Notes: generated by a model not told the origin, from the sequence alone. A DNA stretch of 53,542 nucleotides from Polyangia bacterium (GCA_036268875.1 DATATI010000075.1:1-53542), one strand, 5' to 3'; positions 1 through 53,542 are shown, numbered from the stretch's first letter. Made by a program: numbers and translations.

Positions 1-180
1 GTCGTCAAGAAGCCGCAGGGTACCGCCTCCTGCATGCGCACTTTTCAGCCACCTCCGGGGACGCGCCCGAGCGCACCGTCACCGTCGACAACTCACGCCA
101 CCAGCCGCGTCTCACGCACCCACTCGAACGTCAGGAGAGCCAGAATTTCTCGCCGTTCATCCGGTGGGAACGACGTGCTT

Positions 181-1323
181 TCAGGCTACCTCGCGCGCGG
201 CGACCACCGGACGGCGAAACGTCGAGGCGCGCCCGCGGGCGGTGAGGCGCGCGCGCAGGCGCAGGAACGGCTGTTCAATCAAGTTGTAAGACAGCAGAGC
301 GGCCGCCAGCGCCAGGACCAGGTTCAGCGGATAGCGCGTGAACCACGTCGGCCCGCCGTGCGGGTTCAAGAACGGCTCTTGCCACAGATAAAGCGAATAG
401 CTGATCCGTCCCAGCGCGCGCACCGGCGACCGGTTTAACAACCAAGCGGGGCCCTGCTGGGGCCAGCGGCGCAGCCGTTCCATCGACAGCACGATCGCCG
501 CGTTCAAGATCGTCGGCCCCAGCGTCACGCCGAAGCGCGCTTCATCGAGACCGTTGACAAAGGCGGCCGCGCCGGCCAGCGGCACGACAAAAAACCATGG
601 TGACCGCAGCCAGCGCAGGTACCGCGGCGATTCGTCCAGCGCCGGGCGCAGCAGCGCCACCAAGCAGCCGGCCAGCAACGCGTCCGCCACCGTCGGAAAC
701 GACAGGTGCACGTACGATCGCAAGGCCGGAACGTGCACGCAGGCCAGGCGCAAGAATGGCGAGACGACGATGATCGCCGCGCCCACCATCGTCGCCCGGC
801 GCGGCCCCAGCAGCACCAGGGTCAGCGGCCAGAAGAAATAGAACTGCTCCTCGACCGACAGCGACCAGACGTGGCCCACGAACCAGGACATCGGGGCGTG
901 ATAGTTGGCCACGAACAAGGACGCCGACAGCACGTCGCCGGGCAAAAGAACGATCGCCCCGACGGCGTCGGCGATCAGCATCGCAGCGATGTACGTGTAC
1001 GCCGCCGGGAAAATGCGAAAGACCCGGCGCAAATAAAACCCGGGCAGCGAGACGGTACCCGCCCGTTGCTGCTCGGCCAGCAGCAGCGAGGTGATGAGAA
1101 AGCCCGATATGACGAAGAAGATCCGCACGCCCAGGTTGCCGATCTCGCCGAAGCGCAGGAGATAGCGCCCCCATCCGCAGCCGGGCGTCCGCCCCACGTG
1201 GGCCACCACGGCGAACAGGATCGCCATCGCCCGCAGGCCGTCCAGCGACGGAATGCGCGCCTCGCCGGCGTGACCGGGACGGCGAAGGTCGGAGTGAATG
1301 GAAATCGACAACGTTACTGACAA
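181..1323 (-). CDS. acyltransferase family 3 (OafA/YrhL-type) membrane O-acyltransferase
   Basis: This is an integral membrane protein of 380 residues that probably transfers an acyl group (often acetyl) to a cell-surface glycan or lipid. Near the N-terminus it has the family signature SLDGLRAMAILFAVVAH, whose His is the expected catalytic residue, followed by FFVISGFLITSLLL and SLSVEEQFYFFWPL, both typical of Acyl_transf_3. About ten hydrophobic segments follow, ending with a basic tail, and the length is normal for the family. The best in-frame start is a TTG at 1323 with no clear Shine-Dalgarno, so the exact N-terminus is uncertain. The gene is divergent from the neighbouring enolase-superfamily gene, with about 110 bp between them. 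The acyl acceptor cannot be told from the sequence. Confidence 0.88.
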   Translation of the reverse strand: MSVTLSISIHSDLRRPGHAGEARIPSLDGLRAMAILFAVVAHVGRTPGCGWGRYLLRFGEIGNLGVRIFFVISGFLITSLLLAEQQRAGTVSLPGFYLRRVFRIFPAAYTYIAAMLIADAVGAIVLLPGDVLSASLFVANYHAPMSWFVGHVWSLSVEEQFYFFWPLTLVLLGPRRATMVGAAIIVVSPFLRLACVHVPALRSYVHLSFPTVADALLAGCLVALLRPALDESPRYLRWLRSPWFFVVPLAGAAAFVNGLDEARFGVTLGPTILNAAIVLSMERLRRWPQQGPAWLLNRSPVRALGRISYSLYLWQEPFLNPHGGPTWFTRYPLNLVLALAAALLSYNLIEQPFLRLRARLTARGRASTFRRPVVAAREVA

Positions 1324-1434
1324 CGCGCATCAGCGCGATTTGTTCCGCGCCATCAAGCCGATCACCGATCACCACCTCGACGTCGTCACCGAGCTGCGAC
1401 CGCTGTCCGCCGGCGGCGGCGGTACACTGCCGCC

Positions 1435-2643
1435 ATGATCACCATCGCCGACGTGCAGACCTGGGTCACGCAGCCCGAGCGTGAGCGATTGCTGGTGGTG
1501 AAAGTCGTCACCTCCGAGCCCGGGCTTTATGGCCTCGGTTGCGCCACGTTCACCCAGCGGGTGTTCGCCGTGCAGGCGGCCATCGATCGCCACCTGAAGG
1601 CGTTCCTGCTGGGCCGCGATGTCTCGCGCATCGAAGACCTCTGGCACACGGCGCGGGTCAATGGCTACTGGCGCAACGGCCCGGTGCTGAACAACGCGCT
1701 TTCCGGAGTGGACCAGGCGCTGTGGGACATCCTGGGCAAGCGCGCCGGACTGCCGCTGCACGATCTACTGGGCGGCAAGTGCCGCGAGGCCGCGCTGGTG
1801 TACCGCCACGCCGAAGCGCCGACCGCCGCCGAGGTGATCGCCGAGGTGGAAAAATTTCGGGGCGAGGGTTACCGCCACGTGCGCGTGCAGCTGCGCCGCG
1901 ACGGCCAGTCCTACGGTGGCGGCGAGCGACGGCAACCGCCGCCCGACGGCGCCCAGCCTGGCGCGTATTTTGATCCGCACGGCTATGCGCGCGACACGCT
2001 GGCCTTGCTGGAACTGGCGCGCGCGCGGTTATCCGACTCGGTCGCGTTGCTGCACGACGTACACGAACGCCTGGCGCCCGACGCCGCCGTGCAGTTCGCC
2101 AAGGACGTCGAACAATTCCGCCTGTTCTTCCTGGAAGACCCGCTGCCGCCCGAACAGGTGGACTGGCTTCCGCGGCTGCGCGCCCACGCCACCACGCCCA
2201 TCGCGATGGGCGAGCTGTTCAATCATCCGCTCGAGTGGGAGCGGGTGATCGAGGATCGCTCGGTGGATTTTGTGCGCATGCACGTCAGTCAGATGGGCGG
2301 CCTGACGCCCGCGCGCAAGGTCGCCGCCGTGGCTGCCGCGCGCGGCATTCGCACCGCCTGGCACGGCCCGGCCGACACCTCCCCCGTCGGGCACGCCGCC
2401 AACCTGCACCTGGAGCTGGCGTCGCCCAACTTCGGCATTCACGAGTGGAGCGGCTTCGGCGAACGCACGCGCGCCCTGTTCCCCGGCATCCCCGAGGTGC
2501 GCGATGGCTATCTGTACCCGAACGCGCGTCCGGGACTGGGCATCGACTTTGACGAGAAGCTGTCGGCCGATTTTCCGGCGCGCGATGCCGTCGAAGAATG
2601 GACCCAGGCTCGCCTGCCCGACGGCGGCGGCGGGTTTCCTTAA
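1435..2643 (+). CDS. mannonate dehydratase-type (RspA/ManD) enolase superfamily enzyme
   Basis: This 402-residue enzyme belongs to the mandelate racemase/muconate lactonizing branch of the enolase superfamily and looks most like the ManD/RspA group, which dehydrates D-mannonate (or related sugar acids) to 2-keto-3-deoxygluconate. The N-terminal capping domain (about 1-120) is followed by a TIM barrel. The expected metal ligands are visible as Asp in LLHDVHERL, Glu in FFLEDP and Glu in IAMGELF, with the catalytic His in TAWHGP. The C-terminal GYLYPNARPGLGIDFDE motif is also typical. Family members differ widely in substrate and some are nearly inactive, so mannonate as substrate is an inference. 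No hexuronate catabolic genes lie nearby. recC follows 39 bp downstream. Confidence 0.88.
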   Translation: MITIADVQTWVTQPERERLLVVKVVTSEPGLYGLGCATFTQRVFAVQAAIDRHLKAFLLGRDVSRIEDLWHTARVNGYWRNGPVLNNALSGVDQALWDILGKRAGLPLHDLLGGKCREAALVYRHAEAPTAAEVIAEVEKFRGEGYRHVRVQLRRDGQSYGGGERRQPPPDGAQPGAYFDPHGYARDTLALLELARARLSDSVALLHDVHERLAPDAAVQFAKDVEQFRLFFLEDPLPPEQVDWLPRLRAHATTPIAMGELFNHPLEWERVIEDRSVDFVRMHVSQMGGLTPARKVAAVAAARGIRTAWHGPADTSPVGHAANLHLELASPNFGIHEWSGFGERTRALFPGIPEVRDGYLYPNARPGLGIDFDEKLSADFPARDAVEEWTQARLPDGGGGFP

Positions 2644-2682
2644 CCGGCGGCGCGCGCGGACGGTGGTAGAACACGGCGGCGG

Positions 2683-5600
2683 ATGATCCACCTTTGCTAC
2701 GCCAACCGCACCGAAGCCTTGCTGGAGGCGCTGACCGAGCGGCTGGCGGCGGCGCGCGCCGAACCGGGCGCCTCGCTGTTTCAGCCGACGCACCTGGTGA
2801 TCCCCAACCGCAACGTCGAAACCTACGTCAAGCTGGGCGTGGCGCGCACTCTGGGCGTGGCGGCGAACTTTCAGACCCGGTTTCTGCGCGGGTTCCTGGC
2901 CGACGTCGCCCGGCAAAGCGTCCCCGGCGTCGAGGTGATCGATCGGCCGCAGCTCCAGGGCGAGCTTTTGAGCCTGCTGCAAGACGAACGGTTCATTGCC
3001 TCGCGCGATCTGGCTCCGGTGCGTGATTACCTGGCGGTGGCGGGCACCAGCACGGACGCGGTTGATCTGCGGCGTTTTCAGCTTTCGGCGCAGCTGGCGG
3101 CGCTGTTCGACGACTACGCCTTCTCGCGTCCCGAGATGCTGCAAGCGTGGCGCGAAGGCCGGCTGGCCGAAGGCCCGGAGCTGGCCATGCAGCGCTGGCA
3201 GCGCGAGCTGTGGCTGGGGCTCTTCGGGCGCGGCGGAACCTTGCCCACCCGCACGCGCCGCGACGGGCGCCCGCGCATGACCCTGGCCGCGCTGTTCGAG
3301 GAGGTGCCAGCGACGCCGCTGCGCTTGCCCCCCGCCGTGCACGTCTTCGGCATCTCGTACGTGGCGCGCCTCTATCGCCGCATCTTCGCGGCGCTGGCGC
3401 AATCGACGGCGCTGTCGATCTACACGCTGAACCCGTGCCGCGAATTCTGGGAAGATCTGGAAATCGCCGGCCGTCGGCCGCGCTCGATCGAGCGACGAAA
3501 ATTTCCGCCCCGCCGATCGCCGGAGCAGCTGACGCTGGGAGGAACCGGCGCGGGCGATGACCAGGCGGGCGACGACGGCAGCGACGAAAATCCCCTCCTG
3601 ACGCTGTGGGGCCGCCCGGGCCGCGACAACATCAAGTTGCTCAACCAGCTTTCCGACTGCGACTTCGAATCGCGCTTTCAAGATCCAGCGGCGGGCGCCG
3701 GCGCGCGCGATGAACCGCCGTGCGTGCTGCACCAGTTGCAGCGCGACGTTCTGGATCGGGTCCCCGCTCGCACCGGCGCCGCCCGCCTTTCGCTGCGCGA
3801 CGACAGCGTCACCATCCTGGCCTGTCCCGATCCGCGCCGCGAGCTTGAGACCGTGGCCGCCGAGATCTGGCGGCTGGTCGGGGACGGCGGCTCGTCCGCG
3901 CCCGCCTTCAATCAGATCGCCGTGCTGCTGCCCGGCCCTGACGCCGCCGCGCGGTTGGCCCTGGCCAGCGCCGTCTTTCGCGAGGCCGCCGGCCTGCCTC
4001 ACAGCGTGGCCGATCTGCCGCTTTCCGCGGACAGCCGCATCGCCGAAGCGATCGATCTGCTGCTGGCGCTGCCGCTCGGTCCCCTGGGCCGACAAGAGCT
4101 TTTGCGGCTGGCCATGCACCCGGCGGTGGCCGGGCGCTTTCCCGGCCTCGACGCCCACGGTTGGCTGCGGCTTTGCGACGAGCTGGGAATTTTCCACGGC
4201 GCCGATCGCGGCGATCACGCCGGCACGTACATCGATCGCGACGTGTTCAACTGGGACCAAGGTCTGCGGCGAGTGGCCCTGGGCCGCTGGCTCAGCGGCC
4301 GGCGCAGCGGCGATCAACGCCTGTTCTCCGTCGGTGACGAGCGGTACCTGCCCGCTGACCTTTCGGTGGACGCGCAGAACGACGCCACCCGCTTCGCGCT
4401 TTTGGTGCGAACGTTACTGGCCGACGCGCGCCACGCCCGCACGGCGCGCTTGTCGCTGGCCGACTGGATGATCTTCCTGCGCGCCGCCATCACCCGCGCC
4501 ATCGCGCCCCGGAATGGCGACGATCGCGCGGCGTTGTTGCGCTGCTTGAGCGAACTGCAGCCGCTGGAAGAGCTGGGGCCACCCGACTTGATCGTCGGCT
4601 ACCGCGTGGCGTGCGAGCTCGCGCGTGCGGCGCTAGCGGGGTTGACCGCCCGCCGGGGACAGTACCTGGCGGACGGCGTGACGGTGTCGTCGTTCCTGCC
4701 CATGCGCGCGGTGCCGTTCCGGATCATCTTCATCGCCGGCCTGGGAGAAGGAGATTTTCCGGCCCGTGAACACGTGGCGCCGTTGGATCTGCGTGCCCAG
4801 GCCCCGCGGCCCGGCGACGTCAGCGCGCGGGCCCAGGATCAGTATCTTTTTCTGGAGACCCTGCTGTGCGCGCGCGAGCGCCTGTACTGTTCGTACGTCG
4901 CGGCCGATCCGCTGACCGGCGAGCCACGCGCGCCGTCGTCGGTGCTGCTGGATCTTCTCGGCACGCTGGAAGGTGGTTATTGGGCGGCGGGCGCGCAAGC
5001 AGCGGTCACCCGGCGGCCATCGCTGCGCCGGCACCAGGACGCCGAGGCGCGCGCGGTCTTCCCGGCGGCGGCGCGCGAGGCGACAGCGGCGGCGCTGGCC
5101 ACTGATCTGCAGACGGCCCTGGCCGGCACCGGACCGCGGCCCGACTGGACCGAGGCGCGCGCGGCCGTGGACCCGGCGGTGTGGCGTGACGTCGGCGCGG
5201 CGCTGGGCTGGGTCGGTCCGCCTGAGCCACCAGCAATCGCCGCCGAACCGGCGCGCGCCACTGTGCCCGCGCCGATCACGCTGTCGACGGCACAGCTGCG
5301 TCGGTTTCTCGAATGCCCGCTGCAAGGATCAACCAGCGCGCTGTTGCGGCTGACGGAGATCGACGACGGGGTGGACGCCGCCTTTCGCGCCGACGAAGCT
5401 TTTGATCCGAACCCGAACAAGGCGGTCCATTTTCTGCGCGAGGTCTTCGCCCAGGCTTTGCGGTCGGGCACCCACGCCGACGACGCCACGCTGGCCCGGC
5501 TTTACGACGCCGTCGCCGAGCGGAAGGTTCTGGACGGGACGTTGCCGCTCGGCACCTTCGGCGCGGTGGCGCGGCGCCGGCACCTGCAGCTTCTCATCGA

Positions 5601-6282
5601 TTGGCGCGAAGGTTTGCGGCGCGTGACCGGCGACGCCTTGCCCGCCGCTGACCGGGTCTTTTTCGGTCACGCCGGCGAGCACGAACCGTCGCCCCGGATC
5701 CTGCCGGCGGTCGCCCTGGACGTTTCGCTCGGTGATCGAGCGGCGCGCGTCAGCCTCCACGGCCCGTCCGAGCTCTTCGCCGAACGCGACGGCGAGCGGC
5801 TGACCTTGCTGCTGCCCAAAGACGATCGACGCGACAGCGGTCGCGACCACCGAGAGTATCTGCGCGCGTTCATCGACCACGTGATGGTCGCCGCCGCCGG
5901 CTCGGAACCGCCGCGGCCCACCCGGGCCCTGCTCTGTCGGTCAACCGGCAAGCATCCCCAGCAGGCGATCTTCCCGGCGCTGGCGCCGGCCGAGGCGCGT
6001 ACGTACCTGGACGCCGTCGTCACGGATCTATTCTCCGGCGTGCACGACTACCTGCTGCCGTTCGAAGCGGTGCTGAGCTGGCACGGGAGAGACCGGCCAC
6101 GCCCGCCGGTGCCCGACATCGTGGCGATGTTGAAAGACGACAACTGGACCAAGTTCCAATCCGACTTCGGTCCCGTGCGCAACGCCCGGGATTATTTGCC
6201 GCCGTCCGACGAACGCGCGCGGGCGATGATCGATCGACGTCTGGGTCTTTTCCTGGACAGCGCTGCTGGAGAAGAGGCCTGA
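2683..6282 (+). CDS. recC: exodeoxyribonuclease V gamma subunit RecC
   Basis: RecC (1199 residues) is the subunit of RecBCD that holds the DNA strands apart and, in E. coli, recognises Chi. The N-terminus MIHLCYANRTEALLEAL and the following HLVIPNRNVETYVKLGVA are characteristic of RecC, and the length is normal for the family (about 1100-1200). The helicase-like core is inactive as usual, with no Walker A motif. A GLGEGDFPAREHVAPLDL stretch near residue 690 matches the conserved RecC region. It is the first gene of recC-recB-recD, and its TGA overlaps the recB ATG by one base (TGATG), implying translational coupling. The order recC-recB-recD resembles the enteric order without the ptrA insertion. 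Confidence 0.95.
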   Translation: MIHLCYANRTEALLEALTERLAAARAEPGASLFQPTHLVIPNRNVETYVKLGVARTLGVAANFQTRFLRGFLADVARQSVPGVEVIDRPQLQGELLSLLQDERFIASRDLAPVRDYLAVAGTSTDAVDLRRFQLSAQLAALFDDYAFSRPEMLQAWREGRLAEGPELAMQRWQRELWLGLFGRGGTLPTRTRRDGRPRMTLAALFEEVPATPLRLPPAVHVFGISYVARLYRRIFAALAQSTALSIYTLNPCREFWEDLEIAGRRPRSIERRKFPPRRSPEQLTLGGTGAGDDQAGDDGSDENPLLTLWGRPGRDNIKLLNQLSDCDFESRFQDPAAGAGARDEPPCVLHQLQRDVLDRVPARTGAARLSLRDDSVTILACPDPRRELETVAAEIWRLVGDGGSSAPAFNQIAVLLPGPDAAARLALASAVFREAAGLPHSVADLPLSADSRIAEAIDLLLALPLGPLGRQELLRLAMHPAVAGRFPGLDAHGWLRLCDELGIFHGADRGDHAGTYIDRDVFNWDQGLRRVALGRWLSGRRSGDQRLFSVGDERYLPADLSVDAQNDATRFALLVRTLLADARHARTARLSLADWMIFLRAAITRAIAPRNGDDRAALLRCLSELQPLEELGPPDLIVGYRVACELARAALAGLTARRGQYLADGVTVSSFLPMRAVPFRIIFIAGLGEGDFPAREHVAPLDLRAQAPRPGDVSARAQDQYLFLETLLCARERLYCSYVAADPLTGEPRAPSSVLLDLLGTLEGGYWAAGAQAAVTRRPSLRRHQDAEARAVFPAAAREATAAALATDLQTALAGTGPRPDWTEARAAVDPAVWRDVGAALGWVGPPEPPAIAAEPARATVPAPITLSTAQLRRFLECPLQGSTSALLRLTEIDDGVDAAFRADEAFDPNPNKAVHFLREVFAQALRSGTHADDATLARLYDAVAERKVLDGTLPLGTFGAVARRRHLQLLIDWREGLRRVTGDALPAADRVFFGHAGEHEPSPRILPAVALDVSLGDRAARVSLHGPSELFAERDGERLTLLLPKDDRRDSGRDHREYLRAFIDHVMVAAAGSEPPRPTRALLCRSTGKHPQQAIFPALAPAEARTYLDAVVTDLFSGVHDYLLPFEAVLSWHGRDRPRPPVPDIVAMLKDDNWTKFQSDFGPVRNARDYLPPSDERARAMIDRRLGLFLDSAAGEEA

Positions 6283-9200
6283 TGCCCCGCCCGGACGCGC
6301 TTTATCCCAAGCCCGACCAGCTTCGCCACCTGCCACACCCGCGCAGCGCCGTCATCGAAGCCTCCGCCGGCACCGGCAAGACCTATCTGCTGGAACACCT
6401 GGTCCTGGATCGTTTGATCGACGGCGACCTGCGCATCGAGAACATCTTGGTCGTCACCTTCACCGACAAGGGCGCCGCCGAGCTCGGCCGCCGGCTGCGC
6501 GCCGCCATCGATCGCCTGCTGGCGGTGGCGGCCGGCGCCGCGCCGCCCGACGGCGACGTCAGCGACCCGGAACGCTGCTGGCGTCTGGACGCGGCGGCGG
6601 TGCAGCGCCTGCAACGGGCGCGACAGTCGTTCGATCGCGCCACCATCGCCACCATGCACGGCTTCTGTCAGACCGTGCTGACCGAGAATCCCTTCGCCAG
6701 TCAGCGCCTGTTCTCGCAGCGCCACGTCGACAGCGCGCAGATCTTCGGCCTGGTCTTTCGCGATGTCCTGCGCCGGCGCCTCACCATCGACGCCGACCTG
6801 CTTCCGTACGTGACCGCCTGGCTGGAGAGCGGGCGCAAGGTCGTCGACCTCGAATCGCTGCTGTTCGAGGCGCGGCGGTTCGCCGTCAATTCGCCGTGGG
6901 CGGTGGCCTTCGATCCGGCGCACATCGCCGCCGCGGTGGCTGATTTTCTGGCGTTGATGGACGACGGAGGCGCGGCGCGCGCGGCGCTGGCTGCGCAGAT
7001 CGGAAACCTCACCAAATCCAAATCGGCCGAGACCCGCCTGGACGTGGTGGCGACGATCTGCCGTTCGTTCGCCGCCAGCGGCGATCTGCCGACGCTGCTG
7101 CGCGACTTCGACGCCGCAGTCGAGAAGAAAGACTTCATCACCTATCTCGAGACCAAGCTGCCGCCAAAGATCTACAGCGGCGACGCCGAGCGCTTGCGCC
7201 GCGCGTTCTTCGCCCTGCTGGAGGCGGTGGTGCCCCTGGGGATCGCGGTGGCCCACCTGTGCCTTCCGCTGGTGAACCAGGCCCTGCACGATCACAAACG
7301 GCAGAACGGTCTGTTCGACTTTGACGACATGCTGGCCCTGGTGGCCGAGAGCCTGGACGGCCCGCACGGTGAAGGGCTGATCCGATCGCTGCGCGCTCGT
7401 TATCACTGTGCGCTCATCGACGAATTCCAGGACACCGACCCGATCCAGTGGCGCATCTTTCGCCGGCTGTTTCTCGACAGCGAGGAAAAAAATCCCCTGA
7501 TCATCGTCGGCGATCCCAAGCAGGCCATCTACGGTTTCCGCGGCGCCGACGTCCGTACCTACCTGGCGGCGCGCCAGGCGGTGTCGGGCACCAGCGGGCC
7601 AGCGGTGCACCTGATGCGCAACTATCGATCGACGCCGGCGGTGATCGGCGCCTACAACGCCATCCTCGACCAACAGTCGAAGGTGCCGTTCTTCGACGCC
7701 GGCGGCGACATTCTTTACGACCGCCCGGTCAGCGCCGCGCGCGAAGGCGCCGCCGGGCCGGCGGTGACGCTGCTGCAGGTGACGCCGACCTTGCCTGGAC
7801 AGATGCGCGCCCGCGACGTGCGGCGCACCGTCACGCAGCGGATCGCCCGCGAGATCCGCGCGCTGCTGGACGGGCCGGCGCCGCCGCCAGCCGGCGAGAT
7901 CTTCGTCCTCACCCGCACCGGCGCCGAGGGCGAAGCGGTGGCGGCGGCGCTGCGCGAAACCGGCGTGCCCTTCACCTTCTTCAAACAGGACGGCCTTTAT
8001 CAGACCAAAGAGGCCAAGCAGGTGCTGGATCTGCTGGCCGCCGTCGACGACCCCGAGAACCGCTCGAAACGACTGCGGGCCTGGTTGACGCCGTTCTTCG
8101 GATTGGCCCTGCGCGATCTGCCGGCCTGCGCCGCCGTCGGCCCTGATCATCCGCTGCGGGCCCGGCTGCAAGCCTGGAAGGCGATGGCGGACGAACGACA
8201 GTTCGAGGCTTTGTTTCATCGAATTCTCGACGACAGCGGCGTCATCCGGCGCGAGCTGTTCGCCGGCGCCGGCCAGCGCCGCCTGACCAATTACCTGCAC
8301 ATCTTCGATCTGCTGCTGGCGCAGACCGCGAAGGGGCAACGCGGCCTGTCCGATCTGATCATTCAATTCGGCGGCCTGCAGGACAGCACGCGCAAACCCG
8401 ATCCGGAAGACGGCAACGTGCAACGGCGCGAGAGCGACGCCGACGCCGTGCAGATCATGACCATGCACAAGGCCAAGGGGCTGGAGGCCGAGGTGGTGTT
8501 TCTCTACGGCGGCTTTACCGCCTGGAGCGGAGGCTATCGCAAGGTGCGGGCCTTCACCGTCGACGGCCAGCGCGTCGCTCACTATGGGCGGCCGCGACGG
8601 ACGGCGATCGACGAGCGCATGAAGGCCGAACAGTCGCAGGACGATCAGCGCCTGCTGTACGTGGCGCTGACGCGCGCGCGATCGCGCCTGTACCTGCCGT
8701 ACTTCGGCAGCTTGCCGGCGGGCGACGAAGAGCTCGAGACGCCCCCTCGGGAGACCGAGACGTGGGACAAGCTGAAGGGCGGCTATCGTCACCTGAACCG
8801 CCGCCTGCAGTTGTTGGTAGGCGATGCGGTTTTCAACGATCCGCGGCGAGAGTTCTTCGTCAGCGACGCCGTCCCCTGCCCGCCCGAGCCCAATGACGAA
8901 ACGACGGCCGCCGCCGCCCGCATCGATCGCGATCGCCGCCGGGCCTGGCAAGCCTGGCGGCCACCGGCCGCGCTGCTGGCCGACGACAGCGAGGCGCGGG
9001 CCCGCCCGCTGGCGGCGCTGCGGCGGCGCAAAGGGTTCACCATCACCTCGTACTCGCGCATCAAGCAAGCGCACGGCGGCTTCCAGGCGCCCGAGGATCC
9101 ACTGGACGATGGCCTCGGCGAAGAGGATGCGTTTGTTGAACCGGCAACGGCGACAGTGACGGCGGCGACCGCACTGACGGCAACGGTGACGGCGCCGTCG

Positions 9201-9914
9201 GCAGCGACGGTCGACCGCGCTGGCGACGGCGCGGCCGCGTTGCCGGGCGGCGCGCTGTCCGGGATCTTCCTGCACGCGGTGCTGGAAGCGATTCCGCAGG
9301 GCAGCCTGGCGGGCCGCCCGTCTTTGCCCGAGTGGATCGCCCTGCCGGCGGTGCGGGAGGTCTTTGCGCGCGCCATGCACCGGTTCGATCGCCAGCCGGA
9401 GCACCTGGCCGATGCCCAGCGCCTGGTTTACACCGCATTGACGACGCCGATCGCGCTGTCGCCGCAGCGGCGCATTGACGGCATCGGCCAGGTCGAACGC
9501 CTTCTCCGCGAGGTGGAGTTCGTGTATCCCGCGCTGGATCAGCCGGCCGCCTCCAAAGACGACGGCGGCGCCTTCGTCAAAGGGTTCATCGACTTCATCG
9601 TCGAGGTCGATGGCCGCGTGTATCTGGGCGATTGGAAAAGCGACTGGCTGCCGACGTGGGAGCCGGCCGCCGTCAGCGCGCATGTCGCCGCCAACTACGA
9701 GTTGCAGGCGCGGCTTTACGCCATCGCGCTGGTGAAGATGCTCGGCATCGCGTCGGCGGCGGACTACGCAGCGCGCTTCGGCGGGATGATCTTCGTCTTT
9801 CTGCGCGGGCTGCCGGGCGCGGTCCATCTCTGGCGTCCGACCTGGACCGACGTCGTCGGCTGGCGCGCCGAATTGCCCCACACCGTCGGCGCCGCGACGG
9901 AGGAGCCGTCGTGA
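6282..9914 (+). CDS. recB: exodeoxyribonuclease V beta subunit RecB (helicase-nuclease)
   Basis: RecB (1210 residues) is the 3'-5' SF1A helicase and the only nuclease of the RecBCD double-strand-break repair complex. Walker A is at residues 26-34 (EASAGTGKT). Walker B is LIDEFQDTDPIQW, motif III is IVGDPKQAIYGFRGAD, and later helicase motifs include IMTMHKAKGLEAEVV and LLYVALTRAR. The C-terminal RecB-family nuclease domain is intact: GFIDFIVEVDG with YLGDWKSDWL supplies the Asp, Asp and Lys of the active site. An Ala/Thr/Val-rich linker near residues 950-990 joins helicase and nuclease parts. The gene overlaps recC by 1 bp and recD by 4 bp. Confidence 0.96.
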   Translation: MPRPDALYPKPDQLRHLPHPRSAVIEASAGTGKTYLLEHLVLDRLIDGDLRIENILVVTFTDKGAAELGRRLRAAIDRLLAVAAGAAPPDGDVSDPERCWRLDAAAVQRLQRARQSFDRATIATMHGFCQTVLTENPFASQRLFSQRHVDSAQIFGLVFRDVLRRRLTIDADLLPYVTAWLESGRKVVDLESLLFEARRFAVNSPWAVAFDPAHIAAAVADFLALMDDGGAARAALAAQIGNLTKSKSAETRLDVVATICRSFAASGDLPTLLRDFDAAVEKKDFITYLETKLPPKIYSGDAERLRRAFFALLEAVVPLGIAVAHLCLPLVNQALHDHKRQNGLFDFDDMLALVAESLDGPHGEGLIRSLRARYHCALIDEFQDTDPIQWRIFRRLFLDSEEKNPLIIVGDPKQAIYGFRGADVRTYLAARQAVSGTSGPAVHLMRNYRSTPAVIGAYNAILDQQSKVPFFDAGGDILYDRPVSAAREGAAGPAVTLLQVTPTLPGQMRARDVRRTVTQRIAREIRALLDGPAPPPAGEIFVLTRTGAEGEAVAAALRETGVPFTFFKQDGLYQTKEAKQVLDLLAAVDDPENRSKRLRAWLTPFFGLALRDLPACAAVGPDHPLRARLQAWKAMADERQFEALFHRILDDSGVIRRELFAGAGQRRLTNYLHIFDLLLAQTAKGQRGLSDLIIQFGGLQDSTRKPDPEDGNVQRRESDADAVQIMTMHKAKGLEAEVVFLYGGFTAWSGGYRKVRAFTVDGQRVAHYGRPRRTAIDERMKAEQSQDDQRLLYVALTRARSRLYLPYFGSLPAGDEELETPPRETETWDKLKGGYRHLNRRLQLLVGDAVFNDPRREFFVSDAVPCPPEPNDETTAAAARIDRDRRRAWQAWRPPAALLADDSEARARPLAALRRRKGFTITSYSRIKQAHGGFQAPEDPLDDGLGEEDAFVEPATATVTAATALTATVTAPSAATVDRAGDGAAALPGGALSGIFLHAVLEAIPQGSLAGRPSLPEWIALPAVREVFARAMHRFDRQPEHLADAQRLVYTALTTPIALSPQRRIDGIGQVERLLREVEFVYPALDQPAASKDDGGAFVKGFIDFIVEVDGRVYLGDWKSDWLPTWEPAAVSAHVAANYELQARLYAIALVKMLGIASAADYAARFGGMIFVFLRGLPGAVHLWRPTWTDVVGWRAELPHTVGAATEEPS

Positions 9915-11818
9915 ACGACGGACCATTGCCACCGGCGCTGGTGGTCGCTCTGCGCGACGCCGACGTGCCCGACGAGACCGTGTATCTGGCCGGCGAGGCG
10001 GCGTCGCCCTCGTGGGCGCCCGCCCTGGACGACGACGATCGACGCGCCTGGGCCTTGCTGGTGGTGGCGTCGCTGGAGGCGCACCGGCGCGGCGACACCC
10101 GGCTGCCGTTGCCGTCCGCCAAAACCTCCAGCGCCGCCGAAGGCGAGGCCGGCGAACCCGGCGGGCTTTCGCCGCTGCTGCGGGCGCTGGGCGTGGGCGA
10201 CGATGATCGGCGGCGCACGCTGGACCTGGCAGCGCGGCTGCTGACGACGCCCGCCCTGGCGCCGATGGTGGGCCAAGCAGGCGCGTACAAGCCGTTCATC
10301 GTCGACGACGGCTGCCTTTACCACCAGCGCGTGCTGGCCGTGGAAGAACGCCTGGCCGCGGCGTTGCGCGTCCGGCTGCGCGAAACCGCGTCCGCGCTTT
10401 CGGATGCCGACCTGGCCCGCGCATTCGGCGCCGGGCCAGCGGCGGGCACGGCTTTGTCTGACGAGCAGCGGACGGCTGTGCAAGCGGCGCTGCAACGATC
10501 GCTGACCGTGATCAGCGGCGGACCCGGCACCGGCAAGACGTCGGTGATCGCCGCGCTGTTGCGGGCGGCAACGGCGCTGGGGCTTTTGCCCGCCGACATC
10601 GCGCTTGGCGCGCCCACCGGCAAGGCTGCCCAGCGCATCACCGAATCGCTCGACGCCGGGCAAGCCGGCGCCGGCGCGCCGGCGGCGCAGACGCTGCACC
10701 GGTTGCTCGGCTATCAGCCGGCCGACGGCGGCCACTTTCGCCATCATCGAAATTACCCGCTGCCCTACAAGCTGATCGTCGTCGACGAAGGTTCGATGAT
10801 CGATCTGTTCTTGATGGAGCGCTTGCTGGGCGCGGTGGCCACCGACGCGCGTCTGGTGCTGCTGGGCGACGCCGATCAGCTGCCGTCCGTCGACGCCGGC
10901 GCCGTCTTCCGCGATCTCGCGCCGCTGGCCGTGCGGCTCACGCGCAGCTATCGCCTCGATCCCGCCACCCCCGCCGGACGCGCCATCCTGCTTGCCGCCG
11001 AGGCCATCCGGGCCGGCCGCAGCGACGACCTGGCGTTGCCGGTCCGGGCGCGCGCCGCCGAGTTGACGTTCACCGGCGTTGAGCAACTGGCTCCGTCCGC
11101 CCGGCGAGCACAAGCCACGCTCGAGGAGTTTTTTGATCGCTGGCAGACGCGCGCCCAGGCCAGGCTGCCCGACGGCGCGCCGGATGCGCGCGCGGTGTTC
11201 TCGTTCCGCGGCGGCGAGCCCGCACCCGACGACGGCCGCGCGCTGGCCACGCTCTTCGCTCACCAGCACCAACAGCGGATTCTCTGCGTCACCCGCGGCG
11301 CTGCCCGCCCGACCGGCGCCGACGCGGTCAACGCGGCCCTCCACCGGCGCGCCGCCCGCGCCGGCGATGGCGCCATCGTCCCCGGCGAGCCGCTGATCAT
11401 GCTGCACAACGATTACGACCGCGGCCTTTACAACGGCGATCTCGGCCTGTGCGTGCGCGCGTCCGTCGACGGCGCCGCGCCCGCGCTGACCGCCGTCTTC
11501 CCGCGCGGTGACGTCTTTGTGGCGCACCCGCTGGCCACGTTGGGCGCCGATCTCTCCTTGGCCCACGCGTTGACCGTCCACCGCGCGCAAGGCTCGGAGG
11601 TCGAAGCGATGGCCCTGATCCTCCCCGACGACGATCTGCCGCTTTTGACCCGCGAGCTGGTTTACACCGCCCTCACCCGCGCCCGCTCTTCCGCCGTCAT
11701 CGTCGGCCGCGCCGCGATTCTGCAGACCGCTCTGGCCCGCCAGCTCCGACGCTCAACCGGCCTCGGCGCCCGCCTGGCGCTGGCCCGACCTAGCGACGAT
11801 CGACTTCCTTCTTCATGA
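9911..11818 (+). CDS. recD: exodeoxyribonuclease V alpha subunit RecD (5'-3' helicase)
   Basis: RecD is the fast 5'-3' SF1B helicase of RecBCD. I chose the GTG at 9911 as start because it overlaps the recB stop in a GTGA, giving 635 residues, close to the usual length; the frame stays open upstream but that part lies inside recB. Walker A (ISGGPGTGKTSV) falls near residues 200-210. Walker B is VVDEGSMIDLFLM (DEGS where DEAS is commoner), followed by LLGDADQLPSVDAGAVF. ALTVHRAQGSEVEAMALIL and LVYTALTRAR mark the C-terminal helicase motifs. The 3' end overlaps the convergent efflux adaptor gene by 29 bp. Confidence 0.95.
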   Translation: MNDGPLPPALVVALRDADVPDETVYLAGEAASPSWAPALDDDDRRAWALLVVASLEAHRRGDTRLPLPSAKTSSAAEGEAGEPGGLSPLLRALGVGDDDRRRTLDLAARLLTTPALAPMVGQAGAYKPFIVDDGCLYHQRVLAVEERLAAALRVRLRETASALSDADLARAFGAGPAAGTALSDEQRTAVQAALQRSLTVISGGPGTGKTSVIAALLRAATALGLLPADIALGAPTGKAAQRITESLDAGQAGAGAPAAQTLHRLLGYQPADGGHFRHHRNYPLPYKLIVVDEGSMIDLFLMERLLGAVATDARLVLLGDADQLPSVDAGAVFRDLAPLAVRLTRSYRLDPATPAGRAILLAAEAIRAGRSDDLALPVRARAAELTFTGVEQLAPSARRAQATLEEFFDRWQTRAQARLPDGAPDARAVFSFRGGEPAPDDGRALATLFAHQHQQRILCVTRGAARPTGADAVNAALHRRAARAGDGAIVPGEPLIMLHNDYDRGLYNGDLGLCVRASVDGAAPALTAVFPRGDVFVAHPLATLGADLSLAHALTVHRAQGSEVEAMALILPDDDLPLLTRELVYTALTRARSSAVIVGRAAILQTALARQLRRSTGLGARLALARPSDDRLPSS

Positions 11819-12965
11819 AGATCGCCCCGTCCGTGACGATCTTCTCGCCCGCCGTCAGCCCGGCCAGGATCCGCACCGTCCCGCTGTTGTCCGGCCCCAC
11901 CTCGACCTTGCGCGACTTGAAGACATTGCCTTCGGTGGCCACCACCACCACCGATGTCTCGCCGTCGCTGAGCACCGCCTTCGACGGCACGGCGATGAAC
12001 TTGTGGCCGCCGACGTTCTCGATCAGCACCTTGGCGAACATCTCGGGCTTTAGCCGATGGTCGGCGTTGGCCACCGTGCAGCGGACCTTCACCGTGCGCG
12101 AGCTGGCGTCGACCACGTCGCCGATGTGCTTGACCGTGCCGGCGAACTTCTGTCCCGGGTAGGCCGGCACCGAAACGCTGACCGTCGAGCCCGGCTCGAT
12201 GGCGCTGAGATCCTGTTCGTACACGTCGCCCAGCACCCACACCACGTCCAGGCTGCTGATGGTCAAAAGCGGCATCGCCTGATCGGCGCGTACTTCTTGA
12301 CCGGCCAGCACGTTGCGCTCGACCACCACCCCGGGGATCTGCGCGCGCAGGGCCACGTTCACCGCCGGCTCGCCCGGGGTCACGCCCAGCGATTTTAGCT
12401 GGGCGCTGGCCCGCGCGTAATCGGACTTGGCTTTTCGAAACTCGCCCTCGGTCTGCGCCACTTCCTTGTCCGAGATGGCGCCGTCGCCTTGCAGCTTGTG
12501 GGCGCGGTCGATCGCTTTTTGCGCCACGCTGAGATCCGACATCGCCTTCAGGGCGTCGGACTGCAGCTGACCGACCTGCGGCGACGACAGCTCGATCAAC
12601 GGCTGGCCGGCGCGCACCTTGTCGCCCGGCTTGACCAGGATGCCCACCACGCGCCCGTCGATGGGCGAGGCCACCCGCTGGGTGTGGTCCTCGTCGAAGG
12701 TGACCCGGCCGGGCAAGGCGATCTCGCTGCCGCGCGACGATTCCTTGACCACCTCGATCTTGATGAAGTCGAGGCGCGGGCTGCCGGGATCCAGCTTGAT
12801 GAAGTCCCGCGCGCCCTCCGGGCCGTTGGCGGATTGCTCCGCCGACTCGGGCGCCTCGGCGTTGCCCTTGCTGCATCCGGCGACAATGACGGCGCCCGCG
12901 GCCACTGCCAGCCAGGTCGCGCTCACCGCCTGCGCCGGCACCCAGGATGATTTCCTTCCCATCAC
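11790..12965 (-). CDS. RND efflux periplasmic adaptor lipoprotein (CzcB/HlyD family)
   Basis: This 391-residue membrane fusion protein links the inner-membrane RND pump to the outer-membrane channel. The N-terminus carries a signal peptide ending in a lipobox (VAGC, Cys31), so it is probably lipid-anchored. The order that follows is typical: a barrel-sandwich half with GRVTFDEDHTQRVASPIDGRV, an alpha-helical hairpin (about 150-200), the second lipoyl half GVVVERNVLAGQEVRAD, then beta-barrel and membrane-proximal domains. Position within the operon and similarity of style make it a CzcB-type adaptor. It lacks the His-rich metal-binding extension of some CzcB proteins. Its ATG overlaps the stop of the TolC-family gene by 4 bp, and it is the last gene of the operon. 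Confidence 0.92.
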   Translation of the reverse strand: MMGRKSSWVPAQAVSATWLAVAAGAVIVAGCSKGNAEAPESAEQSANGPEGARDFIKLDPGSPRLDFIKIEVVKESSRGSEIALPGRVTFDEDHTQRVASPIDGRVVGILVKPGDKVRAGQPLIELSSPQVGQLQSDALKAMSDLSVAQKAIDRAHKLQGDGAISDKEVAQTEGEFRKAKSDYARASAQLKSLGVTPGEPAVNVALRAQIPGVVVERNVLAGQEVRADQAMPLLTISSLDVVWVLGDVYEQDLSAIEPGSTVSVSVPAYPGQKFAGTVKHIGDVVDASSRTVKVRCTVANADHRLKPEMFAKVLIENVGGHKFIAVPSKAVLSDGETSVVVVATEGNVFKSRKVEVGPDNSGTVRILAGLTAGEKIVTDGAIFMKKEVDRR

Positions 12966-14245
12966 TTCGTCCTCTCTCCAACCGCGTGGCTGACATCGAT
13001 CGTGGACTGTCGATAGTCATGCAACGCCCGCAGATACTGTCCGCGAATATCCAGAAAGGTCCGCTGCGCCTCCAGCAGTTCCAGCAAAGAGATAGCGCCC
13101 GCCTTGTACGATTTCTCTGCCACCCTCAACGAGCCGTCGGCCCGGTCGATCATGCCACCGCCCTCGAAGACCGCCAGCAGGGCCTGGGCGCGCTGAGCCC
13201 GGCGCACCGCCTCGCCGACGTCACGCTGAACCTGCAAACGCAGGCGTTCGGTGTCGTTGTCGGCGCGGACGATGTCGAGGCGAGCGCGGCCGATGTTGGC
13301 CTGGTTGCGATCGAACAGCGGCAGCGGCAGCGCCAGGTTGAGGCCCAGCGTGTTCGGGTTGTCGCCCGACACGGTGAAGTCGCTGTGGGTGTAATTGGCG
13401 CCCACGCTGATGTCCGGAAAGGCCTCGCGTCGCGCCGACGACAGCGACGCCTCGCCGGCCGCGTGCGCCGCGTGCGCCGCGTGCAGATCCGGCCGGTCGC
13501 TCATCGCCGTGGTGACCAGCGCGTCCAGGTTGAAAGTCTGCCGCTTGTCCCACGGCTGCAGCTCGGCCGGCAGCGGCGCCGCCGAACCGAAGCCCATCAA
13601 CCCGGCCAGGTGCTGGCGCGCGACGTCCAGTTCCAGATCGGCGTCGATGACGGCGTTCTGATAGCGGAGGCCCTCAAGCTCGATCTTGCGCAGCTCGGCC
13701 TCGGAGATGTCGCCGGCCCGGAAGCGCGCTTGCGAGATCTTCACCGTCTGGTCGTAACGGGACACCACCTCGTGGGCCAGCGCGCGCTCGGATTGCTCGC
13801 GCACGACGTCGGCGAAGGCCGAGCGCACGGCGTAGACGATCTCGCGCAAGGCGTCCTCGACCAGCCAGCGGTGGTGCTCGACGCCGCGATCGGCGGCGGT
13901 CACCCGCGCGCTGCGCTTGGCCCAGATGTCGACGATCTCGCTGAGACCCACGTTCTGCACCGGCTGGCTGAAGGCGCCCGGGTGCAGGTTCATGCCTTGA
14001 GCGTTGGCATTGCCGAGGACGATGTTGCCAAAGCTGTATTCGAACTGCGGGTTCGGATAGACGCGCGCCGCCACCACGTCCAGCTGGGCAGCGTCGATGT
14101 CCAGGCGCGCGGCGATGACGTCGCGGTTCTGCTTCAGCGCCACCGTGACCGCGTCGTCGATGGTCAACGCCTGCTGGGCGCGCGCCGGCGACGCGCCGGC
14201 CAGCACCAGGGCCGCGATCATCATTCCCGCCATCTTCGCCGCCAT
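12962..14245 (-). CDS. TolC-family outer membrane efflux protein (CzcC-like)
   Basis: This 427-residue outer membrane factor forms the trimeric exit duct of the tripartite metal pump. It begins with a cleavable signal peptide (MMIAALVLAGASPARAQQ). Two OEP repeats follow, rich in long amphipathic helices such as QALTIDDAVTVALKQNRDVIAARLDID and ESEKSYKAG-like segments. PNPQFEYSFGN is typical of CzcC-type proteins. The start ATG at 14245 lies only 3 bp after the stop of the RND pump gene, and the stop overlaps the adaptor start, so the three genes are one transcript. The gene order pump-OMF-adaptor differs from the classical czcCBA order. Confidence 0.92.
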   Translation of the reverse strand: MAAKMAGMMIAALVLAGASPARAQQALTIDDAVTVALKQNRDVIAARLDIDAAQLDVVAARVYPNPQFEYSFGNIVLGNANAQGMNLHPGAFSQPVQNVGLSEIVDIWAKRSARVTAADRGVEHHRWLVEDALREIVYAVRSAFADVVREQSERALAHEVVSRYDQTVKISQARFRAGDISEAELRKIELEGLRYQNAVIDADLELDVARQHLAGLMGFGSAAPLPAELQPWDKRQTFNLDALVTTAMSDRPDLHAAHAAHAAGEASLSSARREAFPDISVGANYTHSDFTVSGDNPNTLGLNLALPLPLFDRNQANIGRARLDIVRADNDTERLRLQVQRDVGEAVRRAQRAQALLAVFEGGGMIDRADGSLRVAEKSYKAGAISLLELLEAQRTFLDIRGQYLRALHDYRQSTIDVSHAVGERTK

Positions 14246-14248
14246 CGT

Positions 14249-17200
14249 CTACCCGTCCACCCGAGACAGCCGGCGCCGCGAGCGCCGCCCGGCCCCGAAC
14301 CAGCTGTCGGCCAGCTTGTACAGCGTCGGCAACAACAACATGGTCAGCAGCGTCGAGGTGATGAGGCCGCCGATGATCACGATGGCGAAGGGCCGCTGGG
14401 TGTCCGAGCCGATGGCGTGCGACAGGGCCGCCGGCAAAAGACCCAGCGACGCCAGCAGCGCCGTCATCAGCACCGGCCGCAACCGTTGCGACACCGCCTG
14501 CAGGATGGCGTCTTCACTTTCCGGGCTGCGCTCGCGCGCTTGTCGGACGTAGGTGATGAGCAAGACGCCGTCCATCACCGACACGCCGAACAAGGTGATG
14601 AACCCGACCGCCGCCGAAACCGACAGGACCGTCCCGGTCAGGTACAAGGCGAACACGCCACCCACGGTGGCGAACGGCACCACCAGCAACACCACCACCG
14701 CCGGCAGGAAGGCCTGAAACGTCAGGTACAAAAGCGCGAAGATCAACAGGATCGAGATCGGCACGATGATCGACAGGCGCTTCATCGCCCGGCGCTGGTT
14801 CTCGAACTCACCGCCCCAGGTCATGTAGTAACCCTCCGGCAGCTTGACCTGCGCGCGCACCGCCTTCTGCGCCTCGTTGACGAACGAGCCCATGTCGCGG
14901 CCTTCGATGTTGCACTTGATGGCCAGGAACCTTCCGCCCTGCTCTCGGTTGATTTGCGTCCGTCCGCGATCGACGTGAATGGTGGCCAGCGCGGACAGCG
15001 GCAAGCGCGTGGCGCCTTCGGTGCCGTCGACCGGGATGTCCAGGTGGGCCAGCGCGCTGGCGTCGCCTTCGTTCGGCACCGGCAGCTTCACCCGCACGCC
15101 GACCTTGCGTTCGCCCTCCCACATCGACGTGGCCAGGCGGCCGCCGAAGCCGATCTCGATGGCGTCCTCGATGTCTTGCACCTGGATGCCATAACGGGCG
15201 GCGGCGGAGCGATCGATGTCCGCCACCACGTGCTGGGCGCTGCCGGCGCGGTACACCTCGACGTCGCGCGAGCCGCGCACGGCGGTCAGGATGCGGCGCA
15301 CGTCTTCCAGGCGCGCCTGCATGAGGTTCAGATCCTCGCCGTAGATCTTCACCACGATCTGGCCGCGGATGCCCGAGATGGATTCTTCGACGCGGTCCTT
15401 GATCGGCTGGCTGAAGTTGTAGACCACGCCCGGCCGCTTCTCCAGCGATGCGCGCATCAGGTCGACGATCTGGGCCTTGCTGCGGCCGGTGTGCCAGTCC
15501 TTCTCGGGCCGCATGATGACGAACGTCTCGGCCTGGTTGGGCGCCTCGTCGTCAGTGCCGTCTTCCGGGTGGCCTTGCTCGGTGAGGACGTCCTTCACCT
15601 CGGGAAATTTCAGCAGATCGAGGCGCGTGTCCCGCAAAAGCTCGGCGCCGCGCTCCAGCGAGACGGCGCTGGGCATGGTGACGGTGACGTGGATGTCGCC
15701 CTCGTTCATCTCGGGCAGAAATTCGGCGCCCAGCTTGGGAATCAGGGCCACCGCCAACCCCAGCAGGCACAAACCCGCCAGCGGCGGCAGCAACGGATGG
15801 CGCAAGGCCACGCGCAGGCCGCTCAGGTACCGGGCGCGCAGCCAGATCAGAAAGCCCGGATCTTTTTCTTCCACCTTGCGGTTCTTCAGCAAGATGGTGG
15901 TCAGCGCCGGGACGGTGGTCATGGTGAAGATCAGCGCACCCAGCAGCGCGAAACCGTAGGTGAGGGCCACCGGCCGGAAGATGCGGCCCTCGACGCGCTC
16001 AAGCGTGAAGATGGGCATCATCGCGGCGCCGATGATCGACATCGAGAACAGCGTCGGGCGCACCACCTCTTTCGCCGACGTCGCCACCACGTGCGGCACC
16101 TCCTCGGGCGGCGGCTGCTCCTCGGCCAGGTGGCGGTAGGCGTTCTCGACCATGATCACCGCGCCGTCCAGCAAGATGCCGAAGTCGACGGCGCCCATCG
16201 ACAGCAAGTTCGCCGGCACGCCCGCGTAATAAAGACCGACGAACGCCGCCAGCAACGCCAGCGGCATGGTCACCGCCACCGCCACCGACCCGCTGACCGC
16301 GCGCAGGAACAGCCACAGCACCATGCTGACCAGGGCGACGCCCTCCAGCATGTTGTGCGAGACCGTCTTCAGCGTGGTGTCGACCAGGCGCGTGCGGTCG
16401 TAGAACGGGACGATGTGCATGCCCTTGGGCAGGATGTCGCGGTTGATGCGATCGACGGCTTCGTGAATGCCGTTCAGAACATCCTTGGGGTTTTCCCCGC
16501 GGCGAAGAAGGATCGTTCCTTCGATCGAATCGATGGCCTCGTTGCGGGCCACCGCGCCCCGGCGCGGCGTGTAGGCCTCGGCGACGTGGGCGACGTTGCG
16601 AACCAGGATCGGCGTGCCCTTCACCGCCTTGACCACGGTGTCCTCGATGTCCCTGGGCGTGCGCAGGTAGCCGCGGCCGCGCACCACGAACTCGGATTCG
16701 CCGTGGGTCAGGTAGCCGCCCGACGTGGCGCCGTTCGACTGGGCGACGGCGTCGATCAGATCCTTCAGCGTCAGGCCGTTGTTGCGCAGGCGGGCCGGAT
16801 CCGCCAGCACGTGATACTCCTTTTGAAAGCCGCCGAAGTTCACCACGTCGGCCACGCCGGGCGAGCGCATCAGCTGCTTTTCGACCACCCAGTCTTGCCA
16901 GCCGCGTAGCTCGCTGGGCGTGTGGCGATCGCTCTCCAGCGTGTACTGGTAGACCTGACCGACGGGCGTGTCGTTGGGACCAAGCTGCGCGTTCACCCCC
17001 GACGGGAGCTCGGCGTCGGACAGCATCTGGGACACCTGCTGCCGCGCCCAGTAGATGTCCACGTCGTCTTCGAAGGTCAGGATCACCTGCGACAGGCCGA
17101 ACGAGGTGATCGATCGCTGCACCAGCACGCGCGGCACACCGGTCAAGGCGCGTTCGACCGGCAGGGTGACTTGTTTTTCCACCTCCTCGGCCGCCTGCCC

Positions 17201-17362
17201 GGGATAAAGCGTGATGATCATGACCTGGACGTTGGTGACGTCAGGAAAGGCTTCGATCTTCAGCTTGGAGAACGTCAGCACGCCAAAGGCAGCGAAGGCC
17301 AACGTGCCGACCAGGGTCAGGACGCGACGGTGGACGGCAAAATCTATCAGTCGATCAAACAT
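14249..17362 (-). CDS. czcA: CzcA-type heavy-metal RND efflux pump
   Basis: This is a 1037-residue proton-driven RND transporter of the heavy-metal efflux (HME) family. The start is the ATG at 17362 (MFDRLIDFAVHRR), standard for the family; an upstream TTG in frame would add an unlikely 32 residues. TM4 carries D393-FG-x3-D399-G-A-x4-E406-N, the spacing found in CzcA-type pumps for divalent cations (Zn, Co, Cd), whereas Cu/Ag pumps of the CusA type have AIG...DAA there. Twelve membrane segments and two large periplasmic loops are present (for example VTLPVERALTGVPRV and SISGIRGQIVVKIYGEDL). No metal-responsive regulator is adjacent. Confidence 0.94.
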   Translation of the reverse strand: MFDRLIDFAVHRRVLTLVGTLAFAAFGVLTFSKLKIEAFPDVTNVQVMIITLYPGQAAEEVEKQVTLPVERALTGVPRVLVQRSITSFGLSQVILTFEDDVDIYWARQQVSQMLSDAELPSGVNAQLGPNDTPVGQVYQYTLESDRHTPSELRGWQDWVVEKQLMRSPGVADVVNFGGFQKEYHVLADPARLRNNGLTLKDLIDAVAQSNGATSGGYLTHGESEFVVRGRGYLRTPRDIEDTVVKAVKGTPILVRNVAHVAEAYTPRRGAVARNEAIDSIEGTILLRRGENPKDVLNGIHEAVDRINRDILPKGMHIVPFYDRTRLVDTTLKTVSHNMLEGVALVSMVLWLFLRAVSGSVAVAVTMPLALLAAFVGLYYAGVPANLLSMGAVDFGILLDGAVIMVENAYRHLAEEQPPPEEVPHVVATSAKEVVRPTLFSMSIIGAAMMPIFTLERVEGRIFRPVALTYGFALLGALIFTMTTVPALTTILLKNRKVEEKDPGFLIWLRARYLSGLRVALRHPLLPPLAGLCLLGLAVALIPKLGAEFLPEMNEGDIHVTVTMPSAVSLERGAELLRDTRLDLLKFPEVKDVLTEQGHPEDGTDDEAPNQAETFVIMRPEKDWHTGRSKAQIVDLMRASLEKRPGVVYNFSQPIKDRVEESISGIRGQIVVKIYGEDLNLMQARLEDVRRILTAVRGSRDVEVYRAGSAQHVVADIDRSAAARYGIQVQDIEDAIEIGFGGRLATSMWEGERKVGVRVKLPVPNEGDASALAHLDIPVDGTEGATRLPLSALATIHVDRGRTQINREQGGRFLAIKCNIEGRDMGSFVNEAQKAVRAQVKLPEGYYMTWGGEFENQRRAMKRLSIIVPISILLIFALLYLTFQAFLPAVVVLLVVPFATVGGVFALYLTGTVLSVSAAVGFITLFGVSVMDGVLLITYVRQARERSPESEDAILQAVSQRLRPVLMTALLASLGLLPAALSHAIGSDTQRPFAIVIIGGLITSTLLTMLLLPTLYKLADSWFGAGRRSRRRLSRVDG

Positions 17363-18017
17363 GGGGGGATGCGCCGCGAGTCTTCCGGCAAGGCTCCAGC
17401 AAGGCACGTGCCCGTCGGAAATCAGACGGAAGGGGCACCGCAGCGGCGGTAGATACAACTTTCTTCCAGTCGGCCCTACAAGAATCTTTCAGGGTCGATG
17501 TCGGACGTCGGCCGATGATCTCTCCGCCCTGGCGTGGCCGCCGTCCACCTGGCCGAGCACCCGGCCATCGCAGTGACCATCGACCGCGCATGGAACATGC
17601 AAACGCCGACCGCGCCGCAATCCGCTGGCATGGTGCCGGAGGCTCTGACACAAAACAGTCAGGCCATCCCGCTGATCGCGCTTGTCGTTCGTTCTGGACG
17701 GGCGCCTTCCGGCCGCGTCTTGCGGTGGGCTCAAATGTCGCGCGTCCGCGAGGCCATCTCTTCGTCGCCAGCGATATCGCCCGCGCGCTGGACATGACCA
17801 GCCGCGAGGCCCGTCACGAGATCACCTCCCGTGACGGGCCCGCGACTGTCCTGTCCGTTCCTCCCGCGAGCCGGCTACCGGGAATGGCGGCTACCGCAAC
17901 GCAGACGCCCACCAACCCCAGAGGAACGCCCCCCTCCTTCCCGCGCCGGCAATCCCGACGCCCCTCACTAGAACGTAGGGCGCCCCCCAATATTCCCGAT
18001 GTACGAAGCGGGATCTC
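17363..18017. other. 655 bp region without a convincing gene
   Basis: This gap lies between the start of the efflux pump gene and the end of a lipoprotein gene. Several open frames exist on both strands, but their translations are rich in Arg, Pro and Ser, with no start/Shine-Dalgarno pairs or recognisable motifs, so I treat them as chance products of high GC. It should contain the promoter of the efflux operon (minus strand, near 17363-17500) and holds one perfect 11-bp inverted repeat, listed separately. I see nothing else. Confidence 0.6.
17808..17840. repeat. perfect 11-bp inverted repeat (hairpin)
   Basis: GGCCCGTCACG at 17808-17818 is followed, after an 11-nt loop, by its exact reverse complement at 17830-17840. 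It lies in the gene-poor gap between the efflux operon and the lipoprotein gene. There is no U-tract on either side, so it is not a clear intrinsic terminator; it could be an operator-like palindrome or a transcript-end hairpin. The structure is seen directly and its role is unknown. Confidence 0.55.
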
Positions 18018-18944
18018 TCAATTGGCGATGCAGCCGATGCGCTGAACGTCGAGGGCGATATCGTCGATCCACATATCCGTCATCGGCATGGTGTTGCCTT
18101 CATAGCTGACCGTCGACAGCCCGTGATACGGCGTGAATCCGATCGAGAACTGACTGAACTTGACGGTCTTGCCGACCGTCGGCGACGCGGCGACGTCGTA
18201 GTAACCGACCAGCACGCCGTCCATCCACAGCTTGATGGGCGCGGCGTTGGCGCCGTCGGCGAAGAATTCCACGCACACCCATTTGTCCGGCAGCACCATC
18301 TTCGTGCGCATGTACTTCTCGCCGCCGTTGCCGTGCCAGTTGCCTTGAAGGGCGTTGTACTCGTACCCCACCTCGTACCAGTTGCCGCTGGACCCAGGCT
18401 GATCGAACAGCATCACCATCGCGCCGTGACCGACCGGCGCCTTGGGCGTCATGTGCAGATAAAAACGGCCCCAGACCACGTTGGTGATCGGGCCCAGCAT
18501 CTTCGTGGTGATCGACGAGGCCGGCGGCCCGTGAAAAGCGGCCTTGCCATGAGCGGCGGTGACCGTCTGCACGTTGGCGCCGATGCCGGTCCACTTCGCG
18601 TCCGGCAAGGTTTCGAAATCCATGCACACCGGATAGTTGTTCTGCGCGCAGCCGGCCAGCGCGATCGGCGCGCCGTCGCCCGCCGCTTGGTCAAGTGAGC
18701 CGCCTTCCGAAACGGTGGTCATTTCGATCGCGGCGTCGACCGCGCCCGGCGCCCCACCGGAGGCCGGCGCACCGGCCCCGGCGCCGCCCGAGCCAGCCGC
18801 GCCGCCGCTGCTGCCGCCCGACCCGGCGCCGACGATCGTCGCGGCGTCCGACCCAGGATTTCCGCTCTCGCTCTGCGCGACGCACGCGCCGACGAGCCAA
18901 ACCACACCCGCCGCCCACCAGAAGGAATGAAACTCCGTTCGCAT
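18018..18944 (-). CDS. secreted lipoprotein with Cip1/polysaccharide-lyase-like beta-sandwich
   Basis: This 308-residue lipoprotein starts at the ATG at 18944. The signal peptide ends with a lipobox (LVGAC, Cys21), followed by a Gly/Ser/Ala-rich linker to about residue 70. From about 95 the sequence (CMDFETLP, WGRFYLHM, DKWVCVEFFADG, IKLWMDGVLVGYYD, MWIDDIALDVQRIGC) has the rhythm of concanavalin-like, Cip1-type beta-sandwich proteins that bind or cleave polysaccharide. I cannot assign a catalytic residue. It lies 92 bp downstream of the sigma-54 activator gene on the same strand and may be co-transcribed. Polysaccharide binding is inferred from fold style only. Confidence 0.8.
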   Translation of the reverse strand: MRTEFHSFWWAAGVVWLVGACVAQSESGNPGSDAATIVGAGSGGSSGGAAGSGGAGAGAPASGGAPGAVDAAIEMTTVSEGGSLDQAAGDGAPIALAGCAQNNYPVCMDFETLPDAKWTGIGANVQTVTAAHGKAAFHGPPASSITTKMLGPITNVVWGRFYLHMTPKAPVGHGAMVMLFDQPGSSGNWYEVGYEYNALQGNWHGNGGEKYMRTKMVLPDKWVCVEFFADGANAAPIKLWMDGVLVGYYDVAASPTVGKTVKFSQFSIGFTPYHGLSTVSYEGNTMPMTDMWIDDIALDVQRIGCIAN

Positions 18945-19036
18945 TCTGACTCCTACGAAAGGTGGTGCAAAAAACGATACACGAATGGCGCGGGGAAAGA
19001 CATGCCCCGTGATCGAACCATGCCAAGGCGCGGCGA

Positions 19037-20427
<1,391 letters not shown>

Positions 20428-20431
<4 letters not shown>

Positions 20432-22218
20432 GCCGGCGACGCAGCCTCCCGCGGCAGCCGCACGCGCACCCGCGCGCCGCCGAGATCGCTGGCCCCGTCA
20501 AAATCGATGCTGCCCCCGTGCGCTTCGACGTAACGGCGCGACGTCGGCAGCCCCAGGCCGGTGCCGTTGGGCTTGGTGGTGAAGAACGGTTCGAACAGAT
20601 GCGCCCGCGCCTCCGTCGACAGGCCAGGACCATCGTCAGCCACTTCCAGGGTCAGGGCGTCGCCATCGGCGGCGGCGCGCACGCGCACGGTGTGGCCGGC
20701 GTCGACGGCGTTCTTCACCAGGTTGACCAGCACACCTTGAATCTTGTGCGAATCGCAGACAAACGGAAGCGAATCCGGCGCCTCGATGCGCACCTCGGCG
20801 CCGCGGTCGATGATCAGATCGGCCAGCTGCTCGCGCACGCGGAACAAAAGCGGCGTCAGATCCGCCCGCGTCCGATTGATGCGCGGCGAGCGCGAGAACG
20901 ACAACAGCGAGTCGACCACGTCGCGCAGCCGCGCAACCTCGTCGATCACCTGCGCGCGCAGCCGTCCCACCCGGGTGTGGTTGGCCGGATCTTGCAAGAT
21001 GAGCTCGACCGCCATGCCGAGACCATTCAACGCGTTTTTGAGCTCATGAGCGATGGCCGCCGACGTCTTGCCCATGGCGGCGAAGCGCTCGGCCTCGACC
21101 AGCGCCTGCTGGGTCACCACCAGCTCGCGCGTGCGCGACTCCACCCGCTGCTCGAGGTGCGCGGCCGCCTCGCGCAGCTCTTGATCGCGCTGGCGGATCG
21201 ACGCCTCCATCTGCGTGAATGCCGCCACCAGCGCGCCCACCTCCTCGGTGCGGGCGGCGCCCGGCAGGTTGACCGTCTGCACCGGTTCGCCCCGGGCGAT
21301 GCGGATCGCGCCGTCTCCCAGCGCCTCCAGCGGCCGGGTCAAATACGCCGACAGCATCAGACCGGCGATGGCCGCCAACACCAACCCGAACAACAGAATG
21401 CCGGCCAACGTCCACGCCTGCTGGATCAAGTTGGCGGTCAGCCGCCGCCAGGGCCAGGAGAAAACCAGCGCGTACGGCGTCTGCGCCCGCACCGGCGAAT
21501 AGGCGAACAGCGCCTCCTGGCCGTTGGCCTCGCCCGACAGCGATCCAGTGACACCGGTGACCGCGGCGGCGACGGCCCGTTCCCAGCCCGTGCCTTCGGC
21601 GGCGCGCGAGCGGTCGGGCGGGTAAATGATCTCGCCGGTCTCATCGACCAGCACGGCGTCGGTGTCGGGGGGCAAGGTTTCGTGCAACGTCGGCGTGATG
21701 AGGTTGGTCTCGCCGAGCGAGATCACGCCCACCAGCGCGCCCATGAAGCGCTCGCTGCGGCGGATCGGCTGGATGATCTTGATGGTGCGTCCGACGCCAG
21801 GATCGTCGGTGCCGCGAAAGACCGGCCCGGCGCCGCCGTTGCGCACGGCGCGAAACCAGGCCCGATCACCGAAGGATTGGCCGCGGTATTCGGGGCGATC
21901 GGGCACCGCTCGCTGGCACAGACCGCTTTCGTCCAGCAGCAGCACCGCTGTGTTGTAAAGCACCGAGTGCTCGTGCGCGCCGGCCAGGGCCAGCTGCTCG
22001 GGCATCGAATCGCCGTCGCCCATATCCATCTGCGGCAGCATGGCCAGCCGCTTCAGTTCGTCCTCCAGGATCTCGAAGTTGTCGCGCAGGGCGAAGGCGC
22101 GGTTCTCGGCGAAAAGCTGGTATTCGGTGGTCAGCTCGCGCCGCATGTTGCGCGCCGACTGATAGATGGCCGTTCCCCCTGCCAGGCCGATCGAGACGAC
22201 CAGCAGCGATGACAGCAC
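20428..22218 (-). CDS. membrane sensor histidine kinase (partner of the NtrC-type regulator)
   Basis: This is a 596-residue transmembrane kinase. An N-terminal TM segment is followed by a large periplasmic, probably Cache-type sensor region (about 25-250, with FGDRAWFRAVRNGG and GALVGVISL), a second TM (LAGILLFGLVLAAIAGLML), a HAMP region and a coiled coil. The HisKA H-box is AAIAHELKNALNGLG. The ATPase domain shows N (NLVKNAVDAG), G1 (VADDGPGL), F (FEPFFTTK) and G2 (GTGLGL) boxes, so it looks active. The start used is a GTG at 22218; the reading frame continues upstream with family-like residues (LTLRTELSL) but only a CTG, so the true N-terminus may be about 8 residues longer. It overlaps the regulator gene by 4 bp. 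Confidence 0.92.
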
Positions 22219-22405
22219 CAGCGAAAGCTCAGTCCGGAGGGTCAGACCTTCAACGTAGCACGCGCCAGGCGCCGGACCGCCGCGGCCATCTTGGAATCGG
22301 CGTCGCCGAATTTACGCAACACGTACGGCGGCGAAACACGTCCTTGACGATTTTGGCTTTACTCTGCCGGCAACCGAACACAATTGAAGAGAGGGGGTTC
22401 AGCTC

Positions 22406-22555
22406 ATGTCCCAGGTGGCTGATCGGTTGCGGGGAGGTCGTCATGCAAGCGCGGTGGGTTTTGCCATCAAGGTGATCGGCATCGGTATCTTTGCCGGTTT
22501 GATCCTCACCTATTGCAACGTCCTTCTGGACGCTTGCTTCCGCGGCATCCGGTAA
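22406..22555 (+). CDS. 49-residue predicted membrane miniprotein
   Basis: This short frame (ATG at 22406, TAA at 22553-22555) lies on the plus strand between the divergent kinase gene and the end of a lipoprotein gene. A purine-rich GAGAGGGGG sits about 7 nt upstream of the ATG and could be a ribosome-binding site. The product has a basic N-terminus (ADRLRGGRH), one hydrophobic helix (VGFAIKVIGIGIFAGLILTY) and a short Cys-containing tail (CNVLLDACFRGIR), typical of single-span miniproteins. I do not recognise a family. It may be a real small gene or a chance frame; the Shine-Dalgarno match and clean TM pattern favour the former modestly. Confidence 0.45.
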   Translation: MSQVADRLRGGRHASAVGFAIKVIGIGIFAGLILTYCNVLLDACFRGIR

Positions 22556-22586
22556 TGGCGTCGGCGCCCGGCGCGCCGCTGGCGTT

Positions 22587-23639
22587 TCAGTATGTGACCG
22601 CCGGAAAATCCTTCTTCGCCTCTTGGTATTGAGCTTCGCGCACGTCCGACCAGCCGAAGGCAGTGGTGGCCAGCGGCTTCACGTCGGTGCCGGCGGCGCC
22701 GCTCATGAAGTGGATGTACTCGCCCCAGTTCATGATCGGCGCGTAAGTTTGGCCGCGCCCGTCGTGCCGCGGGACCTTGGAATAGTGCTGAGCCAGCAGG
22801 CTGAGATAACGCCCGAAAACGGCGCCGCCGCCATGATCGTGCCACAGCGGATAGTACCAATCGCGAAACCAGTAGGTTCCGGCGCGCGGAAAGTCGGCGA
22901 CGTCGGCGTTCAAGTTGGGCAGCCAGGCATCGGCCGCGTCGCCCATGCCGATTGCCTTCAGGGCGTCATAGGCATAGATCGAATTGAACTTGTTCTCGGT
23001 CAGGCCCATCGAGGGCACATTCTCGATCCCCAGGGAGGCCAGCTCGATCAGCAAGCCGGCGGTCCAGGCCGGCAGATCCACGGCGGGGGTATTCCACAAC
23101 CCGGTGACGCCACCCAGATCGATGACGTTGCGATAGTCGTGCGTGGGATCGAAGATCGACGCCGCGTGCCCGCCAGCATAGCGTCCCGAGTGAAAAACAG
23201 CATAGAGCCGCGGGTCGCCCGGCTGGCCGTAGGTCTTTTTGGTGTACTGCCACAGTGACGACAAGAACGGGGCAATCCAGGAGACATCACTGGCCTCCAT
23301 GTCATTGTCGAAGTAAAGAGCGATATCGTCGTTGGCCATGACCAGTTTCAGAAGTTGGTTGTGCTCGAACCAGTGTTCCTGCCAGGTGGCCGGCGGCGCC
23401 AGCGAGCTCGGCACGGCGGTGACGACATCGGTGCCGTTGACGCTGCCGTCGGGCGCGGAGACGCCGCCCGAACCACCGGCGGCCGCCACGCTGCCGGTGC
23501 CGCCCGAACCAGCGTCGGCGGTGTTGATGGCGGTGACACCGCCCGTGTACATCACCGGGCCCTCGCCCGACTGACAGCCGAGGACACCGACCGCTGCCGC
23601 TGCCCGCAGAAGAACATGACCTCTTGCCATCGCGCCCAT
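22587..23639 (-). CDS. secreted lipoprotein of unknown function
   Basis: This lipoprotein has about 350 residues. I place the start at the ATG at 23639; a second ATG at 23630 is equally possible. The signal peptide ends in VLGC (Cys22 from the first ATG), followed by a Gly/Ala/Ser-rich linker to about residue 75. The body starts at PPATWQEHWFEHNQLL and is rich in Trp and Tyr (YFDNDMEASDVSWIAPFLSS, RYAGGHAASIFDP, TYWFRDWYYPLWHDHGGGAVFGRY). I do not recognise the family. No HExxH metallopeptidase or GxSxG lipase motif is present. It lies beside the kinase/NtrC pair, and a sigma-54-like promoter overlaps its upstream region. Confidence 0.78.
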   Translation of the reverse strand: MGAMARGHVLLRAAAAVGVLGCQSGEGPVMYTGGVTAINTADAGSGGTGSVAAAGGSGGVSAPDGSVNGTDVVTAVPSSLAPPATWQEHWFEHNQLLKLVMANDDIALYFDNDMEASDVSWIAPFLSSLWQYTKKTYGQPGDPRLYAVFHSGRYAGGHAASIFDPTHDYRNVIDLGGVTGLWNTPAVDLPAWTAGLLIELASLGIENVPSMGLTENKFNSIYAYDALKAIGMGDAADAWLPNLNADVADFPRAGTYWFRDWYYPLWHDHGGGAVFGRYLSLLAQHYSKVPRHDGRGQTYAPIMNWGEYIHFMSGAAGTDVKPLATTAFGWSDVREAQYQEAKKDFPAVTY

Positions 23640-23651
23640 GGCCTTGAGCTC

Positions 23652-23668
23652 AGCAGGGCTTGTGCCAA
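23652..23668 (-). promoter_or_regulatory. candidate sigma-54 (-24/-12) promoter
   Basis: On the minus strand the sequence TTGGCACAAGCCCTGCT matches the sigma-54 consensus: the -24 GG and -12 GC are exactly 10 nt apart, the -24 element TGGCAC is perfect, and the -12 element is CTGCT against TTGCW. It would start transcription near 23641, almost at the lipoprotein ATG at 23639, which would favour the internal ATG at 23630 or a leaderless message. An NtrC-type activator is encoded about 3 kb away. Not verified experimentally. Confidence 0.5.
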
Positions 23669-23843
23669 GAGACGGCGCGGAGACAATTCGTCGACACGCG
23701 GTCGTCCGCTTTCGTTGATCGCGCCAACAACGGCACACTGAGCGCGCTGTGGTCGGCACTCTTTCGCGCCATTCATGGCACGGTGAAGGGCAATCGGTCG
23801 GGCCTCCGGATGGCTTCGAGAATCTGCAGTAAAGTACCCCGTG

Positions 23844-25697
23844 ATGGTTTCCGCAGAGCTGGGCGCGGCAGCCCGAGAGGCAATCTACGAGGTCATCTCC
23901 AAACGCCGCGACATCCGGATCTTCATTCCGAACCTTCAAGTACCGGATGAGGTCTTGCAGCGCCTCCTGGCGGCCGCCCATCAGGCGCCCAGCGTCGGTT
24001 ATTGCCAGCCTTGGGACTTTGTCGTGGTCCGTGACCGCGACCGGCGCGCCCGCATTAAGGAAAGTTTTCTCCGCTGCCGCGAGAGCGAGGCCGCTCGCTA
24101 TGCGACCGAACGCCGGGCACAGTACCTGGCGTATCGGCTGGAAGGGATCGTCGAATCGGCGCTGAACCTGTGCGTGACGGTCGATCTGCGCCCGTCGGAC
24201 GAACTGATCCTGGGCACCAACGCCCAACCAGAAGCGCTGCGCTGGAGCGCCTGCTGCGCGGTGCAGAACCTGTGGCTGGCGGCGCGCGCTGAAGGCGTGG
24301 GCGTCGGCTGGGTCAGCATCGTCGAGCCAGCCGTCCTGCGCGCCGAGCTGGGCCTGCCGCCCGGGATAGAACCGGTGGCGTACCTGTGCGTCGGCTACCC
24401 GGTGGAATTTCCCGACCGGCCGATGCTGGAACAGACCGGCTGGCGCGAACGACGCCCGCTGGCGGCCGTCATCCACGCCGAACAATTCGGGGGCGAAGGC
24501 CAGCCGCCGCCGACGACGATGGCGCCCGCATCAGGCAACGTCGTCGGGCGCCGGGCCAGCGATGAGGCAACTGCGACGACCGTTGCGTGCGGAACGTTCG
24601 CCGCCCTAGCCGGCGACGTCCCGCCGTTTGACGAGGCGGTGGCAGAAGCGGTGCGCGCACGCCAGCTGCGCCTGACCAAACCCGCCGCCAGCCTGGGCCG
24701 CCTGGAAGAATTATCCGCCTGGTATGCCGGCGCCCACGGCCGACTGGAAGCCGCCCCCCCCCGCGCCGCCGAGGTCTTCGTCTTCGCGGCCGACCACGGC
24801 GTCGCCGCCGAAGGGGTCAGCGCCTTCTCGTCAGCGGTGACCGCGGCGATGGTGCGCAACTTCTTGGCTGGGGGCGCGGCCATCAATGCCCTGTGCGGCG
24901 CCGCCGACGCTGCGCTGACGGTGGTCGACGTCGGCGTGGCGGGCGATCTGACCGGCCTGCCGACGGCTGGCCGCGCGCGTTTCGTCTCCGCCAAGATTCG
25001 CGCCGGCAGCGCCAACCTGCGCCGCCAGCCGGCGATGACCCGCGGTGAGGCCGAAGCCGCCGTGGCCCTGGGCGGGCGGCTGGCCCGCGAGGCGGCCAAA
25101 CGCGGCGTCGATCTGCTGGCCGTCGGCGAGATGGGAATCGGCAACACCACGGCGGCGACGGCGGTGCTGTGCGCGCTGACCGGCGCCCTGCCTGCCGACG
25201 TCGTCGGCCGCGGCACCGGCCTTGATCAAAAGGCGATGGCCCACAAGGCGGCGGTGATCGCCGAGGCGCTGGCCCTGCACGAGCCCGATCGCGATGATCC
25301 ACTGGGCGTGCTGGCGGCGGTGGGAGGTCTGGAGATCGCGGCGATGGCCGGCCTGATGATCGGCGCGGCCAGCGCGCGGCGGCCCGTGTTAGTGGACGGG
25401 TTCATCGCCACCGTCGGCGCGCTGGCCGCGACCGCGCTGGCGCCGCGCAGCCGCAGTTACCTGTGCTTTTCGCACCTGTCCGCCGAGCGCGGGCACCGAC
25501 TGGCCTGCGCGGCGCTGAACGCGCGGCCGTTGCTGGAGCTGGAAATGGCCCTTGGCGAGGGTACCGGCGCGGCGCTGGCCATTCCTTTGGTCCGGGCGGC
25601 GGTGGCGGCCCAACGACAGATGGCCACCTTCGCCACTGCCGGCATCGCCGATCGCCTGGGCGCTGGCGGCGACCAGCGCAACGACGATCTGACCTGA
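23844..25697 (+). CDS. BluB-CobT fusion: DMB synthase and nicotinate-nucleotide:DMB phosphoribosyltransferase
   Basis: This 617-residue protein fuses two steps of B12 lower-ligand synthesis. Residues 1 to about 210 are BluB, a flavin-destroying nitroreductase-like enzyme that makes 5,6-dimethylbenzimidazole from FMNH2. The signature SKRRDIRIF (Asp23) and APSVGYCQPWDF are present, as is the Ser in GVGVGWVSIVEP. After an Ala/Pro/Thr-rich linker (about 215-255), residues 255-617 are CobT, which activates DMB to alpha-ribazole phosphate. CobT shows FAADHGVAAEGVSAF, GEMGIGNTTAATAV, GRGTGLDQKA and the catalytic Glu in ALGEGTGAALA. GTG (23841) and ATG (23844) are adjacent possible starts. No B12-riboswitch motif is visible upstream. 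Confidence 0.93.
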   Translation: MVSAELGAAAREAIYEVISKRRDIRIFIPNLQVPDEVLQRLLAAAHQAPSVGYCQPWDFVVVRDRDRRARIKESFLRCRESEAARYATERRAQYLAYRLEGIVESALNLCVTVDLRPSDELILGTNAQPEALRWSACCAVQNLWLAARAEGVGVGWVSIVEPAVLRAELGLPPGIEPVAYLCVGYPVEFPDRPMLEQTGWRERRPLAAVIHAEQFGGEGQPPPTTMAPASGNVVGRRASDEATATTVACGTFAALAGDVPPFDEAVAEAVRARQLRLTKPAASLGRLEELSAWYAGAHGRLEAAPPRAAEVFVFAADHGVAAEGVSAFSSAVTAAMVRNFLAGGAAINALCGAADAALTVVDVGVAGDLTGLPTAGRARFVSAKIRAGSANLRRQPAMTRGEAEAAVALGGRLAREAAKRGVDLLAVGEMGIGNTTAATAVLCALTGALPADVVGRGTGLDQKAMAHKAAVIAEALALHEPDRDDPLGVLAAVGGLEIAAMAGLMIGAASARRPVLVDGFIATVGALAATALAPRSRSYLCFSHLSAERGHRLACAALNARPLLELEMALGEGTGAALAIPLVRAAVAAQRQMATFATAGIADRLGAGGDQRNDDLT

Positions 25698-25740
25698 CGC
25701 GGGCCGGGAACTGGCGAAGGCGACACGACCACCAAAACGC

Positions 25741-26697
25741 TCAGCGCCCGCGCCGCGCCTTGGTCCGCCGGTGCACCGGCACCGCCACCAACCGTTCGTA
25801 CGCCTGCCGAATGGTGGCCGCCAGCTTGCGCAGCGACGGAACCAGCGGCGACGTCGGTCGCCATACAAGGGCGATGGTCCGTTGCGCGCCAGGATCTGCC
25901 AGCGGACGAATCACCATCGTCGACCGCCGGCTTTCCGTCGGCACCGCCAGCCGCGGCAACAGCGTCACGCCGGCGCCGGCGGACACCATCTGGGCCAGCG
26001 TGGGCAGACTGGTGGCGCGAAAACCCAGCTCCTCGGTGCGGGCGTTCGCGCACAGGGCCAGCGCCTGCTCGCGCAAGCAGTGGCCGTCGTCCAAAAGCAA
26101 CACGCTGACGCCGCGCAGGTCGGCCAGCGTGACGGCGCCGGTCGCGCCTGCCAGCGGGTGCTTGCGCGGCACCGCCAGCACGAACGGATCGCGTCCGATC
26201 ACCTCCGACTGCAGATCGCCGAGGTCCGCCTCCAGGGCCACCAGCGCCGCGTCCAGCTCGCCGGCGTGCAGGTGCCGCACCAACGTCTCGGTCTTGTCCT
26301 CGATCCAGCGCACCGCCAGCCCGGGGTGCGCCCGCCGCAGCGCCGGCACGATCGCCGGCAGCAAATACGGCGAGATGGTCGGAATGACGCCCAGCCGCAG
26401 CACACCGGCCAGCGGATCGCCCAGGCGCCTGGCGGCGTTCAACAGATCGTCCGTCTCCAGCAAGACGCGGCGGGCCCGAGCCACCAGATCTTCGCCCGCC
26501 GCCGTCGGCAGCACCCGGCGGCGATCGCGCTCGAACAGGCGCACGCCCAGGGCATCTTCCAGCAAGCCGAGCTGCGCGCTCAGCGACGGCTGCGACACCC
26601 CACACAGCGCCGCGGCCCGCCGGAAGCTGCGGGCATCGGCCACCGCCACCGCGTACTGCAGCTGGCGGGCGGAAAACGGGGGGGGCGGGACGCTCAT
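25741..26697 (-). CDS. oxyR: OxyR-type LysR-family peroxide sensor/regulator
   Basis: This 318-residue LysR-type regulator has an N-terminal winged helix-turn-helix (SARQLQYAVAVADARSFRRAAALCGVSQPSLSAQL) and a periplasmic-binding-like sensor domain. The redox pair of OxyR is conserved as Cys207 and Cys216 in DGHCLREQALALC, with the standard eight residues between them, followed by the family motif TSLPTLAQMVSAGAGVTLLP. Peroxide should oxidise the pair to a disulfide and switch DNA contacts. It is divergent from ahpC-ahpD and has a palindromic site immediately upstream of its start, consistent with autoregulation and control of ahpCD. Confidence 0.94.
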   Translation of the reverse strand: MSVPPPPFSARQLQYAVAVADARSFRRAAALCGVSQPSLSAQLGLLEDALGVRLFERDRRRVLPTAAGEDLVARARRVLLETDDLLNAARRLGDPLAGVLRLGVIPTISPYLLPAIVPALRRAHPGLAVRWIEDKTETLVRHLHAGELDAALVALEADLGDLQSEVIGRDPFVLAVPRKHPLAGATGAVTLADLRGVSVLLLDDGHCLREQALALCANARTEELGFRATSLPTLAQMVSAGAGVTLLPRLAVPTESRRSTMVIRPLADPGAQRTIALVWRPTSPLVPSLRKLAATIRQAYERLVAVPVHRRTKARRGR

Positions 26698-26703
26698 GGC
26701 GGC

Positions 26704-26720
26704 GATAGAAAAATTCTATC
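26704..26720. promoter_or_regulatory. palindromic OxyR-type operator
   Basis: GATAGAAAAATTCTATC is a perfect 7-bp inverted repeat around a 3-bp centre and contains ATAG-N7-CTAT, the known OxyR half-site arrangement. It begins 7 bp upstream of the oxyR start codon and about 100 bp upstream of ahpC. A GATA nearby (26725-26728) may belong to a weaker second site. Binding by the adjacent OxyR is inferred. Confidence 0.75.
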
Positions 26721-26782
26721 ACATCGATAAAAACAATGTCCTTGAGCTATCAGCGACGCGGGCCCATGGTTAGTTCGTTTTC

Positions 26783-26814
26783 GGGGCACTCGCCCCACAA
26801 TGAAAAAGGAGTGA
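26783..26814 (+). promoter_or_regulatory. ahpC leader: small hairpin and SD-overlapping mini-frame
   Basis: The leader carries a 5-bp GGGGC/GCCCC hairpin with a 4-nt loop (26783-26796). The strong Shine-Dalgarno AAGGAG follows at about 26806-26811. A four-codon frame ATG-AAA-AAG-GAG-TGA (26800-26814) overlaps that Shine-Dalgarno just before the ahpC ATG at 26819. The arrangement is seen directly; any regulatory role is speculation. Confidence 0.4.
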
Positions 26815-26818
26815 TCTC

Positions 26819-27358
26819 ATGTTGACGATTGGCGACAAGTTCCCGGAGTTCAAACAGACCGCGGTGGTGAGCCTGGACCAGGGCAAGGAGTTTCAGGAAA
26901 TCAGCAGCGCCGACTATTCCGGCAAATGGAAGGTGATCTTCTTTTGGCCGAAGGACTTCACCTTCGTCTGCCCGACGGAGATCGCCGCGTTCGGCCGCCG
27001 CAACGCCGACTTTCAAGAGCGCGACGCGCAGGTGCTGGGCGTCAGTACGGACAATGAATACGTTCACCTGGCCTGGCGCAAGAGTCACCCCGACCTGAAG
27101 AACCTGCCGTTCCCCATGCTGTCGGACCTGCGCCGCGATCTGTCCACCGCGCTCGGCATCCTGCACCCGACGGTCGGCGTGGCCATGCGCGCGACCTTCA
27201 TCGTCGATCCGGAGGGGATCATCCGCTTCGTCGCCGTGACTGATCTGGACGTCGGCCGCAGCGTCGACGAGGTCATCCGCGTCCTCGACGCCCTGCAGAC
27301 CGACGAGCTATGCCCGTGCAACTGGAAGAAGGGCGACCCGACCTTGGAGGCCGCCTAG
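26819..27358 (+). CDS. ahpC: peroxiredoxin AhpC
   Basis: This 179-residue 2-Cys peroxiredoxin reduces hydrogen peroxide, organic hydroperoxides and peroxynitrite in the cytoplasm. The peroxidatic Cys51 is in FTFVCPTEIAAF, and the resolving Cys is in the C-terminal ELCPCNW (Cys165/Cys167), the pattern of AhpC proteins that work with AhpD, as in mycobacteria. The start ATG at 26819 has a strong AAGGAG site. It is followed 2 bp later by ahpD and lies divergent from oxyR. No ahpF is nearby, so electrons probably come through AhpD. Confidence 0.96.
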   Translation: MLTIGDKFPEFKQTAVVSLDQGKEFQEISSADYSGKWKVIFFWPKDFTFVCPTEIAAFGRRNADFQERDAQVLGVSTDNEYVHLAWRKSHPDLKNLPFPMLSDLRRDLSTALGILHPTVGVAMRATFIVDPEGIIRFVAVTDLDVGRSVDEVIRVLDALQTDELCPCNWKKGDPTLEAA

Positions 27359-27360
27359 TC

Positions 27361-27918
27361 ATGTCGGCGCTGGAGGACGTCCGCAATCTGATCCCGGAGA
27401 TCGCCCGGGACCTGAAGCTGAACCTGCAGACCGTCCTCCAGCCATCCACGCTGTCGGAGGCGCAGCGCTGGGGCGTGGCGGTGGCGTGCGCCGCGGCCGC
27501 GCGCAACGCCGGCCTGCGCGAAGCCGTCATCGCCGACGCGCGCGCCCTGGTGGCGCCGGCGGTGGTCGAGGACGCGCTGGCGGCGGCGGCGCTGATGGGC
27601 ATGAACAATGTTTACTACCGCTTCCGCCATCTCATCGAGAAACCCAGCTACGGCGAGAAGCCGGCCCGCCTGCGCATGAACCGCCTGGTGAAGCCGGCTG
27701 GCAGCAAGGTGGACTTTGAATTGTTCTCGCTGGCGGTCAGCGCGGTCAACGGCTGCGGCGCGTGCATGATCGCGCACGAGAAAGTGGTCATCGAAGGCGG
27801 GTTGACCGAGGACCAAGTTCACGACGCGGTTCGGATCGCAGCGGTGATTGCCGGTGCGGCGGTGGCGTTGGATCTGGTGGGCGACGACGTCGGCCCGGCG
27901 GCGGTGGCAGCGAGCTAA
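27361..27918 (+). CDS. ahpD: alkyl hydroperoxidase AhpD
   Basis: AhpD (185 residues) is the disulfide adaptor that re-reduces AhpC using lipoyl-linked dehydrogenase electrons, and has weak peroxidase activity itself. The active site is Cys132-Gly-Ala-Cys135 with His139 (NGCGACMIAHE), matching the CxxC and His of characterised AhpD proteins, and the length is typical. I chose the ATG at 27361, which follows the ahpC stop by 2 bp; the frame is open into ahpC but that is overlap. It should be co-transcribed with ahpC under OxyR control. Confidence 0.95.
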   Translation: MSALEDVRNLIPEIARDLKLNLQTVLQPSTLSEAQRWGVAVACAAAARNAGLREAVIADARALVAPAVVEDALAAAALMGMNNVYYRFRHLIEKPSYGEKPARLRMNRLVKPAGSKVDFELFSLAVSAVNGCGACMIAHEKVVIEGGLTEDQVHDAVRIAAVIAGAAVALDLVGDDVGPAAVAAS

Positions 27919-28024
27919 GGATTTTGGGGCGTCCGCCGGCTTAGCGTGGATGGGTCCTGTCACTGCACCCCGTCCCCCGCCAGGCCAGACCCCACCCCCG
28001 CGATAGCGAAGCCGGCGCCCCACC

Positions 28025-29632
28025 CTACCGAACCCCGACGATGCGGTTTAACAGCGGGAGATCCAGGCTTTCGCTGACCACGTCGGCCAATCGATCGTAA
28101 GCAGCCTCTTTGTTTCGCGACGACAGCGACCACGGCGGCGGGGTGGCCGACGGTGCTGCACCACCGCCGCTGCGGCGGGCGCGCATGGTGTTCAACAAGG
28201 CGACGCGCACCAGATCGTTTTCCAGCAAGCCGTGAATCATCGTGCCGATCACCGCTCCGTCGGAGGCGACGGCGCCGTCGGGTAGATCGACGGCCTCCCG
28301 GTTGCGTTCACGCAGGCGGAACGGGGTGATGGCCGACGGGGCCAGCGCGACCGCGCCAGCGTGGATTTCATAACCGGTCAGCACCGTGCCGCGGGACAGG
28401 CCAGCGGTGAGAAAACAGGACGCGCCGACGGTGGCTTTGACCTGGGCGACGGTTTTCTCGGCGTGAAACCGGGTGTGCAGCGGCAGCAGGCCCAGGCCGG
28501 CCACCGACTGTTCTGCCGATTCAACGCCGTCGGGATCGGCGATGGTCTCGCCCAGCATCTGGCAGCCACCGCAAATTCCCAGCACCAGAGCCCCGCGCTG
28601 GGCCCGCTCGGCCACCGCCTCGGCCAGGCCGCGGGCGCGCAGCCAGGCCAGATCGGCGACGGTGCTTTTTGATCCGGGCAGGATCAGCAGATCGGCGGCG
28701 GCCACTTCCTCGGCGGTGTCGACGAAACGCAGACGCACGCCGGGTTCATATTCCAGCGGCTGCACCTCGTCGTGGTTGGAGATGCGCGGCAGCCGGACCA
28801 CCGCCACGGTCAGCACGAACGACGACGCCGGCTCGGCGCTGGCGGCCAGCATGGCGGCGCTGTCGCGACGCCGGCGGTCTTCGATGGCTACGCCATCCTC
28901 GTCGGCGATACCCAGCCGTTCGACGAAGGGAATCACGCCCAGCACCGGGACCCCGGTGCGCGCGGTCAGCGCGGTCAGGCCCGGCGACAGCAACGACAGG
29001 TCGCCGCGAAATTTATTGATCACGAACGCCGCCACGCGCGCCCGCTCCGCCCGCTCCAGAAGCTCCATCGTCCCCACCAGCGACGCGAACACGCCGCCGC
29101 GATCGATGTCGCCGACCAGCAACACCGGCGCGTCGGCCAGGCGGGCGACGTGCATGTTCACCAGGTCGTGTTCCTTGAGGTTGATCTCCGCCGGGCTGCC
29201 GGCGCCTTCGATCACCACCAGGTCGTAAGCGGCGCGCAGGCGAGCCAGGCTCTCGGCGATGATCGGCCGGATCTCCACCTTGTGTCGGTAATAGTCGGCG
29301 GCGGTCAGGGTGCCGATGGCTTTCCCCAGAATCACCACCTGCGAGCGGCCATCGCTCTCCGGCTTCAGCAGCACCGGGTTCATGTCGACGGACAGCGGCG
29401 CCCCGGCGGCTTCCGCCTGCACGGCCTGCGCGCGCCCGATCTCCCGGCCGTCGGGCGTGACGAAGGCGTTCAGCGACATGTTCTGCGCCTTGAACGGAGC
29501 CACGCGCACGCCGGCGCGGCGAAACAGCCGGCACAGCGCCGTCACCAGCAAGCTCTTGCCCACCGACGACGCCGTCCCTTGGACCATCAACGTGCGCGCC
29601 GGCGGACTGGGCAAGAAGGTGCCGACGCTCAT
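28025..29632 (-). CDS. cobQ: cobyric acid synthase CobQ
   Basis: CobQ (535 residues) amidates carboxylates b, d, e and g of adenosyl-cobyrinic acid a,c-diamide using glutamine and ATP. The N-terminal dethiobiotin-synthetase-like ATPase domain has the P-loop VQGTASSVGKSLLVTAL and FKAQNMSLNAFVT. The C-terminal triad-type glutaminase domain has the nucleophile Cys in LGICGGCQMLGE and the His in GTMIHGLLEND. A C-terminal extension of about 35 residues (SGGGAAPSATPPP...) makes it slightly longer than usual. The ATG overlaps the stop of cobA by 4 bp. It converges on ahpD with about 106 bp between, which hold no gene. Confidence 0.95.
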   Translation of the reverse strand: MSVGTFLPSPPARTLMVQGTASSVGKSLLVTALCRLFRRAGVRVAPFKAQNMSLNAFVTPDGREIGRAQAVQAEAAGAPLSVDMNPVLLKPESDGRSQVVILGKAIGTLTAADYYRHKVEIRPIIAESLARLRAAYDLVVIEGAGSPAEINLKEHDLVNMHVARLADAPVLLVGDIDRGGVFASLVGTMELLERAERARVAAFVINKFRGDLSLLSPGLTALTARTGVPVLGVIPFVERLGIADEDGVAIEDRRRRDSAAMLAASAEPASSFVLTVAVVRLPRISNHDEVQPLEYEPGVRLRFVDTAEEVAAADLLILPGSKSTVADLAWLRARGLAEAVAERAQRGALVLGICGGCQMLGETIADPDGVESAEQSVAGLGLLPLHTRFHAEKTVAQVKATVGASCFLTAGLSRGTVLTGYEIHAGAVALAPSAITPFRLRERNREAVDLPDGAVASDGAVIGTMIHGLLENDLVRVALLNTMRARRSGGGAAPSATPPPWSLSSRNKEAAYDRLADVVSESLDLPLLNRIVGVR

Positions 29633-30438
29633 CGGGTTCGTGTCTCGAACCAGGCCAATCGCGCCCGCAAGCGCACCACTTCGCCGACGATCAACAGCCC
29701 GGGCGGGCGCGACGGCGGCGGCGGCAGCGTGATGGCATCGGCCAGATCGGCCAGCGTTCCCACCACCACCTGTTGCGCCGGCGTGGTTGCCGCGGCGACG
29801 TACGCCGCCGGCGTATCGGCGGCGAAGCCTTCGGCGATCAGCCGCTGCAGCGTCGAGCGCACGCGTCGCGCCGCCATGTACAGCACCAGCGTGCGATCCT
29901 GCGCCGGCGACGCGCCCGGCGCGCGCGGCCCCACCAGCACCGCGCCCGCGCCGCCGCTTTGGGCCGTGTCCTCCGCTTCGTGCCCGGTGGTCAGCAGCAC
30001 GCCAGCCGAGACGTGGCGGTGGGTCAGGGGGATCCCGGCGTAGGCTGCCGCGCCCAGCGCCGCCGAGATCCCGGGGACGATCTCGAAGCGGATGCCGTTT
30101 TCCACCAGCTCTTCAGCTTCCTCACCGCCGCGGCCGAAGATCAGCGGATCGCCGGACTTGAGGCGCACCACCCGCAAACCACGGCGCGCCCGCTCCAGCA
30201 CCGCGGGGTGCAGGCGGTAATCAATCGGGCCGTCGCCTTGCCGTCGACCCACCGGCAGCCGCTCGGCGGTCGGCGGCGCCAGGGCCAGGATCTCCGGCGA
30301 CACCAGCTCGTCGTGGGCCACCACTTCGGCGGCGCGCAGCAGCTCGGCGGCGCGCAAGGTCAGCAAACCCGGATCGCCTGGACCTGCTCCCACCAGATAA
30401 ACGATGCCCGCTTGCGGGCGCGCTTCCGACTCGCTCAC
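29629..30438 (-). CDS. cobA: uroporphyrinogen-III C-methyltransferase
   Basis: This 269-residue SAM-dependent enzyme methylates uroporphyrinogen III at C2 and C7 to precorrin-2, the branch point to B12 and sirohaem. VYLVGAGPGDPGLLTLRAAE is the N-terminal SAM motif; VVRLKSGDPLIFGRGGEEAE and VPGISAALGAAAYAGIPLTHR are family signatures. There is no CysG-type dehydrogenase/chelatase domain, so it is the monofunctional CobA form. It is the first gene of a two-gene operon with cobQ. The unknown gene at 30493 lies divergent, 54 bp away. Confidence 0.95.
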   Translation of the reverse strand: MSESEARPQAGIVYLVGAGPGDPGLLTLRAAELLRAAEVVAHDELVSPEILALAPPTAERLPVGRRQGDGPIDYRLHPAVLERARRGLRVVRLKSGDPLIFGRGGEEAEELVENGIRFEIVPGISAALGAAAYAGIPLTHRHVSAGVLLTTGHEAEDTAQSGGAGAVLVGPRAPGASPAQDRTLVLYMAARRVRSTLQRLIAEGFAADTPAAYVAAATTPAQQVVVGTLADLADAITLPPPPSRPPGLLIVGEVVRLRARLAWFETRTR

Positions 30439-30492
30439 GCTGATTCCGCCGCTTGCCTTCTCGGATAGAACCAGCGTCGTGTCAAGACGACC

Positions 30493-31410
30493 GTGGCAAA
30501 CTCAACCGACAACGCCATGATGATCGCCTCCTCCACCGACGCTGCCATGGCCGAGACCCAGCAGGCCACGCCGCCGCCCTGGCTGGGACGCTCGCGCCTG
30601 GCGCTGCTGGCCGACATCGTCGGTGGCTGGCGGCAAGCGCGCGATCGCGTGGTGCAGCTGGCCTCGTTCTTCGCCACGCTGTTGCGCCCGTCGCTGGTGC
30701 GTCGCCGCCTGGAACGCCTGCGCGGCCTGGGCCACATCGAGACGGTGCCCACCACCGCGCAGCTCCTGGTGGCTGCGCGCGATCAGATGGTCCTGGGCGC
30801 CGCCGTCGAGACCAAGCTGTTCTATGAAAGCCAAGGCATTCCCTGGATCTTTCACAATCTGCGCCGGTTCCTGGCCAACCCGGCGACGATGATCGATCCC
30901 GTCGGGCTGTTCTCTCACCGCGACGCCGTCATCCAGCACGTGCTGCAAACGTTTCACCGCCACCCGGTCTATGACCTGGTCCTGCTGCGCGCCTTTCCCG
31001 ACGGCGTCGATCAGATGGTGCAGCAGACCGAACAAGTTCTGGCCGGGACCCACCCGCACCAGCGCGCGCTGACGTCGTTGATCGAAGACGGCGCCTACTA
31101 CCCGCGCCTGCTGCGCGACGTGAAAGAGTTTCGCGACAATCCCTTCGTCCCCACCCTCGGCGTTCCGACCGGCCTGGTGCGCGATCCGCGTCTGATGCTG
31201 GCGATGGATCAATTCAAGGATCTGCGCGGGTACACCAACTACGCCGCTCGTCTGAAGGTCGGCCCCGCCGATGCGGCGCGGGCCTGGCTGATGGCCGGGT
31301 TCAACGTCACCATCGGCGCGATCATTCGTCTGCACGTCGGCCCATCGCACGTCAGCGTCGAAGCCTGCGACGCCGAGCTGACGGCCCGGCACATCGCCGC
31401 GTCGGTGTGA
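30493..31410 (+). CDS. conserved-looking protein of unknown function
   Basis: This 305-residue protein has a GTG start at 30493; ATGs at codons 9 and 10 are alternatives. I do not recognise a family. It is rich in helix-forming and aromatic residues (IPWIFHNLRRFLANPATMIDPVGLF, FHRHPVYDLVLLRAFPDGVDQM, DGAYYPRLLRDVKEF) and lacks a clear signal peptide. A mildly hydrophobic C-terminal stretch (AWLMAGFNVTIGAIIRLHVG) might touch the membrane. Its stop overlaps a possible GTG start of the next gene, a PssA-like phosphatidyltransferase, so the two are probably translationally coupled and a role in lipid metabolism is conceivable. Codon use looks like its neighbours. Confidence 0.75.
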   Translation: MANSTDNAMMIASSTDAAMAETQQATPPPWLGRSRLALLADIVGGWRQARDRVVQLASFFATLLRPSLVRRRLERLRGLGHIETVPTTAQLLVAARDQMVLGAAVETKLFYESQGIPWIFHNLRRFLANPATMIDPVGLFSHRDAVIQHVLQTFHRHPVYDLVLLRAFPDGVDQMVQQTEQVLAGTHPHQRALTSLIEDGAYYPRLLRDVKEFRDNPFVPTLGVPTGLVRDPRLMLAMDQFKDLRGYTNYAARLKVGPADAARAWLMAGFNVTIGAIIRLHVGPSHVSVEACDAELTARHIAASV

Positions 31411-31424
31411 TATGCAGGCTGGCC

Positions 31425-32186
31425 ATGCGCTGGAGCGTCGGCTGGTTCGGGGTCAAAGACCTCTTCACGATGGTGAACCTCCTCGGCGGGGTGATGGGCA
31501 TTTACTTCGCCGCCCTGGGAAATCCGCTGTGGGCGGGCTACGCCATCCTGGCGGGATATTTTTTCGGGGACGCGCTGGACGGCGTGGTGGCGCGCGCCAC
31601 CAACACCGGCAATCGCTTCGGCGCCGAGTTCGACTCCGCTGCTGATCACATCGGGCAAGGGATCGCGCCCGCGGTGGTGGTCTGGTCGGCGTATCGCATC
31701 GACGGACACAACAATCTGGGTTTGTTGTTGATGGCCGCCCTGATCACCACGGCATCAATCCGCCAGGCACGTTTCAACGTCGCCGACTTCAACGCGCCGC
31801 TGACCTATCTGGGGTTACCGCGCACGATCAGCGGCTTCATCGCCCTGGCCTATCCCAATTCCGCAATCTTTCACGCCACCCGATTCGGCTACCAGGGCGG
31901 CGTGGTGGTGATTGGACTGATGGCTGTACTCAATCTGGTTCCCATCCCGTACATGACCCATCGCGGGAAACGAAAGATGCAGCTCTGGGTAAAAGCGCTG
32001 GTGGTGAGCTTTCTCATTTCCCCCTTTGTGGTTTTCTTCGTGGCCCGGTCGTTGACGTTCGACGTGATTTTTATCTACGGATTTGGCTATGCCCTGGGCG
32101 GCTGGATTCCCATCTTGCCCGACGAAAGAAAGGCCTTTTATGACAATTACCATCGCTGGGCCGCCGAGGTGTCGTCGCTGAAATAA
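31425..32186 (+). CDS. CDP-alcohol phosphatidyltransferase, PssA-like
   Basis: This integral membrane enzyme (about 253 residues) joins CDP-diacylglycerol to an alcohol. The full catalytic motif DG-x2-AR-x8-G-x3-D-x3-D is present (starting DGVVARATNTGNRFG). The RQARFN and GLPRTISGF segments after it resemble phosphatidylserine synthase, so serine is the likeliest acceptor. Six or more hydrophobic segments are visible. ATG 31425 is preferred; a GTG at 31407, overlapping the previous stop as GTGA, would add six residues. The preceding unknown gene is probably its operon partner. Confidence 0.85.
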   Translation: MRWSVGWFGVKDLFTMVNLLGGVMGIYFAALGNPLWAGYAILAGYFFGDALDGVVARATNTGNRFGAEFDSAADHIGQGIAPAVVVWSAYRIDGHNNLGLLLMAALITTASIRQARFNVADFNAPLTYLGLPRTISGFIALAYPNSAIFHATRFGYQGGVVVIGLMAVLNLVPIPYMTHRGKRKMQLWVKALVVSFLISPFVVFFVARSLTFDVIFIYGFGYALGGWIPILPDERKAFYDNYHRWAAEVSSLK

Positions 32187-32300
32187 CGCCTTTCTCGTCG
32201 TTGCGCGTCCGAAACCGACGCCGCCAACCAGCGTAGACGCGGGCGGCGAGAAATTTTCCCGACCACTTTGGAACGACTCTGGTGCAGACTGGCCGCGCTG

Positions 32301-32332
32301 ATAGCCCCTCGTACCATGCAGTGCGGGGCTAT
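32301..32332 (+). terminator. 8-bp hairpin, possible terminator of the PssA-like gene
   Basis: ATAGCCCC (32301-32308) and GGGGCTAT (32325-32332) form a perfect 8-bp stem around a 16-nt loop, followed shortly by TTTT. It lies 115 bp after the PssA-like gene and 118 bp before the transporter gene. The weak U-run makes termination plausible but not certain; it could instead be a regulatory palindrome for the transporter. Confidence 0.45.
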
Positions 32333-32450
32333 GCTTTTGAGCAAATGCGGCCAGGCATCCAGGCTATTGTGCGCCTGAAGTAGCGTGTTCTTGATACTGG
32401 CTTTCTAAGCTCCACCCCCCTCAACCGCATTTTCGGAAGGAAGGTTTTCG

Positions 32451-34112
32451 ATGTCGGAATATGCTGCGTCGGCCGTCCGTAGTCCCGCCTCGCCCGCCAT
32501 CACGCGCGGCGAACGGCAAGTCATCTTTGCTTCGTCGCTGGGCACGGTCTTCGAATGGTACGATTTCTATCTCTACGGCTCGCTGGCCGCGGTCATCTCC
32601 AAGCAGTTCTTCAGCGCCGTCAATCCGACGGCGGCCTTCATCTTCGCGCTGCTGGCCTTCGCCGCTGGCTTTGCCGTGCGTCCCTTCGGCGCGCTGGTGT
32701 TCGGCCGCTTGGGTGATCTGGTCGGCCGCAAGTACACCTTCCTCATCACCATCCTGATCATGGGCTCGGCCACGTTCATCGTCGGCTGCTTGCCTTCGTA
32801 TAAGACAATCGGGCTCGCGGCGCCGGTCATTTTGATCTTGCTGCGCTTGTTGCAGGGCCTGGCCCTGGGCGGTGAGTACGGCGGCGCCGCCACCTACGTG
32901 GCCGAACACGCCCCGGCCAACAGGCGCGGCGCGTACACCTCGTGGATCCAGACCACGGCGACGCTGGGACTCTTCCTGTCGCTGATCGTGATCATGGCCT
33001 GCCGTGGCCTCCTGTCGGCGCAGGACTTCGATTCGTTCGGCTGGCGCATCCCCTTCCTGGTCTCGGCGTTGTTGCTGGCGGTGTCGGTGTGGATTCGTTT
33101 GCAGTTGAACGAGAGCCCGGTGTTTCAGCGCATGAAAGACGAAGGCCGCAGCTCGAAGGCGCCGCTGCGCGAGAGCTTTGCGGAATGGGGCAACCTGAAG
33201 GTCGTCATCGTGGCGCTCCTCGGTCTGACCGCCGGGCAAGCCGTGGTCTGGTATACGGGGCAGTTCTACGCGTTGTTCTTCCTGACCAAGACGCTGCAGG
33301 TCGATGCGCAGACCGCCAACATCCTGATCGCCGTCTCATTGCTGATCGGGACGCCTTTCTTCATCGTCTTCGGCGTGCTGTCTGATCGCATCGGCCGCAA
33401 GATGATCATCATGGCTGGCTGCGCGCTGGCCATGCTGACCTACTTCCCGATCTTCAAGGGCCTCACCCACGCGGCGAATCCCGCGCTGGAATCGGCGATC
33501 GCCACCTCGCCGGTGGTAGTGGTGGCGAATCCCGACGAGTGCTCGGTTCAATTCAACCCGGTGGGCAGCGCGAAGTTTACCAAGCCGTGCGACATCGCCA
33601 AGGCGGCGCTGGTGAACAAAGGCATCCCATACACGAACGAAGTGGGTGCCGGCACCGACGCCTCGATCAAGGTCGGCAGCACGGTCATCCCGTCCTACGA
33701 CGGCACCGCCCCCGACGCCAAGGCCAAGGCCGACGTCTTCGGAAAGGCGGTCAAGGCGGCGCTGACGGCCGCGCAGTATCCACACGCGGCCGACCCGTCG
33801 CGCATCAACAAACCGCTGGTGATCTTCCTGCTCTTCATCCTGGTGCTGTACGTGACCATGGTCTATGGACCGATCGCCGCGATGCTGGTGGAGATGTTCC
33901 CGGCCCGCATCCGCTACTCGTCTATGTCGCTGCCGTACCACATCGGCAACGGTTGGTTCGGGGGCTTCCTGCCGACCACGGCCTTCGCCATCGTGGCCGC
34001 CAAGGGCGACATCTACTCGGGGCTTTGGTACCCGATCATCATCGCCGGCATGACCCTGGTCGTCGGACTCCTGTTCGTCCGCGAGACCAAGAACGTCGAC
34101 ATCCACGTCTGA
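32451..34112 (+). CDS. MFS transporter, metabolite:H+ symporter (MHS) family
   Basis: This 553-residue permease begins at an ATG preceded by a strong GGAAGGAAGG site. The MHS signature is clear: GTVFEWYDFYLYGSLAA in TM1, RPFGALVFGRLGDLVGRKYTF as MFS motif A, and LRLLQGLALGGEYGGAATYVAEHAP in TM4. Such proteins import organic acids, betaines or similar solutes with protons. Between roughly residues 345 and 450 there is a soluble insert (from about NPALESAIATSP to DPSRINKP) with two Cys residues (ECSVQ, KPCDIA) that could form a disulfide outside the cytoplasm. The last TM segments follow the insert. It stands alone, with a terminator just downstream. The substrate is unknown. Confidence 0.92.
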   Translation: MSEYAASAVRSPASPAITRGERQVIFASSLGTVFEWYDFYLYGSLAAVISKQFFSAVNPTAAFIFALLAFAAGFAVRPFGALVFGRLGDLVGRKYTFLITILIMGSATFIVGCLPSYKTIGLAAPVILILLRLLQGLALGGEYGGAATYVAEHAPANRRGAYTSWIQTTATLGLFLSLIVIMACRGLLSAQDFDSFGWRIPFLVSALLLAVSVWIRLQLNESPVFQRMKDEGRSSKAPLRESFAEWGNLKVVIVALLGLTAGQAVVWYTGQFYALFFLTKTLQVDAQTANILIAVSLLIGTPFFIVFGVLSDRIGRKMIIMAGCALAMLTYFPIFKGLTHAANPALESAIATSPVVVVANPDECSVQFNPVGSAKFTKPCDIAKAALVNKGIPYTNEVGAGTDASIKVGSTVIPSYDGTAPDAKAKADVFGKAVKAALTAAQYPHAADPSRINKPLVIFLLFILVLYVTMVYGPIAAMLVEMFPARIRYSSMSLPYHIGNGWFGGFLPTTAFAIVAAKGDIYSGLWYPIIIAGMTLVVGLLFVRETKNVDIHV

Positions 34113-34127
34113 TCGTCCGGCGAATCA

Positions 34128-34164
34128 AAAGGCGGCGTGGCCATCGGTCGCGCCGCCTTTTTTT
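34128..34164 (+). terminator. Rho-independent terminator of the MHS transporter gene
   Basis: AAAGGCGGCG (34128-34137) pairs with CGCCGCCTTT (34151-34160) across a 13-nt loop, and the downstream arm runs into a seven-T tract. It begins 15 bp after the transporter stop codon. Confidence 0.9.
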
Positions 34165-34200
34165 CGTCGCTGGCGGGCCGCCCGGCCACCCCCGTCGCAG

Positions 34201-34229
34201 TTGACATCATCGTCGGGCGGCGCTAGCTA
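34201..34229 (+). promoter_or_regulatory. probable promoter of tRNA-Val
   Basis: A perfect -35 hexamer TTGACA (34201-34206) is followed after 17 bp by TAGCTA, a weak -10. Transcription would start a few bases before the tRNA at 34240. Confidence 0.55.
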
Positions 34230-34239
34230 AGAAGATCTC

Positions 34240-34311
34240 GGGCGTTTAACTCAGCGGAAGAGTGCGACCTTCACACGGTCGAAGTCGCAGGTTCAATCCC
34301 TGCAACGCCCA
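34240..34311 (+). tRNA. tRNA-Val (anticodon CAC)
   Basis: The 72-nt sequence folds as a complete cloverleaf: acceptor GGGCGTT/AACGCCC, D-stem ACTC/GAGT, anticodon stem CGACC/GGTCG with loop TTCACAC (anticodon CAC, reading GUG), a 5-nt variable loop, and T-arm GCAGG-TTCAATC-CCTGC. The discriminator is A and the CCA end is not encoded. I see no duplicated 3' end nearby that would mark an integrated element. Confidence 0.97.
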
Positions 34312-34344
34312 CTGGCTTTTCGATCCCCGGCAGTGCGCGCGTCG

Positions 34345-35556
34345 TCAGGGAGCGGGCAACGTCTTCCAGAACGGCCAGAAGGCTTGCGGCGAGCCGGCGC
34401 CGTGCCCGCCGGGAATCTCGCACCAGACCACCGGGTACGCCGCCGGGCACGAGGTGTACTGCTTGCAGTTCCAGGTCGCCGGCGCCTGCGCCGAGGTGTA
34501 CGGCGTGGTGTCGGTGGTGGCGCAGCCGTTGGTCTTCAAGATGGCGTCGCGGGCGGGCGCCGAACCCGAATCAAAGCCGGTCTTCGGATCGACGTTGTTG
34601 ATCGGGTTGGCGTCATTGGTCCCCGCCGTCAAGAACGCCGCCACCGGCACGCCCGAGCACGGGGGCCGCACCGACCGTAGGCCGCCGGCCTGCGTGCCCA
34701 CGCCGCGCAGGACGCCGGCCCGGGCGCAGCTCAGCATGTACGTCTCCCAGGCGCCGCTGCTGAACCCACTCATGAAGACGTTGCCGGTGTCGACGCAGGT
34801 GCTCTTCTTCACCTCGGCCAGCACGGCGTCGAAGTACGGCAGGTCGGGCGTGTCGGAATATTGATCGGTGAAGCAGGCGCCGGCGCCGTTCGGATAGACG
34901 TAGCTGAGGCCAACCTGGATGGCGTAGTCCTGATCGTTGGGCAACGGACTTTGCCCGCCGCCGTTGCCGCTGATGCCGTCGGTGGCGCCGCAACCGCCGC
35001 CGGATATCAGCAGCGGATAGGTCTTGGTGTGGTCATAGTTCTTGGGCAGCTTCAAAAAGTAATTGCGGTGGCTGAAGTCATAGCCGCCCTCGCTGCCGTA
35101 CTCCTTGCCGCCGGACAAATATTCGGAGGCCACGCCGCTGATGTCGATCTTGTGCAGCGTCCAGCTGCCGGGCGTGTCGGCCAGGGCGGCCATCGCCTGA
35201 CAGCCGTCGCTGGGCCCTTTCGGCAAGTTGGCCGGCGTGGTCAGGGAGCCACCAGCGCCGCCGCGGCTGCCGTCGCCGCCCGCGGGGCCGTCGCTGCTGG
35301 CAGCGTCAGTCGGGTCCGCGCCGCCGCTGCCGCTTGCCACCACGCCGCCGCTGCCGGTGACGGTGGACGGACTGCCGCCGGCGCCACCGCTGCCGTTACC
35401 GCGCGGGCCGCCGCTGCCGCCACCGGAAGCGCCGTCGACGGTGGCCGCGCCAGGGACGTCACTGCAGCCGACCAAGACGCCCGCGGCGCCCGACAGAAAG
35501 ACCAGCGCTGCCCCGACCACGCCCTGTTTCGTGCCTTGCAGGAGGTGCCTTTGCAT
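34345..35556 (-). CDS. secreted lipoprotein esterase (feruloyl esterase/PHB depolymerase-like)
   Basis: This 403-residue protein starts at the ATG at 35556, with GAAAGGA upstream. A signal peptide ends in LVGC (Cys31), followed by a long Gly/Ser/Ala-rich linker (to about residue 115). The alpha/beta-hydrolase domain then shows RNYFLKLPKNYDHTKTYPLLISGGGCG, the nucleophile elbow GFSSGAW (GxSxG), and a candidate His in IPGGHGAG near the end. Several Cys pairs suggest disulfides outside the cell. The pattern fits LpqC/CE1-type esterases acting on feruloyl esters or polyhydroxyalkanoate oligomers. It lies 17 bp downstream of the multihaem protein gene, forming a two-gene operon. Confidence 0.85.
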   Translation of the reverse strand: MQRHLLQGTKQGVVGAALVFLSGAAGVLVGCSDVPGAATVDGASGGGSGGPRGNGSGGAGGSPSTVTGSGGVVASGSGGADPTDAASSDGPAGGDGSRGGAGGSLTTPANLPKGPSDGCQAMAALADTPGSWTLHKIDISGVASEYLSGGKEYGSEGGYDFSHRNYFLKLPKNYDHTKTYPLLISGGGCGATDGISGNGGGQSPLPNDQDYAIQVGLSYVYPNGAGACFTDQYSDTPDLPYFDAVLAEVKKSTCVDTGNVFMSGFSSGAWETYMLSCARAGVLRGVGTQAGGLRSVRPPCSGVPVAAFLTAGTNDANPINNVDPKTGFDSGSAPARDAILKTNGCATTDTTPYTSAQAPATWNCKQYTSCPAAYPVVWCEIPGGHGAGSPQAFWPFWKTLPAP

Positions 35557-35573
35557 CGACGATCCTTTCAGCT

Positions 35574-37937
35574 TCAAAGGGACATCAAGAACGCAACCAA
35601 CGCTTCCCGGTCCGCCGCCGGCAGCGCCGCGAATTGATCGCGGATGGCCGCCGCCTCGCCGCCGTGCCACAGCACCGCCTCCGTCACGTTGGCGGCGCGC
35701 CCGTCGTGCAGCAGGCCGGTGTGGCCGTTGACCGTCTGGTAAAGGCCGAGGCCCCACAAGGGCGGCGTGCGCCACTCGGACGCTGACGGCGGCGCGCCTG
35801 GTTTGTCGTCGGCGGCGACGCCGCTTTCGTCCGCCAGGTCGGCGCCCATGTCGTGCAGCAACAGATCGGTGAACGGACGCACCGCCTGGCCGCGCAGCTC
35901 GGCGAAGGGATGGTTGGCGCCGGTGACCACGTCGGTGACGTGGCACTTGGAACAGCCGACGGTCTTGAAGACCTGCTCGCCGTGGCGCACGGTCGGGTCT
36001 TCACCGTCACGCTGGGGCGACACGCCGATGAGGCGCATGTACGTGGTCAGCTTGTTCAGGTCGTCGTCGCCAAGCTCGACCTTGCCGGTGGAATCAGGAA
36101 TCAGGCTGGTGCCCACGCCCAGATCCGCCTCGGCGGCGTCGGCCACCTGGTGCACGACGCTGACCTTCTCCGCCTTCCAGCCCAGGCGCCCGACGCGCAG
36201 GAGGTTGGTGCCTGGCTCGTTGACGAAGTTGGGGCGGCCGGAGATCCCGTCCTTGTCGCAGTCCAGCCGATCGGCGCGCGACAGGATGGTCTTTTCGTCG
36301 ATCGCCTCCAGCAGGCCGAGGCCGATCAACTTGCGCGCCAACCGTGCCGAGTAGCCGGTGATGGGTTGACCGTCTTTGGTCGTCACGGTGAAAGTCGGCC
36401 GCTTCAGCGTCACGCTGGTGCCGTCGGCCAGCGCCACGGTCTTCATGTCATAGCCGGCGACGGAGGCCGTGCCCTCTTGAAGCTGCAGCTGGTTGCCCAG
36501 CGCGCCGGCGTTGTACAGCTTGAACACCATCGAGCTCTGCGCGCTGAGCGGTCCGTCGAGCAGCGCGCCCGGACCGTTCTTCAAATGACAGTTCACGCAG
36601 GCGGTGGTGGAATAAAAGGGGCCGGCCTTGCCCGCCTGCGCCGTGAACACCGGGTTGTCCGGTTCGCTGTGCGCGCCGGTGACGAAGTCGGTGTGGAACA
36701 GGCGCCGGCCCTCGACGAAGTTCTGCACGTTTTCGTGCTGCATGTTCAGCGCCATCTGCTCGAAGTACGTGTCGGGCTCGGCGACCGCCCACACCACGGT
36801 GGTGTCACCGCCCAGCTGCGCGTTCGGCAGCGGGCCCGGGATGGCCACATAGTCCTTGTTGTTCGCGGTCATCCCGCCAAGGCCAATCCGATAGCGAAAG
36901 GTGTCGGTGTAATACGAATCGCGCGAGCCCGGCGAGGTCATGGTGGCGGGCGCGATGAAGACGCCGAACTCGAACTCGAAGTTCTCGCCCACGGTCATGG
37001 TGCGGCCGACGGGAATGTTGGTCTGATCGTACTGCTGGACGGCGGCGGTCTTGCCCATGGGCGGCATGGGCGCCGCGGGGACGTCCTTCATGTACTCGTT
37101 GTCCTGAAACGTGGCGTTGTTGCCTTGCTGCTTCCAGGCGCGCCAGTTGGTGATGCGGTTGCCGGTGTGATCGGGCATGGCGATCGGCAGGTAGGTGACC
37201 CGAATCTCCTGCTTCCCCATCGGCGTGAAGTCCTCGACTGTAAAGCCGTAGGTGCGGTCCTCGAAGTAATGACTGAGAAACGGCCCGTAACTGCCTTCCT
37301 TTTCGTGGCGGCCGCGCACCCGGCCGGCGCCGCGCGTGACCAGCACCCCGTCGTCGCGCGTGAAGATCACCGGTGGGTTCTTGACATCGGCGGCCGTGAA
37401 CAACGGCTGCACACCGCCGAGATCGACGTCGGTGGGGGCGCGCACCTGGCCGGTGAAATAGGCGTAAGCGGCCGCGACGTCGGCGTCGCTGATCAACGCC
37501 GGCGAATAGGCCGCCATGTTGGCGCTGCCGTTTCTGACCTGGTTTTCAAATTCGGCCAGGGTTCCTTTGAACCCGAACAGATCGGGATAGCGGGTGTTCG
37601 CCGTGCCATTGGCGGTGTGGCAAGCGCTGCAATTCGAGACGAAGGCGCCGGGCAGCGCGCCGCCGCACCGGTCGCTGGGCAGGCCGGTTGTCGTCGTCGG
37701 CTTCGGCATCTGGCCGCCGCCACTGGCGCCGGGCGCCGGGGTCGCGCCGGGATTGCCGAGGTTGGTCGAGCTTGGATCGCCGCTTTTGGGTGAGCCGCCT
37801 GGCCCGGGCGCAATTTGTCCCAAACAACCGGTCACAAGCGCGGCGACGGCGAGGGCGAGGGACGCCATGCGGGGGCCGCGCGTCGTCAGGTTGTGTGCGT
37901 CAGAGCGAAACGAATTCCGGTCTCGTGAGTTCGCCAC
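35574..37937 (-). CDS. multihaem DUF1111-type di-haem oxidoreductase lipoprotein
   Basis: This large 787-residue secreted protein has three CxxCH c-type haem sites: Cys103 (CSACH), Cys447 (CVNCH) and Cys662 (CSKCH). The C-terminal half, with LTTYMRLIGVSPQRDGEDPTV and TPPLWGLGLYQTVNGHTGLLHDGRA, matches the DUF1111/putative thiol-oxidoreductase di-haem family; the first haem belongs to an added N-terminal cytochrome-c-like domain. The N-terminus ends in a lipobox (LVTGC), so it is lipid-anchored. The start is a GTG at 37937; an ATG at 37868 is possible but would leave a signal peptide lacking basic residues. Function is unknown for most members; redox chemistry at the cell surface is likely. 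Confidence 0.85.
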   Translation of the reverse strand: MANSRDRNSFRSDAHNLTTRGPRMASLALAVAALVTGCLGQIAPGPGGSPKSGDPSSTNLGNPGATPAPGASGGGQMPKPTTTTGLPSDRCGGALPGAFVSNCSACHTANGTANTRYPDLFGFKGTLAEFENQVRNGSANMAAYSPALISDADVAAAYAYFTGQVRAPTDVDLGGVQPLFTAADVKNPPVIFTRDDGVLVTRGAGRVRGRHEKEGSYGPFLSHYFEDRTYGFTVEDFTPMGKQEIRVTYLPIAMPDHTGNRITNWRAWKQQGNNATFQDNEYMKDVPAAPMPPMGKTAAVQQYDQTNIPVGRTMTVGENFEFEFGVFIAPATMTSPGSRDSYYTDTFRYRIGLGGMTANNKDYVAIPGPLPNAQLGGDTTVVWAVAEPDTYFEQMALNMQHENVQNFVEGRRLFHTDFVTGAHSEPDNPVFTAQAGKAGPFYSTTACVNCHLKNGPGALLDGPLSAQSSMVFKLYNAGALGNQLQLQEGTASVAGYDMKTVALADGTSVTLKRPTFTVTTKDGQPITGYSARLARKLIGLGLLEAIDEKTILSRADRLDCDKDGISGRPNFVNEPGTNLLRVGRLGWKAEKVSVVHQVADAAEADLGVGTSLIPDSTGKVELGDDDLNKLTTYMRLIGVSPQRDGEDPTVRHGEQVFKTVGCSKCHVTDVVTGANHPFAELRGQAVRPFTDLLLHDMGADLADESGVAADDKPGAPPSASEWRTPPLWGLGLYQTVNGHTGLLHDGRAANVTEAVLWHGGEAAAIRDQFAALPAADREALVAFLMSL

Positions 37938-38005
37938 AAACCGAGAGTGGGCCGGGAAACGAAATTCCGTTGCCGATCAAAATCGATTTAGCCCCCGTGT
38001 GTGCG

Positions 38006-39112
38006 TCAGAGGCGGACACTGAGCCCGACCGATGCGGCCGGCGCCACGCGCGGCACCCGGTAAACGTCGCCCAGGCCAGTGATGCTGAACGTGGGCCGAT
38101 TCACTGACGTCGCCACCGCCACCTGCGCCACCGCCGAGAGCGAACGATAAAGCGGCACCTGCAGACGCAACGCCGGCAAGACCGCGTACCACGGCGCCAC
38201 CGCCTGGCTGTTCTCGGTCGAGCCCACCGACTGCACGCGCAGCGCGCTGGCCTGAACGCCAAGACAAGCGGACAGCGACGACGCCGCCCAGGCCCCGGCG
38301 CGATAGCAACCGGACAGCGCGCCGTCGATGTCGGTGACCCGCGCGGCGATGCCCGCCGCCGCGGTCGCCTCGGCGCGCGGCACCATCCCGAAGCGCAGGC
38401 TGCCGAACCAGCGCCGGCCGCCCGCATCGACGCCCAGACCAAAACCGAACGCCGGTCCGGGCGGTGACCCCCAGGCGCCGCGCCCGTCGATAAGTAGCGC
38501 CCAGCGCAGCGGCGGCAACGACAGCGCGCGTTCGCCGCGGCCGCCGTCGCTGGCGATGACCTCCGGACGCGCCAGGTCCGGCGGTGACGGAGCCGCGGGC
38601 GGCAACGAAGACAACGGCGGCGGCGGTGGCGGCACTTCTCCCGCCGGCGCGGGGGCGGGCGATTCGCCGGGCGCCGGGGTTTGCTCCGCCTCGACGGCGG
38701 TTCCCGCGCCGCGCGGATCCACCAGCAATGGATCCGCCGACAGCTCGACGCCTTCGCCGAAAGCCAGGCCCAGCACCAGCGTGGCGGCGCCCACCAGCGG
38801 CGTGCAGGCCCGCGCCTCCAGCTCGCGTTGGCCGGCGGTGCCGTCGCGATCGGTGCGCAGGTGCAGGAACCAGCGGCCGCCCCGCTGTTCGACCCGCGCC
38901 CACGCCGTCAGATGCGGTGGCGTGCGGCCACGGCGCACGCGCACCACCCGTTCCAACTGCGCCCGCACCACGTCAGCCGACGGACACTCGGGTGGCGCGT
39001 CCCAGAAAAAATCCAGCGGTAGCGACGAAGCAGACGCCCGCGCCGGCGCCGGCATCGCCGCCGCCAGCAGCGCCAGGGGCAAAAACCACCGCGCCCGGGC
39101 GGCGATGCTCAA
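38006..39112 (-). CDS. exported protein of the ECF-sigma trio, possible beta-barrel
   Basis: This 368-residue protein probably starts at a TTG (39112) that overlaps the stop of the preceding gene by 4 bp. It has a signal peptide (RARWFLPLALLAAAMPAPARASA), a small domain with paired Cys (PECPSADVV, ARACTPLVGAA), a Pro/Ala-rich spacer (about 150-210), and a C-terminal half made of alternating hydrophobic strands (LLIDGRGAWGSPPGPAFGFGLG, RRWFGSLRFGMVPRAE) ending in SVGLSVRL. The last feature, a terminal aromatic/hydrophobic strand, suggests an outer-membrane beta-barrel. It is the third gene of an ECF-sigma / membrane protein / exported protein operon. No enzymatic motif is seen. Confidence 0.78.
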   Translation of the reverse strand: MSIAARARWFLPLALLAAAMPAPARASASSLPLDFFWDAPPECPSADVVRAQLERVVRVRRGRTPPHLTAWARVEQRGGRWFLHLRTDRDGTAGQRELEARACTPLVGAATLVLGLAFGEGVELSADPLLVDPRGAGTAVEAEQTPAPGESPAPAPAGEVPPPPPPLSSLPPAAPSPPDLARPEVIASDGGRGERALSLPPLRWALLIDGRGAWGSPPGPAFGFGLGVDAGGRRWFGSLRFGMVPRAEATAAAGIAARVTDIDGALSGCYRAGAWAASSLSACLGVQASALRVQSVGSTENSQAVAPWYAVLPALRLQVPLYRSLSAVAQVAVATSVNRPTFSITGLGDVYRVPRVAPAASVGLSVRL

Positions 39113-39801
39113 CGTCCTCCGCAGCTTTCCTCCACCGACGTGCGCAGCGGCGAGCCCGGCGCTCGCTTCAAGATCTCGCCGGCCAGCGGTCGCGCCTGCG
39201 CGGTCTGCCCCAGCGCGCACAGCGCGAACACCCGCAAAGCGTCGCGCTCCATCCCCAGCACCGAATGCGGGTACCGGCGCGCGTGCTGCTGCGCCAGCGC
39301 CAGAGCGCGGGCGGCCTTGCCCTGCCGCCACGCTTGCTGCGCCTTGTGCAGCAACGAGAGCTCGGCCATCAGCGGATCGCGGCCAGGGCGACCGGATGAC
39401 GCTGGTGCAGCGGCGGGGACGATCGGCGTCGGCTCGACGGTGGGCGGCGGCACCGGCTCGGCCGCGACAGGCGGCGCGGCCACCGGCGCCGGCGCGACCG
39501 TCGCCAACGCCGGTCTTTGGGCTGGCGCTGACCTCGTCAGCCAGTACGTGCCCGCACCCAGCGACGCCACCACCGCCACGGTCACCGCGATCTTCAACCC
39601 GGACGCGATCCCAGCGGCGCCGGCCGCCTTGCCGGCCGCGACGGTCGCGCCCGCCGCCGTCGCCGGCGCGGACGCCATCGCGGCCACCACGCCGATGGCC
39701 AGCGCCTTGCGAATGCGTTCCTTGTCGTCCGCACTGGGCGTGCGCGCCGACCGAACCTGGTCGATCACCCGCCGCGCTTCAAGATTCATTGGATCGTCCA
39801 T
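39109..39801 (-). CDS. single-span membrane protein of the ECF-sigma trio (possible anti-sigma factor)
   Basis: This 230-residue protein has a cytoplasmic N-terminal region (MDDPMNLEARRVIDQVRSARTPSADDKERIRKALA), an Ala/Gly-rich hydrophobic zone with a clear TM helix (ASGLKIAVTVAVVASLGAG), a Pro/Ala-rich spacer and a C-terminal helical region reminiscent of TPR repeats (LHKAQQAWRQGKAARALALA). It overlaps the ECF sigma gene by 23 bp, the usual position for an anti-sigma factor, but I see no zinc-finger HxxxCxxC motif. Role inferred from position only. Confidence 0.78.
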   Translation of the reverse strand: MDDPMNLEARRVIDQVRSARTPSADDKERIRKALAIGVVAAMASAPATAAGATVAAGKAAGAAGIASGLKIAVTVAVVASLGAGTYWLTRSAPAQRPALATVAPAPVAAPPVAAEPVPPPTVEPTPIVPAAAPASSGRPGRDPLMAELSLLHKAQQAWRQGKAARALALAQQHARRYPHSVLGMERDALRVFALCALGQTAQARPLAGEILKRAPGSPLRTSVEESCGGR

Positions 39802-40366
39802 GCCCCCCCCACATTTGACCGGCTCGCTGGCTCACAACCCCGCTGCTGAAAATCTGTCGCGCCGCCCGCAGCCGCGTGCGCACGGTATTTTCGTTGATCG
39901 CCAGCGCTTCGGCGATCTCCACCGCCGTCATCTCTTCGATCTCGTACATCACGAAGACCTCGCGCTGCACGTCGGACATGCGGGCCAGCAGCTTGTCCAG
40001 CAAGGCGGCGGCGTCTTTTTGATCCAGCAACTCGGCCGGACCGCGGTCGGTGCTGGCGTGATCGTCGACCAGCGGCTCTCCCGTCGGAGCGTTTCCGTGC
40101 TTTTGTAGATAGTCGCGCACCACCCGCCGCACGATGGTCCACAGCCAGGTGCGCATCGACGAGCGGCCTTCGAACGTGCCCAGCTTGCGGTGCACGACCA
40201 TGAAGACTTCCTGCACGACGTCGTCGACGGCCGCGCGCGCGACGCCCCGGCTAAGGACGCTGCGCCAGACGAAAGAAAATTGCGTTTCGTAGACATCTTC
40301 AAAAGTCAGTTGTCCGGTTACCACCGGCAGGGGGCTAGGCAACGGCAAGCTGTCACGGTCAGTCAC
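39779..40366 (-). CDS. ECF-type RNA polymerase sigma factor
   Basis: This 195-residue sigma-70-family factor has region 2 (FSFVWRSVLSRGVARAAVDDVVQEVFMVVHRKL, then SMRTWLWTIVRRVVRDYLQ) and region 4 (LARMSDVQREVFVMYEIEEMTAVEIAEALAINENTVRTRLRAAR), separated by a short acidic linker, as in extracytoplasmic-function sigma factors. It directs RNA polymerase to its own regulon, often the operon that encodes it. It is the first gene of a three-gene operon with a membrane protein and an exported protein. Confidence 0.94.
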   Translation of the reverse strand: MTDRDSLPLPSPLPVVTGQLTFEDVYETQFSFVWRSVLSRGVARAAVDDVVQEVFMVVHRKLGTFEGRSSMRTWLWTIVRRVVRDYLQKHGNAPTGEPLVDDHASTDRGPAELLDQKDAAALLDKLLARMSDVQREVFVMYEIEEMTAVEIAEALAINENTVRTRLRAARQIFSSGVVSQRAGQMWGGHGRSNES

Positions 40367-40426
40367 GGACCCTTCCCTTTCCGAGACAGTGGACCCGGCC
40401 CCCAGAAACCGTTGCCTGCGGGCGCG

Positions 40427-42523
40427 TCATGGGCTGCGGATCTGCAAGCCGGCCTGCAGCCCCTGCAGATATGTGCTGCTGTTCAATGAAAACCCCACAT
40501 CCAGCCGATCCAGGCCGGTGGGCGCCGCCACTGTCTTCGAGGCGTTCTTGCTGACTGACACGCCGTCCACCGACACCTGTTCGGTCGTCCCCCCCCACTG
40601 GGCGTCGATTTCGTGGCGAACCCCGTCGATGGCGTTGGCGGTGTGCCCGAATGACCAGGCGGTGCCGGTGCCATTGAGGCCGACGAAATAGAAAATGCCG
40701 CCGTTCTGCTGCAGGTAAAGATTGACCTGTTCACTGAACGAACCGGCCCGGTTGATATTGACCATCGCCTGATCGTTCAAGCGCGGGCCCGCGGGCAACA
40801 CCACGCTCATATGCAAGCCGGTGGCACCGACCGGCAAGTTGCCGTCGTCGGCCACATAGGTCAGCTGATCTGCCGCCTGGGGGTTGGCCGCCAGCAGCGA
40901 CAAGGGCAAGTAGGGTCGATTGGCGTCCAGTTGCATGCCGGCCACATGAACCCACGGGCTGCTCCCGTCGCCGGCAAAGGTCGCCGTGTTCGTGTCGTCG
41001 AGCAGCGTCAGCCGATAATCCAGCGCGCCGCCCTCGACGGTGAAGGTGTACGTGCAACGAAAGATCTGGTGGCCCCAGTCTTCGATGGTCGCGCCCGCGT
41101 TTACGGGCGCCGTCGCCACCGTTCCTGATTCAAGGTCGAACACCGCCTGGCCGTGCGCTGCCACCTCGACGCCGATCAGGTGACCAGCGCCAGAGTGGGC
41201 GAAGAACGACAGCCCTTGGCGCGGCCCGCTGAACATCGCGTGCCGCAGCAACGTGTGGGCGACGGCGTTCGTCGATGGGATCAGCGCTTTCATCGTCTGA
41301 TCGCCGTCGACGAAGGTGACCGCGCCGGGCGTCGCCGTCAGCTCGGCCAACGTCCACTTGGCCGGATCGGGATCGACCAGTTGCATGCGCCCCGGCTCGG
41401 CGAAATAACCGCAGCCGAAGGTTCCGACGGCGTCGGTGCGGCAAGCGATGCGCGGCCAGTCCGGCCCCACCAAGAACAGCCGGCGCGCGCCGCCCGATTG
41501 CAGCTGGATGTCCACGTAAGCCAGCGAATCGCGCAGCCCGTCCTTGGGCAGCGCCGTTCCGGTGGCCAGGCGCGGGAAGACGCCGGTCAACGCGGCGAAC
41601 CGCTGATGGCTCAGCGCCTGCCAGCTTGCCGGATCACCAAGGGCCCCCGGCGCAGCAACGAAAAGCTGGAACAGAGCCAGCTGCACGCCAAAGAGAGCGC
41701 CGCCCGCCGCGCCGCCGACAGTCAATGGGCTTGGCCCGCCGACATCGCCGACCCCGGCGAGATCGGTCAGCACCCCCGCGCGCCCGTCGCAGTCGATGCG
41801 TCCGCCCTGCCCGCGGCTGACCCAGGCCAGGCAGTGGTACCAAGCGCGCGTCGACAAACCCTCCGAAGCGATCTGCGCGGCGTGGGTGCCGTCGCCGAGG
41901 GCCAGCACCAGGGCGCCGGCGCTGCTGGTGGCCAGCGACCAGCCCGCGGCGCCCGTTCCCTGGCCGACGATGGGCGCCCCGGGTGCGGCGCGGAAAACCA
42001 GCTCGACCACAAAGTCACCGGTCGAAGCCGTCGCCGCACCGTCGGTGGCGACGAATGAAGGAGCATCGGTGCCAAGGCCCACCGCCTGCGTGGCGTCGAT
42101 GAACGGCGTGGCCAGCGCGAGCTGGGTGATGCCGGCGGCGGGCGCCAGCAGCGATCCGCGATCGGCGTGCCACCCGTCGCTGGCAGCGCGCTCGCCGCGA
42201 TAACGAAGCGCCGCGGTCACCGCCGCCCCCGACGGCAACGTCAGCGTTTCTGGCAGGAGCGACACCCCGTTGAGGCTGAGGTCGACGGAGAACCGGCACG
42301 AGCCGCCGGTGCTGCACGCCGCCGCCGTCGGCGCGCCACCGTCGCCACCGGTGGCGCCGCCACCCGCCCCGCCGCCGCTGCCAGGCGCGAGCCCACCCGC
42401 GTCGTAAGACCCGATGATGTAGCGATCAGCCACGCACCCGGCGCTGCCCGTGCACACCGCCAGCGCCGCCGCCAGCCCGCACGCTGCGCTCACGCTGCGA
42501 ACGATGGAAGCACTGACAGCCAC
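40427..42523 (-). CDS. large secreted lipoprotein with LamG/concanavalin-like domains
   Basis: This lipoprotein has about 698 residues, with a probable GTG start at 42523. The signal peptide ends in SAGC (Cys30); a Gly/Ala-rich linker follows. A LamG-like sandwich spans about residues 140-290 (GDFVVELVFRAAPGAPIVGQG, WYHCLAWVSRGQGGRIDCDG). A middle domain (about 400-540; YFAEPGRMQLVDPDPAKWTL, YTFTVEGGALDYRLTLLDD) resembles carbohydrate-binding sandwiches, and a third concanavalin-like region closes the protein (VDGVSVSKNASKTV, RLDVGFSLNSSTYLQGL). It probably binds glycans or surfaces. The frame stays open upstream to 42589, so the start is uncertain. It stands downstream of, and antiparallel to, nothing obviously related. 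Confidence 0.78.
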   Translation of the reverse strand: MAVSASIVRSVSAACGLAAALAVCTGSAGCVADRYIIGSYDAGGLAPGSGGGAGGGATGGDGGAPTAAACSTGGSCRFSVDLSLNGVSLLPETLTLPSGAAVTAALRYRGERAASDGWHADRGSLLAPAAGITQLALATPFIDATQAVGLGTDAPSFVATDGAATASTGDFVVELVFRAAPGAPIVGQGTGAAGWSLATSSAGALVLALGDGTHAAQIASEGLSTRAWYHCLAWVSRGQGGRIDCDGRAGVLTDLAGVGDVGGPSPLTVGGAAGGALFGVQLALFQLFVAAPGALGDPASWQALSHQRFAALTGVFPRLATGTALPKDGLRDSLAYVDIQLQSGGARRLFLVGPDWPRIACRTDAVGTFGCGYFAEPGRMQLVDPDPAKWTLAELTATPGAVTFVDGDQTMKALIPSTNAVAHTLLRHAMFSGPRQGLSFFAHSGAGHLIGVEVAAHGQAVFDLESGTVATAPVNAGATIEDWGHQIFRCTYTFTVEGGALDYRLTLLDDTNTATFAGDGSSPWVHVAGMQLDANRPYLPLSLLAANPQAADQLTYVADDGNLPVGATGLHMSVVLPAGPRLNDQAMVNINRAGSFSEQVNLYLQQNGGIFYFVGLNGTGTAWSFGHTANAIDGVRHEIDAQWGGTTEQVSVDGVSVSKNASKTVAAPTGLDRLDVGFSLNSSTYLQGLQAGLQIRSP

Positions 42524-42640
42524 TTCGGTCTCATGGTCGGCGGTTCCGCCGCATAAGACAAGTGTTTGCCCAGCTGCCGTGATCAGCAAGGTCGATCCGC
42601 GCCGAGGAAAACAGGCCTGGACGCGCCCTAAAGCCGCGGC

Positions 42641-43930
42641 CTATCCGCGCGTATTGCGGAAGCGGGCCACCGTCGTCGCCTCTGGATTTACGCGGATGGT
42701 CCCGGCGTCGGCGTCGACCACCAGCAGGTGATCTGGCCGCACCCACGAGAACACTCCAGTCACCGACCCCAGCAACGGCACGCCCGCCTCGCGCACGATG
42801 GCGGCCACGGCGCCGTCAACCGGCAGATCGCCGTCGACGACGAAGGCGGAAGCGCCGCGCGAGATGGCGTTCAACACCATGAAGGCGCGCAGGTTCTCCA
42901 CCACCACGATCGCCCCGGTGCGCACCAGCGGACGGCCCGTCGTGGCGGCATGGACCAGCACGCACAGGTCTTCGATCTCCGCGGCACGTTCGGCCATGGC
43001 GTCGGCGGTGGCGTGATCGTTCTGCGCCACGCGGAAGGCCACCCGGGCATATTCGCGCGCCACATCCGACAACGCCGGCAGCGGAGACGGCGCTGCCACG
43101 GCGGCGGACAGACGCTCGCGAAAACGGCGGTCTTCCAAGATCAGCGCCAGCGTCCCCAACTCGCGCGCCAGGGGGCCGCCGATCCGCTGCACGGCCTTGC
43201 CCACTTCGCTCTGCAGGCGCTGCAGCGCCACCTCCAGCGACAGGGGATTGGGCCCGGCCGGCACCTTCGTGTACGACAGCGCGGCCAGCGTGGGCAACAC
43301 CTCGGCGCGTCCCATGGCCGCGCCGCCGGACAGCGAGACACCGCGCAAACGAGCCACACCGTGGTCGGTTTGCCGATCGCGCTCGCGTCCCTCGGCCCGT
43401 TCAAGAGCGTGGCTTATCACCGCCGCCAGCGCGGTGGCCAGCACGACCTCTTCGGCGGCGAACGAGGCCGTCGGCCCACGCTGCAAAACCAGCACGCCGG
43501 TGGCGCCCATCCCCCGCAAGACCGGAACCGCCAGCAGCGCGGGGAACCGTTCCTCTCCCAGGCCCGGGATGTACTTGAAGTGTTCGTCAGCGTCGGCGGC
43601 GGTGACCGACACCGGGCGCAGCCGATCGGCGACGAAGCCGATGATCCCCTCGCCCACGCGCAGGCGCACGCGTCCGATGGCGTCGACGGGAAAACCGACG
43701 TTGCCGCGCATGGTGAACACCGGACCGGCGGCGTCTTCCTCGCGCACGTAGATGCTGACCACGGCGCTGGCGGCGATGGCCGAGACCTCGGTGCACATGG
43801 CGGCCAACACCTCGTCAAGCCCGCGTGCCTGGCCGGCCACCTCGATCAGCCGGAAGATTCCGTCCAGGCTGCGGTCGCCCTGTTCGTGGACGACAATCGA
43901 CGAGTCCGACTCCAGATCCTTCGCCATCAT
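42641..43930 (-). CDS. GAF plus enzyme-I-like protein, degenerate PtsP homologue
   Basis: This 429-residue protein begins with a GAF domain (about 15-180; GIFRLIEVAGQARGLDEVLAAM, VRLRVGEGIIGFVADRLRPV), followed by the N-terminal part of phosphoenolpyruvate:phosphotransferase enzyme I (about 200-429). It resembles PtsP (enzyme I-Ntr) but ends after the swivelling phosphohistidine domain and lacks the PEP-binding TIM barrel. In the phosphohistidine loop the usual SH-x-AI-x-AR is DGAVAAIVREAGVP, so the phospho-accepting His is replaced by Gly373. It can therefore neither bind PEP in the normal way nor be phosphorylated there. A regulatory role sensing a small ligand through GAF is an inference. 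Confidence 0.85.
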   Translation of the reverse strand: MMAKDLESDSSIVVHEQGDRSLDGIFRLIEVAGQARGLDEVLAAMCTEVSAIAASAVVSIYVREEDAAGPVFTMRGNVGFPVDAIGRVRLRVGEGIIGFVADRLRPVSVTAADADEHFKYIPGLGEERFPALLAVPVLRGMGATGVLVLQRGPTASFAAEEVVLATALAAVISHALERAEGRERDRQTDHGVARLRGVSLSGGAAMGRAEVLPTLAALSYTKVPAGPNPLSLEVALQRLQSEVGKAVQRIGGPLARELGTLALILEDRRFRERLSAAVAAPSPLPALSDVAREYARVAFRVAQNDHATADAMAERAAEIEDLCVLVHAATTGRPLVRTGAIVVVENLRAFMVLNAISRGASAFVVDGDLPVDGAVAAIVREAGVPLLGSVTGVFSWVRPDHLLVVDADAGTIRVNPEATTVARFRNTRG

Positions 43931-44035
43931 CTGATGTTAGTTTACGGCCGCGCCGGTTTCCGGGCGGTTTCGAAGGTGTTAAATGTGCGCGCGCAAAGCG
44001 GCGAGCCACAGCCGTTATGATGCGGGCAGTGACGA

Positions 44036-44833
44036 ATGACGAATACGGCCAGTGACGGGCCTGCGCGGCGGCGCCTGGCGCGGATAATTGCCACGACAAT
44101 CCTGTTCGGCCTGGGACTTTTGATCGCCGCGGCGCCGGCGATTTTTCCGTCGGGCCGCGCGACGTTGTGGTTTGTGGGCGGCGGGGCGGCCGTGTGGTTG
44201 TTCCTCGGCGGCACGCTGTGGCGGCGACGAGACTGGAATGTCGCCGCCGACGACGCGCAAGTGATCCGCGGCGGAACACTTACGGTGGGGACGTGGGTGA
44301 CGCTGGCGCGCGGATTGTTGATCAGCGCCCTGGGCGGTTTCCTGCTGGCCCCGCCGGCGACGGGCGCGCCGGCCTGGTTGCCGGGCATGCTGTACACGGC
44401 GGCGGCGCTGGGTGATGGGCTGGACGGCGTGCTGGCCCGGCGACGGCGGCAAGCGACCAAGCTGGGCGCATCGCTGGACGTCACCACCGACGCGGTCGGA
44501 CTGCTGGTGGCGCCGCTTTTGGCGGTGGCGCGCGGACGCTTGCCGCCCTGGTACTTGCTGCTGTCGGCGGCATATCCACTGTTTCAGCTGGGCCTGGGCC
44601 TGCGCGAGCGCTGGCGTTGGCCGACGTTTCGCGCTCGCCTGCGGCCTTACTCCCGGGCGAAGCTTTTTGCCGGCGTGCAGATGGCCGTCGTCGCGGCGGC
44701 GCTTTATCCGGTGCTGCCGCGCTGGGTGCTGTGGCCACTGGCCTCGCTGGCCATGCTGCCGACGCTGGCGCTGTTCGGGCGCGAGTGGCGACTGGCGACG
44801 ACGACCACGGTGATCGAGCCAAGGGCGCGATGA
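44036..44833 (+). CDS. CDP-alcohol phosphotransferase-family membrane enzyme
   Basis: This 265-residue integral membrane protein has the complete CDP-alcohol motif DG-x2-AR-x8-G-x3-D-x3-D (starting DGVLARRRRQATKLG) preceded by GDGL. Two N-terminal TM segments, a soluble segment (RRRDWNVAADDAQVI) and TLTVGTWVTLARGLLISALGGFLL come before it. It transfers a phospho-alcohol from a CDP-linked donor to a lipid or other acceptor; which one is unknown. It converges on the glycosyltransferase at the end of the reductase/pterin-type operon with only 14 bp between stops, so it may belong functionally with it. The ATG at 44036 is the natural start. Confidence 0.85.
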   Translation: MTNTASDGPARRRLARIIATTILFGLGLLIAAAPAIFPSGRATLWFVGGGAAVWLFLGGTLWRRRDWNVAADDAQVIRGGTLTVGTWVTLARGLLISALGGFLLAPPATGAPAWLPGMLYTAAALGDGLDGVLARRRRQATKLGASLDVTTDAVGLLVAPLLAVARGRLPPWYLLLSAAYPLFQLGLGLRERWRWPTFRARLRPYSRAKLFAGVQMAVVAAALYPVLPRWVLWPLASLAMLPTLALFGREWRLATTTTVIEPRAR

Positions 44834-44847
44834 TCGTCGCGCCGCGG

Positions 44848-45924
44848 TCAGCGCGCCGGGTGACAAAGTCGGCGGCACAGCGCCAGCACCGCGTCGGCGG
44901 CGTCCGCCCAGGTCCCCAGCGCGGCAAAACGCGCCAGCGCCGACTGCCCCGCGGCGGCCAAGGCATTTCGATCACCGGCGAAAGAGATCAGCGCCTGCGT
45001 CCACGCCGCCTGATCGTCGGGCGGCAAAAGCAGCGCGTGCGGGCCGGTGGCCAGAAGCTCGCGCGTCCCGCCTTGATCGGTGATCAGCACCGGTAGTCCC
45101 GACGCCAGGGCTTCGATCGCCACCAGCGGGTACGCCTCGCGCGCTGACGGCAGCGCCAGCACGTGGCAGCGACGGTACAGCGCCCACAGCGCGTCGCCGT
45201 GCAAAAGGCCGTGCCAGCGCACGCGATCGAGCAACCGCTGCTCGGCCACCCGTTCTCGCAACATCTGCCCGTACGACGGCGCTTGATCGACAGCCCCGGC
45301 GACGTCGACGGAGAGGTCATGGCCGGCGCGGACCAGCGCCGAAAGCACGTCGACCAACCGGTGCAATCCCTTGGCCGGCGTCACGGTGCCGGCGAACAGC
45401 ACGCGCAACGGTCCGCGTTCGTGCGCGCGCGCCGCCACCGCGTCAGCGTCGTGGGCGGCGACGTGATCGCGGCCAGCAGGCGCGACGGCGCCGAACGAAA
45501 CGCAGCCGGCCAGTTGCTCGACGTCGGCCAGGGTGCTGGCGCAGACCGCGGCCACGCCGTCGACGCCACGCAGGTACGCGCGCTCGATGAAGCCGCGCAG
45601 ACGCCGGTGCCGCGTTGACAGTTGGCGGCAAGCGAGGTTGTGCACCAGCGCCACCACGGGCGCGCCGCCGGCTCGCGCGCGCCGTCGACGGCCGACCACG
45701 GCCGGATGGCAAAGCTCGTCCTCGATCACCACGTCGTATCCACGCAGCGCGCGCGACCACGGCACCAGGTTGGACGCCAGCGCCACCGCGAACGGCAACC
45801 ACGGCAGCGGCACCACGTCGACGGTGGCGCCGCGCGCCCGCAGCGCCGCGATCAGCTGGCGGTCATAGATGAACCCGCCCGACACCCGCTGCAGGCCGCC
45901 AGGCACGACAAAGGCCAGGCGCAT
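44848..45924 (-). CDS. GT4-family glycosyltransferase
   Basis: This 358-residue GT-B glycosyltransferase has an N-terminal acceptor domain (MRLAFVVPGGLQRVSGGFIYDRQL) and a C-terminal donor domain with RVLFAGTVTPAKGLHRLVDVL, then the E-x7-E region PSAREAYPLVAIEALASGLPVLITDQGG, standard for retaining GT4 enzymes. It would add a sugar from an NDP donor to a lipid or small molecule. It is the last gene of the minus-strand operon (reductase, dehydrogenase, pterin-synthase homologue, glycosyltransferase), 23 bp after the pterin-synthase homologue. That context suggests a glycosylated small-molecule product and not a wall polymer. Confidence 0.88.
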   Translation of the reverse strand: MRLAFVVPGGLQRVSGGFIYDRQLIAALRARGATVDVVPLPWLPFAVALASNLVPWSRALRGYDVVIEDELCHPAVVGRRRRARAGGAPVVALVHNLACRQLSTRHRRLRGFIERAYLRGVDGVAAVCASTLADVEQLAGCVSFGAVAPAGRDHVAAHDADAVAARAHERGPLRVLFAGTVTPAKGLHRLVDVLSALVRAGHDLSVDVAGAVDQAPSYGQMLRERVAEQRLLDRVRWHGLLHGDALWALYRRCHVLALPSAREAYPLVAIEALASGLPVLITDQGGTRELLATGPHALLLPPDDQAAWTQALISFAGDRNALAAAGQSALARFAALGTWADAADAVLALCRRLCHPAR

Positions 45925-45947
45925 CGATCAGCGCCGGCCGCCGCCGA

Positions 45948-46334
45948 TCAAGAGAACGTCACCGTGTACGTGGCGAAGGCTTCTTCGTTCTCCCACAACT
46001 TGACCGCCAGCGAGGTCAGATTGCGCGGCTCCAGCGCGCGAACCATCCCTTCGGTCAGGATGCGCGCGAACGGTTCGAGGCCGGGGTTCTGGCCGGCGAA
46101 TTCCGGCAGCTCGTTCAGGGTCTTGTCGCGATAGCGATCGACCAGGCGATCGAGGTGCTCTTTCACCACCGCGATGTCCAGCAAGTAGCCGTGGCGATCC
46201 AGACGCTCGCCGGCGAAGATCACCTCCATCTTGTAGTGGTGGGAGTGCAGCTGGTTTTCGCGCCCCCAGTCACCCCCAAAGAGAAAGTGCTGAGCGACGA
46301 AGTCCCGGATCACGCCGACGGTGTACTGACTCAT
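45948..46334 (-). CDS. 6-pyruvoyl-tetrahydropterin synthase homologue with Cys-to-Glu active site
   Basis: This 128-residue T-fold protein belongs to the PTPS/QueD family. The zinc ligands are His16 (VAQHFLF), His30 and His32 (LHSHHY). In QueD and PTPS the catalytic Cys stands four residues before the second zinc His (C-x-x-L-H-G-H); here that position is Glu26 (E-N-Q-L-H-S-H). A Glu at or beside this position is known from the PTPS-III group, which cleaves dihydroneopterin to 6-hydroxymethyl-dihydropterin, so a QueD or PTPS reaction is unlikely. It lies in an operon 15 bp after an MDR dehydrogenase and before a GT4 gene. No queuosine genes are nearby. Confidence 0.86.
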   Translation of the reverse strand: MSQYTVGVIRDFVAQHFLFGGDWGRENQLHSHHYKMEVIFAGERLDRHGYLLDIAVVKEHLDRLVDRYRDKTLNELPEFAGQNPGLEPFARILTEGMVRALEPRNLTSLAVKLWENEEAFATYTVTFS

Positions 46335-46349
46335 GGTGGCCTCGCTTTT

Positions 46350-47369
46350 TCAGTCGTAGGTGAAAAGAACCTGCAGCGCCGCGGGTGCGTCCGTGTCCAG
46401 CAGCGCGTAAGCCGCCGCGGCCTCGCCGATGGGAAAACGGTGGCTGATCAAAGCAGCGCTGTCCACCCGGCGCAGTAACTGCCACGCCACGTCTCGCCGT
46501 CGCTGGCGATTCCAGCGTCCCGTCAAGGCCGGGGCGATGTGACTGACCTGGCTGCTGACGATGGCGATCCGCCCACGATGAAAATGGCCGCCCAGATCGA
46601 CGGCGCTTTGCTTGCTGCCGTAAAACGATCCCACCACCACCCGCCCTTCGCGCCCGGTCACAACAAGCGCGTCGTTCAACACCTGCGGATTGCCGGTCAG
46701 CTCGAACGCCAGATCAGCGCCAGCGTCGCCCAGCGCGGCACGCGCGCCATCGAGCGACGCCGTAACCGCGTGGGCGCCCAGCGCCCGGCCGTGCGCCGCT
46801 CGGCTGGCCACGCGATCGACGACCACCAATGTGTGCAGTGGAAAGCGGGCCAGCAACGCCGTGGCCAGCAGACCGACCACGCCCTGCCCGAACACCGCCA
46901 CCCGTTCGCCCACCCGCGGGCCGGCGTCCAAGATCAGATTCACCGCCGTCTCGGCGTTGGCCAGCAGCGCCGCTTTTTCCCAGTCGATCCCGTCCGGCAC
47001 CGGCCAGGCCTCATCCGCCGCCACGAAGAACGCGCTGCCGTGGGGCTGAAAGCTGAAGACCCGGCGGCCGATCCAGTCGGAAGCCGCCACGCCGTCGCCG
47101 ACGCCTATCACCTCGCCCACCGCCGCGTACCCGAAGCGAAAGGGAAAGGTCCACCCGGCGCGCCCGCCCTCGCTCGCCAGCGCTGGCAGCGTCTCGTCCA
47201 GTGGAACGTCCGCGGGCAGCTGGCCGCGAAAGGCCAGCCGCTCGGTGCCGGCGCTGATGGCCGAAACGCGGGTGCGCACCAGCAGCGCGCCTGACGGCGG
47301 CGAACCTATCTCTTCCTCGATGACGCTGATTCGCCGCGGTCCGGTGAAGACCAGGGCGCGCCTTCTCAC
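46350..47369 (-). CDS. MDR-superfamily dehydrogenase lacking visible zinc ligands
   Basis: This 339-residue medium-chain dehydrogenase/reductase starts at a GTG (47369) that overlaps the stop of the reductase gene by 4 bp. The Rossmann glycine motif is VAVFGQGVVGLLATALL, and the catalytic domain begins VRTRVSAISAGTERLAFRGQLP, with GTE where classical enzymes have a zinc-binding Cys; no four-Cys structural zinc lobe is seen. It resembles the BchC-like and SAGTE subgroup, usually annotated as zinc-binding alcohol dehydrogenase though zinc is doubtful. NAD(P)(H) dependence is inferred. Operon context ties it to an RibD-type reductase and a PTPS homologue. Confidence 0.86.
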   Translation of the reverse strand: MRRRALVFTGPRRISVIEEEIGSPPSGALLVRTRVSAISAGTERLAFRGQLPADVPLDETLPALASEGGRAGWTFPFRFGYAAVGEVIGVGDGVAASDWIGRRVFSFQPHGSAFFVAADEAWPVPDGIDWEKAALLANAETAVNLILDAGPRVGERVAVFGQGVVGLLATALLARFPLHTLVVVDRVASRAAHGRALGAHAVTASLDGARAALGDAGADLAFELTGNPQVLNDALVVTGREGRVVVGSFYGSKQSAVDLGGHFHRGRIAIVSSQVSHIAPALTGRWNRQRRRDVAWQLLRRVDSAALISHRFPIGEAAAAYALLDTDAPAALQVLFTYD

Positions 47370-48109
47370 CCTGTCCCCCAGCGCAGCGCGCCCGACAGGA
47401 CAAAGTCGTCGGCCAACCGAAAGCTGTCCGGCGACGACAGTCGCGGCAGGTGCCCGTTCTGCAGCGTCCCCACCGCCGCCAAGCCGCCGAGCAGCCGCGG
47501 CGCCACCGTCACCACCGCATAGTCACCAAGCCGCGCGCGCAAAAAACTGGTCAGCACCTTGGCGCCGCCTTCGACCATCAGGCGTTTGATCCCGCTGGCC
47601 GCCAGGGCGACCATCAGCGCATCGAGATCGACCCACCCGTTGGCCCAGGCCGCCAGCCTCAGGATCTGCGCCCCGCGCGCCGTCAGCGGGGTGCCGCGTC
47701 TCTCGTCGGCAGAGGCCGTGCACACGATGCGGATAGGGCGCGGGCCGCCCGAGGCCAGCAGGCGCGCGGTGGGCGGCGTACGCAGCCGGCTGTCCAGAAT
47801 CACGGGCGACGGCCAAGGGCCCGACCAGTGGCGCACGCCCAGCTCCGGATCATCAGCCAGCAGGGTATCGATGCCGACCAGGATTGCGTCGTGCGAGGCG
47901 CGCAAGGCATGAGTCAAGGTCAGCGACTCGCCGCCGCTCAAGGCGTAACGCTGACCCGGCTCGAGGGCGATGCTGCCGTCGATGCTTTGCGCCCATGACA
48001 GAGTGACGAAGGGCCGCCCGTCGCCGCGCCGATCGCGCTCGACGCCGTCAATGGTTTGAAGAACCCGCCCGACGGTGTCGATGGTGGTCTGCGACTGCGA
48101 CTGACTCAG
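47366..48109 (-). CDS. RibD C-terminal-type (DHFR-fold) reductase, probable CTG start
   Basis: This 247-residue stand-alone reductase has the RibD_C fold, which reduces pyrimidine or pterin-like substrates with NADPH. Signatures are PFVTLSWAQSIDGSIAL, LRASHDAILVGIDTLLADDPEL, VILDSRLRTPP and MVEGGAKVLTSFL; there is no deaminase domain. The first ATG/GTG/TTG in frame (TTG 47941) falls inside the conserved domain, so the gene must start upstream. A CTG at 48109 sits 6 nt after a strong GAGGAAGG and restores the expected N-terminus; no ATG, GTG or TTG lies between it and the upstream in-frame stop. It is first in the operon, overlapping the dehydrogenase by 4 bp. Confidence 0.85.
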   Translation of the reverse strand: MSQSQSQTTIDTVGRVLQTIDGVERDRRGDGRPFVTLSWAQSIDGSIALEPGQRYALSGGESLTLTHALRASHDAILVGIDTLLADDPELGVRHWSGPWPSPVILDSRLRTPPTARLLASGGPRPIRIVCTASADERRGTPLTARGAQILRLAAWANGWVDLDALMVALAASGIKRLMVEGGAKVLTSFLRARLGDYAVVTVAPRLLGGLAAVGTLQNGHLPRLSSPDSFRLADDFVLSGALRWGTG

Positions 48110-48168
48110 GGGAATCCTTCCTCGGCCGGCTGGGACAAGCCGCCCGGACCGGGCCGGGAAGCGGCCCG

Positions 48169-48543
48169 CTATTTTTCAATACCGGTAATGAAGTATTCGG
48201 ACGGTGTGCACCGGAACAACGAATGCAAGTCTTGACGGTACTGCAGCGTGATCCGTTCCGCCGACCGTTCAGCGGCGTGCAGCTGCACCACCAACGGATT
48301 GCTGGGCTTCTCGTCGTCGACGGAGAACTCCCAGATCTCCACCGGCTGCCCGGGAATGGTCCCTTGCAGCGCCATCTCGCCCATCATGTATTTGCAATAC
48401 GGCGGACCTTTGAACGAGATCTTGCGAATCACGCCCGTGCGCGTCCCGCGTGAGTAGCCGCGGAACCACCACACCCGCAACGCCTCCACGCCGACGAAAA
48501 CCATCAACCCGGCCAGCACAAAAAGGATGACCCGGACCTTCAT
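48169..48543 (-). CDS. small membrane-anchored protein of unknown function
   Basis: This is a protein of 124 residues from the ATG at 48543 (a GTG at 48561 would add six). One N-terminal TM or uncleaved signal segment (VRVILFVLAGLMVFVGVEAL) is followed by a soluble domain with GYSRGTRTGVIRKISFKG, LQGTIPGQPVEIWEFSVDD and two Cys residues (YCKYM, FRCTPSEYFITGI). The pattern is like small uncharacterised membrane proteins in which a beta-rich domain sits outside the membrane; I cannot name the family. It lies between rpoN and the reductase operon on the same strand, 59 bp before the CTG start. Confidence 0.72.
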   Translation of the reverse strand: MKVRVILFVLAGLMVFVGVEALRVWWFRGYSRGTRTGVIRKISFKGPPYCKYMMGEMALQGTIPGQPVEIWEFSVDDEKPSNPLVVQLHAAERSAERITLQYRQDLHSLFRCTPSEYFITGIEK

Positions 48544-48671
48544 TTTTCCGCTCACCGGCACGCTCCGACCCTAACACGCCCCCCAGACCCCAGCCCACCG
48601 GCGCCCATTTTTTCCGTGTCGATTTGAGCCGATGGCGATCGATTTGATCGCACTCGCCCTTCCCGCCCTGA

Positions 48672-50174
48672 TCAGTAAACCTGGCGTCGTTTGCTGCTAG
48701 AAAGGATGCGCAGTTGTTCGCGGTATTTGGCCACCGTGCGCCGCGCGATCTCGATGTTCTGGTCGCGCAAAAGCTCGACGATCTTCTGGTCCGAGTGGGG
48801 GTGCTTGACGTTCTCCTGGCCGATGATCTGTTTGATCTTCAGCTTCACCGCCTCCGAGGCCAGGTCGTCGCCGTCCGTGCGCGTGATCCCCGAGTTAAAG
48901 AAGTACTTGAGCTCGTAGATCCCCTGCGGCGTGTGCACGTACTTGTTGGTGGTCACGCGCGACACCGTCGATTCGTGCATGCCGATGTCTTCGGCCACGT
49001 CGCGCAAGATCAGCGGCTTTAGGTGGGCGGTGCCCTTGTCGAAGAAATCGCGCTGGAACTTCAGGATCGATTCCGTGACCCGCACGATGGTGCGCTGCCG
49101 TTGCTGGATGGAACGAATCAGCCACTGGGCGCTGCGCAGCTTCTCTTGGATGTACTCGCGCGCCTTCGAACCGCCGGCCAGCGCGGTCCGGTAGAAATCG
49201 GAGATCTTCAGCTTGGGCAGGCCGTCGTCGTTGGCCACCACGAAGTACTTGTCGCCGACCTTGTGGATGTAGACGTCGGGGGTGATGTACGTCGGCTCGT
49301 CCGAGGTGTACTGACGGCCCGGCTTGGGATCGAAGGTCTGCACCACCTTGGCCGCCTCGTAGATCTCTTCCACGGGCTGCAGCAGATCTTTGGCGATGGC
49401 GGTGTAGTTCTTTTTTTCCAGGTTGGGCAGGTGGCGCTGGATGATGCCCACCACCACGTCGTCGTCGGCGCCGATGTGCCGGGCCTGGATCATCAGGCAC
49501 TCTTCCAGCGATCGCGCGGCCACGCCCACCGGATCGAACTCTTGAATGCGCCGCAGGACCGACTCGGCCAGGGCGACGTCGACGCCGGCTTCTTCGGACA
49601 GATCTTCCAGCGGCTCTTCGAGGTAACCGGAGGGGTTGATGTTGCCGATGATCAGCATGGCGATGCCGTCTTCCAGCAACGTGAAGTGCGACAGCTTGAG
49701 CTGCCACTCCAGGTGGTCGAACAGCGACGTGCCGCGGGTCAGCGTCGATTCCAGCGACGGCAGGTCTTCGTTGTTCGACTTGTACGACGGCATGGGCGCC
49801 GCCTGCGCCTGGTTGTCCAGGTACGTCTCCCAGTCAAAGTCGGCGACCGCTTCGCCCGACCGCGTGTCCGCCTTCACCTCGGAGGTGGAATCGACCTTCT
49901 CCTGGGGGATCTCGGCCATCGGCATCTCGGTCTCGCCGACCCGCTCGACGTCGTGCGACGCCGCTTCCACCGGCGCGGTCAGCTCGGGACCTTTGGCCTG
50001 CTCGTTCGCCGACTCGACCGAATCCTCCAGGATGGGATTCTCCAGCATCTCGTCCCGGACCATGTCGACCAGCTCCATCCGGGACAGCTGCAGCAGCTTG
50101 ATGGCCTGCTGCAGCTGGGGCGTCATGACCAGCTGCTGCGAAAGCTTCAGGTGCTGCTTTATCTCAATCGACAT
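48672..50174 (-). CDS. rpoN: RNA polymerase sigma-54 factor RpoN
   Basis: This 500-residue sigma-54 starts at the ATG at 50174 (MSIEIKQHLKLSQQLVMTPQ), the conserved activator-interacting region I. An acidic region II (about 50-120) follows, then the core-binding domain, a helix-turn-helix (MHESTVSRVTTNKYVHTPQGIYELKYFF) and the C-terminal RpoN box ARRTVAKYRE that reads the -24 element. The protein is required by the NtrC-type activator encoded at 19-20.4 kb. No ptsN, hpf or lptB lies beside it, unlike the enteric arrangement. Confidence 0.97.
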   Translation of the reverse strand: MSIEIKQHLKLSQQLVMTPQLQQAIKLLQLSRMELVDMVRDEMLENPILEDSVESANEQAKGPELTAPVEAASHDVERVGETEMPMAEIPQEKVDSTSEVKADTRSGEAVADFDWETYLDNQAQAAPMPSYKSNNEDLPSLESTLTRGTSLFDHLEWQLKLSHFTLLEDGIAMLIIGNINPSGYLEEPLEDLSEEAGVDVALAESVLRRIQEFDPVGVAARSLEECLMIQARHIGADDDVVVGIIQRHLPNLEKKNYTAIAKDLLQPVEEIYEAAKVVQTFDPKPGRQYTSDEPTYITPDVYIHKVGDKYFVVANDDGLPKLKISDFYRTALAGGSKAREYIQEKLRSAQWLIRSIQQRQRTIVRVTESILKFQRDFFDKGTAHLKPLILRDVAEDIGMHESTVSRVTTNKYVHTPQGIYELKYFFNSGITRTDGDDLASEAVKLKIKQIIGQENVKHPHSDQKIVELLRDQNIEIARRTVAKYREQLRILSSSKRRQVY

Positions 50175-50220
50175 GCGGTTCCCTCGGTATTGAGCGGAAC
50201 TTATTCTTAGCACCTCTTCA

Positions 50221-50284
50221 TCAGCGCGGTAAAGAGACAAGGCGCTGGTGGTACATGTATTGCAGACACCTCCCTAAAGGAGGT
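50221..50284 (-). promoter_or_regulatory. rpoN leader: small hairpin and possible 11-codon frame
   Basis: In the region before rpoN, ACCTCC and GGAGGT (50268-50273 and 50279-50284) form a 6-bp inverted repeat whose minus-strand copy carries an SD-like GGAGG. About 12 nt after it lies ATG (50256), opening an 11-codon frame (MYHQRLVSLPR) that ends at 50221, 46 bp before rpoN. Pairing of GGAGG with its own complement could hide it. The pattern is real but may be chance. Confidence 0.3.
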
Positions 50285-50309
50285 AACTGCTGGCAGATAC
50301 AACGAAATA

Positions 50310-51965
<1,656 letters not shown>

Positions 51966-52010
51966 TCAGCTTAGTCCCGATTCGAGCCCTGAGTCGCCGG
52001 GCGAATCAGG

Positions 52011-52032
52011 CCTTTGAGGGGGCCGCTCAAGG
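52011..52032 (-). repeat. imperfect hairpin at the secG stop codon
   Basis: CCTTTGAG (52011-52018) and CTCAAGG (52026-52032) are nearly complementary with a one-base bulge around a 7-nt loop, and overlap the secG stop. There is no U-tract, so it is unlikely to be a strong terminator; it may stabilise the 3' end between secG and pyrG. Confidence 0.35.
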
Positions 52033-52668
52033 GCTGCTGGGCGACTGCGCCGGCGCGGCCGGCGCAGGGGCAGCGGCAGCTGGCGGCGGGCTCGGCGCCG
52101 TCTCGGGCGGCGGCGCTTCCAGCGTCGGGACTGGCGCGGCGGCGGCCGGGGCTGGAGTCGCGGCTGGCGCTTTGGCGGCAGGCGCGGTCGCTGGCTTGAC
52201 GGCGGCGAGCTTGCCGGCGACCGGCGCCTTGACTGCGGCCGGCGCAGCGCTTGGCGAAGCCGGCGGCGCTTGCGCGGTCGGCGCGGCGGCTGGCGGCAGC
52301 GCCAGCGGCGCGGTCGGCACACCAGGCGCCGGCGCGCTCAAGGGCGCGGTCAGCGGCGCCGCGGGCGCTGCGGCGTTGGTCGCCGCCGACGCCGGGTTAA
52401 TCGTCTGCAGCTTCAGCTTGTCGAGCATCGACGAGGTGGCGCGGTCGTGCGCGCCCAGCAGCGTGAGGCCGAGGCTCAGCACCAGGAAGAGGCTGAACAG
52501 GATCCAGGTCGTGCGCGTCAAAAGGTCGCCGGCGCCGCGCGTGGTGATCAGGCCGGTCGGGCCCCCGCCCGAACCAAAGGCGCCGCCTTCCGAGCGCTGC
52601 ATCAGCACCACGAAGATCAGCAGCACGCAGACCAGGATATCGAGCGTGATCAGTAGACCGGAGAGCAT
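52027..52668 (-). CDS. secG: protein translocase subunit SecG with a long Ala/Pro-rich tail
   Basis: SecG assists SecYE in moving proteins across the inner membrane. Residues 1 to about 80 are a normal SecG: TM1 (ITLDILVCVLLIFVVLMQR), the conserved SEGGAFGSGGG loop, then TM2 (TTWILFSLFLVLSLGLTLL). Bacterial SecG is usually 75-115 residues; here an Ala/Pro/Lys-rich, low-complexity tail of about 110 residues follows and brings the length to 213. Such tails occur in some deltaproteobacteria and presumably face the periplasm. It lies near tpiA, its common neighbour, with a GNAT gene on the opposite strand between. Confidence 0.9.
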   Translation of the reverse strand: MLSGLLITLDILVCVLLIFVVLMQRSEGGAFGSGGGPTGLITTRGAGDLLTRTTWILFSLFLVLSLGLTLLGAHDRATSSMLDKLKLQTINPASAATNAAAPAAPLTAPLSAPAPGVPTAPLALPPAAAPTAQAPPASPSAAPAAVKAPVAGKLAAVKPATAPAAKAPAATPAPAAAAPVPTLEAPPPETAPSPPPAAAAPAPAAPAQSPSSP

Positions 52669-52776
52669 CGTGCCAATCGAAAATGTCAGCGGGGCGCGGA
52701 CGGCGCGGCGCGGCCTCTAGCATCCGCTGTCTGGCCGCGCCATAGCTAGGAAGCCGCCCTCCCCGGTCCAAGTCCC

Positions 52777-53292
52777 GTGATTCTCGAAACCGAACGTCTG
52801 GTCCTGCGCCCCGTCGTCGCTGGCGACTGGGCGGCGCTCTATCCGATCATGTCCGACCCGATCGTCATGGCGCATTGGGACTCCACCGAGATCGACGACC
52901 CGGAGGTCGTCGCCGGCATGATCGCAGCGCAGATGGCCGATATGGCGGACGGCGCGGCCTGGTACTGGTCGATCGAGCGCGGCGGCGACCATGCCTTCCT
53001 CGGCGCCTGCGACCTCTCCGACGTCGACTGGCGCCACAAGCGCGGCGAGGTCGGGTTCCTGCTGGCGAAGCCGGCCTGGGGCCAGGGCTACGGGCTGGAG
53101 GCGATGCGGGCGGTGGTGGACTACGCCGCCGGCCTGGGGCTGAAGCGCCTCTGGGCCCGCGCCCACGTCGGCAACGACCGCTCCGAGCGGCTGCTGCACA
53201 CGCTCGGCTTCGAGGACGAAGGCTACCTCCGCGGGCACGTCCAGCGCGCCGGCGAGCGCCGCGACTGCAAGATCTACGGTCTGCTGCTCTAG
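52777..53292 (+). CDS. GNAT-family N-acetyltransferase
   Basis: This 171-residue acetyltransferase of the RimJ/RimL type starts at a GTG (52777; ILETERLVLRPVVAGDWAALY). The acetyl-CoA-binding motif A is GEVGFLLAKPAWGQGYGLEAMRAVVDYA (Q-x-x-G-x-G/A as WGQGYG), followed by RLWARAHVGNDRSERLLHTLGFEDEG, standard for the family. Such enzymes acetylate protein N-termini, antibiotics or small amines; the target is unknown. It sits between tpiA and secG on the opposite strand and converges on tpiA with a 4-bp overlap. Confidence 0.9.
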   Translation: MILETERLVLRPVVAGDWAALYPIMSDPIVMAHWDSTEIDDPEVVAGMIAAQMADMADGAAWYWSIERGGDHAFLGACDLSDVDWRHKRGEVGFLLAKPAWGQGYGLEAMRAVVDYAAGLGLKRLWARAHVGNDRSERLLHTLGFEDEGYLRGHVQRAGERRDCKIYGLLL

Positions 53293-53542
53293 GCGGCGCG
53301 AACGATCGGCAGGAAGTCCGCCGCGGTCAGCGACGCCCCGCCGACCAGCGCCCCGCCGACATCGGGGATGGCCAGAATGTCGACGGCGTTCGCCGCTTTG
53401 ACCGAGCCGCCGTAGAGCAGCGGCGCAGCCCGGCCCGCCTCGCCGAAGCGGGCGACGAGCGCCTGGCGAATGGCGCGGTGCACCGCCTCGATCTCGGCCG
53501 GCGTCGGCGTGCGGCCGGAGCCGATGGCCCACACCGGCTCGT
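53289..53542 (-). CDS. tpiA: triosephosphate isomerase, C-terminal part (5' end outside window)
   Basis: The last 254 bp encode the C-terminal third of triosephosphate isomerase, the glycolytic enzyme that interconverts glyceraldehyde-3-phosphate and dihydroxyacetone phosphate. EPVWAIGSGRTPTPAE is loop 6 with the catalytic Glu as the first visible residue; LLYGGSVKAANAVDIL is the phosphate-binding loop, and GALVGGASLTAADF the end. The start lies beyond 53542. Its stop overlaps the convergent GNAT gene. Confidence 0.95.
   Translation of the reverse strand, partial: EPVWAIGSGRTPTPAEIEAVHRAIRQALVARFGEAGRAAPLLYGGSVKAANAVDILAIPDVGGALVGGASLTAADFLPIVRAA

Follow-up and report, generated by a model that had tools for sequence, protein, structure and literature searches.

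The pathways to tetrahydrobiopterin glycosides and to cyanopterin start from GTP cyclohydrolase I (GCH I). For riboflavin, the order of the steps in archaea versus bacteria has been laid out (PMC3631187). A neighbourhood containing RibA and RibD_C was reported in 2017 for the PTPS-IV (FGPAQ) proteins in the AGeNNT paper (PMC5445326), whose PTPS-IV section terms PF00925 'GTP cyclohydrolase I/FolE2' and does not discuss MDR, GT4, methyltransferase or CDP-alcohol partners. Within the collection of papers searched, queries on the product, the full gene set and SCO6650/6655 yielded nothing beyond this paper and a review (PMC5041015). The statement in an earlier note on this DNA that no characterised pathway has the gene set described below holds in so far as the pathway is uncharacterised, but the RibA/RibD_C neighbourhood of PTPS-IV was already on record. 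The five genes analysed here appear to be a little-studied set that would divert an early vitamin B2 intermediate from GTP into a pterin-like molecule, which probably carries a sugar and is possibly attached to the membrane.

Organization of the operon

The window (the whole stretch of 53,542 nucleotides that was analysed) is one contig of a 6.15 Mb genome. Five genes were found at 44036-48109, where the earlier note had placed them, and each matches its family intact:

44036..44833, plus strand, CDP-alcohol phosphotransferase, convergent with the operon (PF01066, CDP-OH_P_transf)
44848..45924, minus strand, GT4 glycosyltransferase with EX7E motif (PF00534)
45948..46334, minus strand, T-fold protein, PTPS/QueD-like, zinc type with ExxxH[S/A/G]H (PF01242, 88 bits)
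46350..47369, minus strand, zinc-less, NAD-type MDR dehydrogenase (PF00107)
47366..48109, minus strand, single-domain RibD_C reductase without deaminase (PF01872, 130 bits)

The tight packing described earlier proved exact: the stop of RibD and the start of MDR overlap by 4 bp (47366-47369), the MDR-PTPS and PTPS-GT4 gaps are 15 bp and 23 bp, and the GT4 and CDP-alcohol genes converge across 14 bp. Upstream of the conserved N-terminus of RibD there is no ATG, GTG or TTG, and translation is likely to start at the CTG at 48109, behind AGGAAGG. A sigma-70 promoter scan gave no match. The EX7E motif of GT4 is intact (in PSAREAYPLVAIEA), and the CDP-alcohol phosphotransferase carries the full DxxDGxxARx8GxxxDxxxD motif, as do 51 of 53 cluster homologues. 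No methyltransferase, flippase, sulfatase or cytochrome b gene was found in the window cluster. As had been noted before, folate, riboflavin and queuosine genes are missing from the vicinity of the operon. Such genes sit elsewhere in the genome, which encodes FolE, an ordinary QueD, a bifunctional RibD and RibA, the latter as two intact Tyr-type genes, both unlinked to the operon.

Conservation of the gene set

The locus search was seeded with MDR; a search with PTPS across the phylum mostly returned ordinary QueD-like genes without MDR neighbours. In a sample of 189 genomes from the window's phylum only two further strong MDR matches (E<1e-30) were found, G083/L063 and G033/L064, and in both of them MDR adjoins RibD, the PTPS homologue and GT4. 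Generic MDR matches with E >1e-20 (L065, L066) had no PTPS nearby and were rejected as members of the set. A tblastn search of plasmids detected this set again in haloarchaea, Methylosinus, Rhizobium, Thiodictyon, Streptomyces, Palleronia and Microbacterium, and scanning genomes with the MDR alignment as query added 80 loci. The resulting collection comprises 93 MDR-selected loci from about nine phyla, bacterial and haloarchaeal. The view that the genes form a single functional set is thus borne out well outside close relatives, and the earlier note's own ground for abandoning it, a neighbourhood confined to such relatives, did not materialize.

Since the loci were selected by MDR, the following partner counts are conditional frequencies: PTPS homologue 83/93, GT4 80/93, methyltransferase 64/93, CDP-alcohol enzyme 52/93, RibD reductase 52/93 (fusions included), GCH II or IIa about 41/93, flippase 25/93 and sulfatase 22/93. 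RibD is a separate gene in 49 loci, including the window, and four more loci contain RibA-RibD fusions. GCH II occurs in 34-37 of the 93 loci (37 profile matches, three of them doubtful) and GCH IIa in seven. GCH I (FolE) was found in 0/93 loci; lumazine synthase and canonical QueD, sought in all 93, were members of none. RibA and methyltransferase, the two partners that had been proposed as worth looking for, both occur in related loci, and the CDP-alcohol enzyme, noted earlier as converging on the operon, is a recurring member. In 76 of the 83 loci that have both, from Haloarchaea to Actinomycetota, MDR and PTPS share a strand and are at most 500 bp apart, a grouping that is far beyond chance.

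Two lineages of MDR and PTPS proteins

In a quick tree of the MDR proteins, in which three long branches are unsure, two clades were separated with SH-aLRT 99. Clade A contains haloarchaea, Chloroflexota, Binatota, Acidobacteriota, Cohnella, Thermodesulfobacteriota, gammaproteobacterial MAGs, a Myxococcota MAG and the window; clade B contains alpha-, beta- and some gammaproteobacteria, actinobacteria and L063. The type of PTPS homologue follows this split: the zinc type with ExxxH[S/A/G]H belongs to A, and the FGPAQ...LHGAT type ('PTPS-IV') to B, where the GPAQxLHGAT signature region is present in 40 sequences. Genes for flippase, sulfatase and cytochrome b561 recur in clade B and point to a product that may be located in the membrane or exported. 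Haloarchaea form one supported group; because the window falls outside it and is weakly placed, no direction of transfer between haloarchaea and the window's lineage is claimed.

All 31 aligned MDR proteins have A, P, R or S in place of the zinc Cys and Tyr in place of the zinc His, so that the window protein lacks the Cys-His ligands of zinc-dependent MDR alcohol dehydrogenases. The NAD-type Asp (Asp185) is kept in 30 of the 31. The nearest structures to the MDR model (pLDDT 91.7) include RspB and polyol dehydrogenases. BchC was the best curated match (68 bits, under the cut-off of 291); it is a separate family, and no bacteriochlorophyll context was seen at the cluster.

The earlier suggestion of an altered active site in the PTPS homologue was confirmed at the level of residues. 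The window protein retains the zinc ligands H16, H30 and H32 and the pterin-anchoring Glu E115, which is invariant among the cluster homologues, and has Glu26 at the position of the QueD Cys and Asp70 instead of the catalytic His. It has the signature motif of none of PTPS-I, PTPS-III and PTPS-IV. Where QueD (PTPS-I) has CxxxHGH and an Asp-His dyad it has ExxxHSH and Asp70, the zinc His triad being kept; the QueD model gave 41 bits, where its cut-off is 89. In ENQLHSH the Glu is four residues ahead of the His, not three as in the ExxHGH of the folate enzymes (PTPS-III), and in place of FGPAQ the protein reads GGDWGRENQLHSH. The GCH II plus RibD_C neighbourhood of PTPS-IV is found here in so far as RibD_C is adjacent and RibA is linked in relatives, though unlinked in the window's genome. 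An ordinary QueD (CxxxHGH, DHH) is encoded elsewhere in that genome, and the possibility that the cluster protein is itself an ordinary QueD or folate enzyme, on which the earlier note would have fallen, was not realized. Its model (pLDDT 96.7) had SCO6650 as best PDB match (3d7j, TM 0.92, Z 19.2), followed by QueD (Z 16.9). SCO6650 is of the FGPAQ type, unlike the window protein, and about 25% identical to it; it is not known to catalyse the PTPS reaction. The catalytic His is missing from both PTPS types, and a zinc His in addition from the FGPAQ type; for this reason they may not catalyse at all. NCBI labels the relatives 6-carboxytetrahydropterin synthase.

The reductase and GTP cyclohydrolase II

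The best curated equivalog model for the window RibD was that of the archaeal reductase, TIGR01508, with a score below cut-off. A Lys that selects the deaminated substrate has been probed by mutation in yeast Rib7 (PMC3631187). At the position of EcRibD Lys151/152 the housekeeping RibD of the window's genome has Lys and the cluster RibD has Ser; the Lys is present in 0/49 alignable cluster RibDs, and the equivalents of the catalytic Asp and Glu are kept in 49/50 and 48/50. Its absence is informative on what these RibDs are not rather than on what they bind. By sequence, the window RibD fits a DAROPP reductase of the ArfC/Rib7 type (no Lys152, catalytic Glu/Asp kept, no deaminase domain). The cluster RibD is better read as a ribosylaminopyrimidine reductase of archaeal/fungal substrate type than as a pterin reductase. 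On this assignment the pathway would begin at GCH II/IIa, not at GCH I.

The distribution of the gene is consistent with this assignment. Linked RibD was found in 0/20 haloarchaeal versus 52/72 bacterial loci (fusions included; P=2e-9), and haloarchaea should not need it because their own riboflavin pathway already yields the non-deaminated ribityl intermediate. That a linked RibD belongs to each bacterial cluster was rejected as a rule, since it fails for several actinobacteria; five actinobacterial genomes without linked RibD, L140 not among them, carry an unlinked, Lys-less single-domain RibD. In L081, L084, L088 and L106, from Chloroflexota and Binatota, RibA is fused directly to RibD_C without a deaminase.

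A further pattern concerns RibA itself. All seven RibA loci with a linked creatininase have Met in place of Tyr105, and none of the 26 Tyr-type loci has a creatininase (P=2e-7, from Met loci that are all actinobacterial and hence not independent). Met-type RibA was seen nowhere except next to such a gene. SCO6655 of S. coelicolor, a GCH II of the Met type, goes no further than the formyl intermediate, and if Met-type RibA halts there, a deformylase should be needed. For this intermediate a member of the creatininase family has been proven to act as deformylase (PMC9478397). Creatininases were found in the genomes of L148 (Leu RibA), L137 (Met RibA) and L078 (GCH IIa), and none in those of L134 and L081 (Tyr RibA). 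Gene linkage, the fusions and the pairing of RibA type with creatininase suggest that the cluster would use the product of GCH II. The distribution of RibD, the pairing of Met RibA with creatininase, the absence of the Lys and the RibA-RibD_C fusions converge, and together they strongly support a predicted front end leading from GTP via 2,5-diamino-6-ribosylaminopyrimidinone phosphate to its ribityl form.

Proposed pathway and alternative interpretations

Judged from gene content and motifs, the operon is probably part of a conserved GTP-derived pathway, in which this front end would be followed by MDR/PTPS, GT4 and CDP-alcohol steps. GTP would be opened to 2,5-diamino-6-ribosylamino-4(3H)-pyrimidinone 5'-phosphate by GCH II (unlinked in the window's genome, where the two Tyr-type RibA genes would feed the pathway, and linked or fused elsewhere), by GCH IIa in haloarchaea, and in some actinobacteria by a Met- or Leu-variant RibA together with a creatininase-type deformylase. 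The cluster RibD would reduce this compound, without deamination, to the ribityl compound, a side-chain hydroxyl of which may be oxidised by the zinc-less MDR. On chemical grounds, oxidation at C2' would lead to the Amadori ketone known from the GCH I mechanism. The T-fold protein could close this ketone, giving a 7,8-dihydroneopterin-type phosphate and thereby a way to a pterin that does not depend on FolE; another role proposed for it is chemistry at the side chain of the pyrimidine or pterin. Co-occurrence suggests that GT4 would attach a sugar, that a methyltransferase, in clusters other than the window's, would methylate the product, and that the CDP-alcohol enzyme would join it to a phospholipid. 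The product would then be a glycosylated, lipid-linked pterin. That haloarchaea and many bacterial phyla share a second pterin route of this kind, bypassing GCH I and ending in a glycosylated pterin on a membrane phospholipid, is a tentative and rather unlikely proposal.

Alternatively, the ribityl chain is retained and the product is a ribityl-diaminopyrimidine or a deazaflavin- or lumazine-like compound, the T-fold protein joining to it another fragment, the substrate of MDR. The front end stops at a ribityl compound, and a review (PMC5041015) lists PTPS-IV as 'involved in F420', on a basis that is unpublished; lumazine synthase, however, is a member of none of the loci and the structural matches of the T-fold protein are pterin enzymes, so that this reading, although a serious one, is doubtful. 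Distinctly improbable is a reading along the lines of the earlier note, in which the unlinked FolE supplies a glycosylated, reduced biopterin-like product, with a PTPS-type enzyme, MDR as sepiapterin-reductase analogue, RibD as dihydropterin reductase and GT4 as pterin glycosyltransferase. It would account for the invariant pterin Glu and could draw on the FolE of the window's genome and on the report that the RibD homologue Rv2671 is a dihydrofolate reductase (PMC12855090). It does not explain why about 41 of the loci contain GCH II/IIa and none FolE, why RibA is fused to RibD, why RibD is missing exactly from haloarchaea, or how a PTPS without the catalytic His would act. Chance adjacency of ordinary folate or queuosine enzymes has little in its favour except the NCBI name of the PTPS relatives; with an ordinary QueD elsewhere in the genome, a QueD score far under cut-off and a neighbourhood kept across domains, it can practically be dismissed.

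The GCH II-based pathway may include many proteins now labelled '6-carboxytetrahydropterin synthase' or 'zinc-binding alcohol dehydrogenase', in archaeal and bacterial hosts among which are soil and salt-lake organisms. Its front end is now specific enough for an assay with purified enzymes. The back end, if true, would mean that pterins can be made without GCH I, and it would assign a role to PTPS subfamilies that have so far been without one.

Comparison with known systems

The PTPS-IV neighbourhood (PMC5445326, PMC5041015) shares its partners with the cluster described here, and clade B of the MDR tree corresponds exactly to this PTPS type. The window protein differs in lacking FGPAQ and in having the zinc HxH and ExxxHSH, and clade A represents a second lineage. 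This zinc-type lineage appears to be new, as does the assignment of the front end. With the early riboflavin/F420 steps of archaea and fungi (GCH III/ArfA, ArfB, ArfC/Rib7) the cluster would share the first steps and intermediates, which are proposed to be identical; unlike there, they would take place in bacteria, with neither deaminase nor lumazine synthase, and lead into PTPS, MDR and GT4. The tetrahydrobiopterin glycoside and cyanopterin pathways likewise combine a T-fold enzyme, a dehydrogenase or reductase and a glycosyltransferase, but the cluster would differ from them in its use of GCH II/IIa.

Accessory families and disrupted genes in related loci

A single-frame fusion found in Marmoricola (locus L152) ties together two accessory families of the related clusters, the CDP-alcohol phosphotransferase and the sulfatase.

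L152:6649-10119, minus strand: CDP-alcohol phosphotransferase fused to a sulfatase-superfamily domain, one frame of 1157 codons

Some genes of the related loci appear interrupted. The PTPS homologue of the Haloarcula marismortui plasmid cluster (L069:8950-9394) looks frameshifted, because its coding sequence is spread over two frames. In L064 (positions 7071-8836), carried by a relative from the same phylum as the window genome, the frames of RibD, MDR and PTPS are all disrupted, reflecting either gene decay or an assembly error.

In the window genome itself, contig C91 (L159) encodes a RibBA fusion whose RibA domain is devoid of the zinc cysteines; two intact RibA genes are located on other contigs.

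Flanking genes

Window 42641-43930, minus strand: GAF protein
Window 48169-48561, minus strand: 130-codon gene whose product has a membrane segment at its N-terminus
L087:7549-8070: small hydrophobic multi-pass membrane protein
L086:1795-2205: small hydrophobic multi-pass membrane protein

The alignment of the GAF protein extends into the PtsP/PEP-phosphotransferase model PRK11061 (86 bits) and ends before the catalytic half of the model. The 130-codon gene immediately precedes the operon and shares its strand; a family search with this gene gave no match. Clusters of clade A, the MDR lineage with zinc-type PTPS, were repeatedly flanked by small hydrophobic multi-pass membrane proteins, as in L087 and L086, where these adjoin the cluster; the haloarchaeal ones are DUF7475-like.
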